A stretch of DNA of 55,217 nucleotides, from assembly GCA_014799505.1 (NCBI GenBank), contig JAAVHV010000012.1:1-55217 (forward strand), read 5' to 3'. The notes beneath the pieces were generated by a model that saw only the letters and a program-made list of their open reading frames with translations, was not told the DNA's origin and made no database searches. Within the stretch, counting starts at the first letter, position 1; each line of letters starts with the position of its first letter. This document shows, one piece after another, positions 1 to 55,217 of this stretch. The DNA is from Clostridiales bacterium (GTDB lineage: Bacteria > Bacillota > Clostridia > Oscillospirales > Oscillospiraceae). Made by a program: the position numbers and the translations under genes.

Positions 1-1688
1 ACCAGGTCGTCGGGACGGAAATTGCCGTCCTCGTCGGCCACGGCGATGCCCATGTCCTCGGCCCAGCCGATGGCAACCGCCCAATAGTGATCCTCGGGCA
101 CATCCTCAAAGTCGGACAGCTCCCACTCGGGGCTGCCGCTCTGCTCCCACAGGTAGCCGATGGCGTCCGCGCGGGTGAAGATACCGGCCAGAGGCACGTC
201 CACGTCGTCGATCTCAACAGTGGTGTCGGTCTCGGGGACAGGCAGGGCAGGAATGGGCCGGGTCTCAAAATGGCCGCACTCCCGCTGGCAGTCGCGCCGC
301 TCCTCGCCCTCCACGCCAGGCTGGGCGGGGATGCTCACGTACCACTCGCCCATGTCGTGCGCGTCGGGATTAACAGGGATCTCCGTCTCATGGGAAACAT
401 TGCAGAATGGGCAGGTGTAGCGAAGCACGCCGGGTTCAGCACAGGTGGCTTCTTTGATAATTTCGGGATTAATGGCCTCCCAGTAAGCAGCGGTGTGCAT
501 GGCATCGAGCTTCGTGCCATCCTTGTACATTACGGAAACGCCATTCCCCTTCTCGCCGGCATTACCACAGATCGTGTTGGTGTCCACCACAATTTTAAGG
601 CCATCACCGTTTTCGTTGTGATAATAGATACCCGCACATCCTCCCCCGTTGCCTTGGATCGTGCAGCCGTCGAAGGTGATGTCAAGCGTTTTTCCATTAT
701 TCTGCCAAAGGGCAACCGCACCGTGATCGTCGCCGCGCACGTTGTCCTTATCCACCGTGTTTCCTTTGATCGTGGTGTCCTTGACCGTAGCGGTAAGGCT
801 CTGGCCATTCTCGTGGAGACCGAAGTCAATGACGTCTCCTTCCGCCACATTCCCCGTGATCTCGCACCCATCAATTGTCACGTTCACGTTACCGCTCTTC
901 GCGACAAAATAGATTGTGCCCGCCCGTTCTGTCCTGTTGTTTTCCACAGTCACGCCATGAAGGGCCACATTCAGCGTAGAGTTGGAATTCCCATCTTTGG
1001 GATTCTCCGCGCAAAGCGTGGATTGGTCTGACCTGTTGCCACTGATCGAGCCGCCGTTCATCGTGAAGGAGCTATTTTGATCCACATATACAGCGCCGAC
1101 TCCATCTCTGCGGAGCTCATCGTTGCCGCCATGCGCGTTTCCGCCGGTGATCTTGCCCGTGCCCTCTTCAGAGCTGTCGGTGATGGTCAGGTTGGCGCCG
1201 CTCGTCACTTTAATGACGGTGCCGTTGTTGAGGTCGGCATCGTTAACCACATTGCCGTCCTCATCGTAGAACTTGCCGTCCTCCGCGTTCAGCTCTGCGT
1301 CCGGGTTCATGTCGATGTCGTGGCCGTTCAGCTCAATAGAGACGTCCTTATCAGACCTCCAGACATAAATGGCTCCGTTGCCCTGAGCGTCTTTGCGGTT
1401 CGCGTCATCGCCGTCCTTCTCAAACTGTACGTCCGCATTGAGTTCGATCTTGCGGGTGTCGCCCTCGTCCCAGGCTTCGATCTCGTACTGGGTTTTTTCC
1501 TCATTGAGCGCGTTGCCGTAGCCATAACGACCGTTACCGAGATCAGCACCCGTCTCCTGGTTATAGGGCGCGCCGCCGTTAATAGCCATTTGCAGATCGT
1601 CAAAGCTCGCCGCGAAGGCGGGGGCCACCATGCTGACACACATGGCCAGGGACAGGCCCACAGACAAAATCTTGTTCAATTTTTTCAT
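1..1688 (-). CDS. Secreted SLH-domain surface protein, 3' end cut by window edge
   Basis: At least 562 codons, running off the left edge without a stop. The start at 1688 follows an AAAGGGAG ribosome site. Residues 1-26 form a signal peptide (KKLNK, hydrophobic core, AFA-A cleavage). Residues about 60-380 resemble a right-handed beta-helix: short repeats rich in G, N, T and I, with motifs such as ITGGNA and ITGNVA. A linker with a CPFC pair and HDMGEW follows, typical of gut Clostridia surface proteins. From about residue 510 an SLH repeat is visible (AIGYLWEQSG, FEDVPEDHYW, AIGWAEDMGI), which would anchor the protein to cell-wall polymer. It probably acts as an adhesin or in matrix contact; the substrate is unknown. 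The long leader with three c-di-GMP-I aptamers implies control by the motile/sessile second messenger. The class is secure; the function is inferred. Confidence 0.85.
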   Translation of the reverse strand, partial: MKKLNKILSVGLSLAMCVSMVAPAFAASFDDLQMAINGGAPYNQETGADLGNGRYGYGNALNEEKTQYEIEAWDEGDTRKIELNADVQFEKDGDDANRKDAQGNGAIYVWRSDKDVSIELNGHDIDMNPDAELNAEDGKFYDEDGNVVNDADLNNGTVIKVTSGANLTITDSSEEGTGKITGGNAHGGNDELRRDGVGAVYVDQNSSFTMNGGSISGNRSDQSTLCAENPKDGNSNSTLNVALHGVTVENNRTERAGTIYFVAKSGNVNVTIDGCEITGNVAEGDVIDFGLHENGQSLTATVKDTTIKGNTVDKDNVRGDDHGAVALWQNNGKTLDITFDGCTIQGNGGGCAGIYYHNENGDGLKIVVDTNTICGNAGEKGNGVSVMYKDGTKLDAMHTAAYWEAINPEIIKEATCAEPGVLRYTCPFCNVSHETEIPVNPDAHDMGEWYVSIPAQPGVEGEERRDCQRECGHFETRPIPALPVPETDTTVEIDDVDVPLAGIFTRADAIGYLWEQSGSPEWELSDFEDVPEDHYWAVAIGWAEDMGIAVADEDGNFRPDDL

Positions 1689-1728
1689 GTTTTTCTCCCT
1701 TTCTTTGCATATTCGGACGCAAAGGTAT

Positions 1729-1820
1729 CCGGTAACCGAACGAGCTTAGAACCGCCAAACAGTCTCAGCGGCCCCTTAGCCTCTGGTTTTGCGTCCCACG
1801 GTTTCCCGCGGTTTGCCATG
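1729..1820 (-). promoter_or_regulatory. c-di-GMP-I (GEMM-I) riboswitch, copy C, proximal to the SLH gene
   Basis: Read on the minus strand it has the GEMM-I signature: GGCAAACC, a short stem with GGAAAC loop, GGGACGCAAAACC, GGCTAAG, and the 3' strand CTCGTTCGGTTACCGG. Just downstream, CTTTGC and GCAAAG flank ten bases and form a small stem that runs into the AAAGGGAG ribosome site. A CCTTT tract could mask that site. This points to translational rather than terminator-based control, because no U-tract is seen. Confidence 0.85.
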
Positions 1821-1903
1821 CAACCGAACGGGCTTAACGCGGAATCCCGCGCCTTAGCCTCTGGCTTTGCGTCCCATTGTTTCCAATGGTTTGCCAAATC
1901 CCC
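1821..1903 (-). promoter_or_regulatory. c-di-GMP-I (GEMM-I) riboswitch, copy B, middle
   Basis: The best-conserved copy. The minus strand reads GGCAAACC, a stem of three bases on each side of a GGAAAC loop, GGGACGCAAAGCC, GGCTAAG, a GC-rich hairpin, and the tail GCCCGTTCGGTTGC. It abuts copy C with no spacer. A C-rich/G-rich hairpin lies between it and copy A at about 1899-1913. Confidence 0.85.
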
Positions 1904-1921
1904 CTCGGGGGGTCACATAAG

Positions 1922-2035
1922 TGCAGCCGAACGAACGTAGGACGGGCCCGCGTTTTGCGAAAGCGACCGTCCGACAGCCTCTGGCTTTGCGTCCCATCGT
2001 TTCCGATGGTCTGCCATCGCGCCTTGCGTGTCATC
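1922..2035 (-). promoter_or_regulatory. c-di-GMP-I (GEMM-I) riboswitch, copy A, distal and partly degenerate
   Basis: It keeps the upstream CACGCAAGGCG strand, the GGAAAC-capped stem and GGGACGCAAAGCC. It has GGCAGACC in place of GGCAAACC and lacks the conserved CTAA after the GCC segment. The 3' strand CGTTCGTTCGGCTGC is still recognisable. It may bind weakly, bind another ligand or be decaying. Confidence 0.7.
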
Positions 2036-2172
2036 CGCCGCCCTTAGGCGCGTCACGCGGCGGGCCGTTTCCCCGGCGGGCTGTCGATCATATGCATCCC
2101 CCTCCATCCGGAATATTTTTTGTTCGTGCTGAAGGGCAGCACGAACAAAGACCCATGGGTCTTTGTGTTCTC
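2036..2172 (-). other. 5' leader of the SLH transcript: two hairpins, no gene
   Basis: Together with the aptamers this fills the 645-base gap between the SLH gene and punA. It holds an 18-base perfect palindrome (2147-2164, AAAGACCC arms) and a hairpin with 10-base arms (2122-2131 and 2137-2146, GTTCGTGCTG). Neither is followed by a U-tract in the direction of transcription, so they are more likely 5' stabilising structures than terminators. Confidence 0.5.
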
Positions 2173-2201
2173 ATTATAGCACGCCCTCCAAAAAAACGCA
2201 A
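2173..2201 (-). promoter_or_regulatory. Promoter for the SLH gene leader
   Basis: Minus strand: TTGCGT (2201-2196), 17-base spacer, perfect TATAAT (2178-2173). Transcription would start near 2166, giving a leader of about 480 nt that includes all three aptamers. Confidence 0.7.
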
Positions 2202-2264
2202 CAGGCTTTGGGAAAAATCTACACAGGGCCCCGCGGAAAACACGCAGAATTTATAGCCTGTTCA

Positions 2265-2293
2265 TTGCTTTTTTCTCAAAAGAGGTGTAAACT
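2265..2293 (+). promoter_or_regulatory. Candidate sigma-A promoter for punA
   Basis: TTGCTT (2265-2270), 17-base spacer, TAAACT (2288-2293), in an AT-rich stretch 41 bases before the gene. It is divergent from the SLH promoter. Confidence 0.5.
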
Positions 2294-2333
2294 ATATTGA
2301 TTCAACAAAATTTTACCATGGGAGGCTGTCGCT

Positions 2334-3158
2334 ATGGCGTACACGTTTGCACAATATCAAGAGAGCGCTGATTACATTAAGGAAAAAATCGGAGGTTTTA
2401 TCCCCAAGGTAGCCATGGTGTTAGGCTCCGGCCTGGGCTTCCTGGGGGACGTGGTGGAAAACCCCACCGCCATCCCCTACGGCGAGATCCCCCACTTCAA
2501 GGCGTCCACCGCCCCCGGCCACAAGGGCCAGCTGGTGTTCGGCGTTCTGGCGGGCAAGAACGTGGCCGTCATGCAGGGCCGGATGCACCACTACGAGGGC
2601 TACGGCTATGACGACGTGTCCTACGCCGTCCGCGTCCTGCGCCTGCTGGGCTGCGACACGCTGATCGTCACCAACGCCGCCGGCTGCGTGCGCACCGACT
2701 GGCAGGCCGGCGACCTGATGCTCATCACCGACCAGATCAAGATGTTCTCCGAGTCCCCCCTGCGCGGAACGAACATCCCCGAGTTCGGCGTGCGCTTCCC
2801 GGACGCCTCCCACCTGTACACCGTCCGGCTCCAGGACGTGGCCCGCAAGGCGGCGGCGGAGCTGTCCATCCCCCTGCGGGAGGGCGTGTACTTTTACTGC
2901 TACGGCCCCCAATACGAGACTCCCGCCGAGATCCGGGCGGCCCGCATTTTGGGCGGCGACGCGGTGGGCATGTCCACCGCCCCGGAGGCCATCGTGGCGG
3001 GCCACTGCGGCATGGAGATTTTGGGCTTCACGCTGCTGAGCAACATGGCGGCGGGCATTCTGGACCAGCCCCTCAGCGAGCAGGAGGTGCTGGACGCCGC
3101 CGCCGCGGCCAAGGACAAGTTCTCCCGGCTGGTGCTGGCCTGCCTGGAAAAGCTGTAA
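2334..3158 (+). CDS. punA: Purine-nucleoside phosphorylase (trimeric, PNP I)
   Basis: 274 aa, the normal length for the family. The enzyme splits purine ribo- or deoxyribonucleosides with phosphate to give the free base and (deoxy)ribose-1-phosphate, in the cytoplasm. Visible landmarks: phosphate-binding GSGLG (residues 31-35), GRMHHYEGY, TNAAG, the base-pocket segment YGPQYETPAEIR, and VGMSTAPEA with the conserved Met-Ser. The start follows GGGAGG. The amidohydrolase gene follows after 15 bases, so the two are probably cotranscribed as a purine salvage unit. Confidence 0.95.
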   Translation: MAYTFAQYQESADYIKEKIGGFIPKVAMVLGSGLGFLGDVVENPTAIPYGEIPHFKASTAPGHKGQLVFGVLAGKNVAVMQGRMHHYEGYGYDDVSYAVRVLRLLGCDTLIVTNAAGCVRTDWQAGDLMLITDQIKMFSESPLRGTNIPEFGVRFPDASHLYTVRLQDVARKAAAELSIPLREGVYFYCYGPQYETPAEIRAARILGGDAVGMSTAPEAIVAGHCGMEILGFTLLSNMAAGILDQPLSEQEVLDAAAAAKDKFSRLVLACLEKL

Positions 3159-3173
3159 AGGGGAGGCACCTTT

Positions 3174-4478
3174 ATGACCACACTGTTTACCAACGTCACC
3201 GCCCTGCTGATGGACGAAGGCTTCACCACCCTGCGCGGCGGCTATGTGGCGGTGGATGGGGCAAACATCTCCTATGTCGGCCCCGACCGCCCCGCCGGAA
3301 ACTTTGACGAGACCATCGACTGCACCGGCAAGGTGATGATGCCCGGCTTCGTCAACTGCCACACCCACATCCCCATGACCCTCATGCGCGGCTACGGCGG
3401 CGGGTGTGACCTGCACACCTGGCTCAACGACTTCATCTTCCCTGCCGAGGCCAAGTGGGACGACCGGTCCTTGGCCGCCGCCACCGGCTTGGGGCTGGCG
3501 GAGATGATCTCCTGCGGCGTCACCTGCATCGCGGATATGTATATGCGCACCGGTGTCATCGCCCAGCAGGTATTGGACGCGGGCATTTCCGCCAACCTGA
3601 GCGTGGGCGGGGTGTACTTCGGCGCGCCCGAGGACTTCTCCCCCGACAAGTGCGGCGACTGCGCCAACCAGAAGGCCCTCACCGAGGAGTGGCACATGGC
3701 CGGGGACGGCCAGATCGTGGCCGATGCCTCCATCCATGGCGAGTATACCTCCTCCGCCCCTCTGTGGCAGTGGATGGCGGACTACGCCCTGGAGCACGGC
3801 TTGGGTATGCACGTCCACATCTCCGAGACGAAAAAGGAGCATGAGGAATGCAAAAGCCGCCGGGGCGGCCTGACCCCCATCCAGATCCTGAACCAATATG
3901 GCGTGTGGGACACTCGGGCCATCGCCGCCCACTGCGTGTGGACCACTCCCGAGGACTGGGCCATCATGGCGGACAAGGGCGTGTCCTGCGTCCACAACCC
4001 CTACTCCAATTTGAAGCTGGGCTCCGGCGTGGCCCCCATCCCCGCCATGCTCCAGGCCGGGGTGAACGTGGCCCTGGGCACCGACGGCGTCAGCTCCCAC
4101 AACAGCGTGGACTTCTTTGACGACATGAAGCTGGCCGCTATCCTCCACAACGGCGTGGCCTGCGACCCCATGGCCCTCACCGCCCGTCAGGCGCTGGAAA
4201 TGGCCACCGCCAGCGGGGCGAAGGCCCTGGGCCGGAACACCGGGCGCATCGAGGCAGGCGCTGCGGCCGACCTGATCCTGGTGGACTTCGACGCCCCCAA
4301 CCTGATCCCCTGCCACGATGAGGCGGAAAACCTGGTGTTCTCCGCCCACGGCTCCAACGTGTGGATGAATATGGCCCGGGGCAAAATCATATACAAAAAC
4401 GGGGCTTTCCTGACCCTGGATCTGGAGAAAATCAAGGCCGAGGTCAAGCAGTACGCCCTGCCCCTTATCTTCCACTGA
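3174..4478 (+). CDS. mtaD: Amidohydrolase, 5-methylthioadenosine/S-adenosylhomocysteine deaminase type
   Basis: 434 aa, typical of the MtaD/SsnA/TrzN group of zinc amidohydrolases. Metal ligands are visible: HTH (His63 and His65), HVHISETKKEHEE with its His and catalytic Glu, AHCVW, and the late Asp in LGTDGVSSHN. The family deaminates adenine nucleosides such as SAH, MTA or adenosine to inosine derivatives. The adjacent purine phosphorylase would then release hypoxanthine, which supports a purine or SAH recycling role. The ribosome site is GGGAGG. The exact substrate cannot be read from sequence; a guanine deaminase-like or chlorohydrolase-like role is possible but less likely. Confidence 0.85.
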   Translation: MTTLFTNVTALLMDEGFTTLRGGYVAVDGANISYVGPDRPAGNFDETIDCTGKVMMPGFVNCHTHIPMTLMRGYGGGCDLHTWLNDFIFPAEAKWDDRSLAAATGLGLAEMISCGVTCIADMYMRTGVIAQQVLDAGISANLSVGGVYFGAPEDFSPDKCGDCANQKALTEEWHMAGDGQIVADASIHGEYTSSAPLWQWMADYALEHGLGMHVHISETKKEHEECKSRRGGLTPIQILNQYGVWDTRAIAAHCVWTTPEDWAIMADKGVSCVHNPYSNLKLGSGVAPIPAMLQAGVNVALGTDGVSSHNSVDFFDDMKLAAILHNGVACDPMALTARQALEMATASGAKALGRNTGRIEAGAAADLILVDFDAPNLIPCHDEAENLVFSAHGSNVWMNMARGKIIYKNGAFLTLDLEKIKAEVKQYALPLIFH

Positions 4479-4496
4479 TGGGAAAGGTCTGAGGAT

Positions 4497-6173
4497 ATGT
4501 CTGCATCCACCCCAAAAAAGAATACCTTTTTCGGCGGCGCCGCCATTCTGGCTGCCAGCGTCGTGCTGGTCAAGGTCATCGGCGCGCTGTACAAGATCCC
4601 TCTGGGCGGCATCCTCACCGACGCGGCCTTTGCCGACTTCAACACCGCCTATTATATCTACTCCCTGCTCATCATCATCTCCACCGGCGGCCTGCCGGTG
4701 GCCCTGTCCAAGATGGTGTCCGAGGCCCACGCCCAGAACCGGGGCAATCAGGTGCAGAAGGTCTTTCGGCTGTCCATGGTGGCGTTCTGCGTCCTGGGCG
4801 CGCTGAGCTGCGCCGTCATGCTCTTCTTCCCCAAGCAGCTGGCGGAGCTGATGAACAACTCCCACAGCTATTGGAGCATTCTGGCCCTGGCTCCCGCCCT
4901 GTTCTTCATCTGCCCCATGTCCGCCCTGCGCGGGTACTTCCAGGGCCACTCCCTCATGACCCCCACCGCCGTGTCCCAGGTCATCGAGGCGCTGTGCAAG
5001 CTGGTCATCGGCCTGGCCCTGGCCAAGATGATGGTGGCCGCGGGGCTGGACGAGTCTCAAACCGCCGGCGGCGCCATTCTGGGCGTGTCGGTGGGCTGCG
5101 CCCTGGGCATGGTGTATATGTTTTTCTGCTACGGGCGCTTCCGCCTGTCCCTGCCCAAGTTCCGGGACAAACCGGATGAGTCGGAGAAGATCCTGTCCAC
5201 CCTGACCAAGCTGGCCATTCCCATCACCCTGGGCTCGTCGGTGATGGCGGTGGTCAATCTGCTGGATTCCAGCATCATCATGGGCCGGCTCCAGGACGCC
5301 GCCGGCTTCACTGAGGAGGCCGCCCGCACCTTAAAGGGCATCTACGACAAGGCCATGACCCTCTATAACCTGCCCGCCTCCTTCATGGTCCCCCTGACGG
5401 CCAGCGTGGTCCCCGCGGTATCCGCCGCCCGGGCCACGAAGAACTACCGGCAGGCCGCCCAGGTCAGCGAGACCGCCCTGCGCACCACCGCCCTGCTGGC
5501 CCTGCCCGCCGGGGCGGGCCTGTTCGTGCTGGGCGAGCCCATCATCCGGCTGCTCTACCCCAGCACCGACGTGGCCCTGGCGGGCTGGATGCTGTCCATG
5601 CTGGGCCTCGCCTCCATCTGCGTGTGCGTCATGCTGGTGTGCAATTCCATCATGCAGGCCCACCGGCTGGTGTCCATCCCGGTGCTCACCACCGCCATCG
5701 GCTGCGTCCTCAAGATCATCATCAACTTCATCCTGGTGGGCAAGCCCGACATCAATATCCAGGGCGGTCCCATCGGCACCCTGGTGTGCTTTGCCGTCAT
5801 CGCCCTGCTGGATCTGGTCATCATCAAGCTGGCCCTGCCCCGCTCCCTGAGCTATGTCCGGGTGTTCGCCAAGCCTGCGGCGGCCACCGCCGCCATGGGC
5901 GCGTCCGTCTGGGCCGTCTACGGGCTGGCGTCCAAGCTGCTGGTGAAGCTGGCTGCCTTCCAGGCGGTGGACGAAAACGGCTCGGCCCTGCTGGACGAGG
6001 CGGGCGCCGCCATCCTGTCCTGGAAGGGGAACGCCCTGTCGGTGATCGCCGCCATTGGGGTGGGCGTCATCGTCTACTTCGCCCTCGTCCTGGTCACCCG
6101 GGCCATCTCCCGGGAGGATCTGGCCCTCATGCCCAAGGGGGATAAGATTGCCCGGCTGCTCCGTATTCCGTAA
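4497..6173 (+). CDS. MOP-superfamily lipid/polysaccharide flippase, SpoVB/YabM-like
   Basis: 558 aa with about 14 hydrophobic segments, the usual size and topology of the MurJ/SpoVB/Wzx superfamily. The N-terminus GGAAILAASVVLVKVIGALYK and the following P-rich first helices are typical of the Firmicutes SpoVB/YtgP/YabM group. It probably flips an undecaprenyl-linked peptidoglycan or polysaccharide precursor across the membrane. It is followed by mazG and, after the HU gene, by rqcP, matching the Bacillus yabM-yabN-yabO order and favouring a YabM orthologue. It starts 18 bases after the deaminase and may share its transcript. Confidence 0.85.
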   Translation: MSASTPKKNTFFGGAAILAASVVLVKVIGALYKIPLGGILTDAAFADFNTAYYIYSLLIIISTGGLPVALSKMVSEAHAQNRGNQVQKVFRLSMVAFCVLGALSCAVMLFFPKQLAELMNNSHSYWSILALAPALFFICPMSALRGYFQGHSLMTPTAVSQVIEALCKLVIGLALAKMMVAAGLDESQTAGGAILGVSVGCALGMVYMFFCYGRFRLSLPKFRDKPDESEKILSTLTKLAIPITLGSSVMAVVNLLDSSIIMGRLQDAAGFTEEAARTLKGIYDKAMTLYNLPASFMVPLTASVVPAVSAARATKNYRQAAQVSETALRTTALLALPAGAGLFVLGEPIIRLLYPSTDVALAGWMLSMLGLASICVCVMLVCNSIMQAHRLVSIPVLTTAIGCVLKIIINFILVGKPDINIQGGPIGTLVCFAVIALLDLVIIKLALPRSLSYVRVFAKPAAATAAMGASVWAVYGLASKLLVKLAAFQAVDENGSALLDEAGAAILSWKGNALSVIAAIGVGVIVYFALVLVTRAISREDLALMPKGDKIARLLRIP

Positions 6174-6250
6174 TTTTTCTGCTTCAAGCCCCGTTTTCAC
6201 GCCAAAAAGGCAAATTTCCGTGCAAAATCTATTGCAATTCAGGTGACACT

Positions 6251-7036
6251 ATGGTAAACTGGTCAGCGAAATCTTCTTATAACTGTAAGGATTTGGAAGA
6301 AATTGTCCGCATCCTCCGTCATCCCGGCGGCTGTCCCTGGGATCAGGAGCAGACCCATCAGTCCATCCGCCGCAATTTCCTGGAGGAATCCTACGAAGTG
6401 GCTGAGGCCATCGACCGGGACGACGTGGACGGCCTGAAGGAGGAGCTGGGCGACGTGCTCCTCCAGGTGTATTTCCACACCTCCATCGAGGAGGACGCGG
6501 GCCGGTTCACCCTGGACGACGTGGCGGACGGGGTGTGCAAAAAGCTCATCTACCGCCACCCCCATGTGTTCGGGGACGTGACGGTGGATTCCACCGACCA
6601 GGTCCTCTCCAACTGGGAGGAACTGAAAAAGAAGGAAAAGCACCAGGACACCCAGGCCGACGCGGTGGATGCCGTGGCCCGCACCCTGCCCGCGCTGTGG
6701 CGGGCGGAGAAGATGAAGAAAAAGGCCGCCAAAACGGGCTTTGACTGGCGGGACGTCTCCGGCGCGCTGGACAAGCTGTCCGAGGAGCTGGACGAGCTGA
6801 AGGCCGCCGCCCTGAGCGGCGACGGCGACCCGGTGGAGGAGCTGGGCGACCTGCTGTTTGCCGCCGTCTGTGTGGCCCGGTTTCTGGATGCCGACCCGGA
6901 GGACGCCCTCCACGCCGCCTGCGATAAGTTTTCCACCCGCTTCCGCAAGACGGAGGAGCTGGCGGCACAGCGCGGCCTTGCGCTGGACAAGCTGTCCGAC
7001 CGGGAGCAGATCGCCCTGTGGCGTGAGTCACATTGA
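6251..7036 (+). CDS. mazG: Nucleoside triphosphate pyrophosphohydrolase MazG
   Basis: 261 aa with two tandem MazG folds. The first has HPGGCPWDQEQTH and the metal-binding EESYE helix (about residues 20-50). The second has SEELDEL and EELGDLLFA (about 178-205). MazG hydrolyses NTPs, including aberrant ones, to NMP and pyrophosphate. Bacillus YabN carries an extra N-terminal tetrapyrrole methylase domain that is absent here, so this is the short form. An AGGTG ribosome site precedes the ATG. Confidence 0.93.
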   Translation: MVNWSAKSSYNCKDLEEIVRILRHPGGCPWDQEQTHQSIRRNFLEESYEVAEAIDRDDVDGLKEELGDVLLQVYFHTSIEEDAGRFTLDDVADGVCKKLIYRHPHVFGDVTVDSTDQVLSNWEELKKKEKHQDTQADAVDAVARTLPALWRAEKMKKKAAKTGFDWRDVSGALDKLSEELDELKAAALSGDGDPVEELGDLLFAAVCVARFLDADPEDALHAACDKFSTRFRKTEELAAQRGLALDKLSDREQIALWRESH

Positions 7037-7159
7037 CAACTTACAGCGTCATTCGCGCTTTAAGTTATATATTCTGCGGCCGGTGCCGCAATCATGAAAG
7101 GCAGCGGCGCGTCACCGCGCGGTTCTGCCGGAACACAAATTTTAGGAGGAAGAGAAAAC

Positions 7160-7435
7160 ATGAACAAAACCGAACTGATCGCCGCCGTGGCGGAGAAGAC
7201 CGGCCTGTCCAAGAAGGACAGCGACGCCGCCGTAGCCGCCGTGGTGGACGCCATTACCGAGTCCCTGGTGAACGGCGAGAAGGTGCAGCTGGTGGGCTTT
7301 GGCTCCTTCGAGGTCAAGAGCCGCGCCGCCCGCATGGGCCGCAACCCCCACACCAAGGAGCAGATCGAGATTCCCGCGTCCAAGGTTCCCGTGTTCAAGG
7401 CCGGCAAGGCCCTGAAGGACACTGTCGCGAAATAA
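7160..7435 (+). CDS. hup: HU-family nucleoid DNA-binding protein
   Basis: 91 aa, standard HU length. It begins [20 protein letters not shown] and has the core [12 protein letters not shown]. The DNA-binding arm carries RAARMGRNP and the C-terminus is [10 protein letters not shown] strong TAGGAGGAAG ribosome site sets this start; longer in-frame starts upstream lack one. It bends and compacts DNA as a dimer. It sits between mazG and rqcP, an insertion relative to the Bacillus yab order but common in Clostridia. Confidence 0.96.
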
Positions 7436-7443
7436 TAAATTAT

Positions 7444-7470
7444 CATTCCCACCTCCTCTGGGGGTGGGAA
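7444..7470 (+). terminator. Hairpin between HU and rqcP
   Basis: Nine-base arms (ATTCCCACC and GGTGGGAAT) flank a short loop. There is no clear U-tract, so it may be a processing or attenuation hairpin rather than a full terminator. Confidence 0.45.
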
Positions 7471-7490
7471 TCATGTCATGGAGGATCATC

Positions 7491-7733
7491 ATGAGATTGG
7501 ATAAATGGCTAAAAGTGTCCCGGCTCATCAAGCGGCGCACCGTGGCCAACGAGGCCTGTGACGCCGGGCGGGTGACCGCCAACGGCCGCCCGGTGAAGGC
7601 GTCCTACGACGTGAAGCCCGGGGACGTGCTGGAGCTGAAGTTCGGCGAAAAGCTCATCCGGGTGGAGGTGCTGTCCACCGCCGACATCGTAGGCAAGGCG
7701 GATGCGGAGGCCATGTACCGCCAGATCGTATAA
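7491..7733 (+). CDS. rqcP: S4-domain ribosome quality-control protein RqcP (YabO/HslR family)
   Basis: 80 aa, essentially one S4 RNA-binding domain: MRLDKWLKVSRLIKRR, then AGRVTANGRPVKASYDVKPGD. RqcP binds stalled 50S subunits and helps RqcH add alanine tails. The ATG at 7491 has GGAGG six bases upstream, so I prefer it to an in-frame ATG at 7464. Its position downstream of the flippase and mazG matches Bacillus yabO. Confidence 0.92.
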   Translation: MRLDKWLKVSRLIKRRTVANEACDAGRVTANGRPVKASYDVKPGDVLELKFGEKLIRVEVLSTADIVGKADAEAMYRQIV

Positions 7734-7769
7734 CGCATAGACAAACACTATAGAGAGGAAACGTTTCAA

Positions 7770-8177
7770 ATGGAGAAGCAGAACAAGAAAAAGCTCGCCC
7801 CGGTATTGGCTGCGGCGATTTTCGTGGTGCTGGCCGTGGTGCTGGCACTGGTGTGGCACTTCACCCGCCCCGCCCCCGCAGTGGGGGCCAAGCACATCAC
7901 GGTGGAGGTCATCCACAAGGACGAGAGCACCAAGACCTTCACCTATGATACCGACGAGGAGTATCTGGCCGAGGTGCTGGTAGCCGAGGGCCTCATTTCG
8001 GGTGACGAGGGCGAGTTCGGCCTGTATGTCAAGACAGTAGACGGCGAGACCGCCGACTATGACGTGGATCAGAGCTGGTGGGCCCTGTCCATCAACGGGG
8101 AGTTTGCCCAGACCGGCGTCAGTGCCACCCCGGTGTACGACGGGGACGCCTACACCTGGACTTACACCGTCGGCTGA
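7770..8177 (+). CDS. Membrane-anchored DUF4430 (transcobalamin-like) domain protein
   Basis: 135 aa. A Lys-rich N-terminus and one hydrophobic helix (about residues 10-32) act as a signal anchor with no lipobox cysteine. The remaining roughly 100 residues show the DUF4430 pattern: TVEVIHKDESTKTF, LAEVLVAEGLI, and DQSWWALSINGEFAQTGVS ending in a short beta strand. DUF4430 is shared with the C-terminal domain of intrinsic factor and transcobalamin, and in bacteria with surface proteins. The next gene, an ECF S component, begins one base after its stop, so the pair almost surely works together. Cobalamin or a related ligand is an inference, supported by MetH genes directly downstream. Confidence 0.75.
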   Translation: MEKQNKKKLAPVLAAAIFVVLAVVLALVWHFTRPAPAVGAKHITVEVIHKDESTKTFTYDTDEEYLAEVLVAEGLISGDEGEFGLYVKTVDGETADYDVDQSWWALSINGEFAQTGVSATPVYDGDAYTWTYTVG

Positions 8178-8178
8178 C

Positions 8179-8688
8179 ATGGCCCGCACCCTTGCCCGGA
8201 GAATAGCTCTTTTCGGCCTGCTGGGCGGACTGCTCTTCGCCGCCAAGATGGCCATGGCCTTCCTGCCCAACATCGAGCCGGTGTCCCTGCTGGTGATGCT
8301 GTACGCCGTTTGCTTCGGCTGGCAGGGGCTGTACGCCGTCTACGTCTACGTGCTGCTGGAATACGCCGTCTGGGGCATCCAGCTTTGGTCGGCGTTCTAC
8401 TTATACGTGTGGCTCGTCCTGTTCTGTCTGGCCCGCCTGCTGCGGAAGATGGAGTCCCCTCTGGGCTGGGCGGCGCTGTCCGGCCTGTTCGGGCTGGGTT
8501 TTGGGGCGCTGTGCGCCCTCACCTACTGGGCGGCGGGGGGCTGGGGGTTGGCGCTGTCCTGGTGGCTGTCGGGCATCCCCTGGGATCTTGTCCACGGCGT
8601 CGCCAACTTTGTCATTGCCCTGGCGCTGTTCAACCCCCTGCGCGGGCTGCTCACCAAACTGTGCGGTCAATACGGCTTCAACCGATAA
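8179..8688 (+). CDS. ECF transporter substrate-binding (S) component
   Basis: 169 aa with about five or six hydrophobic helices. The N-terminus ARTLARRIALFGLLGGLLFAA resembles the ARR/AxxxA motif by which S components dock onto the EcfT subunit. There is no ATPase or EcfT gene in the window, so it would use a shared ECF module (group II type). It is translationally coupled to the DUF4430 gene (TGA, one base, ATG). The ligand is not readable from sequence; a cobalamin-type vitamin is suggested by context. A QueT-like or other vitamin specificity is possible. Confidence 0.75.
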   Translation: MARTLARRIALFGLLGGLLFAAKMAMAFLPNIEPVSLLVMLYAVCFGWQGLYAVYVYVLLEYAVWGIQLWSAFYLYVWLVLFCLARLLRKMESPLGWAALSGLFGLGFGALCALTYWAAGGWGLALSWWLSGIPWDLVHGVANFVIALALFNPLRGLLTKLCGQYGFNR

Positions 8689-8726
8689 AAACCGGGCTCC
8701 GGCTTACGCCGGGGCCCGGTTCTTTT
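8687..8726. terminator. Bidirectional terminator between the ECF S gene and the methionine module
   Basis: Fourteen-base GC-rich arms (AACCGGGCTCCGGC and its near complement) around a TTAC loop, with A-rich and T-rich flanks. It serves convergent genes, and the metF-type stop codon lies inside the T-run. Confidence 0.85.
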
Positions 8727-10482
8727 ACCGCAATTCTTTCATGATCCGCGCAATCAATTCCACCCGGCGGAAGGGGGTCATGAGATACCACCCGTCGGTA
8801 TAGGGCTCCATGTCCCGGGCGGCCTTCACCGACAGCTCCACCGCCAGCTCCTCCGCCTCCTCCCGGCCCAAGCCCTCATAGCGCCTCACGATCTCCTCCG
8901 GCACGGACACACCCGCCACCTCGTTGTTGAGGAACAGGGCGTTGCGGTGGCTGACGATGGGGAACACGCCGCCCAGAATTTTGCCCTTCAGCGTCTGACG
9001 GGCCAGCGCCAGGTTTTCCAGCGCCCGGGGGGAGTGGACGGGCTGGGTGAGGAAGCCCGCCGCCCCGGCCTCCTCCTTCTCCAGCGCCAGCTCCAGCTGC
9101 TTCCGGAAGTTGACGGCGTTCACGTTCAGCGCTCCGAAAATCTGGAAGGGGGCGGACAGGCCGTGGTCGGTGAGCCCGCTGACATAGCGGATCAGCTTCC
9201 GGGAGTTGAAGTTGAACACGCTCTTCACCTCGTCCCGGTCCTCGGTGGGGACGGGGTCGCCGGTGACCAGCAGCACGTTGCGCACCCCCTCCATGGACAG
9301 CCCCAGCAGCAGCGCCTTGGTGGCGTTCAGGTTCCGATCCCGGCAGGTCATGTGGGGCAGGGGCTCCATCCCCGTCTCCCGGCGGATCTTGCAGGCCAGC
9401 AGAGAGCTGTCCGCCCGGGGCCGCCCTACCGGGCAGTCGGACACCGTGACGGCGTCAGCCCCCGCGTCCCTGAGGGCTCGCACCCCTTCCATGAAGGCGT
9501 CCACCTGGTCGTCCGCCGGCGGGTCCAGCTCCACGGCGACCACCCGCTGCCCCGCCTCCAGCTTATCTCGTAGGCGGTTGCGCCCAGGTTGTTTCTCCAT
9601 CCTGACCCTGGGCTGGGACGGGAGGACGGCGGGCGCTATGGATAATCCCTCCAGTGCCCCGGCGGTAGCCGCGATGTGACGGGGCGTGGTGCCGCAGCAG
9701 CCGCCCACAATGGCCGCCCCCGCCCGGGCGATGTCCGCCAACTGGGCGGCGAAGTAATCCGCCTGACCCTGGTATACCACCCTTCGCCCCAGCACCGTGG
9801 GATAGCCCGCGTTGGGCATCACGGACAGGACCTTGCCGTTCAAAACGCCCAGATCCAGCCCCCGGACAAATTCCAGCAGATGGTGGGGGCCGGACACGCA
9901 GTTGAAGCCCACCGCGTCCACCCCGTCCAGGGCGGCGGCCCGCTCAAAGAGGGCGCGCCCCGGCAGGCCCTCCCGGGTCATCCCGTCCGCTCCCACGGCA
10001 AAGGATACCAGCAGGAACGCCTCGGGGCAGCGCCCCTTGATGTACCGGGCCAGCTCGGGGACACCCTCGTCGGAGGACAGGGTCTCCGCCGCGAAACAGG
10101 TCAGCCCCTGATCCAGAAATATCTCCGCCTGTTGGCAGTAACACTCTCCGGGGGACAGCGCCCCCTCCAGAGGAGCGGGGCCCAGGTCGGCAAACACAAC
10201 GGCCCCGAAGGGTCGTGCCGCCTCCAGGGCGAGGCGGCACCCCGCCCGGATGATCCGTCCGGCGGTCTCCCCGTCCATCCCCACGTCGAAGGTGTTGGTG
10301 CGGATGGCACGGGCGCCCGCCTCCAGATAGGCCCGGTGGATGGACATAATCTCTTCTGGATGGTCTAAATTGGCCGGCTCGCACCGGGTCTCGGCCCTGC
10401 CGGGGCGGGAGGCAAAGTAGGTCCCCATGGCCCCGTCAAACAGCAGGGGCTTCCCCTGCGCCAAATACGCTCGAATATTCAT
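8725..10482 (-). CDS. Bifunctional homocysteine S-methyltransferase / methylenetetrahydrofolate reductase (YitJ-like)
   Basis: 585 aa fusion. Residues 1-290 are a homocysteine methyltransferase barrel with LLFDGAMGT, GFNCVSG and the zinc-binding GGCCGTTPRH. Residues about 300-585 are a MetF-type flavoprotein: VELDPP, HMTCRDRNL, LLVTGDP. The MTHFR half makes 5-methyl-THF for the adjacent MetH. The first half may move methyl groups to homocysteine from another donor. Bacillus YitJ has the same arrangement. Its ATG overlaps the metH stop by four bases (ATGA), showing translational coupling. Confidence 0.93.
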   Translation of the reverse strand: MNIRAYLAQGKPLLFDGAMGTYFASRPGRAETRCEPANLDHPEEIMSIHRAYLEAGARAIRTNTFDVGMDGETAGRIIRAGCRLALEAARPFGAVVFADLGPAPLEGALSPGECYCQQAEIFLDQGLTCFAAETLSSDEGVPELARYIKGRCPEAFLLVSFAVGADGMTREGLPGRALFERAAALDGVDAVGFNCVSGPHHLLEFVRGLDLGVLNGKVLSVMPNAGYPTVLGRRVVYQGQADYFAAQLADIARAGAAIVGGCCGTTPRHIAATAGALEGLSIAPAVLPSQPRVRMEKQPGRNRLRDKLEAGQRVVAVELDPPADDQVDAFMEGVRALRDAGADAVTVSDCPVGRPRADSSLLACKIRRETGMEPLPHMTCRDRNLNATKALLLGLSMEGVRNVLLVTGDPVPTEDRDEVKSVFNFNSRKLIRYVSGLTDHGLSAPFQIFGALNVNAVNFRKQLELALEKEEAGAAGFLTQPVHSPRALENLALARQTLKGKILGGVFPIVSHRNALFLNNEVAGVSVPEEIVRRYEGLGREEAEELAVELSVKAARDMEPYTDGWYLMTPFRRVELIARIMKELR

Positions 10483-12848
10483 GCGCCAAACACCTTCCGG
10501 GCAATCTCCACCGACGCTCTAGCGTCCTTCGCGTAGTAGTCCGCCCCCATCTCCCTGGCGTACTCGGGGGTCACCACCGCGCCGCCCACCCAGACCGCCG
10601 GGGGGGCGGGCAGGGCTTTGAGCTGCCGGATGGTCTCCTCCATGGCGGGCAGGGTGGTGGTCATCAGGGCGGACAGTCCCACCAGTTTGATATTCTGCTC
10701 CTTCACCGTGTCCACAATGACCTCGGGCGGCACGTCCCGGCCCAGGTCAACGGCTTCATAGCCGTAGTTCTCCATCACCGTACGCACGATGTTCTTGCCG
10801 ATGTCGTGGATGTCCCCCTTGACGGTGGCAATGGCGAACTTGCCCTTCTTCACCGGGGCGCCGCCCTTTTGGGCCACGGACGCCTTGATGACCTCGAACA
10901 CCGCCTGGGCGGCCTGGGCGGCGGAGAGCAGCTGGGGCAGGAAGGCCCGCCCGGCCTCGTAGTCCTCGCCCACCCTGTCCAGCGCGGGGATGAGCCGCCC
11001 CTCCACCAGGGACAGCTCGTCCTGGCTTTGCAGCGCCTCTTTCGCCAGCCGTCCGGCGTCCCCTTCCAGCCCCCGGATGATGGCGTCCTCCAGGGTAAGC
11101 CCCTTCCCCGACGCGGCGGGGGCGGCTTTCGCCGTGGCCGCGGCGTCGGCAAACCGGGCGATGTAGCCCCGGCTGCCCGCGTCCTCGCCGGACAGCACCT
11201 TGAACGCCGCCACCGCGTCCATCATCTCCCGCTGGTTGGGGTTGATGATGGGCAGGGTGAGCCCCGCCGCCATGGCCTGAATGAGGAAATTTTGGGTGAC
11301 CAGGGGCCGGTTTGGCAGGCCGAAGGAGATGTTGGACACGCCAAGCACCACCTGGAGGCCCAGCTCCTCCCGCACCATGCGCACGGCCTTCAGCGTCTCC
11401 GCCGCCTGCTCTTGCTGGGCGGACACGGTGAGGGTCAGGCAGTCGATCCACACGTCCTCCGCCGGGATACCGTAGCTCAGGGCCGCATCCAAGATGCGGC
11501 GGGCGATGGCCACCCGCCCCTCGGCGGTCTGGGGAATGCCCTTTTCGTCCAGGCACAGGCCCACCACGCTGGCCCCGTATTTCTTCACAATGGGCAGGAT
11601 CCGATCCAGCACCGCCCGCTCGCCGTTCACCGAGTTTACCGCCGCCTTGCCGTTATACACCCGCAGCCCCGCCTCCAGGGCGTCCGGGTTGGAGGAATCT
11701 ATCTGCAGGGGCAGGGCGACGGCGCTCTGAATTTTTTTCACCACCCGGGGGAGCATGGCCACCTCGTCCACCCCGGGGAAGCCCACGTTCACGTCCAGGA
11801 TATCCGCCCCCGCGTCCTCCTGCTGGACAGCCACGTCCAGGATATAGTCCAGGTCGTTTTCCAAGAGGGCCTGCTGGAAGCGCTTCTTGCCCGTGGGGTT
11901 GACCCGCTCGCCGATGACCCGCACCCCCTCCAGGGCGCAGGGGGTCATGGAGGAGCACGTAAAGCCCGTGGACCAGTAAGTCCTGGGCCGGGGCAGTTCG
12001 TCTTTCAGGGCACAGGACAGCGCCCTGATATACTCCGGCGAGGTGCCGCAGCAGCCACCGAAGATGGTGACGCCCACGTCCAGGCAGGGGGCCAGCGCCC
12101 TGGCAAACTCCTCCGGGCCCATGTCGTAGGCCCCGGTGGCCGGGTCGGGCAGGCCCGCGTTGGGCTTGGCGATGACGGGCAGGCGGGTGTTCTCGCACAG
12201 CTCACGGAGCATGGGGGCCAGCAGGTCGGGGCCCAGGGAGCAGTTCAGCCCAATGGCGTCCGCCCCCAGCCCCTCCAGCGTCCGGGCCATGGATGGGATG
12301 GTACAGCCGGTGAAGGTGCGCCCATTCTGCTCAAAGGACATGGTGACGAACACCGGCAGATTTGTGTTCTCCTTCACCGCCAGCAGGGCGGCTTTGGCCT
12401 CGTACAGGTCGGTCATGGTCTCGATGACCGCCAGGTCGGCCCCCGCCTTCTCCCCGGCGACGGCCACCTCTTTGAACCACTCATAGGCCCGCTCGAAGGG
12501 CAGGGTGCCCAGGGGCTCCAGCAGCTCCCCCAGGGGCCCCATGTCCAGGGCAATTTTCGTATCTGTCCCGGCGGCGGCCTCTTTCGCGATGGCGACGGCG
12601 GCGGACACCACCTCGTCCACGGTGCGGCCCGTCCCGGCCAGCTTGGGGGCACTGGCCCCGAAGGTGTTGGCGTAGATGATATGGCTCCCGGCGTCGATGT
12701 ACTCCCGGTAAACGCTTTTCAGCAGCTCCGGCTGGGTAAAGTTCAGCAGCTCCGGCTTGCCCCCAGGGGGCAGGCCCTTCTGCTGCAATACGGTGCCCAT
12801 GGCGCCGTCCAGAATGACGATCCCATCATATAAGAAATCAAGATCCAC
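10479..12848 (-). CDS. metH: Cobalamin-dependent methionine synthase, short form without activation domain
   Basis: 789 aa. Domains in order: homocysteine-binding barrel (1-290; ILDGAMGT, GLNCS, GGCCGTSPEY), pterin-binding barrel (about 310-560; GERVNPTGKK, DVNVGFPG), B12 cap, and B12-binding Rossmann domain (about 650-789) with DIHDIG, whose His would ligate cobalt. The roughly 330-residue C-terminal reactivation domain of E. coli MetH is missing and is encoded by the gene just upstream. I place the start at the GTG of codon VDLDF because AAGGAGGGG lies seven bases before it. The longer ATG start would extend 28 residues into the upstream gene. The first codons overlap the activator gene by 11 bases. 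Confidence 0.94.
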   Translation of the reverse strand: MDLDFLYDGIVILDGAMGTVLQQKGLPPGGKPELLNFTQPELLKSVYREYIDAGSHIIYANTFGASAPKLAGTGRTVDEVVSAAVAIAKEAAAGTDTKIALDMGPLGELLEPLGTLPFERAYEWFKEVAVAGEKAGADLAVIETMTDLYEAKAALLAVKENTNLPVFVTMSFEQNGRTFTGCTIPSMARTLEGLGADAIGLNCSLGPDLLAPMLRELCENTRLPVIAKPNAGLPDPATGAYDMGPEEFARALAPCLDVGVTIFGGCCGTSPEYIRALSCALKDELPRPRTYWSTGFTCSSMTPCALEGVRVIGERVNPTGKKRFQQALLENDLDYILDVAVQQEDAGADILDVNVGFPGVDEVAMLPRVVKKIQSAVALPLQIDSSNPDALEAGLRVYNGKAAVNSVNGERAVLDRILPIVKKYGASVVGLCLDEKGIPQTAEGRVAIARRILDAALSYGIPAEDVWIDCLTLTVSAQQEQAAETLKAVRMVREELGLQVVLGVSNISFGLPNRPLVTQNFLIQAMAAGLTLPIINPNQREMMDAVAAFKVLSGEDAGSRGYIARFADAAATAKAAPAASGKGLTLEDAIIRGLEGDAGRLAKEALQSQDELSLVEGRLIPALDRVGEDYEAGRAFLPQLLSAAQAAQAVFEVIKASVAQKGGAPVKKGKFAIATVKGDIHDIGKNIVRTVMENYGYEAVDLGRDVPPEVIVDTVKEQNIKLVGLSALMTTTLPAMEETIRQLKALPAPPAVWVGGAVVTPEYAREMGADYYAKDARASVEIARKVFGA

Positions 12849-13497
12849 AGGTTTTCCCCTCCTTGCGGTATTGGCAGCTCTCTCTGAGGTTACAGAACGC
12901 ACACCCCCGAACGCGGGCGGGCTGGGGGTCATCGGACAGGCCGATGACGGCGGTGACGGACTTGGTGGGGTTCATCAGCAGGCTGTCCGTCACCTGCACC
13001 CCCAGCCGCCGCTGGGCGTCCAGCAGGGCGCAGATGTCCCGCTGTAACTCCAGCGGCAGGTCGCCGTAGCCGGGGCTGAAGCGGTCGGTGCGGTGCAGCC
13101 CTGGGTACCGGGCGGAAATCTCCTGCTCCGCCTCATCGCAGCCCGCCTCCACCCAGGCCGAGCCGCACACGTCCAGCATGGCCGCCCGGGCCATGCTCCG
13201 GGCCTGCTCGGCGCGCAGCAGCGTCTCGAACCCCGCCCCCAGGGTGCAGACCAGCAGGACGGCCTGGGAGCAGTCGGCCAGCATTTCGCGGGCCATCTCC
13301 CCGGTGAGGACAAGGTCCGTTTCCGCCAGCTTCTCTCCATCAAACGTATGTTTCACGTGAAACACCCGCCACACCCACCGGGGCGTCACAGCTTGGGTGA
13401 GCCTGCCCGCCACAGCGGACATCTCAGCGTACAGCGCGGGGTCAGGCTCACCCCGCACCCCCAGCCAGCGCAGGGCCTCCGATAGATCCAGCTTCAT
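12838..13497 (-). CDS. Stand-alone methionine synthase reactivation-domain protein with C-terminal cysteine cluster
   Basis: 219 aa. Residues about 60-200 resemble the AdoMet-binding activation domain of MetH: VCTLGAGFE, DVCGSAWVEAGCDEAE, the FSPGYGDLPLE segment with the RxxPGY-like turn, and LMNPTKSVTAVIGL. In E. coli MetH this domain reductively methylates oxidised cob(II)alamin using AdoMet and flavodoxin. The C-terminus carries four cysteines in the pattern C-x2-C-x5-C-x8-C (from GCAFC), which could hold an iron-sulfur centre. That part is inference. It is first in a coupled three-gene operon and overlaps metH. A GAGGGTGAT ribosome site precedes its ATG. Confidence 0.85.
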   Translation of the reverse strand: MKLDLSEALRWLGVRGEPDPALYAEMSAVAGRLTQAVTPRWVWRVFHVKHTFDGEKLAETDLVLTGEMAREMLADCSQAVLLVCTLGAGFETLLRAEQARSMARAAMLDVCGSAWVEAGCDEAEQEISARYPGLHRTDRFSPGYGDLPLELQRDICALLDAQRRLGVQVTDSLLMNPTKSVTAVIGLSDDPQPARVRGCAFCNLRESCQYRKEGKTCGS

Positions 13498-13513
13498 CCC
13501 ATCACCCTCTTGT

Positions 13514-13545
13514 GAAAAGGCCCCGCGCCGTCAACGCGGGGCTGA
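13514..13545 (-). terminator. Terminator of the ATP-grasp gene
   Basis: Eight-base arms GCCCCGCG/CGCGGGGC with a seven-base loop, followed on the minus strand by CTTTT. It separates the ATP-grasp gene from the methionine operon downstream. Confidence 0.75.
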
Positions 13546-13625
13546 TTTTGCGCTCTCTTTGGCCTCAATAGCCTGGAAACAGGCGGGTCATCAGTTTCCC
13601 CCGCCATCGGCGGATGAAACCGGCA

Positions 13626-14651
13626 TTACTGCTCCAGCGCTTTTTCTTCGGCCTCAATGGCCCGGAACCGGGGCATGATGCCGATCTTGTCCGGCGTGTG
13701 GACGGGGAGCTGGTAGATGTCGTGGCCGGGGAACTGGTTGCCCTCCACCAGGCAGGGCCCGTTCGGGGTAAAGCACACATCCCAGCCCACGTAGCCCACC
13801 TCCGGGATGACCTGGGCGGCCTCCGTCACCAGGGCTTTGGCCCTGTCCCAGTCGGGGAAGGCGAAGCCCTTGATCCGCGTGCCAGTGGCGGGGTGGTCGG
13901 CGTACAGGTTTTTCTGTTTGTCCAGCGCCCGGTCGATGACGGCGCCCGTCTCCGGATCCATGGGGGCCACCATGCCGCCGCTGTTGAAGTTGTCCACGAA
14001 CTTGCCGTTGCCGATGCGGAACATGGCGGTGACCAGATACACCTTGCCGCTCTTCCCCCGGATGGTCACCATACGCACCGTGTTGATGGAGCCGGGGTAA
14101 ATGGCCGCCACCGCGGGGTGCTGGACGATGACCTCCTCCAGCTCCAGCAGGGGGGCTTTTTCCGCCAAATAGTCGTAGAGGGCGTCCGGGGAGGGGTAGC
14201 CCTCTACCTTCAACTTCTCAATGCCCCAGCCGCAGCTTCCCTTTGAGGGCTTGGCCATGAACACCGGGTGGCGGCCCAAAAAGGCCAGCACCTCGTCCCT
14301 GTTGTCCCCGGTCACCGGAACCCAGTCCCGGTGGAGGAACCGCTCAAACCGGGCGTTAAACCTGATTTTGTCCCCGAAATCGTCCATGTGGGCCTTGTCG
14401 TTGTATTTCACCACGATCTCGTTGTTCCGCCCCCGGGTCAGGTAGGTGTCCCGCTGCTCGGGGGTGAGATCGTACATCTCAAACAGGTCGTAGTCCATAT
14501 AGCCCGCGCCGTACTTCACCGCGCAGTCCCGCATATCCCGGAAAATGGACAGGCGGGAGCGGCCCGTCTTTTTGTGGATGGAGCTGATTTTGTCCAGCAT
14601 GGCTCTGTAGTTCATGTTCAGCACCCGCTGAACCAGATATTTTACCTTCAT
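13626..14651 (-). CDS. Sugar-transfer-associated ATP-grasp family protein
   Basis: 341 aa from the ATG at 14651 (GGAGG upstream). A longer in-frame start is unsupported. A helical N-terminal region (KTGRSRLSIFRDM) is followed by the ATP-grasp core: FMAKPSKGSCGWGI (nucleotide-binding loop), SINTVRMVTI, GGMVAPMD, and the metal-binding end VGWDVCFTPNGPCLVEGN. The family attaches a carboxylate to an amine or hydroxyl and often sits near cell-surface polysaccharide genes. No partner sugar genes are adjacent here, so the substrate is unknown. It is monocistronic, with its own terminator. Confidence 0.8.
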   Translation of the reverse strand: MKVKYLVQRVLNMNYRAMLDKISSIHKKTGRSRLSIFRDMRDCAVKYGAGYMDYDLFEMYDLTPEQRDTYLTRGRNNEIVVKYNDKAHMDDFGDKIRFNARFERFLHRDWVPVTGDNRDEVLAFLGRHPVFMAKPSKGSCGWGIEKLKVEGYPSPDALYDYLAEKAPLLELEEVIVQHPAVAAIYPGSINTVRMVTIRGKSGKVYLVTAMFRIGNGKFVDNFNSGGMVAPMDPETGAVIDRALDKQKNLYADHPATGTRIKGFAFPDWDRAKALVTEAAQVIPEVGYVGWDVCFTPNGPCLVEGNQFPGHDIYQLPVHTPDKIGIMPRFRAIEAEEKALEQ

Positions 14652-14789
14652 GGAGACCTCCCAAATAACCGAAAAAGAACTTTCATCCGCTGATAAACCG
14701 GGCGGAAATCGGCCCGTTGCCACCCGCCAGCACAATTTTGTTCATCTTATCACATCCAGGTCAAAAAGGCAATGCCGGGAAAAACGGTC

Positions 14790-14818
14790 TTGACAGTGTG
14801 CCGCCCATATTGTATACT
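14790..14818 (+). promoter_or_regulatory. Promoter of bioY
   Basis: Perfect TTGACA (14790-14795), 17-base spacer and TATACT (14813-14818). No clear BirA operator was recognised, although an AT-rich stretch follows the -10. Confidence 0.8.
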
Positions 14819-14857
14819 CTAAATCGCAAATCAGTTTACAATTGGAGTGATCCTACT

Positions 14858-15442
14858 ATGACAGCGAAATCCTTCGTGGACACCCGGCGGCTCACCCTGT
14901 GCGCGGTCATGGCGGCGGTGACGTGCGTGATCGCCCCCATCTCCATCCCTATCGGGCCCATCTCCATCACCGGGGGCACCCTGGCCATCTATCTGACGGC
15001 CTATATGCTGGGCGGCGTCTGGGGGGCGGTGAGCACCCTGGTGTACCTGTTGGTGGGCTTTGTGGGCCTGCCGGTGTTCAGCAATTACATGGGCGGCGCG
15101 GCCCGTCTGCTGGGCCCCACGGGGGGCTATCTGGTGGGCTATCTGCCCATGGTCCTGCTGGCGGGGGCGGCGGTTCAGTGGTCGGCCCACCGCTTTGATG
15201 AAAAAGGCAAGTCCGGCGTGGTCATGGCCCTGGCGGCGCAGCTCATGGGGATGGCGCTGGCCACCGCGGTGCTGTACGCCTTTGGCACCGCCTGGTACTG
15301 TATCCAGGCGGGGGTGGATCTGCAAAAAGCCCTGGCGGCCTGCGTGTTCCCCTTCATCCCCTGGGATCTGGCCAAGATGGCAGCGGCGCTGATCGTGGGG
15401 ATGCCCATCCGCCGCCGGCTGGAGCGGGCCAATCTGCTGTGA
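14858..15442 (+). CDS. bioY: Biotin ECF transporter S component BioY
   Basis: 194 aa with six hydrophobic helices. BioY landmarks are RLTLCAVMAAVTCVIAPISI, then PIGPISITGGTLAIYL, and the GGAARLLGPTGGYLVGYL block that lines the biotin pocket. It imports biotin with a shared ECF energising module; no ecfA or ecfT is present here. The ATG at 14858 is chosen by its TTGGAGTG ribosome site and by family start conservation. The strong promoter and terminator make it a single-gene unit. Confidence 0.94.
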   Translation: MTAKSFVDTRRLTLCAVMAAVTCVIAPISIPIGPISITGGTLAIYLTAYMLGGVWGAVSTLVYLLVGFVGLPVFSNYMGGAARLLGPTGGYLVGYLPMVLLAGAAVQWSAHRFDEKGKSGVVMALAAQLMGMALATAVLYAFGTAWYCIQAGVDLQKALAACVFPFIPWDLAKMAAALIVGMPIRRRLERANLL

Positions 15443-15448
15443 ATCCAG

Positions 15449-15491
15449 CGCCCTGCCCCGGTACATATATGTACCGGGGCAGGGCTTTTTT
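15449..15491 (+). terminator. Strong terminator after bioY
   Basis: Fifteen-base arms (GCCCTGCCCCGGTAC and complement) around ATATAT, followed by a T6 tract. Confidence 0.93.
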
Positions 15492-15625
15492 CGGTTTATC
15501 CGTCCACGGCGAAAAGAGTTGGCAAAAAAGGGCTTTCTTTTCCCGCCGGTTCGTAGTAATATATTGAGGTTGAGGATTTTTCTGTTTTACGTATGCGGGC
15601 GCGCCCGGCGCGCATGGAGGTTCCG

Positions 15626-18007
15626 ATGATAAACTTACTGGCTTTGACCGCCTCGGCATCGCCGGGGGAGAGCGCCCCACTCACCCTCCAGGGGGCCTGG
15701 GACGCGGTGGTATACGGCGTGTCCTGGTTTTTCGGCAATCTGTCCCCCGCCTTCGCGTGGTTCATCCTGGGGATCGCGGTGTGCGTCTCCTTTTTCGTCT
15801 ACTACTGGTGGTGCCTGCGCCCCCGGCCCCGCAGCCTGGAGTGGATCGCCATGTCGGAGGAGCGCTCCAAGCCCCGGCGCATGACCCTCACCCTGCCCTG
15901 CCACCCCATGGAGCGGCGGGACATCCTGCCCGTTCTGCTGCTGACGGCGGTGTACGCCTTCACGGCGTTTTTCCGGCTGGGCAGCCTGTCCGCGCCCCAG
16001 TCCGTCCAGCCCTTTATGGAGCGGGAGACGATCACCTGGGAACTGGATCAGGAGGTCACCCTGGCCGGTATCGGCTGGTACACCCGCATCGGCACCGGGG
16101 CATACTCGCTGGAGGTTTCCGCCGACGGGGAGGAGTGGACTGCCCTTCAGGTCGTGGACGAGGTCTTTGTGGACGGCGCGTGGACAGCCAAGCGGCCCGG
16201 GCAGGACACCACCGACCTCCAGACCAGGACCGCCTACTATTGGACCCAGGTGTCCCCGGGAGCTCCCGCCGGGTCGGTGCAGTCCATCCGGCAGGCATAT
16301 AACACCCTGCTCAAGTGGCATCACATCACCATACAGGACGGCGCTGTCGTCCAGGCGAAATACTTTCGGCTGACCGCCATCCCCGACGCCCACCATCTCC
16401 CCATGGAGCTGGGGGAGATGGTCCTCTACAACGATTCAGATAACAGGCTCGATGTCTCTCCCACCGGGGCGGACGCCCTCTTTGACGAGCAGGACATCAT
16501 TCCGGCCCACCCCACATATTTCAACTCCTCCTACTTCGATGAAATTTACCACCCCCGCACCGCCCTGGAGCATCTCAACAACGTCTATCCCTATGAGGTG
16601 TCCCACCCGCCCCTGGGCAAGCTGATCATCTCCGTCGGGATCATGATGTTCGGCATGGTCCCCTTCGGCTGGCGGTTTATGGGCACGCTCTTCGGCGTGC
16701 TGATGGTGCCGCTGCTGTATATTTTCCTCAAAAACCTGTTCGGCAAAACCCCCGTGGCCCTGTGCGGCACGGCCCTGTTCACTTTCGACTTTATGCACCT
16801 GGTGCAGACCCGCATCGCCACCATCGACACCTACGGCGTGTTCTTTATCCTGGTGTCCTACTACTTCATGTACCGCTGGCTGGCGGTGCCCGCCGGGAAG
16901 AAGCTGCGGCATTACATCCTGCCCCTGGGGCTCAGCGGCCTGTTCTGGGGCATCGGCTGCGCCTCCAAGTGGACGGTGGTATATGCCGGGGCAGGGCTGG
17001 CCCTGCTGTGGCTGCTGGGGATGATGTTCAAAGCCGGGGATTGGCACGAGGCGGAGAACGAGGCCCGGCGGACGGCGGCTCCTCCGGAACTCCGTCAGGA
17101 GGTGACGGAGGCCATGTTCCAGGAGGCCCCGCCCCCCTGGGAGCGGCCCCAGGTTCCCTCTTTCGCCGTTCACGTGGTGGGCACCATCTTACTCTCCGTA
17201 TTATTCTTTGTTATCATTCCCCTTTGTATTTACACGGCGTCCTATTTCCCCTACGCCATCGCCCGTGGAAACGAGGGCGGCTTCCTGGCCCTGGCGGGCG
17301 AGGCCCTCTCCTGGCCCTTTGCCCAGCTGCCCCAGCATCTGGACAAGCTGCCGAAGTATATGGAGCAGCTGGCCAAGACCATGGCTGAGGAGGGCAAAAC
17401 GCCCGGCCTGTTGGACAGGGTGGACTCCTTCTTCAAAATCATCCCCGGCGATAGCAGCAACCCGGTGGATATCATGCTGAAAAACCAGCACTTCATGCTC
17501 ACCTATCACCAGGGTGTCCACACCCCCCACCCCTACGAGTCCTACTGGTATCAGTGGATCTTCGACGGGCGGCCCATCCTGTACTACCGGGATCTGGACG
17601 TGCCGGGGATGAAGAGCCTGTTCGCCTCCTTCAACAACCCCCTGGTGTCCTGGGCGGGGCTGGCGGCCATTTTCGGCGTAGCCATCCAGACGGTGCGGCG
17701 CAAGTGCGGCAAGGGGCTGTTCATCCTCATCGCGCTGCTGTCCCAGTTCGTCCCCTGGCTGCCCATTGGGCGCATCCTGTTCGCCTACCACTACTTCCCC
17801 ACGGTGCTGTTCCTGTGCTTCGCCATCGCCTATCTCATGGACGACATGATGACCCGGAAGCGGACGGGATACCGGCTGGCGGTCTACGGCTTCACCGGCT
17901 GCGCGGCGGGGCTGTACGCCGTCTTCTATCCGGAGCTGATTGGGCTGTACGTACCCACATGGTACGCCACCTATTTTCTGCGCTGGTTCCCCAGCTGGCC
18001 TCTCTGA
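15626..18007 (+). CDS. PMT-family (GT39) protein O-mannosyltransferase-like membrane glycosyltransferase with a discoidin-like insert
   Basis: 793 aa. The start at 15626 follows GGAGG; two further in-frame starts lie just upstream. One N-terminal membrane helix (about 25-50) and another (about 95-115) flank a cytoplasmic linker. Residues about 130-285 form a beta-rich segment resembling an F5/8-type (discoidin) carbohydrate-binding domain: WELDQEVTLAGIGWYTRIG, YFRLTAI. The PMT core follows, with YFDEIYHPRTALEHL (catalytic acidic residue), HPPLGKLI and a long array of membrane helices. A C-terminal four-helix PMT_4TMC-like region holds the IGRILFAYHYFPTV block. It probably transfers a polyprenyl-linked hexose to surface proteins or glycans. 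The position of the insert is unusual. Confidence 0.85.
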   Translation: MINLLALTASASPGESAPLTLQGAWDAVVYGVSWFFGNLSPAFAWFILGIAVCVSFFVYYWWCLRPRPRSLEWIAMSEERSKPRRMTLTLPCHPMERRDILPVLLLTAVYAFTAFFRLGSLSAPQSVQPFMERETITWELDQEVTLAGIGWYTRIGTGAYSLEVSADGEEWTALQVVDEVFVDGAWTAKRPGQDTTDLQTRTAYYWTQVSPGAPAGSVQSIRQAYNTLLKWHHITIQDGAVVQAKYFRLTAIPDAHHLPMELGEMVLYNDSDNRLDVSPTGADALFDEQDIIPAHPTYFNSSYFDEIYHPRTALEHLNNVYPYEVSHPPLGKLIISVGIMMFGMVPFGWRFMGTLFGVLMVPLLYIFLKNLFGKTPVALCGTALFTFDFMHLVQTRIATIDTYGVFFILVSYYFMYRWLAVPAGKKLRHYILPLGLSGLFWGIGCASKWTVVYAGAGLALLWLLGMMFKAGDWHEAENEARRTAAPPELRQEVTEAMFQEAPPPWERPQVPSFAVHVVGTILLSVLFFVIIPLCIYTASYFPYAIARGNEGGFLALAGEALSWPFAQLPQHLDKLPKYMEQLAKTMAEEGKTPGLLDRVDSFFKIIPGDSSNPVDIMLKNQHFMLTYHQGVHTPHPYESYWYQWIFDGRPILYYRDLDVPGMKSLFASFNNPLVSWAGLAAIFGVAIQTVRRKCGKGLFILIALLSQFVPWLPIGRILFAYHYFPTVLFLCFAIAYLMDDMMTRKRTGYRLAVYGFTGCAAGLYAVFYPELIGLYVPTWYATYFLRWFPSWPL

Positions 18008-18310
18008 GCGCTAACCCACCGCAAATCGTATGCGTGGATACAGGAAGGCGTTGATAGGAGCGCGCTCACGTTTGATTCTCCGCCGGATCAGGCCCTGTGA
18101 GGGCCGGAAAACGAAGCGAGTTCCATGCGTCAGACGCAATAGCCGTATCAATGCTCTTGGCCCAGGCGCGGCACGGGGATACCCAAGGGGCAAAGCCCCT
18201 TGGGCGCGCTCTTTGGTTACTTTCTCTCGCGTGAGAGAAAGTAACCCGCCGGAAGCCGTCCCCCGCGAGGGGAAGCGCGCCTCAATTATGTTTGATTCAG
18301 GTGATTTAAA
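18008..18310. repeat. Intergenic palindromic repeat region
   Basis: A 303-base gap without a supported gene. It holds a perfect inverted repeat with 14-base arms (18215-18228 and 18233-18246, GGTTACTTTCTCTC), a second with 10-base arms (18182-18191 and 18195-18204, CCCAAGGGGC), and a smaller one (GGCCC/GGGCC, 18091-18105). There is no U-tract. The make-up suggests a dispersed non-coding repeat or a MITE-like relic. The final bases carry the AGGTGAT ribosome site of the next gene. Confidence 0.55.
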
Positions 18311-19126
18311 ATGTATCTCTGCGACATTCACAGCCACACGAAAATCTCCCACGACAGCCAAGCGGAGCTGTCCGACACCGCCCAGGCCGCCATTGCCGCC
18401 GGCCTGCGGGAGTTCTGCGTCACCGACCACCATGACCTTTTGAACTTCGACGGGTCGTCCGCCGGCCCCTTCGACTGGCCCGCCGCCAAGGAGCAGTACC
18501 GCGCGGTGAAGCGGGAGGTGGGGGACAAGCTCATCCTCCGCCTTGGCATCGAGCTGGGCTCCGCGCCCTATGACCCGGACACAGCCCGGGCGGTGCTGGC
18601 CCAGGGCGGGGACGAGCTGGACTTTGTGCTGGGCTCCCTCCACAACTGGATCGGCACGGAAGGGGATCGGGATCTGTACTTCTCCGACTTTCACAACAAT
18701 ATGGAGCTGAGCCGCAAAGCGTTGGAGAGCACCCTGGCCCACACCTGGACGCTGGTGACCCAATGCCCCGACTGCTACGACAGCCTGGCCCACATCGTCT
18801 ACCCCCTGCGGTACATCCACCGGGACGGGGTGGAGCTGTCCATCGCCGATTACGAGGAGCGGGTGCGGGCCATCTTCACCGAGGTGGCAAAAACCGACCA
18901 CGCCATGGAGGTCAACGTGTGCCGGGGCGAGGATCTGGACTCCTGGCCCCCCCTGCTGGCCTGGTTCAAGGAGTGCGGCGGAAAACTGGTCACCGTGGGG
19001 GCGGACGCCCACCGGGCCGAGGACGTGGCAAAGGGCATCCCCCAGGCCCTGGAAATGATCCAGGCCGCGGGATTTGACTGCGTGACCACCTACGAGCGCC
19101 GCCGCCCGGTGCTCCACAAACTTTGA
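18311..19126 (+). CDS. PHP-domain phosphatase, histidinol-phosphatase (HisJ) family
   Basis: 271 aa. Metal ligands of the PHP fold are visible: DIHSHTKISHDSQAE, VTDHHD, the Glu of LRLGIELGS, LGSLHNW, the mid-protein HIVYPLRY, and the closing GADAHRAEDV. The family includes HisJ/HisK histidinol-phosphate phosphatase of Firmicutes. No other his gene is nearby, so it may act on another phosphoester. rpiB follows after 19 bases, so the two are probably cotranscribed. Confidence 0.88.
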   Translation: MYLCDIHSHTKISHDSQAELSDTAQAAIAAGLREFCVTDHHDLLNFDGSSAGPFDWPAAKEQYRAVKREVGDKLILRLGIELGSAPYDPDTARAVLAQGGDELDFVLGSLHNWIGTEGDRDLYFSDFHNNMELSRKALESTLAHTWTLVTQCPDCYDSLAHIVYPLRYIHRDGVELSIADYEERVRAIFTEVAKTDHAMEVNVCRGEDLDSWPPLLAWFKECGGKLVTVGADAHRAEDVAKGIPQALEMIQAAGFDCVTTYERRRPVLHKL

Positions 19127-19145
19127 ACAGAGAGGATTTGAGGAT

Positions 19146-19583
19146 ATGAAAATTTCCATTGCCTGCGACCACGGCGCGTACGAGCTGAAGGAGCGGCTGA
19201 AAGCCCACCTAATCCAGCAGGGCCACCAGGTGACCGACTGCGGCACCAACAGCCTGGACAGCTGCGACTACCCCGACTTTGCCCGTCCCGCCGCCCAGCT
19301 GGTGGCGGACGGAGCCTGTGAGCGGGGCGTCGTCCTGTGTACCACCGGCATCGGCGTGTCCATGGTGGCCAACAAGGTGAAGGGCGTGCGGTGCGCGCTG
19401 TGCCACGAAACCCTGTCCGCCGAGATGACCCGCCGCCACAACGACGCCAACGTGCTGGCCATGGGGGCCGGGGTCACCGGCGGCAACCTGGCGGAGCGGA
19501 TTTTGGACGTGTTCCTGTCCACCGAATTTGAGGGCGGCCGCCATGTGCGCCGGGTAGAAAAGATCATGGAGACGGAACAATAA
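19146..19583 (+). CDS. rpiB: Ribose-5-phosphate isomerase B
   Basis: 145 aa, normal for RpiB/LacAB. It has IACDHGAYELKERL (Asp and His of the substrate site), the catalytic Cys in VVLCTTGIGVSMVANK, RCALCHE, and RRHNDANVLAMGAGV. It interconverts ribose-5-phosphate and ribulose-5-phosphate in the pentose phosphate pathway. This links loosely to the purine salvage gene punA upstream, which releases ribose-1-phosphate. A GAGGATTTGAGG site precedes the ATG. Confidence 0.95.
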   Translation: MKISIACDHGAYELKERLKAHLIQQGHQVTDCGTNSLDSCDYPDFARPAAQLVADGACERGVVLCTTGIGVSMVANKVKGVRCALCHETLSAEMTRRHNDANVLAMGAGVTGGNLAERILDVFLSTEFEGGRHVRRVEKIMETEQ

Positions 19584-19614
19584 ATACTTTTTGTCATATC
19601 GCACAGCAATATAA

Positions 19615-19656
19615 CAAAACGGAGTGCCTTCCAACATGGAACGCACTCCGTTTTTA
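19615..19656. terminator. Bidirectional terminator between rpiB and rnmV
   Basis: Twelve-base arms (AAAACGGAGTGC and complement) around a 14-base loop, with T-runs in both directions for the two convergent genes. Confidence 0.85.
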
Positions 19657-20238
19657 TCCATTCAGCAGCTCGTCCAGCTCGTCCGGGGTATACAGCGCGT
19701 TCAGCGCCGAGAGCAGCGCCTTGGCGCTCATGTGCTCGGGCAGCTCCAGCTTTTTCAGGAGAACCGCCCGCCGCTGGGCCGCGTCGGGCGTGCCAGACAG
19801 CCCCAGGGCAAACAGATCCGCCGGAGTGAGATCCCCCGAGGGGCGGGACGGCGCTTCCCCGTCCAGCACCGTGGCCCCGGCCCGGAGGATGGCGTTTCGC
19901 AGCACCTCGGGCGGCATCCCCTCCACCCCCAGCTTGCCCTCCTTGCCGGGGGCCCGCTTGCGGCGCTCCTTGCCGTACACGTCGGGCACATAGGCGTGCT
20001 TGAGCTGCCCCTTGGGGATGGCTCCCTTCAGGTAGTTGCGGATGACGAACCCCGCCCCGTCCGGGTCGGTGAGGACGATGAGCCCCCGCTTCGCCGCCAG
20101 CTTCCGCAGCAGGGCCAGCCGCTCCCCGTCCTTGAACACGCCGAACCCGGCGGTGTCCAGGATCAGGGTGTCCACCACCCCGGCCAGGGCGGACTTGTCG
20201 TACCGGCCCTCCACCACAATAGCTTCTTGAATCCTCAT
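19654..20238 (-). CDS. rnmV: Ribonuclease M5 (5S rRNA maturase)
   Basis: 194 aa. The N-terminal Toprim domain shows the catalytic Glu in IVVEGRYDKSAL, then DTAGFGVF and the acidic DPDGAGFVIRN. A C-terminal RNase M5 extension follows (GVEGMPPEVL). The enzyme trims 5S rRNA precursors with ribosomal protein L18. A GGGAG site precedes the ATG. Immediately upstream lies the 24-codon Walker-A fragment. Confidence 0.92.
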   Translation of the reverse strand: MRIQEAIVVEGRYDKSALAGVVDTLILDTAGFGVFKDGERLALLRKLAAKRGLIVLTDPDGAGFVIRNYLKGAIPKGQLKHAYVPDVYGKERRKRAPGKEGKLGVEGMPPEVLRNAILRAGATVLDGEAPSRPSGDLTPADLFALGLSGTPDAAQRRAVLLKKLELPEHMSAKALLSALNALYTPDELDELLNG

Positions 20239-20250
20239 ATCAATCTCCCA

Positions 20251-20325
20251 TTAATTTGATATTAGTTGAGAAATGGTGCTTTTTCCTGATTTCGGAACAC
20301 CTGCAATGATAATATGTTTCTTCAA
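20251..20325 (-). pseudogene. 24-codon Walker-A (P-loop) fragment between holA and rnmV
   Basis: A TTG start at 20325 follows a near-perfect AGGAGGT site. The frame encodes LKKHIIIAGVPKSGKSTISQ, then four more residues and TAA. GVPKSGKST is a Walker A motif as in nucleotide kinases, but the protein ends just after it, before any Walker B or lid could occur. The stretch is AT-rich against about 65% GC neighbours. It is either the 5' remnant of a transferred kinase gene or a translated leader coupled to rnmV, which starts 12 bases after the stop. Confidence 0.6.
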
Positions 20326-20338
20326 AATTTACCTCCTC

Positions 20339-21394
20339 TTATACCGCCACCCTCCGGCCCGAGGCCAGCTCCATCAACAGCGCGGTGAGCACCTCATTCT
20401 CCTGGCCGTAGGAGGATTTCAGCGTGATGTCCGTCTCGGCGCACCGGCGCACAGCATACCGGCACCAGGGCAGGGAGAACCGCCGGGCGGCATCCAGCAG
20501 CTTGTCCGCCGGATAGGCCGACTTCATCCCCCACAGCTCCATGAACTCCCCCCGGCTCTTCCCCGCGTCCAGGTACAGCCGGGCGGTGTACAGCTGGCGG
20601 AAGTACTTGCCCATGGCGGCCAGGATCATGATGGGGGCCTGCTGGCTGTGGAGCAGATCGGCCAGCACCGACGCGGCCTTGTCGAAGTCCTTGCGGGCCA
20701 TGGCGTCCGTCATCTGGAACACCACCGCGTCCAGCTTGGGGATGACCACCGCGTCCATGTCCGCCCGGGTGACCCTGGGATGGGCGGCGTAGGCGGTCAG
20801 CTTGCCGATCTCGGAGGCCAGGTCGTGCATCAGGTCGCCGCACAGGAAGATGAGATACCGGGCGTCCTCGGTGTCCACGCTCTTGCCCGCCTTTTTGAAC
20901 TGGCGGCAGATCCAGTCGGTGAGATCCCCCTGCTCCTGGCGCTGGAAGTTCACCACCGCCCCCTCTTTTTTCAGCAGGGCAGCCAGCTTGGACCGCCCGT
21001 CCGCCTTATAGGGCAGCAGGTCGTACACGAACACCAGGCAGCAGTAGTCCGGCAGGGCGGAGAGGATCGCCAGCAGCCGCTCGCGTGCCTGCTCCCCCTG
21101 GGCGAACAGGTCGAAGTCGGTGACCGTCACCAGGGTGCGCCCGCTCATCATGGGCAGGCAGTCCACCGCCTGCTCGATCCAGTCCACCGAGCAATCCTTC
21201 CCTCGGGCGGTGTGGAGGTTGAAGTCCTCCAGCCCCTCGGGCAGGATGGCCCGCTTCAGCTGGCCCAGGTAGTAGTCCCGCAGGAACGCCTCCTCCCCGT
21301 GAAAAACATACAGGCTTTTGGGCGCGCCCTCCTTCAGGGCCCGCTTCAGCTCCCGCATGGCGGTGTTGTCCACCTTATCCCGTTTTGGCGGCAT
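20339..21394 (-). CDS. holA: DNA polymerase III delta subunit (clamp loader)
   Basis: 351 aa. It has ALKEGAPKSLYVFHGEEAFLRDYYLGQL (shown in part), a degenerate P-loop-like region typical of delta, VTDFDLF, LPYKADGRSKL, LIFLCGDLMHDLASEIGKL and a C-terminal helical collar domain. Delta opens the beta clamp within the clamp-loader complex. The ATG at 21394 follows AAAGGGGG; a TTG eight codons upstream is less likely. It lies 42 bases downstream of comEC, the order common in Firmicutes. Confidence 0.93.
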   Translation of the reverse strand: MPPKRDKVDNTAMRELKRALKEGAPKSLYVFHGEEAFLRDYYLGQLKRAILPEGLEDFNLHTARGKDCSVDWIEQAVDCLPMMSGRTLVTVTDFDLFAQGEQARERLLAILSALPDYCCLVFVYDLLPYKADGRSKLAALLKKEGAVVNFQRQEQGDLTDWICRQFKKAGKSVDTEDARYLIFLCGDLMHDLASEIGKLTAYAAHPRVTRADMDAVVIPKLDAVVFQMTDAMARKDFDKAASVLADLLHSQQAPIMILAAMGKYFRQLYTARLYLDAGKSRGEFMELWGMKSAYPADKLLDAARRFSLPWCRYAVRRCAETDITLKSSYGQENEVLTALLMELASGRRVAV

Positions 21395-21436
21395 GGACGC
21401 CGCCCCCTTTCTCAGCAAGTATGGAACCGATTCTTT

Positions 21437-23815
21437 CTAATATACCCCCACCCGATCCCCCTGAACCCGCACGGTGACAGTCCCCTCCTGATCGGTGCGG
21501 CGGATCTCCGCGCCCAGCGCCTCCAAACGCTCCAGCGTCTCGTCCGCGGGGTGGCCATAGGAGTTGTTGGCCCCGGCGGAGATGACCGCCAGCTCCGGGG
21601 TTGTGGCCTGGAGGAATTCCTCACAGCTGGAGTTTTTGGAGCCGTGGTGGCCCACCACCAGCAGCTCGACGTCCGGGATGGGGCAGTACTTCACCAGCAT
21701 CTTCTCCACGAAGGCGTCCGCGTCCCCGGTAATCAGCACATCAAAGTCCCCATGGGAACACAGGATAAACTGGCCGGACTCGTTGGAGGTGCCCCCGCCC
21801 AGGGGCGGGAGCAGGGTGAGGGCCGATTTGCCCAGGGGCAGCTCCACCGTGTCGTCCACCAGGACGACCTCTGCCCCCTCTGCTTCCGCAAGCTCGATGA
21901 CCCGCGCGGCGTCCTCGGGGTCTGTATCGCTCCCGGGAATGGCCACCTTGTCCACCCTCATGCGGTAAAACAGCTGCTCCACTCCGTTGAAGTGGTCGCT
22001 GTCAAAATGGGTGAGCACCAGCAAGTCCAACCGGGCGCGGCCCATGGAAGCAAAGTAGTCGGCGGCAACGTCCCCGGCGCTGCGGGAGCCGTCCCCGCCG
22101 CAGTCCACCAGCGCCGCCTGCCCGCCGGACAGCAGGGCGGTGGATGAGCCCTGTCCCACATCCAGCGCGGTCACAGTGAGATCGGCGGTTTCCACCTCCA
22201 GCCGGCCAAACCCGACGGAGGCGCACAGCAGCACAACCAGCCCACAGACCCAGAGCAGGGGCCGACGGGGCTTCTCCCGGCTGACAAACGCCGTCAGCAG
22301 CGCCAAGTACACTGTCCCCAGCCAGATGAGGCAATACCGGCTGTCGGTACTCAGCGAGGCGAAGGGGAATCTGCCCAGCCACAGCGCCACCCACCGGGCG
22401 TAATGGCCCAGCAGTCCGGCAATCGCGCCCAAAAAGGCGGCGGGGCCGGGGAGGAAGACAGCCAGCGCCCCCAAAATTAGGGCGCACATCATCAAAAAGC
22501 TCAGCGCCCACAGCGCCAGCACATTGGACACCGGGGACAGCAGCAGAATCTGCCCAAAGTACAGCGCGATCAGCGGCACAGTGAACAGCATGGCCCCCAG
22601 CGAGGTGGACACGCCGGTAAGTACCGTCCGGGCCCCATTCCACAGCATGAGCTTGAGCTTTTGCTCCTTTGGGGGCCGCAGGGGCTTCAAGGGCCGGTAC
22701 AGCCATTGGCGCAGCGGCTCGGAGATCAGCAGGATGCCCGCCACCGAGGCGAAGGACAGCTGCAAGCCCACGCTGGCGGCGGCAAACGGGTTCTGGATGA
22801 GCAGCGCCAGCAGGGCAAGACCCAGGGCGGAGGGCCCGTCCTCCTCTCTCTGGGCGACGGGCGCGAACAGCAGGGCGCTCTGCATGATGACCGCCCGGAG
22901 GGCCGACGGCGTACCGCCCGCCATGAGGGCGTAAAACACCAGCAGCGGAATCATGGCCAGCGCCACGCGCCGGTGTTTGCCGCACAGGACCAGCACAATT
23001 TCCACCAAAAACGAGATGTGAAAGCCGGACACCACGGCCGCGTGCATCAGCCCCGCCCGGTTGAAGGCGGAGTAGAGCGTATCGTCCAAGCCCGTCTTGT
23101 CCCCCAGGGTGACGGCGGCGGCGATGGGAGCCGCAACGCCGTCAAAGGCGGTGTCAATGCCGTCTCGGAGCTTGCGCGCGCACAGGGCGGGCCAGTGGCG
23201 GAAGGGGACGCGCTCCGCAAAGGTGATCTCCGGCTCGTCATCGCAGTAGGCCAAGAGATACACGCCCTTGGCGGTGTAGTAGGTGGTATCGCCGCCGTAG
23301 GCTTGGGTGGACAGCTTGACCCGGGCCGTACCGTCTATATGATCCCCCGGCTTCAGCCCGCCCCAGTCCGCCGAACCGTACACCAGCGCGTCCGGGGCAA
23401 AAAAGCCGCCGTCTAAACGGACGGTGACGGAGTACCCGCCGATGGAGGTTGGGCGGGGATAGGAGGACACCTCGCCGGAGATGGCCACCTCGTCCCCTAT
23501 CCACTGTTCCGCCGGGGCGCGGAACAGCATAAAATAAGCGCTTGCCCACCCAAAGGCCAGCACGCCGCCCAGGCACAGGGCCAGCCCCCGCCGGGAGACC
23601 TGGTACAGCGTCCACCGGGACAGCGGGCCCTTCTCCCTGGGACGGCGCAGGAGAAGGGGGTGCTCATCGGGCCGGAGGCGGGTGGTCAGCCATGCCGCCA
23701 GCATCAGCCCCAGCAGGACGGCGGCGATGAGACCGGGTACGGCGCCCAGGCCAAAATAGCACGCCCACAGGCAGGCGGCCCCGAAGCCAGCCGAAAACCA
23801 GGCCAGTTTCCGCAT
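21437..23815 (-). CDS. comEC: DNA internalisation competence protein ComEC/Rec2
   Basis: 792 aa. The N-terminus has two membrane helices and an OB-like extracellular domain (about 110-210). The Competence core is a multi-helix channel with AAVTLGDKTGLDD and the HAAVVSGFHISFL block. The C-terminus is a metallo-beta-lactamase domain with VTALDVGQGSSTALL, LTHFDSDHFNG (metal ligands) and VVGHHGSKNS. It forms the inner-membrane channel for single-stranded DNA and may have nuclease activity. No comEA or comEB is adjacent. The ATG at 23815 follows AAGGGGGCGG, in preference to a TTG six codons earlier. Confidence 0.94.
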   Translation of the reverse strand: MRKLAWFSAGFGAACLWACYFGLGAVPGLIAAVLLGLMLAAWLTTRLRPDEHPLLLRRPREKGPLSRWTLYQVSRRGLALCLGGVLAFGWASAYFMLFRAPAEQWIGDEVAISGEVSSYPRPTSIGGYSVTVRLDGGFFAPDALVYGSADWGGLKPGDHIDGTARVKLSTQAYGGDTTYYTAKGVYLLAYCDDEPEITFAERVPFRHWPALCARKLRDGIDTAFDGVAAPIAAAVTLGDKTGLDDTLYSAFNRAGLMHAAVVSGFHISFLVEIVLVLCGKHRRVALAMIPLLVFYALMAGGTPSALRAVIMQSALLFAPVAQREEDGPSALGLALLALLIQNPFAAASVGLQLSFASVAGILLISEPLRQWLYRPLKPLRPPKEQKLKLMLWNGARTVLTGVSTSLGAMLFTVPLIALYFGQILLLSPVSNVLALWALSFLMMCALILGALAVFLPGPAAFLGAIAGLLGHYARWVALWLGRFPFASLSTDSRYCLIWLGTVYLALLTAFVSREKPRRPLLWVCGLVVLLCASVGFGRLEVETADLTVTALDVGQGSSTALLSGGQAALVDCGGDGSRSAGDVAADYFASMGRARLDLLVLTHFDSDHFNGVEQLFYRMRVDKVAIPGSDTDPEDAARVIELAEAEGAEVVLVDDTVELPLGKSALTLLPPLGGGTSNESGQFILCSHGDFDVLITGDADAFVEKMLVKYCPIPDVELLVVGHHGSKNSSCEEFLQATTPELAVISAGANNSYGHPADETLERLEALGAEIRRTDQEGTVTVRVQGDRVGVY

Positions 23816-23900
23816 ACCGCCGCCCCCCTTCAAAACTCCCCTCTATTTTATCCGCAAAGGCGGGACAAGTCAACGCCGGGGAGAAAAATGGCGAAAAGGC

Positions 23901-23929
23901 TTGCCAGAGAGGGGCGGGTCTGGTATGCT
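23901..23929 (+). promoter_or_regulatory. Promoter of the HAD gene
   Basis: TTGCCA (23901-23906), 17-base spacer, TATGCT (23924-23929), 23 bases before the GTG start. Confidence 0.6.
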
Positions 23930-23952
23930 GACAGGGACGAGGAGATGATACT

Positions 23953-24585
23953 GTGTACATATTTGACCTGGACGGCACCATCACCGACACCAACGGCCTG
24001 TGGCTGGAGGTGGATCGGGAATTTCTGACCCGCCGGGGGCTGACCCACACCGACGAGTACCGGCGGGTGGTAGAGCGCTCCATTTTCCCCATCGCGGCCC
24101 AGTTCACAAGAGACTATTACCACCTACCCGACAGTCCGGAGGACATCATGGCGGAATGGGACAGCCTAGCGGAGCACCACTACAGGGAGCTTGCCCCCTT
24201 AAAGCCGGGGGCGGAGGAATTTCTCCGCCAGTGCAGGGCCGAGGGCCGCCCCATGGCCATGTTCACCGCCTGCCGCCCCGCCCTGTGCGAGACGGTGCTG
24301 GAGCGCTTCCACCTGCGGGAGCTGTTTGACCAGGTGGTCTTCGCCGAGGAGATCGGCCTGGAAAAGCGGGATCCCCGGTGCTTTACCCGGCTCAGCGAGC
24401 TGCTGGGCGCGCCGCCTGAGGACTGCACCCTCTTTGACGACAGCCCGGACAACTGCGCCACCGCCATGAAAGCGGGCATGACCGCCGTGGGGGTGTACGA
24501 CGACTATTACGCCGCCCGCCAGGACGAGCTGAAGTCGGTGTGCGGCCAGTATGTCCGCTCCCTGGAAGAGCTGGTGAAACCATAG
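23953..24585 (+). CDS. HAD-superfamily phosphatase (PGP/beta-PGM-like, class IA cap)
   Basis: 210 aa with a GTG start at 23953 behind GAGGAG. The HAD motifs are in order: I, IFDLDGTITDTNGLW; II, FTACRP with the Thr; III, the Lys in IGLEKRDPRCF; IV, LFDDSPDN. A helical cap of about 70 residues follows motif I. The family hydrolyses small phosphoesters such as phosphoglycolate, or acts as a phosphosugar mutase. No neighbour indicates a substrate. Confidence 0.88.
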   Translation: MYIFDLDGTITDTNGLWLEVDREFLTRRGLTHTDEYRRVVERSIFPIAAQFTRDYYHLPDSPEDIMAEWDSLAEHHYRELAPLKPGAEEFLRQCRAEGRPMAMFTACRPALCETVLERFHLRELFDQVVFAEEIGLEKRDPRCFTRLSELLGAPPEDCTLFDDSPDNCATAMKAGMTAVGVYDDYYAARQDELKSVCGQYVRSLEELVKP

Positions 24586-24590
24586 GCCCA

Positions 24591-24620
24591 TTGGCAAACC
24601 CCTCCCTCGCCACATAGAAT
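24591..24620 (+). promoter_or_regulatory. Candidate promoter of the ferritin-like gene
   Basis: TTGGCA (24591-24596), 18-base spacer, TAGAAT (24615-24620), followed by a GGAGG ribosome site. Confidence 0.5.
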
Positions 24621-24646
24621 GTGGGGCAAAGGAGGTGTTTTACCAC

Positions 24647-25516
24647 ATGGAAGAAATGATCCCATGCTCGGTGAAGGATCAGGAGGTGTTCCAGCGGGTG
24701 TGGCAGCGGGTGATGGGAGACCGTGACCAGGAAAGCAGCCCCATCCGCCCCGGCCCCCTCAATATGGAGGGCGACCTGTCCTGCGACTGCCTGAGAGCTC
24801 TGGCCCGGCAGCAGGGGACCGGCCTCCCCCCGGAGTGTGAGCGCCAGGAGTCACCGACTCAAGAGCCACCGGCTCAAGAGCAGCCGGCCCAGCCTATGGA
24901 GCCGGAGATGCCCATGGAGCCGGAGCCGTCCGTTCAGATGCCGAATTGCTGGCGGCCCATGGAGGAACCAGCGGCCCAAGAGCCACCGACTCAAGATCAG
25001 CCCGTCCCGGAGGAGACCTGCGAGGACTGCGCCGAAACAGAGGGCCTGCCCGAGGCGGACGGCCCCGACCGGGGGAACGACCTGCCCCAGCTGTGGGAGG
25101 AACCCCAGAGCGCCGACGACCGCACCGCCCGCCTGCGCCGCCACGTGATGGACGCGCTGGAGGGCTGGCAGTTCTACCGCCACCTGGCCCGGAGGACCCG
25201 GGGAACCGACGCCCGGACGCTGAACAGCATGGCGGGGGAGCAGCACAAGGATGCCCGCAAGCTGTCGGCGGCGTATTTTCTGCTCACCGGGCTGCGGTAC
25301 TGGCCCTCTGAACTGCTGGGCGCCCCGGCCATCCCGTCCTACTGGGGGGCGCTGCGCACCCGCCACCAGGCGGAACAGCGGCAGGAGAACGCCTACCGGC
25401 TGGCCGCCGACGACTGGAACGATCCCGATCTGCTGGCGCTGTACAACGGGCTCATTGAGGGCTGCCAACGCCGGAGCCATCAGCTGCGGAGCCTGCTGGA
25501 GCAAAGCAATACTTAA
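24647..25516 (+). CDS. Ferritin-like/rubrerythrin-related protein with a Pro/Gln/Glu-rich repeat linker
   Basis: 289 aa. Residues 1-60 hold a short conserved head (MIPCSVKDQEVFQRVWQRV). Residues about 60-125 are low-complexity, with repeated EPPAQEQ/EPPTQ and MEPE units that are also repeated at the DNA level, which suggests slippage or tandem growth. From about 155 the C-terminus forms helices with EGWQFYRHLARR and AGEQHKDARKLSAAYFLLTG, a pattern of the ferritin-like superfamily (E...ExxH). Iron binding is possible, but not all ligands can be assigned. Proteins of this type are often spore-associated or oxidative-stress proteins in Clostridia; that is inference. The start follows GGAGGTG. 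Confidence 0.65.
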   Translation: MEEMIPCSVKDQEVFQRVWQRVMGDRDQESSPIRPGPLNMEGDLSCDCLRALARQQGTGLPPECERQESPTQEPPAQEQPAQPMEPEMPMEPEPSVQMPNCWRPMEEPAAQEPPTQDQPVPEETCEDCAETEGLPEADGPDRGNDLPQLWEEPQSADDRTARLRRHVMDALEGWQFYRHLARRTRGTDARTLNSMAGEQHKDARKLSAAYFLLTGLRYWPSELLGAPAIPSYWGALRTRHQAEQRQENAYRLAADDWNDPDLLALYNGLIEGCQRRSHQLRSLLEQSNT

Positions 25517-25532
25517 CCGCGTGTGTGAACGG

Positions 25533-25567
25533 GAGAGCGCCGGGGCCTATGGCCCCGGCGCTTCCCT
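25533..25567. terminator. Bidirectional terminator
   Basis: Eleven-base arms GCGCCGGGGCC/GGCCCCGGCGC around TAT, between two convergent genes. Confidence 0.75.
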
Positions 25568-25971
25568 TATGTCAGCTCTTTTAACAGTATGATCTCCAAC
25601 GGCTCACCGGGCAGCAGCAGGGAGCCGCAGTCCACATAGCCGTTTTTGCGGTAAAAGAACTGTGCCTGCTCGTTGGACAAGGTAGAGGTCAGCACCCGCT
25701 CGCAGCCCCGCTTTGCCATCTCTTCCTCCCAATGGCGGGTGAGCTGTGTTCCAAAGCCCTTCCCCCTGTATTCTTCCAAAAAATACAGCATATTCATGAA
25801 GGGGATCTCATCCCAGAACAGATTGAACCTGAGCCAGCCCACAAAGGCGTCCTGCTCAAACATCACAAGAACCCGCTGGGCGTCAATACCGCGCTTCAAT
25901 TCGCTCTCGCCGATGTGGCGGTCATGCTCTCTCAGCAGTTCAAAATCGTTTTGGTCAGCATACCGGATCAT
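25567..25971 (-). CDS. GNAT-family N-acetyltransferase
   Basis: 134 aa from ATG 25971 (GGGGGATAG upstream). It has the GNAT acetyl-CoA loop EEYRGKGFGTQLTRHWEEE (Q/RxxGxG/A) and the C-terminal LSNEQAQFFYRKNGYVDCG, with the conserved Tyr of motif B. The N-terminus MIRYADQNDFELLREHDRHI is typical of small-molecule acetyltransferases. The substrate is unknown. A much longer open frame upstream lacks a ribosome site and is not used. Confidence 0.9.
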   Translation of the reverse strand: MIRYADQNDFELLREHDRHIGESELKRGIDAQRVLVMFEQDAFVGWLRFNLFWDEIPFMNMLYFLEEYRGKGFGTQLTRHWEEEMAKRGCERVLTSTLSNEQAQFFYRKNGYVDCGSLLLPGEPLEIILLKELT

Positions 25972-26059
25972 ATTTCTATCCCCCCGATCAGTTTTGCCCA
26001 TTATACCATGCCGGGACCGCCTTGGCAAGGAAACGCCCCTGTACTTTTTGGGCGGGGTC

Positions 26060-26068
26060 TGATATAAT
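26060..26068 (+). promoter_or_regulatory. Extended -10 promoter of pcrA
   Basis: TGA-TATAAT (26060-26068). No convincing -35 at the right distance, as expected for an extended -10 element. Confidence 0.6.
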
Positions 26069-26098
26069 GTGTCCACTTGACGAAAGGGATTGATACAT

Positions 26099-28576
26099 AT
26101 GCTGACACAGCAGCAGGAGCTGGAATTCTGCCGCCTCCGCCGGGAGGTCATCGGCTTAAACTACGCGAATCTCAACCCCGAGCAGCGAAAGGCCGTGCTG
26201 GCCACCGAGGGGCCGCTGCTGCTGCTGGCGGGGGCGGGGTCGGGCAAGACCACCGTGCTCATCCACCGAGTGGCCAACCTCATCCGCTACGGCCGGGGGT
26301 CGGACAGCCTGGAAGTGCCCGAGTGGGTCACGGAGGACGACTTGGATTTTTTGGCTCAATACGCATCCAAGCCTACCAAGGAGGGCCGCCTCCAGGCCGA
26401 CCGGCTGTGCGCCGTAGAGCCCGCCGTCCCCTGGACCATCATCGCCATTACCTTCACCAACAAGGCCGCCGGTGAGCTGAAAAACCGCCTGGAAAAAATG
26501 CTGGGGGCCTCCGCCCGGGACGTGTGGGCATCCACCTTCCACTCCGCCTGTGTGCGCATCCTCCGCCGGGACATCGAGAAGCTGGGCTTCCCCTCCTCCT
26601 TTACCATCTACGACACCGACGACTCCCAGCGGGTGATGAAGGACTGCATCCGGGAGCTGAACTTCGACGACAAGCAGTTCCCGCCCCGCTCCGTGCTGGG
26701 GACGATTTCCCGGGCAAAGGACAAGCTCCAGCTGGCCCGGGATTTTGCCGAGGAGTGCGACCGGTCCGGCGACTACCGGCTGCAAAAGATCGCCAGGCTG
26801 TACACCGCCTATGAAAAGCGGCTGTGGGAGGCCGGGGCGCTGGACTTCGACGACATCATCCTGCACACCGTCCGGCTGCTCCAGCAGCATGATGACGTTT
26901 TGCAATATTATCAGAGAAAATTCCGCTACGTACTCATTGACGAGTACCAGGACACCAACAATCTGCAATACCTGCTGGCCTCCCTGCTGGCCGGGGGACG
27001 GGAGAACATCTGCGTGGTGGGCGACGACGACCAGTCCATCTACCGCTTCCGGGGGGCCACCATCGAAAACATTTTGTCCTTTGAGGATCAGTACAAGGGC
27101 TGCCGCACCATCCGGCTGGAGCAGAACTACCGCTCCACCAAGAACATCCTGGATGCCGCCAACGCCGTCATCCGCCACAACCAGGGCCGCAAGGGCAAGG
27201 AGCTGTGGACGGCGGGGAACGAGGGGGACAAGGTGTCCCTCTACACCGCCATGAACGAGAACGACGAGGCCCGGTTCGTGGCGGACAAGCTGATGGAGGA
27301 CTACCGGGCGGGAGAAAAGTGGAATTCCCACGCCATCCTCTACCGGATGAACGCCCAGTCCAACCAGCTGGAAGTTGCCTTCAAGCGCAGCGGCATCCCC
27401 TACCGGGTCATCGGCGGCACCCGGTTCTTCGACCGGGCGGAGGTCAAGGATATGCTGGCCTATCTCTGCGCCATCCAGAACCACGCCGACGACCTACGGC
27501 TCACCCGCATCATCAACAACCCGCCCCGGGGCATCGGGAACACCACGGTGGAAAAGGCCCGGTTTATCGCCGCTCAGAACGGTCTGCCCCTGTGGGACGT
27601 GATCGCCAACGCCGGGGCGTACCCGGAGCTGCAAAAGCCCGCCGCCAAGCTGGGCCAGTTCGTCACCATGATAAACGAGCTGACCGCCCTGTCCCAAACC
27701 ATGGATCTGCCCAATTTCTACGAGGAAGTCGTGGCCCGGACGGGCTACGCCGCCATGCTCCAGGCGAAAAATGATATTGAGAGCCGCACCCGGCTGGAAA
27801 ACGTGCGGGAGCTGCTCACCTCCATCAACGGCTACATCGAGAACGCCGAGGGGGAGCCCACCCTGGCGGGCTTCCTGGACGAGATCGCCCTGTACACCGA
27901 CCTGGACAGCCACGACCCCGACGAGGACGCGGTGGTCATGATGACCATGCACTCCGCCAAGGGATTGGAGTTCCCCTCCGTGTTCGTGGTGGGCATGGAG
28001 GAGGGCATCTTCCCCGGCATCCGCGCCATCGGCGAGGCGGAGGAGATGGAGGAGGAGCGGCGGCTGTGTTACGTGGCTTTGACGAGGGCCCGCGAGCGGC
28101 TGTACCTGACCTGCGCCGGCCAGCGGATGCTGTTTGGCCACACCAGCAACAACCGCCCCTCCCGGTTTGCCGGGGAGATCCCCACCGAGCTGCTGGAGCA
28201 GTCGGGGCGCTCCTACTTAGACCCAACGCCCACTGGGGATTGGGACGACTTCGACCAGACGCCCCGGGTGTCCACCTACCGGGAGCCCTACCGTCAGGCC
28301 CAGCCCTCCTATGGCGGCGAGCGGCGGAGCACCTACAGCCCTGGGCGGCCGAAGGCTGCCACAAGGCCCGTGTTCCAGTCCGCTGTCTCCACCCCCTCCG
28401 CCTCCCTGCCAGACTACCAGAAGGGGGATATGCTGGAGCACAAGGCGTTTGGGCGGGGCATGGTGACCTCCGCCCAGAAGATGGGGGGCGATGTGCTGCT
28501 GGAAATCGCCTTTGACGGCGTGGGCACCAAGCGGCTGATGCTAAAAACCAGCGCACAGTACATCAAAAAACTGTAG
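26099..28576 (+). CDS. pcrA: ATP-dependent DNA helicase PcrA (UvrD/Rep family)
   Basis: 825 aa. Superfamily 1A motifs are all present: LNPEQRKAV (Q motif), LAGAGSGKTTVL (Walker A), AITFTNKAA (Ia), IDEYQDTN (II), VVGDDDQSIYRFRGA (III), LEQNYRS (IV), MTMHSAKGLEF (V) and VALTRARERLYL (VI). A flexible linker leads to a C-terminal Tudor-like segment (EHKAFGRGMVTS) that in PcrA contacts RNA polymerase. It unwinds DNA 3' to 5' in repair and replication-transcription conflict. The ATG at 26099 is preferred to a TTG three codons upstream because of ribosome-site spacing. Confidence 0.96.
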   Translation: MLTQQQELEFCRLRREVIGLNYANLNPEQRKAVLATEGPLLLLAGAGSGKTTVLIHRVANLIRYGRGSDSLEVPEWVTEDDLDFLAQYASKPTKEGRLQADRLCAVEPAVPWTIIAITFTNKAAGELKNRLEKMLGASARDVWASTFHSACVRILRRDIEKLGFPSSFTIYDTDDSQRVMKDCIRELNFDDKQFPPRSVLGTISRAKDKLQLARDFAEECDRSGDYRLQKIARLYTAYEKRLWEAGALDFDDIILHTVRLLQQHDDVLQYYQRKFRYVLIDEYQDTNNLQYLLASLLAGGRENICVVGDDDQSIYRFRGATIENILSFEDQYKGCRTIRLEQNYRSTKNILDAANAVIRHNQGRKGKELWTAGNEGDKVSLYTAMNENDEARFVADKLMEDYRAGEKWNSHAILYRMNAQSNQLEVAFKRSGIPYRVIGGTRFFDRAEVKDMLAYLCAIQNHADDLRLTRIINNPPRGIGNTTVEKARFIAAQNGLPLWDVIANAGAYPELQKPAAKLGQFVTMINELTALSQTMDLPNFYEEVVARTGYAAMLQAKNDIESRTRLENVRELLTSINGYIENAEGEPTLAGFLDEIALYTDLDSHDPDEDAVVMMTMHSAKGLEFPSVFVVGMEEGIFPGIRAIGEAEEMEEERRLCYVALTRARERLYLTCAGQRMLFGHTSNNRPSRFAGEIPTELLEQSGRSYLDPTPTGDWDDFDQTPRVSTYREPYRQAQPSYGGERRSTYSPGRPKAATRPVFQSAVSTPSASLPDYQKGDMLEHKAFGRGMVTSAQKMGGDVLLEIAFDGVGTKRLMLKTSAQYIKKL

Positions 28577-28853
28577 TTGTCTGCTTATCTGCTTCTCGGC
28601 CTATGCCAACGGCAGGCGTTCGGGGAATCTCCACCCCTCCCACCACATTATCCGGGGGACGATGGCCGCCCTGCTGGCAGCGGGTTTCGTGATCTGGTAG
28701 CCGAACAAGGCCGTCCCAAAACCCTTGCAAATGCGCTGACAGGAGACTTAAAACGGCGAAATTGCTTGGTAATTGTTTGTTTTTGTCTGGAAATCTGTCA
28801 TTATATGTGACATAATTAAGTTTGTAATATTTTTTACAAAGGGGGGCTTCAGC
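28577..28853. other. Gap with possible gene relic, then AT-rich promoter region
   Basis: 277 bases without a supported gene. The first 170 or so are GC-rich and contain short frames with stops, perhaps a decayed coding end. From about 28760 the composition shifts sharply to AT-rich. A TGA-CATAAT element at about 28808-28816 could be an extended -10 for the next gene. Confidence 0.35.
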
Positions 28854-29753
28854 GTGGGCATCACCGTGATTGCGACAGGCAATATCATTTCATTCCTTTT
28901 TCGGATCTGCATCATTATCATTGGATACGCCGTTTACAGGATCTACAAAAATAACGAGAAAAACGCGAACCGCCAAATAGCCGCAGCCGGCGAGGATCTT
29001 GAGAAAATTCGCCGCGCGGTACGGAACTTTCTGCCCCCCTACGCGCAGGACGCGCAAATTGTCTATGCGCACTGGGAGGATATGCAGCACAGCTATGACT
29101 ACGCGGAGGATGTAAATCACGTTAGGCGGAACACCCGCACGACGCACACTACCACCTATTATCGGTACGCGGTGGCCTTCAAGGGCGAGACACTCTGGGT
29201 CTTCCTGCTGAAAATCGACAAGAATACCCATAACATCGAGATCGGTATGCCTCGGGTGCTGACCCCGGAAAGGCTGGGCAAGGTCTCAGCGACCATCAAG
29301 GAAAAGAATGGCGTGATACAGCGGGTGGAAGCCACGCTGGCGGACAAGCAAGGCGGCATCATCCTTCAGATCTGCGTTGATGCCGAAAACCTGAACAGCA
29401 GCGAACACCTGCCCATGAATATCCTGCAGGAGAATGAGTGTATAGCTTTTAAGCGATTCATCATTCCGCTGGCCCACAAGGTGGAGGCTGAGAACCCCGG
29501 CATTGACAGGCTGATCGGCAAAAAGGCGGCTGGTGTGCGCAGCATCATATCGGTCGTGCTTTCGATCGGCGGCCTGCTCACCGGCGTCTTCCTGCCCTTC
29601 TCCGGCGTGGGGCTCTGCCTGGTCGGCCTGATGTTAGCAATCGATGGCAAAAGCAGGGGCAATCCCGGCAATAAGGCCCTGATCACCAGTGGGGTCTGCA
29701 TCGTGATATCGGCGGCTTACATGATCTTCTTCTACTTTCGATTAGTTAGTTGA
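28854..29753 (+). CDS. Unknown membrane protein, atypical composition
   Basis: 299 aa; not recognised. The GTG at 28854 follows GGGGGG. One N-terminal membrane helix (about residues 9-30) is followed by a soluble domain of about 200 residues containing a Thr/Tyr-rich run (TTHTTTYYRYAVAF) and alternating beta/alpha pattern. Two more helices lie at about 232-252 and 270-295. GC is well below the neighbouring genes, and codon choice is less third-position GC biased, so recent transfer is likely. It is transcribed alone and ends at a strong terminator. The topology would suit a membrane sensor or stress protein, but no function can be assigned. Confidence 0.7.
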   Translation: MGITVIATGNIISFLFRICIIIIGYAVYRIYKNNEKNANRQIAAAGEDLEKIRRAVRNFLPPYAQDAQIVYAHWEDMQHSYDYAEDVNHVRRNTRTTHTTTYYRYAVAFKGETLWVFLLKIDKNTHNIEIGMPRVLTPERLGKVSATIKEKNGVIQRVEATLADKQGGIILQICVDAENLNSSEHLPMNILQENECIAFKRFIIPLAHKVEAENPGIDRLIGKKAAGVRSIISVVLSIGGLLTGVFLPFSGVGLCLVGLMLAIDGKSRGNPGNKALITSGVCIVISAAYMIFFYFRLVS

Positions 29754-29778
29754 CCCAGCAACATCTAGCAAATACCGT

Positions 29779-29823
29779 AAAAAGACAGCCGCATGACACC
29801 TGAGTGCCATGCGGCTGTCTTTC
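29779..29823. terminator. Strong bidirectional terminator
   Basis: Fifteen-base arms AAAGACAGCCGCATG and exact complement around ACACCTGAGTGC, between convergent genes. Confidence 0.9.
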
Positions 29824-29875
29824 AGATAGAGAAAACTTCTTTATCAACCCCGCCCTAACCGCGCGGGGCTGTCTG

Positions 29876-30502
29876 TTACATTTGGAAAATGACCCCCGCA
29901 ATCGCGGCCAGTCCAATAAAGCAAATCGGATGCAGCTTTTTCAGCGGCGTGAACTTTACCAGCACAAAAATAACCACAGTCAGTATAATCGCGGGCCAGT
30001 AAAACAGCTCGTACTTTGGCACCACCGAACCGGGCGCCATTTCCGGCCCGGCGACCTCGTGGAACATTAGGGCAATCTTGGCCACCTGAAGCAAGGCGGC
30101 GGTGATAAGCGCCACCGACGCCGCCCGCAGGCCATAGAACACGCCGTCCACCGCCTTGGACTTCCGGAACTTCTGAAGGAACCCGGCGATGATGAGGATG
30201 ATGACAATAGAGGGGAAAATGAGCCCCAGGGTGGAGACGACGCCCCCGACGATGCCCAACACCGGGCCGCCAACTAAGCTCCCGGTGTGAAAGCCCACAT
30301 AGGTGGCCATGTTCACCCCCATGGGTCCGGGAGTGGACTCAGAGATGGCGATCATATTGGCCAAATCGCCTGGGTCGAACCACTTTGTACGCTCCCCCAA
30401 GTCGGTGAGGAAGGGGATGGTGGCAAGGCCGCCCCCCACAGAGAACAGTCCCACCCGGCAGAATTCCAAAAACAGCAGGGCCAAAGTTTTAACAGGCTCC
30501 AT
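29876..30502 (-). CDS. Chromate transporter, second half-size subunit
   Basis: 208 aa, one CHR domain with about six helices. Landmarks are FSVGGGLATIPFL, STPGPMGVNMATYVG and the GLIFPSIVI stretch. Half-size CHR proteins work as pairs of opposite topology. The family effluxes or takes up chromate or sulfate-like oxyanions, and in anaerobic gut bacteria the true substrate is unclear. The ATG overlaps the stop of the first subunit (TAATG), so the two are coupled. Confidence 0.88.
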   Translation of the reverse strand: MEPVKTLALLFLEFCRVGLFSVGGGLATIPFLTDLGERTKWFDPGDLANMIAISESTPGPMGVNMATYVGFHTGSLVGGPVLGIVGGVVSTLGLIFPSIVIILIIAGFLQKFRKSKAVDGVFYGLRAASVALITAALLQVAKIALMFHEVAGPEMAPGSVVPKYELFYWPAIILTVVIFVLVKFTPLKKLHPICFIGLAAIAGVIFQM

Positions 30503-31092
30503 TACTTCAGCTCTCCCTTCGCGGCGCGGACGCACAGTCCGGCAGCACCAGCCGCAACCACCAGGAACACCGGGGAGGTCACCACGCCCAGCACCGTCCC
30601 CAGCGTACCCGCGGGCAGGGAAAAGAAGGTGCTCCACGCCGCCAGCACCAGCACCACGGCATAGATGATCCGGGTGGGCCAGTCGATGACGGAGTTTTTG
30701 AAGAGCTTGATGACGCTGGACGCGATCAGCGCCACCACCCCGGCCCGCACGCCGTTGAAGGCGTGGATCACCCAGGAGATGTGCATGAAGTTCTGCAAAA
30801 AGGCGGCAATCACCATGATAATGACAATGGACGGGAACACCAGCCCCAGGGTGGCGAACACGCCGCCCATAATGCCCGCCTGACCGCGGCCCACAAAGGT
30901 GGCGGTGTTCACCGCGATGATACCAGGGGTACACTGGCCCACGGCGTAGTAGTCGGCAAGCTCGCCCTCGGTGGCCCATTTTTTGTTTTCCACCAGCTCC
31001 CGCTGGAGGATGGGCAGCATGGCGTAGCCGCCGCCGAAGGTACACACGCCGATGCGGGCAAAGGTGAGGAATAAATCAGCGAGAATGTTCAC
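30502..31092 (-). CDS. Chromate transporter, first half-size subunit
   Basis: 196 aa, one CHR domain: CTFGGGYAMLPIL, QCTPGIIAVNTATFVG and LGLVFPSIVIIM. GTG start at 31092 with AGGTGAG five bases upstream. It begins 11 bases after nadE, so it belongs to the long minus-strand run. It pairs with the following half-size gene. The distinct motifs GGGYAMLP and GGGLATIP mark the two different halves. Confidence 0.88.
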   Translation of the reverse strand: MNILADLFLTFARIGVCTFGGGYAMLPILQRELVENKKWATEGELADYYAVGQCTPGIIAVNTATFVGRGQAGIMGGVFATLGLVFPSIVIIMVIAAFLQNFMHISWVIHAFNGVRAGVVALIASSVIKLFKNSVIDWPTRIIYAVVLVLAAWSTFFSLPAGTLGTVLGVVTSPVFLVVAAGAAGLCVRAAKGELK

Positions 31093-31103
31093 AACCGCTC
31101 ACC

Positions 31104-33020
31104 TCACAAATTCTCCAGCTCGTCCAGCCACAGCTTTGCCACAGCGTCCGACGGCATCCGCCAGTCGCCACGGGGGGACAGCGTCACAGAGCCCACCTTG
31201 GGCCCGTCGGGCAGGCAGGAGCGCTTGAACTGCTGGGAGAAGAAGCGGCGGTAGAAGTTCTTCAGCCACTTCAGCAGAGTTTCCCGGTCGTAGCGGTTCC
31301 CCAGGGCGTACTCCGCCAGCCGCAGCACCTTCCGGGGCCGGAAGCCCCAGCGGATGGCGTAATAGAGGAAGAAGTCGTGGAGCTCGTACGGCCCCACCAG
31401 ATCCTCGGTTTTCTGGGCAATCTCCCCGTCCTTGGGGGGGAGCAGCTCCGGGGAGACGGGGGTGTCCAGAATGTCCCGCAGGACTTCTCCGGCCCGGCCG
31501 CCCAGCCGGTCGGCCTCATATGCCACCAGGTGGCGCACCAGTGTCTTGGGGATGGAGGCGTTGACGGCGTACATGGACATATGGTCGCCGTTGTAGGTGG
31601 CCCAGCCCAGGGCCAGCTCGGACAGGTCGCCGGTGCCGATGACCAGGCCCCCCCGCTGGTTGGCCAAGTCCATGAGGACTTGGGTGCGCTCCCGGGCCTG
31701 GGCGTTCTCGAAGGTAACGGACTGATCCTCCATGGACTGGCCGATGTCGGCAAAGTGCCGCTCCACAGCCTTGCCGATGTTGACCTCCATGAAGTCCGTG
31801 CCCAGCTCCTGGGCCAAAAGCTCGGCGTTGGAGCGGGTACGTTTGGTGGTGCCGAAGCAGGGCATGGTGACGGCCAGGATGCCCTTCCGATCCCGGCCCA
31901 GCATATCGAAGGCTTTGGCGGTGATGAGGATGGCCAGGGTGGAGTCCAGCCCGCCGGACAGGCCCACTACGGCGCAGGAGGAATTGGTGTGCTCCAGCCG
32001 CTTCTTGAGGCCCAGGGCGGCGATGGTCAGGATCTCCTCGCAGCGCTCGGCCCGGTTCCCCGCGTCCGACGGGATGAAGGGGGTGGGAGAGATGGGGCGG
32101 GTGAGGGTCGTTTCGTTTGCTCCCAGAGAAAAGGAACCGCTCCAGGTGCCGCCCGCATTGAGATCCGGGAACGTATTCATCCGCTGGCGCTCGTAGCCCA
32201 GACGGGACACATCAATCTCGCTGACGGTCAGCTCGGCGTCGAACCGCTTTTCTGCAAGAATAGTTCCGTTCTCCGCGATTATGTTGTGACCGGAAAACAC
32301 CAGATCGGTAGACGATTCTCCCTCCCCTGCGTCGGCGTAGACATAGCCGCATACGCATCGGGCGGACTGGCTTGTCACCAGCGAGCGGCGGTAGTCCGCC
32401 TTGCCCGCTACCTCATCGGAGGCGGACAGATTGAGGATGAGGGTGGCGCCTGCTTGGGCCAGATGCACCGAAGGGGGATCAATAGCCCAAAGATCCTCGC
32501 AGACTTCCACGCCAATGTTTAGTCCCGGTATATTTTCGCATTCAAAAACGGCATTAGGGGCCAGTATGACCGATTGCCCCGCGAGCGTCACGCTGTCTAT
32601 AAACCGATCTTTTGGGGCCGGGGCCGGTATAAACCAGCGAGCCTCGTAAAATTCCCCATAATTAGGAATACAGTGTTTGGGCCGACCGCCTAAAATCTCT
32701 CCGCGTAGTATTACAACAGCGCAATTATACAATTTGTGCTGATACCTCACCGGCATCCCCAGGGCTGTGAGTAGATCCAGGTCTGCTGTCTCGTCCAGGA
32801 TGCGGCGCAGCGCCCGCTCGGCCCCGTCCAGCAGGGTGGACTGCAAAAACAGGTCGCCGCAGGTGTACCCGGTGACGCACAGCTCCGGCAAGGCCAAAAC
32901 CTTTACCCCCTGTGCCGCCGCTTCCTTCATCAGCGCGATGATCTGCCCCGCGTTGTAATCGCAGTCCGCCACACGGATCTTCGGCGTGCCCGCCGCAACC
33001 TTCACAAAGCCGTCTCTCAT
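31104..33020 (-). CDS. nadE: Glutamine-hydrolysing NAD+ synthetase
   Basis: 638 aa. The N-terminal nitrilase-type amidase has the Glu of [13 protein letters not shown] and the Cys of GVEVCEDLW. The C-terminal synthetase has the P-loop [35 protein letters not shown] and the family tail. It makes NAD+ from deamido-NAD+ with ATP and glutamine-derived ammonia. It starts 48 bases after lepA, a gap that holds a hairpin (TGCCGCC/GGCGGCA) with no U-tract on this strand, so read-through is expected. Confidence 0.95.
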
Positions 33021-33068
33021 AAATTATAGAGGCCCCCTTTGCTTCCTGTGCCGCCTGCGGCGGCATTT

Positions 33069-34880
33069 TTAACCCTCGTCGTCCAGCTTGAGCACCGCCA
33101 TGAATGCCTCGGTGGGCATCTGCACCGTGCCCAGGGAGCGCATCTTCTTTTTGCCCTCTTTCTGCTTCTCCAGCAGCTTCTTCTTCCGGGTGATGTCGCC
33201 GCCGTAGCACTTGGCCAGCACGTCTTTGCGCAGGGCCTTCAGCGTCTCCCGGGCGATGACCTTGCCGCCGATGGCCGCCTGGATGGGCACCTCGAACATC
33301 TGGCGGGGGATGTTCTCCTTCAGCTTTTCGCAGATACGCCGCGCCCGCTTGTACGCCTTATCCCGGTGGGCGATGAAGCTCAATGCGTCCACCTGGTCGC
33401 CGTTGAGCAGCAGATCCACCTTCACCAGGTCGGAGGGGCGATACTCATCCAGCTCGTAGTCCAGGGAGGCGTAGCCCCGGGTCTTGGCCTTCAGCGTGTC
33501 GAAAAAGTCATAGATGATCTCGTTCAGCGGCATCAAATATCGGATCTCCACCAGGTTGGTGTCCAGGTACTGCATATCCTTGTACTCCCCCCGGCGGTCC
33601 TGGCACAGGGGCATGATATTACCCACGTAGTCCGGCGGCGAGATGATGGACACCTTGGCGTAGGGCTCCATGGCTTGCTTGATGGAGCCGGGATCGGGGT
33701 AGTTGTGGGGGTTATCCACCCGCACCAGAGTACCGTCCGTTTTCGTCACCTCATAAATTACCGAGGGTAATGTGGTGATGAGGTCTAAATCGAACTCCCG
33801 CTCCAGCCGCTCCTGGATGATCTCCATGTGAAGCATTCCCAAAAAGCCGCAGCGGAATCCAAAGCCCAGGGCGATGGACGACTCCGGTTCAAAGGACAGG
33901 GAGGCGTCGTTGAGCTGGAGCTTTTCCAGGGCGTCCCGCAGGTCGGGGTACTTGGAGCCGTCCTCGGTGTACACGCCGCAGTACACCATGGACTGGGCGG
34001 GGCGGTAGCCGGGAAGGGCCTCGGCGGTGGACCGCTCCACCCCGGTGATGGTGTCGCCCACCCGGGTGTCCTTCACCGTCTTGATGGAGGCGGTGAACCA
34101 GCCAACCTCCCCGGCGGACAGCTCCTTGGCGCTCTCCATGCCCAGGGGACGGAGATAGCCGCAGTCCAGCACGGTGTACTGGGCCCCGGAAGCCATGAGC
34201 CGCACCTGCATCCCCGGTTTGATGGTTCCCTCCATCACCCGGAAGTATACGATGACACCCAGGTAGGGGTCGTACTGGCTGTCGAAAATGAGGGCTTTCA
34301 GCGGCGCGCCGGGGTCGCCGGAGGGGGCGGGGATATTGTTCACGATGTCCTCCAGCACCGCCGGGATGTTGATGCCCTGCTTGGCCGAGATCTCCGGCGC
34401 GTCCAGGGCGGGCAGGCCGATGATGTCCTCGATCTCGTGCTTCACCCGCTGGGGGTCGGCGGCGGGCAGGTCGATCTTATTGAGGATGGGCCGGATCTCC
34501 AGGTCGTGATCCAGCGCCAGGTAGGTGTTGGCCAACGTCTGGGCCTCCACCCCCTGGGCGGCGTCCACCACCAGCACCGCCCCCTCGCAGGCGGCCAGGG
34601 AGCGGCTGACCTCGTAGTTGAAGTCCACGTGGCCCGGGGTATCGATGAGGTTGAGGCAGTAGGTCTCGCCGTCGGCGGCCTTGTAGTCCATGCGGACGGC
34701 CCGGGCCTTGATGGTGATGCCCCGCTCCCGCTCCAGCTCCATGTTGTCCAGCAGCTGGGACTCCATCTGCCGCTGCTCCACCGCGCCGCAGATCTCGATC
34801 ATCCGGTCGGACAGGGTGGATTTGCCGTGGTCAATGTGGGCGATGATGGAAAAATTGCGAATTTTAGATTGGTCTGTCAT
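33069..34880 (-). CDS. lepA: Elongation factor 4 (LepA)
   Basis: 603 aa, the usual length. G1 is [11 protein letters not shown]3 is DTPGHVDF and G4 is NKIDLP. The EF-G-like domains follow, with the LepA-specific C-terminal domain ([15 protein letters not shown] at the end). It is a ribosomal GTPase that back-translocates or remodels stalled ribosomes. The start follows GGAGG. It lies 18 bases after the SGNH gene, so expression is probably partly driven from the XRE promoter. Confidence 0.97.
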
Positions 34881-34898
34881 AAAAACCTCCGTGGGCGG

Positions 34899-35945
34899 TC
34901 AATTTTCGGTTTCAAAAAGCACCTCATAGTCATAATTGCTTACATAGTCCCGCAGCAGCCCAAGAAACTGCCGGTAGTCCTCTTTGGTCAGCTGTCCCGT
35001 CTCCGCCAGCAGGCACCGGGCCACATGGGCGGTCACCATGCCGGAGCAGTGGATGGAGTCGGTGTAGTTGTTCAGATCGCTGACAGCCCGGGAATAGAGG
35101 AAGCTATAGAGGGCCACGTTGTCGTACTCCACCAGCCGTCCGGCGGCGTACTCCACCGCCGTGAGGATGGCGTCACGGGTGCCCTCCCGGGTGACCTTGT
35201 CCCAGTACAGCATACTGTACGGCGGGAACCAGATGGAAAACTGAACGTCCGGATGCTGTTCGATCCAGCCGCACACCACATCCAGATTTTCCTCCGCCAC
35301 GTCCAGATAGGCGTCGGACGGAAGCACCGTATCGCTGATCTCCGGCCGGGGGTAGCCCGTCAGGGCGCTGGCCCGGGAGAAGATATACGTCCCGTCCCAC
35401 ACATACGCCTCGTCCAGGGTCACCATCTCGTCCGTATCCCGGCGCAGCCAGCTGCGCATGGCCTCCTGGTAGGTGTCGGCGTTGAGCAGATATTCCACAT
35501 CGTCCAAGGGGTTGATGTTGTAGAGATAGCTGGGCAGCTTTACCGTCCGCTGGCTGTCCGGCCGGATCACGATATTGGGATCCAGGCAGAAAAAGACCCG
35601 ATCCAGCTTGGGATGGGTGCGGAACGCCAGGCGCAGGGCCGTGTCAAACTCGGAGATCCACCCGTCGGGGAAGGTGATCTTCAGCGTCTTTTCCCCCAGC
35701 CCCTCGGTGAACCAGCTGGCCCGGTAGTTGGCCACCAGCGAGGTGCCCATAACCACAACGGAATAGTCCTGGTGCCGGATGAGTCCGGGCATCTGGTAGC
35801 GCTGGTTGTCAAAACGGGCGGTCTCGCCCTCGTCCAGCCCGCCCAGCACAAAGAAGGGATCAATGGTGGACAGCAGCAGGATCAGAATCCCAAAGCAGGC
35901 CAGGACGCCCGAGACCACCCCGATAAAGAAGTGCTTGGTTTTCAC
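34899..35945 (-). CDS. SGNH/DltD-like membrane-anchored acyl-transfer partner
   Basis: 348 aa with one N-terminal helix (about 7-29) and an extracytoplasmic domain. The nucleophile motif appears as VVMGTSLVANY (GTS in place of GDS), the oxyanion region as FCLDPNI, and the C-terminal Asp/His dyad as TDSIHCSGMV. The layout is that of DltD/AlgX/PatB partners of MBOAT enzymes, which complete acyl transfer onto a surface polymer. The MBOAT gene ends 18 bases upstream. The polymer and acyl group are unknown; without dltA or dltC, D-alanylation of teichoic acid is unlikely. Confidence 0.8.
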   Translation of the reverse strand: MKTKHFFIGVVSGVLACFGILILLLSTIDPFFVLGGLDEGETARFDNQRYQMPGLIRHQDYSVVVMGTSLVANYRASWFTEGLGEKTLKITFPDGWISEFDTALRLAFRTHPKLDRVFFCLDPNIVIRPDSQRTVKLPSYLYNINPLDDVEYLLNADTYQEAMRSWLRRDTDEMVTLDEAYVWDGTYIFSRASALTGYPRPEISDTVLPSDAYLDVAEENLDVVCGWIEQHPDVQFSIWFPPYSMLYWDKVTREGTRDAILTAVEYAAGRLVEYDNVALYSFLYSRAVSDLNNYTDSIHCSGMVTAHVARCLLAETGQLTKEDYRQFLGLLRDYVSNYDYEVLFETEN

Positions 35946-35963
35946 GCCGCTCCCCTCTTCCCT

Positions 35964-37412
35964 TTAAAAATTCGCATAGATGAAGGTATCCACCCCTGAG
36001 AAGAAAATGACGGACACCACCAGGCACAGCACACACAGCACAGCCCTCCACACCGCGGGGCGGAACTGCTTCGTCTGCGCCAGGGGATTGGGACAGGCCA
36101 GCAGCGCCAGCCCCGCCGGAACGGCCATCAGCGGCGCCCAGTAGATCAGCGCCCTGCCCCCCTCCTGGAGCCGGCTCTGGAGATAGACCAGGGCGTTGCA
36201 GATCACCGTCATGGGCAGCGCGCCGGCAAACTCCTTACTGGGCAGCCCCCAGCCGGGCCGGAACAGCCCGCCCAGCAGGGCCAGCGCCTGGCCCACGCTG
36301 TCCGCCCGGAAAAACACCCAGGCGATGTTGACGAACAGGAAGGTGAGCAGCCAGGCCAGGGGTTTGGGCAGGGAAAGCTTTCCCTTCAGCAGACGCTCGG
36401 CCACCTGGGCCCCGCCGTGGAGGGCGCCCCAGACGATGAAGCCCCAGCCCGCCCCGTGCCACAGGCCGGACAGCAGGAAGATGAGCATGATATTGCGGCA
36501 AGTGACCGCCGTTCCCTTGCGGTTGCCCCCCAGGGGGATGTACACGCACTGGCGGAAGAACCGGGACAGGGTGATGTGCCACCGGCCCCAGAAGTCCTTG
36601 ATGGACACGGCCTGGTAGGGGCTGTTGAAATTCACCGGCAGCTCCACGCCCATCATCCGGGCCATGCCGGAGGCCATGTCGCAGTAGCCGGAGAAGTCAA
36701 AGTAGATCTGCAGGGTGTAGCACAAAATAGTGAGGGCGCAGTCCATGGGAGCCAGCGACCCAACCCGGGCAAAGCCAAAGTTGGCGCCGTTGGCAAAAAC
36801 CGCCGCCAGCAGCACCTTTTTGGCCAGGCCCAGGGCAAAGCAGTACAGCCCCGCCGCCAAGTCGTCCCAGGAGAAGGGGGCGGGGCGGCGCAGCTGAGGG
36901 GCCAGCTCCCCCACCCGTGTGATGGGGCCGCAGGTGGCGGTGGCGAAAAAGGTGAGGCAGCAGGCGTAGTCCAGGGGGGACACGTCCGCCCCCACCTGCC
37001 CATCATAGCAGTCCCGCAGCCAGAAAAGCTGCTGGAACGTGACGAAGGACAGCCCCAGGGGCGCCAGCCACGCCGGGGGCGTGAAAAGCCCCTCCAGCGG
37101 CGTCAGGGACAGCAGGAAGCCGGTGTACTTGAAAAAGGCCAGCACCGCCAGCAGCAGCGCCGCCCCCGCCCACAGCAGGGGCCTCCCCCGGGATCGATCC
37201 CGGGCGATGCGGCGGCCCAGCCAATAGCTCGCCGCCCCCTCGCCCGCCAGCACCGCAAGCGACAGGGGCGACCCCCAGCCGCAGAACAGCACCCCGGCGC
37301 ACAGCAGGAACGCCCGGGCGGCCTGGTTCCCGGCCCGCCCGTTCAGCACCCGCCACGCGATCAGCACCACTGGCAGATAGGCCAGCACAAACAGATGGCT
37401 TTGTACGTTCAT
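35964..37412 (-). CDS. MBOAT-family membrane O-acyltransferase (AlgI/PatA-like)
   Basis: 482 aa with about ten or eleven helices. It has the MBOAT core SIKDFWGRWHITLSRFFR, YIPLGGNRKG and LLSGLWHGAGWGFIVWG with the catalytic His. Members such as AlgI, PatA and DltB move acyl groups across the membrane onto cell-wall or exopolysaccharide hydroxyls. It starts eight bases after the XRE regulator and is followed by its SGNH partner, forming a compact surface-modification operon. Confidence 0.93.
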   Translation of the reverse strand: MNVQSHLFVLAYLPVVLIAWRVLNGRAGNQAARAFLLCAGVLFCGWGSPLSLAVLAGEGAASYWLGRRIARDRSRGRPLLWAGAALLLAVLAFFKYTGFLLSLTPLEGLFTPPAWLAPLGLSFVTFQQLFWLRDCYDGQVGADVSPLDYACCLTFFATATCGPITRVGELAPQLRRPAPFSWDDLAAGLYCFALGLAKKVLLAAVFANGANFGFARVGSLAPMDCALTILCYTLQIYFDFSGYCDMASGMARMMGVELPVNFNSPYQAVSIKDFWGRWHITLSRFFRQCVYIPLGGNRKGTAVTCRNIMLIFLLSGLWHGAGWGFIVWGALHGGAQVAERLLKGKLSLPKPLAWLLTFLFVNIAWVFFRADSVGQALALLGGLFRPGWGLPSKEFAGALPMTVICNALVYLQSRLQEGGRALIYWAPLMAVPAGLALLACPNPLAQTKQFRPAVWRAVLCVLCLVVSVIFFSGVDTFIYANF

Positions 37413-37420
37413 GGCGTTCC

Positions 37421-38125
37421 CTACCGGGTATTTTCCAAGTGGCTTCCCATCTCGCCGTTGACCCGCTCGCCGCAGGTGTGGACGATCTGGAGCAGGGACT
37501 GGTAGGTCCCCGGATAGGCCGCTTTCATGGCGTCGTGGTCAAGCGGCGGGAACTTGGCGTCCTTGCCGGGGTTGGCCAGCGCCTGGGTGTACTCCGCCTC
37601 GCTCATCAGCAGATCCGCCCGGGGCAGCCCCGCCAGGAACCACTCCTCGGGCACGTTGAAAAAGCCGTCGTTCTCGTTGCCGCTGGCCCGGTGAAGGTGG
37701 CGGAAGAGAATGTATACCGTGGTAGACAGGTAGTTTGCCGCAGCCCGGATGGCCTTTTTGCTGCCCACCTTGCTGAGCAGGTCGAACAGCAGGCCCACGG
37801 AATTGACCACCAGCTTTTTGGAGAGCGTGGCCAGCACGGAGCCCTGCAATACGTTGTCCCGCTCGTCGGACACGTCATAAAGGGTGTCCGCGTCCAGGAT
37901 GGTGGTGCCGTCCCGGCTGAGGGTGCGGCCTAAGAGAAAATCGGCGGACACATTATAAAAGTCGCAGGCTTTGACCACAAACATCAGGCCGGGCTCACGC
38001 GCTCCGTTCTCATAGTGGGAAAGCAGTGCCTGGGATATGCCCAGCGTCTTGGCGGCCTGCCGCTGAGAAATACCCTTCTCCTGCCGCAGCAGGGAGAGGG
38101 TTCGTGCGAAATCAGGGTTTGTCAT
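37421..38125 (-). CDS. XRE-family transcriptional regulator with unknown C-terminal domain
   Basis: 234 aa from ATG 38125 (GGGGGAG upstream). The N-terminal HTH_3 domain (about 5-65) has LRQEKGISQRQAAKTLGISQ, then LLSHYENGAREPG and the ADFLLGRT ending. The C-terminal 160 residues are helical, with no ligand domain I recognise. It is first gene of the XRE-MBOAT-SGNH run, so it probably regulates that operon and itself. Confidence 0.88.
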   Translation of the reverse strand: MTNPDFARTLSLLRQEKGISQRQAAKTLGISQALLSHYENGAREPGLMFVVKACDFYNVSADFLLGRTLSRDGTTILDADTLYDVSDERDNVLQGSVLATLSKKLVVNSVGLLFDLLSKVGSKKAIRAAANYLSTTVYILFRHLHRASGNENDGFFNVPEEWFLAGLPRADLLMSEAEYTQALANPGKDAKFPPLDHDAMKAAYPGTYQSLLQIVHTCGERVNGEMGSHLENTR

Positions 38126-38223
38126 CCTGATCTCCCCCTTTCCTATGGTTGCTTCGCGGGATAAAACCATGCAAACGGGCCCCCTCCTTTGCCAGGAGCG
38201 GACCCGACAACACAGCAAGTTAT

Positions 38224-38252
38224 AGTATAGCGGGGAAAATACGTTTTGTAAA
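38224..38252 (-). promoter_or_regulatory. Promoter of the XRE-MBOAT-SGNH-lepA run
   Basis: Minus strand: TTTACA (38252-38247), 17-base spacer, TATACT (38229-38224). The -10 lies in a CTATACTATA near-palindrome, a plausible regulator site. Confidence 0.75.
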
Positions 38253-38318
38253 GAGTTCATGCTCTGGAAAGCGCGAGAAAAATCCCAAGGATTTTTTGTG
38301 ATTTTGCCCATATGCCTC

Positions 38319-38347
38319 TTGAAAAAGAGGCCGGTCAGTGTTAAATT
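38319..38347 (+). promoter_or_regulatory. Candidate promoter of pta
   Basis: TTGAAA (38319-38324), 17-base spacer, TAAATT (38342-38347). The -35 overlaps a small inverted repeat (GCCTCTT/AAGAGGC). Confidence 0.5.
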
Positions 38348-38424
38348 AGATAACAGCATGACATACAAATCAGGGTGGCCGGAACACATTTCCCCGATCC
38401 GCCCCAATTGGAGGGACACCGTTT

Positions 38425-39402
38425 ATGTTCAGACTGATGATCCAAAAGCTGAAGAACAATCCGAAGAAAATCGTGTTTACCGAGGGCGAGGATCCCCGCA
38501 TCCTGGAGGCCGCCGCCCGTCTGCTGTCCGGCACCTTCCTCACCCCCATCCTCATCGGGGATCCCGAGAAGATCTATAAGGTCGCGGACGAAGAGTGCCT
38601 CAACGTCAGGGATGTCACCATCCTCCAGCCCCACACCTACGACAAGATGGACGAGATGGTGGCTAAGATGGCGGAGCTGCGCCGCGGCAAGATGACCGAG
38701 GAGCAATGCCGCGAGGCCCTGCAGCAGGGCAACTACTTCGGCACCATGCTGGTGGCCATGAAGGAGGCCGACTGCCTGCTGGGCGGCGCCACCTACTCCA
38801 CCGCCGACACCGTGCGCCCCGCCCTCCAGCTCATCAAGACCAAGCCGGGCAATAAGATCGTGTCCTCCTGCTTCATCCTGGTCCGGCCCAACGCCACCGG
38901 CGGCAACATGGTGCTGGCCATGGGCGACTGCGCCATCAACATCGACCCCAGCGAGGACGATTTGGTAGAGATCACCCAGGAAGTGGCCCAGTGTGCCCGC
39001 CGGTTCGGCGTAGAGCCCAAGGTGGCCATGCTGTCCTACTCCACCATGGGCTCCGGCGCGGGCCCCGTGGTGGACAAAATGCGCAATGCCCGCGATAAGC
39101 TGAAGGCCCTGGATCTGGACTTCCCCGTGGACGGCGAGTTCCAGTTCGACGCCGCCGTGTCCCCCACCGTGGGCCGGCTGAAGGCCCCCTCCTCCAGCGT
39201 GGCAGGCCGGGCCAACACTTTCATCTTCCCGGACATCACCTCCGGCAACATCGGCTACAAGATCGCCCAGCGCATGGGCACCTTTGATGCCTACGGCCCC
39301 ATCCTGCTGGGCCTGAACGCCCCCATCAACGACCTGTCCCGGGGCTGCAACGCCCTGGAGGTCTACTCCATGGCCATCATCACCGCCGCGCTGGCTGATT
39401 GA
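38425..39402 (+). CDS. pta: Phosphate acetyltransferase
   Basis: 325 aa, the short Firmicutes form. It has KIVFTEGEDPRILEAA, LLGGATYSTADTVRPALQ, SSCFILV, AMGDCAIN, MLSYSTMGSG and GRANTFIFPDITSGNIGYK. It converts acetyl-CoA and phosphate to acetyl phosphate for ATP-yielding fermentation. ackA is not in the window. A phosphate butyryltransferase is less likely, given these Pta-specific blocks. GGAGGG lies nine bases before the ATG. Confidence 0.94.
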   Translation: MFRLMIQKLKNNPKKIVFTEGEDPRILEAAARLLSGTFLTPILIGDPEKIYKVADEECLNVRDVTILQPHTYDKMDEMVAKMAELRRGKMTEEQCREALQQGNYFGTMLVAMKEADCLLGGATYSTADTVRPALQLIKTKPGNKIVSSCFILVRPNATGGNMVLAMGDCAINIDPSEDDLVEITQEVAQCARRFGVEPKVAMLSYSTMGSGAGPVVDKMRNARDKLKALDLDFPVDGEFQFDAAVSPTVGRLKAPSSSVAGRANTFIFPDITSGNIGYKIAQRMGTFDAYGPILLGLNAPINDLSRGCNALEVYSMAIITAALAD

Positions 39403-39404
39403 TA

Positions 39405-39441
39405 GAAAGCGCCCTCTGCCGCTGGCAGAGGGTGCTCTTTT
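39405..39441. terminator. Bidirectional terminator between pta and the arginase gene
   Basis: Thirteen-base arms AGCGCCCTCTGCC/GGCAGAGGGTGCT with a short loop and TTTTA. Confidence 0.85.
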
Positions 39442-40312
39442 ACTTCAGCTTGTCCGAAACCATCCGCAGGATGCCCATCAGGGCGTCCAGGTCTTTTCCC
39501 ACGGGATCCATGGTCGGATTATATTCCACACACTCAAAGGAGCAGGTCAGCCCGGTGTCCAGCACCGCGCCCAGGATCCGCTCCACCTGGGCAACGCTCA
39601 GCCCATCCGGGATGTTGTAGCCGGTGGCGGCAAATTCCGCCGGATTCAGCACGTCCACGTCAAAGCTGATATGGACGCGCTTCCCCGCCAGGGCGGGCAG
39701 CACCTCGTCCAGCACGGCCTCCAGCCCCCGCTCCCGTACCTCGTCCGCCGTGTGCAGATGGGCCCCTACCCGCTCCACAACGCCGTACTCCGGCGGGTCG
39801 ATGCTCCGCGCCCCGATGAAGTGCAGGTTCTCCCCCAGCAGGTTCACCTTCCGCTTCCCCACGGTCAGCGCATCGCAGCACAGCCCGCAGGCCGCCGCCA
39901 GATCCATGCCGTGGATGCAGCCGCTCTCCGAGGTCTGATCCGTGTTGATGTCGGTGTGGGCGTCCACATACACCACCGCCAGCTCCTCCGGGCCGTAAAA
40001 CTCGCCCAGCGCCGCCAGGGTGCCCATGGCGCAGGAGTGGTCGCCCCCGATGACCACCGGGTACTCCCCCCGCTCCAGCGCGTCCAGCGTATTGGCCCGC
40101 AGGCGGCGGCACACCTCCATCACCGTGTCCAGATGGCGCAGGCCGTCCGGCCAGGAGGCGCAGGGCGCCAGCTTCTCCATAGGCAGCAGGCGGGCGCCTC
40201 CGAACAGATCGGGGAGCCCAGCCTGTACCAGCGCGTCAAAGGCCCCCTCGCTCCCCCGGGTGGGCGAGCCGCAGGAGACCGCCGCCTCCACCAGCGCAAA
40301 TCGACGCCCCAT
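39440..40312 (-). CDS. Arginase/agmatinase/formiminoglutamase family ureohydrolase
   Basis: 290 aa. Manganese ligands are visible: His in IGGDHSCAMG, DAHTDINT (D-x-H-x-D) and SFDVDVLNP (D-x-D). The third motif differs from the common SFDVDALDP by Asn in place of Asp, and the following GTPxPGG-like turn reads TGYNIPDG. The C-terminal Glu lies in FECVEYNP. It probably hydrolyses arginine or a related guanidino compound to urea. The substrate loop is divergent, so agmatine or another guanidine is possible. A GGAGG site fits either ATG 40312 or the GTG one codon earlier. Confidence 0.82.
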   Translation of the reverse strand: MGRRFALVEAAVSCGSPTRGSEGAFDALVQAGLPDLFGGARLLPMEKLAPCASWPDGLRHLDTVMEVCRRLRANTLDALERGEYPVVIGGDHSCAMGTLAALGEFYGPEELAVVYVDAHTDINTDQTSESGCIHGMDLAAACGLCCDALTVGKRKVNLLGENLHFIGARSIDPPEYGVVERVGAHLHTADEVRERGLEAVLDEVLPALAGKRVHISFDVDVLNPAEFAATGYNIPDGLSVAQVERILGAVLDTGLTCSFECVEYNPTMDPVGKDLDALMGILRMVSDKLK

Positions 40313-40352
40313 CACGTCCGCCTCCTTTTCTAGGGGGCTAAAGCCCCCAAAT

Positions 40353-40385
40353 GAAAAAACCGTCTGCCCCTGGCAGACGGTTTTC
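40353..40385 (-). terminator. Terminator of rpsT
   Basis: Thirteen-base arms AAAACCGTCTGCC and complement with a CCT-type loop, ending in T-rich sequence on the minus strand. A second small hairpin (GGGGGCT/AGCCCCC) lies at 40334-40348. Confidence 0.88.
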
Positions 40386-40394
40386 AGATTGCCT

Positions 40395-40658
40395 TTACGC
40401 CAGCTTGTTCAGCTTCAGGGTCATGGCGCTCTTCTTGTTGGCAGCGTTGTTGCTGTGCAGCAGGCCCTTCGCGGCGGCCTGATCCACAGCCTTGACGGCC
40501 ACCTTATATGCGGCATCGGCCTCGCTGCGGTTGCCGCCGGCCACCGCGGCCTCAAACTTCTTCAGGTTGGTCTTGAGCGCGGACTTCTGCGCCTTGTTCT
40601 GAGCGGCCTTCGTCGCATTGACCAGGACACGCTTCTTGGCAGACTTGATATTGGGCAA
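40395..40658 (-). CDS. rpsT: 30S ribosomal protein S20, TTG start
   Basis: 87 aa, the family length. It begins (L/M)PNIKSAKKRVLVNATKAAQ and ends KKSAMTLKLNKLA. The start codon is TTG at 40658, six bases after AGGAGGTG. The only nearby alternative in frame, a GTG, overlaps that ribosome site, and S20 homologues begin PNIKSAKKR. E. coli rpsT also uses UUG, where the weak start is part of S20 feedback control. A similar role is plausible here. Confidence 0.96.
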   Translation of the reverse strand: MPNIKSAKKRVLVNATKAAQNKAQKSALKTNLKKFEAAVAGGNRSEADAAYKVAVKAVDQAAAKGLLHSNNAANKKSAMTLKLNKLA

Positions 40659-40768
40659 ACCAAACACCTCCTCCGATCTATAGATTGTTTTCCTGATACG
40701 GTTTCCCGTCGCAGATATGTATTCTAACATTTAAAGAAGAAAATTGCAACACTTATTTTCATTTTTTC

Positions 40769-40797
40769 GCATAGAAACTTTCCGGGCGCAGAAAATA
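40769..40797 (+). promoter_or_regulatory. Tentative sigma-F/G-type promoter of gpr
   Basis: GCATA (40769-40773), 17-base spacer, GAAAATA (40791-40797). The -35 fits the forespore consensus GHATR but the -10 is poor. gpr is a sigma-F/sigma-G gene in Bacillus. Confidence 0.35.
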
Positions 40798-40848
40798 GGA
40801 GCAATTGGCCCCAGCGGCCACAACATTTGGTAGAGAGGAGCGCTTTAA

Positions 40849-41745
40849 ATGACGCAGCGCCGCACCGATCTGGCCGTAGAGGCCCACCAGCTCTGGCGGG
40901 AGGGGGCGCGGGATGCCGCCGCCCTCACCGGCGTCCGGGCGGAGGAAGGCAGCCGGGAGGGCTTCCCGGTGACCACCGTGACCATCACCAGCCCCGAGGG
41001 GGCCGAAGCTCTGGGCAAACCCCAGGGCGTGTATATTACCATTGAACTGAGCGGCCTGCTCCGCCGGGAGGAGGGAGCCTTCGCCCGGGCGGTGGCGGCG
41101 GTGGCGGACTCGCTGCGCCCCCTGCTGCCCCAGGACGGCGCCGCCCTGGTGGTCGGCCTGGGCAACCGGGCGGTGACCCCCGACCTCATCGGCCCGCTGT
41201 GTGTGGATCATCTGCTGGTCACCCGCCACCTGGTGGAGCAGGTGCCGGAGCACTTCGGCGACCTGCGCCCGGTGGCCGCCGCCGCCCCCGGCGTGCTGGC
41301 CTCCACCGGCATGGAGAGCAGCCTGGTGGCCGAGGCCCTCACTCGGCGGCTCAAGCCGTCCTGTGTCATCGCCGTGGACGCTCTGGCCTCCCGCTCCCTG
41401 GACCGGCTGTGCCGCACGGTGCAGCTGTCCGACACCGGGGTCATCCCCGGCTCCGGCGTGGGCAACCACCGCCACCCCCTGAACCGGGACAGCCTGGGGG
41501 TGCCGGTATTCACCGTGGGAGTGCCCACCGTGGTTGACGGGGCCACCCTGGCCCTGGATCTGCTGGAGCAGGCGGGACAGACCGATTTGGACCGGGACGA
41601 CCTGCCCGCTGGAAATGGCTTTTTCGTCACCCCACGGGAGGTGGACAGCCACGTGGCCGACCTGGGCAAGGTGCTGGGCTACGCCGTCAGCCGGGCCCTC
41701 AACCCGTCGCTGACGGTGGACGATCTGGATATGCTGCTGGCATAG
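40849..41745 (+). CDS. gpr: Germination protease GPR
   Basis: 298 aa, shorter than the roughly 370 aa Bacillus enzyme. Landmarks: RRTDLAVEA at the start (the propeptide cleavage region and catalytic Asp area), YITIELSGLL, VVGLGNRAVTPDLIGP, the GVLASTGMESS block, CVIAVDALASR and GSGVGNHRHPLN. The enzyme degrades small acid-soluble proteins during spore germination. It marks the organism as a spore-former and sits next to rpsT, as in Bacillus. Confidence 0.95.
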   Translation: MTQRRTDLAVEAHQLWREGARDAAALTGVRAEEGSREGFPVTTVTITSPEGAEALGKPQGVYITIELSGLLRREEGAFARAVAAVADSLRPLLPQDGAALVVGLGNRAVTPDLIGPLCVDHLLVTRHLVEQVPEHFGDLRPVAAAAPGVLASTGMESSLVAEALTRRLKPSCVIAVDALASRSLDRLCRTVQLSDTGVIPGSGVGNHRHPLNRDSLGVPVFTVGVPTVVDGATLALDLLEQAGQTDLDRDDLPAGNGFFVTPREVDSHVADLGKVLGYAVSRALNPSLTVDDLDMLLA

Positions 41746-41814
41746 TAGAGTAGCGCTGAGCCGTCGTGAGCAGGCGAAGCGTGGTCACATCGCGTATTCT
41801 GACAATATTTTCGG

Positions 41815-41843
41815 TTGCTCTTCTCCGCAAGTTTTGGTATACT
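41815..41843 (+). promoter_or_regulatory. Promoter of the YihY gene
   Basis: TTGCTC (41815-41820), 17-base spacer, TATACT (41838-41843), 31 bases before the ATG. Confidence 0.65.
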
Positions 41844-41874
41844 TTCCCCATTGCATGACGAAGGGGACAAGCCT

Positions 41875-42738
41875 ATGAAACAAATGCTGGACAAGCTGCT
41901 GCGCGCCCACCCGCCCATCCGCTTTGCGACCGATGTGGTGGACGTGTACTTCACCAAGCGCGTCAGCCGGGCCGCGGCGGAGCTGGCCTACTTTCTCATC
42001 CTCACCTTTTTCCCTATTATGATCTGCATCTCCGCCTTCGTCAATGAGCTGCACCTGGATCTGGCCGCCCTGGTGGAGCAGGCAGATCCCTTTCTGCCGG
42101 AGGGGGTACTGGTTCTCTTCCGGGACTACCTCGTCTATATCGACACCAATCAGTCCACTGCCATGCTGCTCACCGGCGTATTCCTCACCGTGCTGTTCGC
42201 CTCCGCCGCCGTGCGTGGGCTGATGAACATCATGCACGAGCTGTACGGCCGGGCCACCTTCCGTGGATTGTGGCAGTTGGTGGCCAGCATCCTGTTCTCC
42301 GTGCTGCTGCTGGCCACCATCTACCTGTCCCTGGCGGTGGTGGTCACCGGCAACTGGTTCTTCCATCTGCTGGGCCAGGTGCTGAGGCTGGAAAACCTGG
42401 TGGAGCAGTCCGGCGCCTGGCAGTCGGTGAAGTACCTCCTGCTGCTGGCCATGGTGTTCCTGTTCATCCTGCTGCTCTACCGCTTCGCCGCCCCCCTGGA
42501 CAACCCCCGGCCCCCGGTGGTGCCCGGCGCACTGGCGGCATCGGCGGCACTGGCCATCGCGTCCATGATCTTCTCCATCCTCATGGGCAATTCCACCCGG
42601 TACTCCCTGATTTACGGCTCCTTGGCCTCGGTCATCATCCTGCTGGTGTGGCTGTACCTGTGCGGCAACATCCTCATCATGGGCAATGTAGTGAACTATG
42701 TCCTGTTTATCCATCGCCGGGAGCGTGACCGCGCATAA
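41875..42738 (+). CDS. YihY/BrkB family membrane protein
   Basis: 287 aa with six hydrophobic helices. It has the typical start of the family, RVSRAAAELAYFLILTFFP, a middle RFAAPLDNPRPPVVPGALAA and the late YGSLASVIILLVWLYLCGNI block. The family was long called ribonuclease BN in error; its transport or envelope role is not settled. The ATG at 41875 follows AAGGGG. Monocistronic. Confidence 0.9.
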   Translation: MKQMLDKLLRAHPPIRFATDVVDVYFTKRVSRAAAELAYFLILTFFPIMICISAFVNELHLDLAALVEQADPFLPEGVLVLFRDYLVYIDTNQSTAMLLTGVFLTVLFASAAVRGLMNIMHELYGRATFRGLWQLVASILFSVLLLATIYLSLAVVVTGNWFFHLLGQVLRLENLVEQSGAWQSVKYLLLLAMVFLFILLLYRFAAPLDNPRPPVVPGALAASAALAIASMIFSILMGNSTRYSLIYGSLASVIILLVWLYLCGNILIMGNVVNYVLFIHRRERDRA

Positions 42739-42761
42739 AATCCCGCCTTCCGCGCACACTA
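42733..42761 (+). promoter_or_regulatory. Sigma-G-like promoter before the small unknown gene
   Basis: GCATA (42733-42737), 17-base spacer, CACACTA (42755-42761), close to the forespore consensus GHATR / CATnnTA, with one mismatch in the -10. The -35 overlaps the yihY stop codon. It suggests late forespore expression. Confidence 0.5.
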
Positions 42762-42798
42762 TCCCCCGGCGGGTACATACGAGGGGGAGGCGCGGTGT

Positions 42799-43263
42799 AT
42801 GTGGCAGATCGGCGTGTGGGAGCGGGACGAGGGACTGGCGGAGCGGGTGAGCCGTCTGGCGGAGGGCACCCAGACTTTGGTGCGGGCCTGCCGCCATCCG
42901 GCGCTGCTGGCGGGGCTCACCCTGGATCTGCTCATCGTCTCCCCCGGCGCCACCGGCTGGGCAGGGGCCGGAGCCCTCAACTGCCGCACCGCCCTGCTCC
43001 CCGGCGGGCGCTCCGCCCTGACCCGGGCCCTGCCCGCGGGCGTGGTGCTCAGCTACGGCGCGTCCAGCCGAAACACCCTCACCCTGTCCAGCCTGGACGG
43101 GCAGCGGGCCTCGGTGGCGGTGCAGCGGGAGTTCATCGACCTGGACGGCAAAGCCGTGGACCGGCAGGAGCTTGTCCTGCCCTACGACGGCGGCCCCCCC
43201 GACCTGCTGCTGGCGGAGGCGGGGGCGGCGCTGCTGCTGGGGCGGCTGGCGGAGGAAACCTGA
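42799..43263 (+). CDS. Unknown small protein, possible sporulation gene
   Basis: 154 aa; not recognised. The ATG follows GAGGGGGAGG. It has no signal peptide or strong membrane helix. It has an alpha-rich first third (WERDEGLAERVSRLAEG), then a beta-rich middle with LTLDLLIVSPGATGW and VVLSYGASSRNTLTLSS, and ends in a short amphipathic helix rich in Leu/Ala. The pattern is that of a small globular cytoplasmic protein. The sigma-G-like promoter and the gpr neighbourhood hint at a forespore role. It ends at its own terminator. Confidence 0.75.
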   Translation: MWQIGVWERDEGLAERVSRLAEGTQTLVRACRHPALLAGLTLDLLIVSPGATGWAGAGALNCRTALLPGGRSALTRALPAGVVLSYGASSRNTLTLSSLDGQRASVAVQREFIDLDGKAVDRQELVLPYDGGPPDLLLAEAGAALLLGRLAEET

Positions 43264-43270
43264 ACATGAG

Positions 43271-43297
43271 GAAAGCGGCCCAGGGGGCCGCTTTTTA
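43271..43297 (+). terminator. Terminator of the small unknown gene
   Basis: AAAGCGGCC/GGCCGCTTT arms with a CAGG-type loop and T5. Confidence 0.88.
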
Positions 43298-43311
43298 TGG
43301 GCAAATACCTC

Positions 43312-43340
43312 TTGCATTTTCCCCCGCAATCGGATAGAAT
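43312..43340 (+). promoter_or_regulatory. Promoter of the structured leader and SLH protein 2
   Basis: TTGCAT (43312-43317), 17-base spacer, TAGAAT (43335-43340). The predicted transcript starts near 43347, about 300 bases before the coding start. Confidence 0.7.
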
Positions 43341-43346
43341 GAGGGT

Positions 43347-43524
43347 GGAAGCATAAAAGGCGGCAGGCCATGGGGTGTTGGCGCACCCCATAGCCCTGCG
43401 CGAGTGTCTACCCCACTCAACACAGCGATCATAGATCGTACCACGGGCTTATTATATCCGTTTTTCCCCGGAATAGCAAGGCGGGAAAACGGAGGATAGG
43501 CTTTGTGTTCGCGTTGATTTTTTC
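43347..43524 (+). ncRNA. Structured 5' leader, candidate orphan riboswitch
   Basis: Part of the 382-base gap before SLH protein 2. Hairpins in order: GCAGG...CCTGC enclosing an 8-base ATGGGGTG/CACCCCAT stem (43363-43399), GAGTG/CACTC with a seven-base TCTACCC loop (43402-43418), and CGATC/GATCG (43426-43438). The segment ACTCAACAC (43415-43423) is the exact complement of the 5' arm of the downstream terminator (GTGTTGAGT, 43531-43539) and overlaps the second hairpin. That is a classic switch design. It matches no riboswitch class I know; it is not GEMM-I, purine, SAM, TPP or ydaO. Confidence 0.5.
43451..43479 (-). promoter_or_regulatory. Possible antisense promoter inside the leader
   Basis: Minus strand: TTGCTA (43479-43474), 17-base spacer, TATAAT (43456-43451). 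It would drive a small RNA antisense to the leader, reaching toward the T-rich GCCGCCTTTT near 43355. Confidence 0.4.
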
Positions 43525-43562
43525 AAAGCGGTGTTGAGTTTCAAACTCGACACCGCTTTTTA
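43525..43562 (+). terminator. Leader terminator upstream of SLH protein 2
   Basis: Arms of about 13-15 bases (AGCGGTGTTGAGT and ACTCGACACCGCT, one G-T wobble) with a short loop and T5. It lies 84 bases before the coding start and would block expression unless melted by the competing upstream segment. Confidence 0.85.
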
Positions 43563-43645
43563 TGTTTCCGGCGGACGGCCTGGGCGGGGCGCGCGACCCG
43601 CCCTGGGCAGTCTGTTGGAAAACATAATAGAAGGAGAGAACTCAC

Positions 43646-44725
43646 ATGAAAAAACGGTTTTCAGCATTTTTCCTCGCGCTGGCCCTGTGTGTGGGGCTGA
43701 CAGTTCCGGCGTTTGCGGCGGATACCACGCCCGTGACAGCGGAGGGCATTTCCTTCAACGCCATCGTCACAGACCGGTACGAAAGTTGGAAGAGCATCGC
43801 GGAGGGGTACAGTTGGGCCGACAGCTTAGGGCCAGAGGCCGAGTTCTTCTATTCCATCGGGCGGCAGACGGTGAGAGAGGCGGGCATAGATGGGTTTGGC
43901 TTAGCCGATTTTAAGGCTTATCTCGTCGATGACGACGTCACCTTGGATTTCCATGTGAAGAAAGGCGAGTATTTTTCTATCGAGGGGTATTACCTCTCTG
44001 TAGTCGAAACCAACAGCTTCGGTGAAGCCTATGACGCCACCTTCATTGACGGTTGGAGCTTCACCGCTGAAGAGGATGGCGAATTGATTGACAAAGCCTT
44101 TATCGATCAGTATTATCCCGGCGCGAACTATTTGCTTTGCTACCAAGGACACTATAGTGACTTCGACAGCAGCAAAGCAGTTTACATCGTATTTGCCGAT
44201 GAAAATGCTGTCCCCAACACTGTCCCCGGATTTACCGACCTGCTTTCCTGGTGCGACGCGGAGGCACTCTGGGCCTCCTGGAAAAACATCACCAACGGCT
44301 ACGGCGGCAAGACCACCTTCGCCCCCAACGTGGACTGCACTCAAGCTCAAATTTTGACCTTCCTGTGGCGGGCCGAGGGTAAGCCGCAAGCCGCCAAAGC
44401 CCCCATCACCACGGCGGCCTCCTACCAGGATGCCGTCAACTGGGCCTATGAGAAGGAAATGATCGACGGCTCCTTCCAGCCAGACGCTCCCTGCACCCGC
44501 TCCCAGGCGGTGTCCTACATCTGGCAAGCCCTCGGGAAGCCGGAGGCCACCAAGACCGCCAGCTTCTCCGACGTGGCCGCCGACGCCCCCTATGCCGGGG
44601 CGGTGAACTGGGCGGTGGAGAAGGAAGTCACCAACGGCTACGGCGGCAATGACACCTTCGCCCCCGACCAGGTGTGTAAGCGCGGGCAGATCGCCTGCTT
44701 CCTTTACCGGGCCTACAACAACTGA
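43646..44725 (+). CDS. Secreted SLH-domain protein 2
   Basis: 359 aa. The signal peptide is 1-25 (KKRFSAFFLALALCVGLTVPAFA). Residues about 26-195 form an acidic unknown domain (SFTAEEDGELIDKAF, a beta-rich stretch). The C-terminal 155 residues hold three SLH repeats: WKNITNGYGGKTTFAPN, YQDAVNWAYEKEMIDGSFQP and FSDVAADAPYAGAVNWAVEKE. These anchor it to pyruvylated cell-wall polymer. GC is lower in the first half than in the SLH part, suggesting domain joining. The ribosome site is AAGGAGAG. It sits under the structured leader and terminator. Confidence 0.9.
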   Translation: MKKRFSAFFLALALCVGLTVPAFAADTTPVTAEGISFNAIVTDRYESWKSIAEGYSWADSLGPEAEFFYSIGRQTVREAGIDGFGLADFKAYLVDDDVTLDFHVKKGEYFSIEGYYLSVVETNSFGEAYDATFIDGWSFTAEEDGELIDKAFIDQYYPGANYLLCYQGHYSDFDSSKAVYIVFADENAVPNTVPGFTDLLSWCDAEALWASWKNITNGYGGKTTFAPNVDCTQAQILTFLWRAEGKPQAAKAPITTAASYQDAVNWAYEKEMIDGSFQPDAPCTRSQAVSYIWQALGKPEATKTASFSDVAADAPYAGAVNWAVEKEVTNGYGGNDTFAPDQVCKRGQIACFLYRAYNN

Positions 44726-44735
44726 ACCAGCGCGC

Positions 44736-44771
44736 AAAAGGGCCTCCGCCGCAGCGGGGGCCCTTTTATTG
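44736..44771 (+). terminator. Terminator of SLH protein 2
   Basis: AAAAGGGCCTCCGC with near-complementary GCGGGGGCCCTTTT and a T-rich tail. Confidence 0.85.
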
Positions 44772-44797
44772 CGGGCGGCTTTTTTCCGCTTTCCCTC

Positions 44798-44826
44798 TTT
44801 ACGTCCCCAAAATGATGTGATATAAT
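44798..44826 (+). promoter_or_regulatory. Promoter of the DUF1836 gene
   Basis: TTTACG (44798-44803), 17-base spacer, TGA-extended perfect TATAAT (44821-44826). Confidence 0.75.
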
Positions 44827-44854
44827 TCCAGCTATCAGATTGGAGGGACTTTTC

Positions 44855-45388
44855 ATGGAGGAACTGGCCGAACTGAAGCAGCAGCTGACCGATCAGCGCC
44901 CAGACGGCTGGGACGAGCTGCCCGATATTCCGCTGTACATGGACCAGGTGGTGTCCTACCTGTCCCGGCAGATGATCTCTATCGGCGACGGCGACCCCCT
45001 CACCTCCGCCATGATCAACAACTATATCAAGGACGGTCTGGTGGAGCGGGCCAATGGAAAAAAATACGGCCAGGAGCATCTGGCCTATCTCACCGCCATC
45101 AGCGCCTTGAAACAGGTCATGTCCGTGCGGGAGATGAAGGTATTCACCACCGTGGGCCGGGAGATGCGCTCCACGGACAAGCAGTACGAGTATTTCTGCC
45201 GCTATCTGAACGAGGCCATGGCGGACACCGCCGAACATATCGACGAGGATATCGCTGACCACGATCTGCCCAAGCTGGTGCTGGACCTGGCCATGCGCAG
45301 CTACGCCAACGGTCTGGCCTGCCACCGGGCCCTGGCCATCCTGGCCCAGCGCACGGGACACGAGGATCTGTTGAAGAAAAAGAAGTGA
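44855..45388 (+). CDS. DUF1836 (MerR-like wHTH) regulator
   Basis: 177 aa from ATG 44855 (TTGGAGGG upstream). The N-terminal region has LPDIPLYMDQVVSYLSRQM, then LTSAMINNYIKDGLVE and the GKKYGQEHLAYL turn, matching DUF1836, a winged-helix fold related to MerR found in Firmicutes. The C-terminal 90 residues are helical. It is probably a DNA-binding regulator whose target is unknown. The 2H gene starts 10 bases after its stop. Confidence 0.88.
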   Translation: MEELAELKQQLTDQRPDGWDELPDIPLYMDQVVSYLSRQMISIGDGDPLTSAMINNYIKDGLVERANGKKYGQEHLAYLTAISALKQVMSVREMKVFTTVGREMRSTDKQYEYFCRYLNEAMADTAEHIDEDIADHDLPKLVLDLAMRSYANGLACHRALAILAQRTGHEDLLKKKK

Positions 45389-45398
45389 GAAGCGCACA

Positions 45399-46106
45399 AT
45401 GAAGGAATTAGAAAGTTTATCCGCGTTCCAGGCCCGTACCGCCGGATTTGTTTCAGACAGCCTTCCGCACAGCGTCGGATTTGAAACCAACGCCAACCTG
45501 CCCTTAAAAGTGGGCATTGACGGAAACATGGAGCCGTTTATGGGGAACACTGTGGTGTTTCCCCTCCCGGAGCATATCCAGCGGCAGATCGGCTTGATCC
45601 AGAAACGGCTGTATCAGCTCTGCGGCCCCGCGCTGGCGGAACCGCTGGAGACGTCGTCCTTTCATATTACGCTGCATGATCTGCTGAGTGGTACGCCCGC
45701 TCAAGACTTGAATAACCGCATTGCCCGCGTGCGGGAGCCGGCAGTGACGCGCCTGAAGCAGATCGCGGAAAAGGGCGAGATCATCCGCCTCCGCTCGACA
45801 GCGCTGTTTAACATGGTAAATACCAGTATGGTTTTGGGATTCGCCCCCGCCGACGAGACAAGCTGCGCGAGGCTGATGGCCTATTACGAGCTGTTTCAAG
45901 AGATCGTCCCTCTGGGCTACCCGCTTACGCCCCACGTAACCGTGGCCTATTTTCGGCCGGGGACGGTCACCGCGGAATTGACAGAAAAGCTTCGCGACGT
46001 GGTGGCAGAGGTTGGACAGGGAGAGGAGCTCTTCTTGGAGCTCTCCGCAAAAACACTTGAATATCAGTTGTTTTCAGATATGAACCACTATTGGGCGGAT
46101 ATGTGA
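45399..46106 (+). CDS. 2H phosphoesterase (LigT/CPD-like) superfamily protein
   Basis: 235 aa. Two H-x-T-x motifs mark the 2H fold: SSFHITLHDLL (about residue 89) and LTPHVTVAYF (about residue 178). The family cleaves 2',3'-cyclic phosphates or 2'-5' linked RNA, including signalling molecules. GC is a little lower than its neighbours. The ribosome site is weak, suggesting coupling to the DUF1836 gene upstream. Substrate unknown. Confidence 0.75.
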   Translation: MKELESLSAFQARTAGFVSDSLPHSVGFETNANLPLKVGIDGNMEPFMGNTVVFPLPEHIQRQIGLIQKRLYQLCGPALAEPLETSSFHITLHDLLSGTPAQDLNNRIARVREPAVTRLKQIAEKGEIIRLRSTALFNMVNTSMVLGFAPADETSCARLMAYYELFQEIVPLGYPLTPHVTVAYFRPGTVTAELTEKLRDVVAEVGQGEELFLELSAKTLEYQLFSDMNHYWADM

Positions 46107-46178
46107 AAGCGGCTTACCCGCCTTTTTGATAGGTGAAAACTGCCCCAGGCAAATCTTATATCTTTGGAGGAACTGACC

Positions 46179-47051
46179 ATGAGCAACTATGTCATCATCA
46201 CCGATTCGTCCTGCGACCTGCCCTACAGCCTGGTGAAGGAGCTGGAGCTGGAAGTGCTCCCCCTGGCTTTCATTATGGACGGCAAGACCTATCGGAATTA
46301 CCCGGATAACCGCGAGATGTCCCCTGAGACGTTCTACGGCAAGCAGAAGGAGGGCCTCATGGCCACCACCAACGCCGTCAACGTGGGCGAGGCCACCGAC
46401 GCCATCGAGGCCGTACTGAAGCAGGGAAAGGACGTGCTGGTGCTGGCCTTCTCCTCGGGGCTGTCCACCACCTACAACTCCTTCAAGATTGCCGCGGACG
46501 AGCTGGCGGAGCAGTACCCTGACCGCAAGGTGTACGCCGTGGACACCCTGTGCGCCTCTCTGGGGCAGGGGATGCTGGTGTACCAGGCGGCCAAGCTGCG
46601 CCAGGCGGGCAAGTCCATCGAGGAAGTGCGGGACTGGGTGGAGGCCAACAAGCTCAACCAGTGCCACTGGTTCACCGTCAACGACCTGTTCTTCCTGAAG
46701 AAGGGCGGGCGGGTGTCCGCCGCCACCGCCGTGGTGGGCACCATGCTCCAGATCAAGCCCGTCATGCACGTGGACAACGAAGGCCACCTCATCAAGGTGG
46801 ACACCGCCCGGGGCCGCAAGGCGTCCCTCAAGGCCCTGGTGGACAAGGTGGGCGAGCTGGCCGACGACCCCGCCGCCCAGACCATGTTCATCAGCAACAG
46901 TGACTGCATAGAGGACGCCCAATTCGTGGCGGACGAGATCAAGAAGCAGTATGGTACGAAGGAGATCATCATCAACTCCATCGGCCCCGTCATCGGCGCC
47001 CACACCGGGCCGGGGTGCGTGGCCCTGTTCTTTATGGGTAAACACAGATAA
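46179..47051 (+). CDS. DegV family fatty-acid-binding protein
   Basis: 290 aa. It begins YVIITDSSCDLPYSLVKELE. The lipid head-group site shows TTNAVNVGE and AFSSGLSTTYNSFK. The C-terminal half includes FLKKGGRVSAATAVVGTML and ends in GPVIGAHTGPGCVALFF. DegV/FakB proteins present fatty acids to FakA kinase for phospholipid synthesis; no fakA is nearby. The start at 46179 follows TTTGGAGGAAC. Confidence 0.93.
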   Translation: MSNYVIITDSSCDLPYSLVKELELEVLPLAFIMDGKTYRNYPDNREMSPETFYGKQKEGLMATTNAVNVGEATDAIEAVLKQGKDVLVLAFSSGLSTTYNSFKIAADELAEQYPDRKVYAVDTLCASLGQGMLVYQAAKLRQAGKSIEEVRDWVEANKLNQCHWFTVNDLFFLKKGGRVSAATAVVGTMLQIKPVMHVDNEGHLIKVDTARGRKASLKALVDKVGELADDPAAQTMFISNSDCIEDAQFVADEIKKQYGTKEIIINSIGPVIGAHTGPGCVALFFMGKHR

Positions 47052-47065
47052 ACCGCATTCGCGAT

Positions 47066-47098
47066 ACGCCGCCTCCCGTTTGGGGGCGGCGTTTTTTT
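47066..47098 (+). terminator. Terminator of the DegV gene
   Basis: ACGCCGCCTCCC/GGGGGCGGCGT arms followed by T7. Confidence 0.92.
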
Positions 47099-47124
47099 AC
47101 CAAAAAATTTTTTGCGCCGCCCTA

Positions 47125-47173
47125 TTGACAAACGGGCACAGTCCGTCTATACTGTGTATATCGTATATATACA
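47125..47173 (+). promoter_or_regulatory. Promoter and operator of the GntR-ABC operon
   Basis: TTGACA (47125-47130), 17-base spacer, TATACT (47148-47153). Directly after lies the inverted repeat TGTATAT-N5-ATATACA (47155-47173), well placed for repression of its own operon by the GntR protein. Confidence 0.75.
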
Positions 47174-47193
47174 GAAAAACAATGAGGTGTACC

Positions 47194-47574
47194 ATGGACA
47201 TCATTATCAGCAATTCCTCCGGCGCGCCGATCTATGAGCAGATCGTCCGCCAAATGAAAGGGCTCATCCTTTCCGGCCAGCTTCCTGAGGGCGAGACCCT
47301 GCCCTCCATGCGGCTGCTGGCCCGCGACCTGCGCATCTCCGTCATCACCACCAAACGGGCCTACGAGGAACTGGAACGGGAGGGCTTCCTTACCACCGTC
47401 CCCGGCAAGGGCTGCTTTGTGGCCGCCCAGAACCGGGAGACCCGGCGGGAGGCTGTCCTGTGCCAGATCGAAGAGCACCTGTCCCAGGCGGTGGACGCCG
47501 CCCGGGCGGGGGCCGTAGGCCTGGAAGAACTCACCGAAATGCTAAACACATTGTATAACGAGGATCAGTTATGA
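47194..47574 (+). CDS. GntR-family regulator, YtrA subfamily
   Basis: 126 aa. The N-terminal wHTH has PIYEQIVRQMKGLILSGQL, then LPSMRLLARDLRIS and TTKRAYEELEREGFLTT. A short C-terminal dimer helix of about 50 residues is characteristic of YtrA. These proteins sit first in ABC transporter operons and repress them, often lifted by cell-envelope stress. Its stop overlaps the ATPase ATG (ATGA). The AGGTG site precedes ATG 47194. Confidence 0.92.
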   Translation: MDIIISNSSGAPIYEQIVRQMKGLILSGQLPEGETLPSMRLLARDLRISVITTKRAYEELEREGFLTTVPGKGCFVAAQNRETRREAVLCQIEEHLSQAVDAARAGAVGLEELTEMLNTLYNEDQL

Positions 47575-48419
47575 CAAATTGTATTGAAATTAGAGGGCTT
47601 GTGAAGGAGTACAAGCCCTTCACCCTTGGCCCCATCGACCTGACCGTCCCCGGCGGCTCCATCCTGGGCCTCATCGGGGAGAACGGCGCGGGCAAGACCA
47701 CCCTCATCAAGTCCATGCTGGGCATCGTCAAGCCCAGCGGCGGGGAAGTCACCCTGCTGGGCAACCACCCCGACCACGCCAAGGAGGACATCGGTGTGGT
47801 CATGGACGACTGCTTCTTTTCCGAGTACCTGCGGGTGCGGGACGTGAACAGCGTTCTCAGCCATGTGTACAAGGACTGGGACAAGGGGCTGTTTTCGGAC
47901 TACCTGGATAAATTCGGCCTGGCCGGGGCGAAAAACATCAAGGAGCTGTCCCGGGGAATGCGGATGAAGCTGTCCCTGGCCGCGGCGCTGGCCCATAGGC
48001 CCCGCCTCCTGCTGCTGGACGAGGCCACGGCGGGGCTGGACCCGGTGGTGCGGGACGAGATCCTGGACGAATTCCTGGCATTCGTCTCCGACGACGACCA
48101 CGCCATCCTCATCTCCAGCCACATCACGTCAGACCTGGAAAAGGCGGCGGACTACATCGCCTATCTCCATGAGGGCAAGCTGCTGATGTGCGATGAGAAG
48201 GACCGCCTGCTGGAAAGCTACGGGCGGCTGGTATGTACCAAGGCAGATCTGGAGCAGGTGGACCGGGGCTACATCGTCAGCACCCGGAAAAGCCAGTATT
48301 CCGCCGAGGCCCTCATCCGGCACAAGAGCGATTTCAAGCGTCTCTACCCCCGCCTGGCGGTGGAGCCGGTGACGCTGGACGAGCTGATGGTATTCGTGGT
48401 AAAGGGGGAGAAAGCATGA
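47571..48419 (+). CDS. ABC transporter ATP-binding protein
   Basis: 282 aa. Walker A is GENGAGKTT, the signature LSRGMRMKLSLA, Walker B LLLLDEATAGLDP, and the switch His ISSHI. The C-terminal 70 residues form the extension common to BcrA/YtrB-type exporters. It pairs with the next gene, an ABC-2 permease, and is controlled by the GntR protein. Cargo may be a peptide, an antibiotic or a lipid; none is indicated. Confidence 0.94.
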   Translation: MTNCIEIRGLVKEYKPFTLGPIDLTVPGGSILGLIGENGAGKTTLIKSMLGIVKPSGGEVTLLGNHPDHAKEDIGVVMDDCFFSEYLRVRDVNSVLSHVYKDWDKGLFSDYLDKFGLAGAKNIKELSRGMRMKLSLAAALAHRPRLLLLDEATAGLDPVVRDEILDEFLAFVSDDDHAILISSHITSDLEKAADYIAYLHEGKLLMCDEKDRLLESYGRLVCTKADLEQVDRGYIVSTRKSQYSAEALIRHKSDFKRLYPRLAVEPVTLDELMVFVVKGEKA

Positions 48420-49066
48420 CCGGGCTGATGCTGAAGGATCTGCTGATTCTGCGCAAAAATATGCGCACCTATCTGCTGTTTATCATCCTCTATGGAGGGT
48501 TGGCCGCCACCGGGGTATGGTCGCCGGAGTTCGTGGGCGGGTTCATCATGGTGCTGACGGCCATACTGCCCATGAACGTCTTTGCCTATGACAAACAGGC
48601 CAAGTGGGACACCTACGGTCTGGCCCTGCCTGTGGGCCGGACCAAAACGGTGGCCGCCCGATACGCGGTGCTGCTGCTGCTGTGCCTGTTCGGCGTCCTT
48701 CTGGAGTGCGCTATCGGCGTTGCCATGATTGCCATGGGGAAGCTTGAGGAGCCCGGCACCTACCTGGCCACCTGCACGGTGTGCGGCCTGATCGCGGCGC
48801 TGACCAACGCCGTCCTGCTGCCCTTCCTGTACAAATTCGGCCCGGAGCAGGCCCGGATCGCGCTGTTCGTCTTGATGGGCTTTATCGTACTCCTGGGTGT
48901 GCTGTTCCTCGGCCCGCTGGGCGGCGCGGAGTGGCTGGAGAGCCTGGGCGAGCCCACCCCCGCCCAAATCGCCTCCATTCCCTTCATTGCAGCAATTGTG
49001 GGCGTTGTCCTGCTGGCAGTGTCTTTCCTGCTGTCCCGGCATTTCTATGGAACAAAAGACGTGTAA
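48416..49066 (+). CDS. ABC-2 type permease
   Basis: 216 aa with six hydrophobic helices. The ATG overlaps the ATPase stop (ATGA). The N-terminus TGLMLKDLLILRKNMRTY is the amphipathic start usual for ABC-2 permeases, and a KWDTYGLALPVGRTKTVAARY cytoplasmic loop carries the coupling segment. Its short length fits the six-helix YtrC/YtrD-like class. Confidence 0.9.
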   Translation: MTGLMLKDLLILRKNMRTYLLFIILYGGLAATGVWSPEFVGGFIMVLTAILPMNVFAYDKQAKWDTYGLALPVGRTKTVAARYAVLLLLCLFGVLLECAIGVAMIAMGKLEEPGTYLATCTVCGLIAALTNAVLLPFLYKFGPEQARIALFVLMGFIVLLGVLFLGPLGGAEWLESLGEPTPAQIASIPFIAAIVGVVLLAVSFLLSRHFYGTKDV

Positions 49067-49069
49067 ATC

Positions 49070-49105
49070 AAAAGCGCCCCGCCGTCGGCGGGGCGCTTGC
49101 TTTTC
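49070..49105 (+). terminator. Terminator of the GntR-ABC operon
   Basis: AAGCGCCCCGCCG/CGGCGGGGCGCTT arms with a T-rich tail. Confidence 0.85.
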
Positions 49106-49184
49106 CTGTTTTCAGGCGTGGGCAGGCAAAACGGCGATGCAAAAATGATGGGCATCGGTGTATAATAAAATCGGAGGTGTTCCC

Positions 49185-49841
49185 ATGAACAAGATCCTGA
49201 TCGCAGAGGACGAGCCCCCCATCGCCAACCTGGTCAAAACCGCCCTGGACGGCCCGGACTACCGCTGTACCTGGGCCGCCGACGGCATCGCGGCGGCGGA
49301 TCTGCTGGAGCGGGAGCCCTTTGACCTGGTGCTGCTGGACATCATGCTCCCCGGGGCGGACGGCTACGAGGTGCTGGAATACTGCCGGACGCTGGACATA
49401 CCCGTCATCTTCCTCACCGCCAAGGGGACGGTGGAGGATCGGGTGCGGGGCCTGCGGCTGGGGGCGGAGGACTACATCACCAAGCCCTTTGAGCTGATGG
49501 AGCTGCTGGCCCGGGTGGAGACGGTGCTGCGCCGGTGCGGCAAAACGGGGCGGGTGCTGTCCCTGCCGCCGGACATCGAGATCGACACCGCCGCCCACAC
49601 GGTGCGCCGGGGCGGCGCGGCCGTGGCGCTGACCGCCAAGGAATACGACCTTCTGCTGCTGTTCGTCCAGAATAAAAATATCGCCCTGTACCGGGACCGC
49701 ATTTACGAAAAGGTGTGGGGAGACGAGTACCTGGGGGACAGCCGCACGGTGGACCTGCACATCCAGCGGATGCGCAAGAAGCTGGGGCTGGAAAAGCGGC
49801 TGGTGGCAGTGTACAAGGTGGGTTACCGCCTGGAGGTGTGA
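49185..49841 (+). CDS. OmpR/PhoB-family response regulator, VanR-like
   Basis: 218 aa. The receiver domain (1-115) has the acidic pair in IAEDEPP, phospho-Asp in LLDIMLPG, Thr in FLTAKG and Lys in YITKPF. The winged-helix domain has LTAKEYDLLLLFVQNKN and DSRTVDLHIQRMRKKL. ATG 49185 follows GGAGGTG. The sensor kinase starts one base after its stop. The nearby D,D-carboxypeptidase makes cell-wall control likely. Confidence 0.94.
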   Translation: MNKILIAEDEPPIANLVKTALDGPDYRCTWAADGIAAADLLEREPFDLVLLDIMLPGADGYEVLEYCRTLDIPVIFLTAKGTVEDRVRGLRLGAEDYITKPFELMELLARVETVLRRCGKTGRVLSLPPDIEIDTAAHTVRRGGAAVALTAKEYDLLLLFVQNKNIALYRDRIYEKVWGDEYLGDSRTVDLHIQRMRKKLGLEKRLVAVYKVGYRLEV

Positions 49842-49842
49842 C

Positions 49843-51252
49843 ATGAAGCTGTTCTGGAAGCTCTTTTGCTCCATGGTATCCGTCACCGTGCTGGCCTGCG
49901 CCCTGGTCGGGTTCTGGCTCATCGACGGACAGTTCCGCGCCTCCCTCGACCAGGAGGTGGAATCGCTGTACGCGGAGAACGATATGCTCCGCTACGCCCT
50001 GTCCCGGGAGATGGAGGGGAAGGTCCTCACCGGCCCGGAGGAGCTCTCCCGATTGGCGGGCGGACTGTCCCTCACCACCGGGGGCAGGGCGGCGGCCTTC
50101 CGGCTCAGCGACGGGGACGGCACGGCCTTGTATGATAAGAGCGGGCTTTTCTTTCTGAAGGCCGGCCCGTTGATTTCCAGCCTGGGGCCGGACCGGCGGG
50201 GCTGGCGGCTGGAGCAGGGGGCGGGCCGCTCCCTCCTCCACGGAGCCAGCGCCATGACGCTGCTGGGCGAGACGGTGTATTTGGAAAACTGCCAGGACGT
50301 CACCGCCCTGTTTTCCCAGCGCTCCGCCCAGTATCGGAGCTTTTTCTACGTGATGCTGGCCCTCATCGCCGGGGTGGGGCTGCTGTCGCTGCTGGTGTCC
50401 CATCTGATCCTGCGGCCGCTGGGCCGGGTGTCCGCCGCCGCCCGAAAAATGGCGGACGGCGAGCTGGGCCAGCGGGTAACCGTGACCAGCGACGACGAAC
50501 TGGGCGCCCTCTCCGCCGACTTCAACGCCATGGCCCAGCGCATCGAGGAGCAGATGGAGGCCCTCACCGACGCCGCCCGGCGGGAGAAGGACTTCACCGC
50601 CAGCTTTGCCCACGAGATCAAAACACCCCTCACCTCCATCATCGGTTACGCGGAGCTGCTCCAGTCCCGCGATCATACGTCGGAACAGATGCGGGAGAGC
50701 GCCGGGTACATCTTTCGGGAGGGGCGGCGGCTGGAGGCCCTGTCGGGCAAGCTGATGGAACTGATCGTGCTGAATCGGCGGGACTTCCCCCTGCGGAGTG
50801 TACCCATGGGCGCGTTTCTGGAGCGGACGGGGAACGCCCTGCGCCCCGCCCTGGAGCGGGAGGGCATCCGATTGAAGGTGGAAGCGGAGGAGGCCCCCGC
50901 CCTCATCGAGCCCGATCTGATGGAGACGGTGTGCCTCAACCTGCTGGACAACGCCCGGAAGGCCACGCCCAGCGGCGGGAGCATTACCCTCGTCGGGCGG
51001 GCCGAGGGGGGCGGCTATCTCATCCAGGTGACGGACACCGGCAAGGGCATCCCGGCGGAGGAATTGAACCGTATTACGGAGCCGTTTTACATGGTGGACA
51101 AGTCCCGCTCACGGGCCCAGGGGGGCGCGGGGCTGGGGCTGGCGCTGTGCCGGCGGATCGTGGAACTCCACGGCGGGACGCTGGGATTTGAGAGCATGCT
51201 GGGCAACGGCACCACGGCGAGAATTCATTTGAAGGGAGGGGCGGAGGCATGA
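49843..51252 (+). CDS. Sensor histidine kinase
   Basis: 469 aa. Two membrane helices (about 7-28 and 165-188) enclose an extracellular sensor of about 135 residues. HAMP is at about 190-240. HisKA has FAHEIKTPLTSIIGYAEL with the phospho-His. HATPase boxes are NLLDNARKAT, DTGKGIP and GAGLGLALCRRI. It senses an envelope signal and phosphorylates the upstream regulator. It overlaps the next gene by four bases (ATGA). Confidence 0.94.
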   Translation: MKLFWKLFCSMVSVTVLACALVGFWLIDGQFRASLDQEVESLYAENDMLRYALSREMEGKVLTGPEELSRLAGGLSLTTGGRAAAFRLSDGDGTALYDKSGLFFLKAGPLISSLGPDRRGWRLEQGAGRSLLHGASAMTLLGETVYLENCQDVTALFSQRSAQYRSFFYVMLALIAGVGLLSLLVSHLILRPLGRVSAAARKMADGELGQRVTVTSDDELGALSADFNAMAQRIEEQMEALTDAARREKDFTASFAHEIKTPLTSIIGYAELLQSRDHTSEQMRESAGYIFREGRRLEALSGKLMELIVLNRRDFPLRSVPMGAFLERTGNALRPALEREGIRLKVEAEEAPALIEPDLMETVCLNLLDNARKATPSGGSITLVGRAEGGGYLIQVTDTGKGIPAEELNRITEPFYMVDKSRSRAQGGAGLGLALCRRIVELHGGTLGFESMLGNGTTARIHLKGGAEA

Positions 51253-52043
51253 AGCTGTTGAAAAAATGGCTGTTCCCGGTTTTGACCTGCCTGATCGTGG
51301 CGGGCGCGGCACTCCTGCCCGCCCGCGTCTCCCAGGCCAGGGACGCCCGCCAGTTCGGGCAGATTCACACGGCGGAGCTGAAGGCGGACGCCCTGCCCGA
51401 GTGGAAGGGCCCCAGCTTCCTGGAGCGGCTGGAGATGTATATCTGCCAGTATTCGTATGATGAGGAGCGTCCTGTCCTGTCCTTCCACTCGACGCTCTAC
51501 TACGGCGACCCTGTAAGGGATGAAGTGATCGAACGCGCCAAGGATACGCTGACCCAATCAGGCATTCTTCCCAATTGGTATTTCACCGACGAGCCTTTTG
51601 AGGACTTCACAGGCCCTACCGTTTCCCACACCCTGCTCTGGGATCCGGCGGACAGCGCGTCCTGGCAGGAACCGTCCTCTTTCTGGCTCGTCACCTTTCA
51701 GTACCATAGCGAGTCAGGGGCCCATTACAAAAACTTGTCCGTGGTGCTTGACGACGAGAGCGGCCTGCCTATCACACTGGCCTTGAGCGACACCAACATG
51801 GCCAAGTGGCTGCCCTACAAAGCGGACGCGCTCCAGGCGTTTATGGAGCGGTATTTCGACGCCTTGGGGCTGGAAGTTCAGCTCCAGGATTCTGACAACC
51901 CGGAGCCTGATGGCCTCGTACTCAGCTATTTGGTATCAGACACAAACGTAGGCTATATGGCGGAACATAACGCCACCCTGCTTAGCATCGGGCCGTATAC
52001 CACCATCGGCGGAGCAATCTCGTCCAGCGGCTTTGACGGCTAA
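51249..52043 (+). CDS. Unknown exported protein coupled to the sensor kinase
   Basis: 264 aa; not recognised. A signal peptide or anchor (1-27, LLKKWLFPVLTCLIVAGAAL) precedes an extracytoplasmic domain rich in aromatic and acidic residues (EMYICQYSYDEERPVLSFH). No lipobox. The ATGA overlap with the kinase gene implies a stoichiometric partner, perhaps an accessory that modulates signal sensing. GC is lower from about residue 60 onward. Confidence 0.75.
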   Translation: MKLLKKWLFPVLTCLIVAGAALLPARVSQARDARQFGQIHTAELKADALPEWKGPSFLERLEMYICQYSYDEERPVLSFHSTLYYGDPVRDEVIERAKDTLTQSGILPNWYFTDEPFEDFTGPTVSHTLLWDPADSASWQEPSSFWLVTFQYHSESGAHYKNLSVVLDDESGLPITLALSDTNMAKWLPYKADALQAFMERYFDALGLEVQLQDSDNPEPDGLVLSYLVSDTNVGYMAEHNATLLSIGPYTTIGGAISSSGFDG

Positions 52044-52132
52044 AAAGATGGCACTTTGATGCAAAAACGCCCGAATTTCGACGGCGGTGCGTGGTAAGCT
52101 GGGAATACAGCCGATACAAAGGAGTGTTCCCC

Positions 52133-52909
52133 ATGAAAACCAAGCGCCGCCGCAGCCTCCCCCTGCCCCTGCTCATCGCCCTGGCCCTGCTGCTGTTTGC
52201 CGCCGGGGTGGGGACGGGCTGGAACGGGGCGTCCGCCTATTATGACGCCGCCAATCCCGTCCTGGCGGCGGCCGCGCCGCCCCCGCTCCAGGCCCCTGTT
52301 CCCTCGTCGGACAAGCCCCTCCCCTCCCCCACACCCATCCCTGATCGGGAGGACTGGGCGCTGACGCTGGTCAACTTCGACCACCCCCTACCGGAGGGCT
52401 TTGCCGTGCCCGAGCTGACCCAGCTGCGCAACGGTCACGCCATCGACAGCCGGGCCTACCCCGCCCTCCAGGCCATGATGGACGACGCCCGGGCAGCGGG
52501 GCTCCAGCCGCTGATCTGCTCCTCCCTGCGCACCTGGGACGACCAGGAACGGCTCTTTGAAGCCGAGGTGCAAAACTGGCTGGCCCGGGGCTACATACGG
52601 AAGGACGCCGAGGAGCAGGCCGCCATGTGGGTGGCCCGCCCCGGAACCAGCGAGCATCAGACCGGCCTGGCGGTGGACATCGTGGATCTGTCCTACCAGG
52701 TTTTGGACGAGGGCCAGGAGAACACTCCCGTCCAGCGGTGGCTCATGGCCCACTGCTGGGAATACGGCTTCATCCTGCGCTATCCCACGGACAAGAGCGC
52801 CCTCACCGGCGTGAGCTACGAGCCCTGGCACTACCGCTATGTGGGGGCGGACGCCGCCAAAGAAATCATGAATGGCGGGCTGTGCCTGGAGGAATATCTC
52901 TCGCGGTAA
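52133..52909 (+). CDS. D-alanyl-D-alanine carboxypeptidase, VanY/M15B family
   Basis: 258 aa. An N-terminal anchor (about 8-28) is followed by a Pro/Ser linker and the M15 peptidase. Zinc ligands appear in GTSEHQTGLAVDIVD (SxHxxGxAxD), with the late EPWHYRYVG giving the catalytic Glu and His. The family trims the terminal D-Ala from peptidoglycan stems. No vanHAX genes are present, so a glycopeptide-resistance role is not supported; wall maturation or sporulation is more likely. ATG 52133 follows AAAGGAG. Confidence 0.93.
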   Translation: MKTKRRRSLPLPLLIALALLLFAAGVGTGWNGASAYYDAANPVLAAAAPPPLQAPVPSSDKPLPSPTPIPDREDWALTLVNFDHPLPEGFAVPELTQLRNGHAIDSRAYPALQAMMDDARAAGLQPLICSSLRTWDDQERLFEAEVQNWLARGYIRKDAEEQAAMWVARPGTSEHQTGLAVDIVDLSYQVLDEGQENTPVQRWLMAHCWEYGFILRYPTDKSALTGVSYEPWHYRYVGADAAKEIMNGGLCLEEYLSR

Positions 52910-52969
52910 GGGGCGGTTTTGCCTTGCGCCGGTCGGGCTGTGTTCCCGGTCAACTGTCAAGCATACAGG

Positions 52970-53026
52970 CAGAGCCCGGAGGCTTGGCGGCACAGGACCG
53001 CCGCTTCAAGCCTCCGGGCTCTTTTC
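52970..53026. terminator. Large bidirectional terminator
   Basis: Sixteen-base arms (AGAGCCCGGAGGCTTG and complement) with a nested GGCGG/CCGCC stem and CTTTT. It lies between convergent genes. Confidence 0.88.
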
Positions 53027-53047
53027 ATCTTCAATCCATTAATTCCA

Positions 53048-54385
53048 TTAGGCCAGACGCGCCGCGCTCTGCAAGGTCGCGATGCTGTGGGGCTCCAGCA
53101 CAAGGCCAAAGCCAGTCTCCCCATCCCAGGTCACAGACACTGGCAGCGCTGTCTCTGTCCGGTTGAGCATCACCATCACTCTGCTCCCGTCAGGATTCTC
53201 AAACGCCGTTGCCTCCACATCCGCACTCCACCTGGACACGCCCAGCCGCACCGCGCCGGGGCGGATGAAGCGGCTAAACTGGCCAATATAATAATACTCT
53301 GTCTGGATGGTAAAATCGGAGCCGTCCTCGTTGAGCATCACCGGGGCCTCGCAGAAATTGCCCACGTGGTTGGGCCCGCCCTTGGCGTCCAGCAGCAGGT
53401 TCCAGTCGATGCTGCCGGAGATGCCCGCGTTCAGGTTGCCCAGAATATCGTGGGCGTACATCTCCGCCTTTTGCAGGGTTGTCATGCCGTCAAACCGGCT
53501 GTACTCCACGCAGCCCTCGCTGAACCACAGCTCCTTGTCCGGCCAGCGGTCCTTCGTCAGCCGTACCGCGTCAAAGTGGTCGCCGGTGTACCAGTGGAAG
53601 GCGAAGCCGCCTACCGCCTCCGCCGCCCCGGGGACGGCCATCGTCCCGGCGGCGCGGGAGAACAGCAGCTCCTTGTTGTGATCCCAGGCCAGGATCTTCA
53701 CGTCCCCGCAGCCCGCTTCCGCCAGGGCGGGGGCCAGATGCCCCACGGCGAACTCCCCCTCCTCCTGGGCGGAGTAGATGCAGGAATCCCAGGTCTGGAC
53801 GGCGGCCGGCTCGTTCTGGACGGTCATCAGCCGCACATCACACCCGGCCGCCCGGTAGTGGGCGGCGTACTTCGCCATGCACTGCGCCCAGCGGGCCTTG
53901 TACTCCGGCTTTAACGCGCCGCCGTGGTTCATGTCGCCGTTGGTTTTCATAAAGGCGGGGGGACTCCAGGGGCTGAGCATCAGGCCGATGGGCTTGCCCG
54001 CCGTTTTTTGCGCCGCCTGAAGCATGGGAATCAGGTTTTCGTCATCCCGGCTGGTATCAAAGCCATCATCCTCCGCCCCCGTCTGGCAGGCGTAATTGCC
54101 CAGAGAAAAGTCACAGCTGCCCATGTGTACCCGGCCCAGGGTATAGCCCAGGCCGTCCGGCCCGAAGTAAGCGTCCAAAAACGCCTGCCGCCGCTCCGGA
54201 GGAAGCCCTTTCCAGCACACCGCCGCGGCCTCGGTGAACGCGCCGCCGAAGCCCTGGAACCGCTGGAAACACAGCTCGGGGTAGACGCTGACCTGGTGGA
54301 TCACGTCCAGTTCCCCGCTCTTGATTGGGGTCTGCCGCCAGCGCTGGCCGGTCTGTAAATTTGTGGTGGTCAAAGTCGCTTTCAT
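53048..54385 (-). CDS. Glycoside hydrolase family 30 (glucosylceramidase-like) enzyme
   Basis: 445 aa. The GH30 barrel has FQGFGGAFTEAAAVCW, MGSCDFSLGNYAC, GLMLSPWSPPAFMKTNGDM, the acid/base Glu in TVQNEPAA and the nucleophile Glu in WFSEGCVEY. A C-terminal beta-sandwich follows. No signal peptide, so it is cytoplasmic and would act on imported beta-glucosides or beta-xylosides. It starts 10 bases after the GH94-like gene, so the two are probably cotranscribed in oligosaccharide use. Confidence 0.92.
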   Translation of the reverse strand: MKATLTTTNLQTGQRWRQTPIKSGELDVIHQVSVYPELCFQRFQGFGGAFTEAAAVCWKGLPPERRQAFLDAYFGPDGLGYTLGRVHMGSCDFSLGNYACQTGAEDDGFDTSRDDENLIPMLQAAQKTAGKPIGLMLSPWSPPAFMKTNGDMNHGGALKPEYKARWAQCMAKYAAHYRAAGCDVRLMTVQNEPAAVQTWDSCIYSAQEEGEFAVGHLAPALAEAGCGDVKILAWDHNKELLFSRAAGTMAVPGAAEAVGGFAFHWYTGDHFDAVRLTKDRWPDKELWFSEGCVEYSRFDGMTTLQKAEMYAHDILGNLNAGISGSIDWNLLLDAKGGPNHVGNFCEAPVMLNEDGSDFTIQTEYYYIGQFSRFIRPGAVRLGVSRWSADVEATAFENPDGSRVMVMLNRTETALPVSVTWDGETGFGLVLEPHSIATLQSAARLA

Positions 54386-54395
54386 TGACGCCGCC

Positions 54396-55217
54396 TCATT
54401 TCATCATGATTTGAATTTCAGAAATCTTGCCCTCCCTCACCATGCGGGCCTCCTGGTCGGAGAGATACAGACCGTCTACGGTGACGGTTTCCCCGTCGGC
54501 CTTGGTGAGCATCCAGCGGGTGGGGACGGTCTGACCGGGGCACAGGGCGCTCAGCCCGGCTGCGTGGTAGGTCACCGGGATGTGCCCCAAGAATGTGGCC
54601 CGCGCCGTGCCGTCCTCCCCCATCAGGTAGTCAGGGATGCAGGGCAGGAAGTACAGCTCCAGCCCGTCCGCGCCCATGCGGAAGGGTTCGGGGCCGAAGA
54701 ACATCAGCTGCCACATTTGCAGGAACTCCGCCGTGGAGCCGGACAGCCGGGCCACAAATCCCCGTCCCCACACCGAGGGATCCGGGTTGGCGGAGGAGGC
54801 CAGGAAGGACACGTTCTCCAGCGGACTGCGCCCGTACTTCGCCGGATCCAGGAAGGGGACGGCGGCGCGGAAATCCTGGCAGAACTGGTCGTACAGCCCG
54901 CTTTTCAGCAGCTCCAGCAGGTATTTGTACTCCATGTGGAGCCAGATGGACTCGTTCTCCAGCCAGCCCGGGGTGAAGGCCAGGGCACGCCCCGCCTCGA
55001 AGCTGACCCCGGCAAGACTCTCGTTTACTTTGTACATCTTCAGCGCCTGGTCGTACAGCCCGCTGTGCCGGATCTTCTCGGCCAGGGCGCTCTTTTCTTC
55101 CCGGGGCATATCCAGCTTCAGCCAGCGGGTGGGCCCCTCCAGGAATAGGGGCAGGGGATGGGGCGTCAGCCCGGTGGGCATGGGGCCGTCGGGGGTTTCC
55201 GTGATCCCGTCGGCCTC
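54396..55217 (-). CDS. GH94-like glycoside phosphorylase/hydrolase, C-terminal part only
   Basis: 273 codons, open at the right edge, so the start is outside the window. It is an (alpha/alpha)6-type region with FTPGWLENESIWLHMEYKYL, YGRSPLENVSFLASSA and GRGFVARLSGSTAEFLQMW, then a beta-rich tail. These blocks resemble the end of GH94 family phosphorylases such as cellobiose or chitobiose phosphorylase, but I cannot see the catalytic Asp here. A phosphorylase would fit the cytoplasmic GH30 neighbour. Confidence 0.5.
   Translation of the reverse strand, partial: EADGITETPDGPMPTGLTPHPLPLFLEGPTRWLKLDMPREEKSALAEKIRHSGLYDQALKMYKVNESLAGVSFEAGRALAFTPGWLENESIWLHMEYKYLLELLKSGLYDQFCQDFRAAVPFLDPAKYGRSPLENVSFLASSANPDPSVWGRGFVARLSGSTAEFLQMWQLMFFGPEPFRMGADGLELYFLPCIPDYLMGEDGTARATFLGHIPVTYHAAGLSALCPGQTVPTRWMLTKADGETVTVDGLYLSDQEARMVREGKISEIQIMMK

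What the first reader, a model, noticed from the sequence alone, without database searches (positions are those of the whole stretch)
1729..2035. Three tandem c-di-GMP-I riboswitches in front of an SLH surface protein
Three aptamer-like units, each with a GGAAAC-capped stem followed by GGGACGCAAARCC, lie head to tail in one leader behind a TTGCGT-17-TATAAT promoter. Tandem GEMM pairs are known; a triple array on one surface-protein mRNA is uncommon and could give a very steep or multi-level c-di-GMP response.
Basis: partly seen in the sequence, partly recalled or inferred. Interest (0 to 1): 0.7.

Follow-up and report, generated by a model that had tools for sequence, protein, structure and literature searches.

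The report
Three c-di-GMP sensors, one shared switch
The RNA leader of a bacterial surface-protein gene carries three sensors for the signal molecule c-di-GMP packed end to end and feeding one predicted switch at the ribosome-binding site, a compact layout that recurs with up to five sensors in related gut bacteria and differs from the known triple c-di-GMP riboswitch, in which every sensor has its own switch.

Summary
The triple array is real. Three full c-di-GMP-I (RF01051) aptamers lie on the minus strand: 2025-1919 (43.3 bits), 1905-1816 (60.1) and 1827-1728 (57.4), cut-off 35. They stand before a gene for a secreted-looking protein with the start of an SLH domain.

A triplet as such is not new: Bc3-5 of Bacillus thuringiensis was tested, and a 2022 survey lists 12 triplets. 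What seems new is the layout. Bc3-5 is described as three riboswitches with three terminators. Here the aptamers lie close together and share one conserved element between the last aptamer and the Shine-Dalgarno sequence: CGGAY-CUUUGC-RUCCG-GCAAAG-RAAGG, which fits an H-type pseudoknot. In this genome it occurs eight times, once at the end of each of eight arrays.

CUUUGC also matches the aptamer core GCAAAG. Best model: one translational switch read by all aptamers together; unliganded cores compete for the strand, and the c-di-GMP-bound array favours the pseudoknot and probably lowers translation. Direction, cooperativity and ligand binding are untested.

The parts
2173..2201 (-). Promoter: TTGCGT (2201-2196), 17 nt, TATAAT (2178-2173)
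   Evidence: Read; not listed by the consensus scan
2119..2166 (-). Two overlapping 5'-terminal hairpins, ACAAAGACCCATGGGTCTTTGT (2166-2145) and TTTGTTCGTGCTG..CAGCACGAACAAA (2149-2119), which share a strand
   Evidence: Inverted repeats; in several other arrays the arms differ but stay complementary
2053..2091 (-). Short upstream ORF MIDSPPGKRPAA with a Shine-Dalgarno-like GGAGGGGG
   Evidence: short peptides with PP before 23 of 62 arrays (my count)
1919..2025 (-). c-di-GMP-I aptamer 1
   Evidence: RF01051, 43.3 bits
1900..1912 (-). Short GC hairpin between aptamers 1 and 2, without a T run
   Evidence: Read; no terminator-like site on the minus strand inside the array
1816..1905 (-). c-di-GMP-I aptamer 2; only 3 nt separate its C92 from G20 of aptamer 3
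   Evidence: RF01051, 60.1 bits, 46.9 bits truncated; spacing
1728..1827 (-). c-di-GMP-I aptamer 3
   Evidence: RF01051, 57.4 bits
1703..1731 (-). Shared expression platform: stem 1 CGGAU (1731-1727) / GUCCG (1718-1714), stem 2 CUUUGC (1724-1719) / GCAAAG (1708-1703); predicted H-type pseudoknot
1695..1702 (-). Shine-Dalgarno AAAGGGAG directly after stem 2
   Evidence: Read
3..1688 (-). Target gene: secreted-looking protein, at least 562 aa, with the start of an SLH domain at the contig edge

Best explanation
A multi-aptamer c-di-GMP riboswitch with a single translational expression platform. Shown by sequence: three complete c-di-GMP-I aptamers stand head to tail, no terminator-like site was found between them, and one conserved platform lies between the last aptamer and the Shine-Dalgarno sequence. 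Supported by comparison: the platform can form an H-type pseudoknot whose first stem begins one base after the ligand-contact C92, where a P1 helix would otherwise start, and whose second stem (CUUUGC/GCAAAG) ends right before the Shine-Dalgarno. Inferred: without c-di-GMP, CUUUGC can be captured by the complementary core GCAAAG of any unliganded aptamer, which leaves the ribosome site open. When the aptamers are filled, their cores are buried, the first stem stacks under the last ligand site, the pseudoknot forms beside the Shine-Dalgarno and translation falls. Because any empty aptamer can compete, the array behaves like an AND gate with a steep response. OFF is judged more likely than ON, at about 2 to 1.
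For: Aptamers. One platform per array: the pattern CTTTGCGTCCG-N3..15-GCAAAG occurs 8 times in the 1.86-Mb assembly, each time at the end of one of the 8 leaders. Packing: of 75 neighbouring aptamer pairs in the genus, 70 have a C92-to-G20 gap of at most 32 nt (25 of exactly 3), 5 have 119 to 167 nt, and none has a T5 run between. The pseudoknot test matched 46 of 61 last-unit tails, two of which look accidental, against a mean of 0.35 in shuffled tails, and 2 of 75 internal tails against 0.2. Stem 1 covaries: with RUCCG starting A the partner base is U in 57 of 65 unique platforms and C in 3; starting G it is U in 27 and C in 14 of 42 (Fisher p 0.0002 on U/C, not corrected for kinship). One array has CAGA/UCUG, one has stem 2 as UGCUG/CAGCA, two keep it through G-U. 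P1 is not conserved: 47 of 89 unique last units have no P1 pair. The platform goes with arrays of two or more hits: 42 of 45, against 6 of 15 with one hit, two cut loci left out. All 12 genomes of the genus with the platform at an array encode GGDEF, against 15 of the other 30.
Against: No ligand binding, structure probing or expression data. The nearest-neighbour model, which cannot form pseudoknots, gives stem 1 almost no weight (mean 0.03 over 45 leaders) and does not show the Shine-Dalgarno being paired or freed (mean unpaired 0.71 and 0.73 in arrays of two). For the window's own array, capture by a core is weak (0.21 in sum) and the local hairpin CUUUGC/GCAAAG is favoured even without ligand (0.65, rising to 0.91 when the cores are blocked); such a rise is partly built into the constraint, and in 14 of 45 leaders it is 0.05 or less. 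Platforms with CUUUGCAUCC do not have matching changes in the aptamer cores, so nothing covaries for core capture; the array with UGCUG has lost that complementarity. The near invariance of stem 2 leaves little covariation to test it, and the pseudoknot test counts only fully paired cases. Many sequences are related, so counts are not independent. Nine of 107 unique platforms cannot form the fifth pair of stem 1. Nine of 89 last units could form four or more contiguous P1 pairs, and the control of that test is weak because the 3' flanks are nearly alike. Position 47 reads A in 101 of 111 parsed units; some of the other 10 may be parsing errors. Surface proteins are more often expected to be switched on than off by c-di-GMP (recalled).
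Confidence: 0.55

Rival explanations
1. Same anatomy, opposite sign: c-di-GMP turns translation ON, the pseudoknot being the open state or being broken up by the filled array, which suits adhesin-like surface proteins.
For: The targets look like secreted surface proteins. In 9 of 89 unique last units the 5' flank could form four or more contiguous pairs with the CGGAY side (for example L197, L202) and so compete with stem 1.
Against: 47 of 89 last units have no P1 pair at all. By eye no other conserved sequence that would sequester the Shine-Dalgarno is seen. Pseudoknots at Shine-Dalgarno sequences are usually OFF (recalled: preQ1, SAM-II).
Confidence: 0.3
2. Only the last aptamer drives the platform; the upstream ones are duplicates that add little (relics, titration of ligand, mRNA stability).
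For: The first stem touches only the last aptamer. Some single aptamers carry the platform (12 of 116, one of them with only 85 nt of upstream sequence). Some 5'-most units have altered cores.
Against: G20 is kept in 111 of 111 parsed units and C92 in 108 (5 units could not be parsed). The platform is tied to arrays of two or more.
Confidence: 0.25
3. Ordinary pseudo-cooperative tandem riboswitches, each aptamer with its own expression platform, like Bc3-5.
For: This is the class in which the literature files tandem c-di-GMP-I arrays. Three doublets in the same genus with 157-167 nt between aptamers and no CUUUGC platform would fit it.
Against: The window and most platform-bearing arrays leave no room for further platforms, and no T run was found between aptamers. 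CTTTGC occurs between aptamers in 3 of 75 pairs, by eye never as the whole platform.
Confidence: 0.05

Closest known systems
Bc3-5 triple-tandem c-di-GMP-I riboswitch, Bacillus thuringiensis (PMC4759541; abstract and section 4 read)
   Same: Three c-di-GMP-I aptamers in one leader of one operon
   Different: There each unit is described as an independent riboswitch with its own terminator acting on transcription; here the units lie close together and share one predicted translational platform
Tandem c-di-GMP-I doublets and triplets of the 2022 survey (PMC9481103; passages and section 11 read)
   Same: Same aptamer class in tandem; 347 doublets and 12 triplets
   Different: Filed there with pseudo-cooperative riboswitches (multiple expression platforms); larger c-di-GMP-I arrays and a shared platform are not mentioned in the passages read
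Glycine riboswitch, tandem aptamers with a single expression platform (PMC9481103, passages)
   Same: Adjacent homologous aptamers feeding one platform; cooperative by proposal
   Different: Different ligand and fold; commonly two aptamers, here one to five; platform here is a predicted pseudoknot at the Shine-Dalgarno
Pseudoknot translational riboswitches such as preQ1 and SAM-II (recalled)
   Same: H-type pseudoknot at the ribosome-binding site
   Different: There the pseudoknot is the aptamer and takes in the Shine-Dalgarno; here it lies between a separate aptamer array and the Shine-Dalgarno

Membership tests
c-di-GMP-I aptamer (RF01051) | Covariance score above 35 bits for each unit | tested here: met
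   43.3, 60.1, 57.4 bits; middle unit 46.9 truncated
c-di-GMP-I aptamer (RF01051) | Ligand-contact residues G20, A47, C92 (numbering recalled from Vc2) | tested here: met
   Read in all three units. In the genus: G20 in 111 of 111, C92 in 108, A47 in 101 parsed units, 5 units not parsed
c-di-GMP-I aptamer (RF01051) | Binds c-di-GMP | not testable with these tools
   Needs in-line probing or calorimetry
c-AMP-GMP (G20A-type) variant of c-di-GMP-I | A at position 20 (recalled; a key nucleotide change in the pocket is described in a passage of PMC9481103) | tested here: not met
   G in all three units and in 111 of 111 parsed units
Pseudo-cooperative tandem riboswitch | Each aptamer has its own expression platform | tested here: not met
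   28 and 3 nt between aptamers in the window, no terminator-like site; one platform per leader in this genome
Tandem aptamers with a single expression platform | Adjacent same-class aptamers followed by one platform | tested here: met
Tandem aptamers with a single expression platform | Cooperative ligand binding | not testable with these tools
   Needs binding curves on one-, two- and three-aptamer RNAs
Pseudoknot translational expression platform | Conserved H-type pseudoknot with compensatory change | tested here: inconclusive
   Stem 1 covaries at its fifth pair and in one CAGA/UCUG case; stem 2 has one two-sided and two G-U cases, otherwise nearly invariant
Pseudoknot translational expression platform | Shine-Dalgarno itself taken into the pseudoknot (as in preQ1 or SAM-II, recalled) | tested here: not met
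   Shine-Dalgarno lies directly 3' of stem 2

The most novel reading that the evidence does not exclude
A regulon-wide RNA gate: stacks of two to five c-di-GMP aptamers without P1 helices pile on one another and on a shared pseudoknot at the ribosome site, so that a single strand complementary to the universal aptamer core is released only when every aptamer is filled, giving true AND-type cooperativity tuned by copy number across a set of surface proteins in gut Oscillospiraceae.
Probability: 0.35. Interest if true: 0.8.

Novelty: new variant of a known kind. Interest (0 to 1): 0.62.

Why it matters
Tandem c-di-GMP riboswitches have been explained as independent checkpoints. A shared platform with one to five aptamers in natural leaders would be a ready-made series for asking how RNA cooperativity scales with copy number. 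It also predicts a c-di-GMP regulon of surface proteins in gut bacteria; records that bear strain-collection numbers include Flintibacter muris DSM 110149 and Acetatifactor muris DSM 23669.

Tried and rejected
A simple anti-core switch as the whole story was rejected in part: platforms with CUUUGCAUCC occur with unchanged GGACGCAAA cores, so the R position follows stem 1, not the core. Independent tandem riboswitches were rejected because of spacing. P1 against stem 1 competition was set aside as a general mechanism because 47 of 89 last units have no P1 pair; the dealt-out control of that test says little, since the 3' flanks are nearly alike. Plain sequestration of the Shine-Dalgarno by base pairing was not supported by folding. 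A relaxed pattern in 394 genomes of the order gave, besides the own genome's 8, 26 scattered matches against 25 for the reversed pattern (my counts from the table); I did not follow those 26 up. A relaxed stem-1 pattern matched in 166 of 300 family genomes, and the part of the list shown reads mostly as chance.

Family sample: 46 arrays from loci that I had partly picked because they looked like arrays. The pseudoknot test gave 17 matches against 1-2 in shuffles; I counted 13 as genuine (all CUUUGC) and dropped 4 (L236, L240, L244, L278) by eye. Some rows cover the same place (L253/L264, L240/L278, L239/L279, L233/L276); without them it is 12 of 17 multi-aptamer and 0 of 25 single arrays.

Two gaps (G012:C260 and G012:C33, 121 and 119 nt) seem to come from truncated hits, by eye about 3 nt; they stay in the count as listed. 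Four tails without a pseudoknot (G000:C10:18438, G008:C35, G021:C3, G023:C14) have the platform 90-160 nt further on, behind an aptamer that the search missed. An earlier count of GGDEF took G029 as platform-bearing because of a pattern match that is not at a listed array; one search replaces it.

Papers: searches of the open-licence PMC library. In the listings and the passages cited I saw no c-di-GMP-I array with a shared platform or with four or five aptamers.

Full report
OBSERVATION. On the minus strand the window holds three full c-di-GMP-I aptamers in front of an ORF that starts at 1688. The first scan listed two (57.4 and 43.3 bits). The middle one was missing there, probably because the tool leaves out overlapping hits and the hits to aptamers 2 and 3 overlap by 12 nt. 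It scores 60.1 bits in the genome search and 46.9 bits when scanned alone and truncated. All are above the cut-off of 35. By reading, G20, A47 and C92 (Vc2 numbering recalled) are kept in all three. The target begins MKKLNKILSVGLSLAMCVSMVAPAFA and ends at the contig edge inside an SLH-like stretch (20.7 bits, cut-off 20.8). The leader as a whole folds better than 99 of 100 shuffles (z -2.46).

OWN GENOME. The assembly (1.86 Mb, 65% complete) has 20 hits that fall into 8 leaders: triplets at C12 (the window), C17 and C34, a quadruplet at C30, doublets at C1, C7 and C10, and a second leader at C10 with one listed hit and a second, divergent core visible by eye. Between the last aptamer and the start codon every leader has CUUUGCGUCCG, 5-9 nt, GCAAAG, and AAAGG. 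A genome-wide pattern search finds CTTTGCGTCCG-N3..15-GCAAAG 8 times, once per leader, and the reversed pattern never.

GENUS. RF01051 is found in 17 of 42 genomes (filters stricter than). Its 137 hits form 62 arrays: 16 of one, 23 of two, 17 of three and 6 of four. The strict platform pattern has 35 matches in 11 of 42 genomes; one of them (G029:C12) is not at a listed array. Allowing CUUUGCAUCC and one variant, and leaving out two cut loci, the platform is present in 42 of 45 arrays with two or more hits and in 6 of 15 with one hit. Two of those six have a further aptamer missed by the search, and two lie on contigs that end 116 and 239 nt upstream. The three multi-aptamer arrays without it have 157-167 nt between aptamers, enough for separate platforms. 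So the same genus seems to contain both kinds of tandem array.

WIDER. Its 114 stretches hold 116 matches. Upstream of 113 there is at least one aptamer within 230 nt (profile score over 10 bits; best score in one shuffled set 5.1 bits); the other three have 24, 28 and 43 nt of sequence there. Counts per platform: 12 with one, 68 with two, 26 with three, 5 with four and 2 with five. In the five-aptamer array G110:C12 all five score above the cut-off (63.3 to 66.8 bits); the other, G110:C1, has four above it plus one interrupted unit. In a further, partly hand-picked sample of the family, 12 of 17 multi-aptamer arrays and 0 of 25 single ones have the platform after removal of duplicate places.

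PLATFORM. The layout fits a classical H-type pseudoknot. Stem 1 pairs CGGAY, whose C follows directly on C92, with RUCCG. Loop 1 has 1 nt in 88 of 107 unique platforms; there is no loop 2; loop 3 has at least 4 nt although the pattern allowed 3, and is 77% A or U. Stem 2 pairs CUUUGC with GCAAAG, which runs into the Shine-Dalgarno. Requiring complete standard pairs, 46 of 61 last-unit tails match (two, G027 and G028, look accidental) against a mean of 0.35 in shuffled tails, and 2 of 75 internal tails against 0.2. The fifth pair of stem 1 covaries, and one array has CAGA/UCUG. Stem 2 differs in three arrays and can pair in all three, but only fully paired tails were counted. P1 is not conserved: a neighbouring aptamer, or stem 1 for the last one, starts where P1 would. 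In 25 of 75 neighbour pairs exactly 3 nt separate C92 from the next G20.

WHY CUUUGC IS NEARLY INVARIANT. A stem alone could drift. CUUUGC is also the complement of GCAAAG in the universal aptamer core, so the same strand can pair with the local GCAAAG or with the core of an empty aptamer. In a model without ligand or pseudoknots CUUUGC is mostly paired (mean unpaired 0.10 over 45 leaders, up to 0.44), with the local partner (mean 0.42) or in many leaders with the first, second, third or fourth core. Blocking all cores raises the local pairing from 0.30 to 0.73 (5 leaders with one core), 0.53 to 0.83 (22 with two), 0.44 to 0.64 (13 with three) and 0.05 to 0.60 (5 with four). Against this: the constraint itself forces part of the rise; in 14 of 45 leaders it is 0.05 or less; the window's own array changes only from 0.65 to 0.91; stem 1 has almost no weight in the model (mean 0.03); the R=A platforms have one mismatch to the core; one array has lost the complementarity; and Shine-Dalgarno pairing hardly changes. 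The pseudoknot part rests on comparative evidence; the core-capture part is a hypothesis.

DIRECTION. The one conserved partner choice seen is that of GCAAAG next to the Shine-Dalgarno, so forming the pseudoknot should hinder the ribosome. I put OFF at about 2 to 1. Most targets with a long reading frame begin like secreted proteins (by eye; no predictor at hand). Of nine scanned (the window's and eight of the 116 pattern loci), four have SLH above cut-off and the window's is just below it. All 12 genomes of the genus with the platform at an array have at least one GGDEF gene, against 15 of the other 30 (Fisher p 0.003, not corrected for kinship); the own genome has one.

COMPARISON. Bc3-5 is described as three independent c-di-GMP-I elements, each with a terminator (PMC4759541, section 4). 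The 2022 survey lists 347 doublets and 12 triplets and treats c-di-GMP-I with pseudo-cooperative riboswitches, which have multiple expression platforms (PMC9481103, passages and section 11). A 2025 survey separates adjacent-aptamer riboswitches from tandem riboswitches by a terminator after the first aptamer, and finds c-di-GMP enriched among the latter (PMC12452182, passages). In the searches I saw no account of a shared platform for c-di-GMP-I or of four or five aptamers; the library is open-licence PMC only, and I saw listings and passages, not whole papers.

VERDICT. The aptamers are ordinary members of RF01051. The array is a new variant: multi-aptamer, one platform, apparently translational. 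Anatomy is well supported, mechanism moderately, direction weakly.

Noticed in passing
window 2166-2119 (-): Two overlapping hairpins at the presumed 5' end of the mRNA share one strand and so exclude each other; several other arrays have different arms that stay complementary (e.g. G000:C34, G023:C20, G035:C46), which suggests an RNA element. At gathering level the window matched no Rfam family other than c-di-GMP-I.
   Followed up: partly
window 2091-2053 (-): A short upstream ORF with a Shine-Dalgarno-like sequence and a PP motif (MIDSPPGKRPAA) starts 66 nt before the first aptamer hit; short peptides with PP (MNDTPPVS, MADSPP.., MGDKPP..) precede 23 of 62 arrays by my count, often with a GC-rich hairpin after them.
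   Followed up: partly
L022, L023 (two genes), L026: Four of the eight target proteins of this genome end in nearly the same stretch of about 60 residues (EGEL..FLNRYAV.AGI..), and two others (L021, L025) end in a VPQTG-type tail that looks sortase-anchored (by eye).
   Followed up: no
L083, L080, L115: Three doublets in the genus with 157-167 nt between aptamers have another, unstudied tail (CCAGAATTTCA.. or CCGGAATTTCA..) before the Shine-Dalgarno, which looks like a second kind of platform.
   Followed up: no
L025 unit 1, L068 unit 1, L086 unit 1: The 5'-most aptamer of some longer arrays has an altered core (for example GACGCGGAG), perhaps a ghost aptamer.
   Followed up: no
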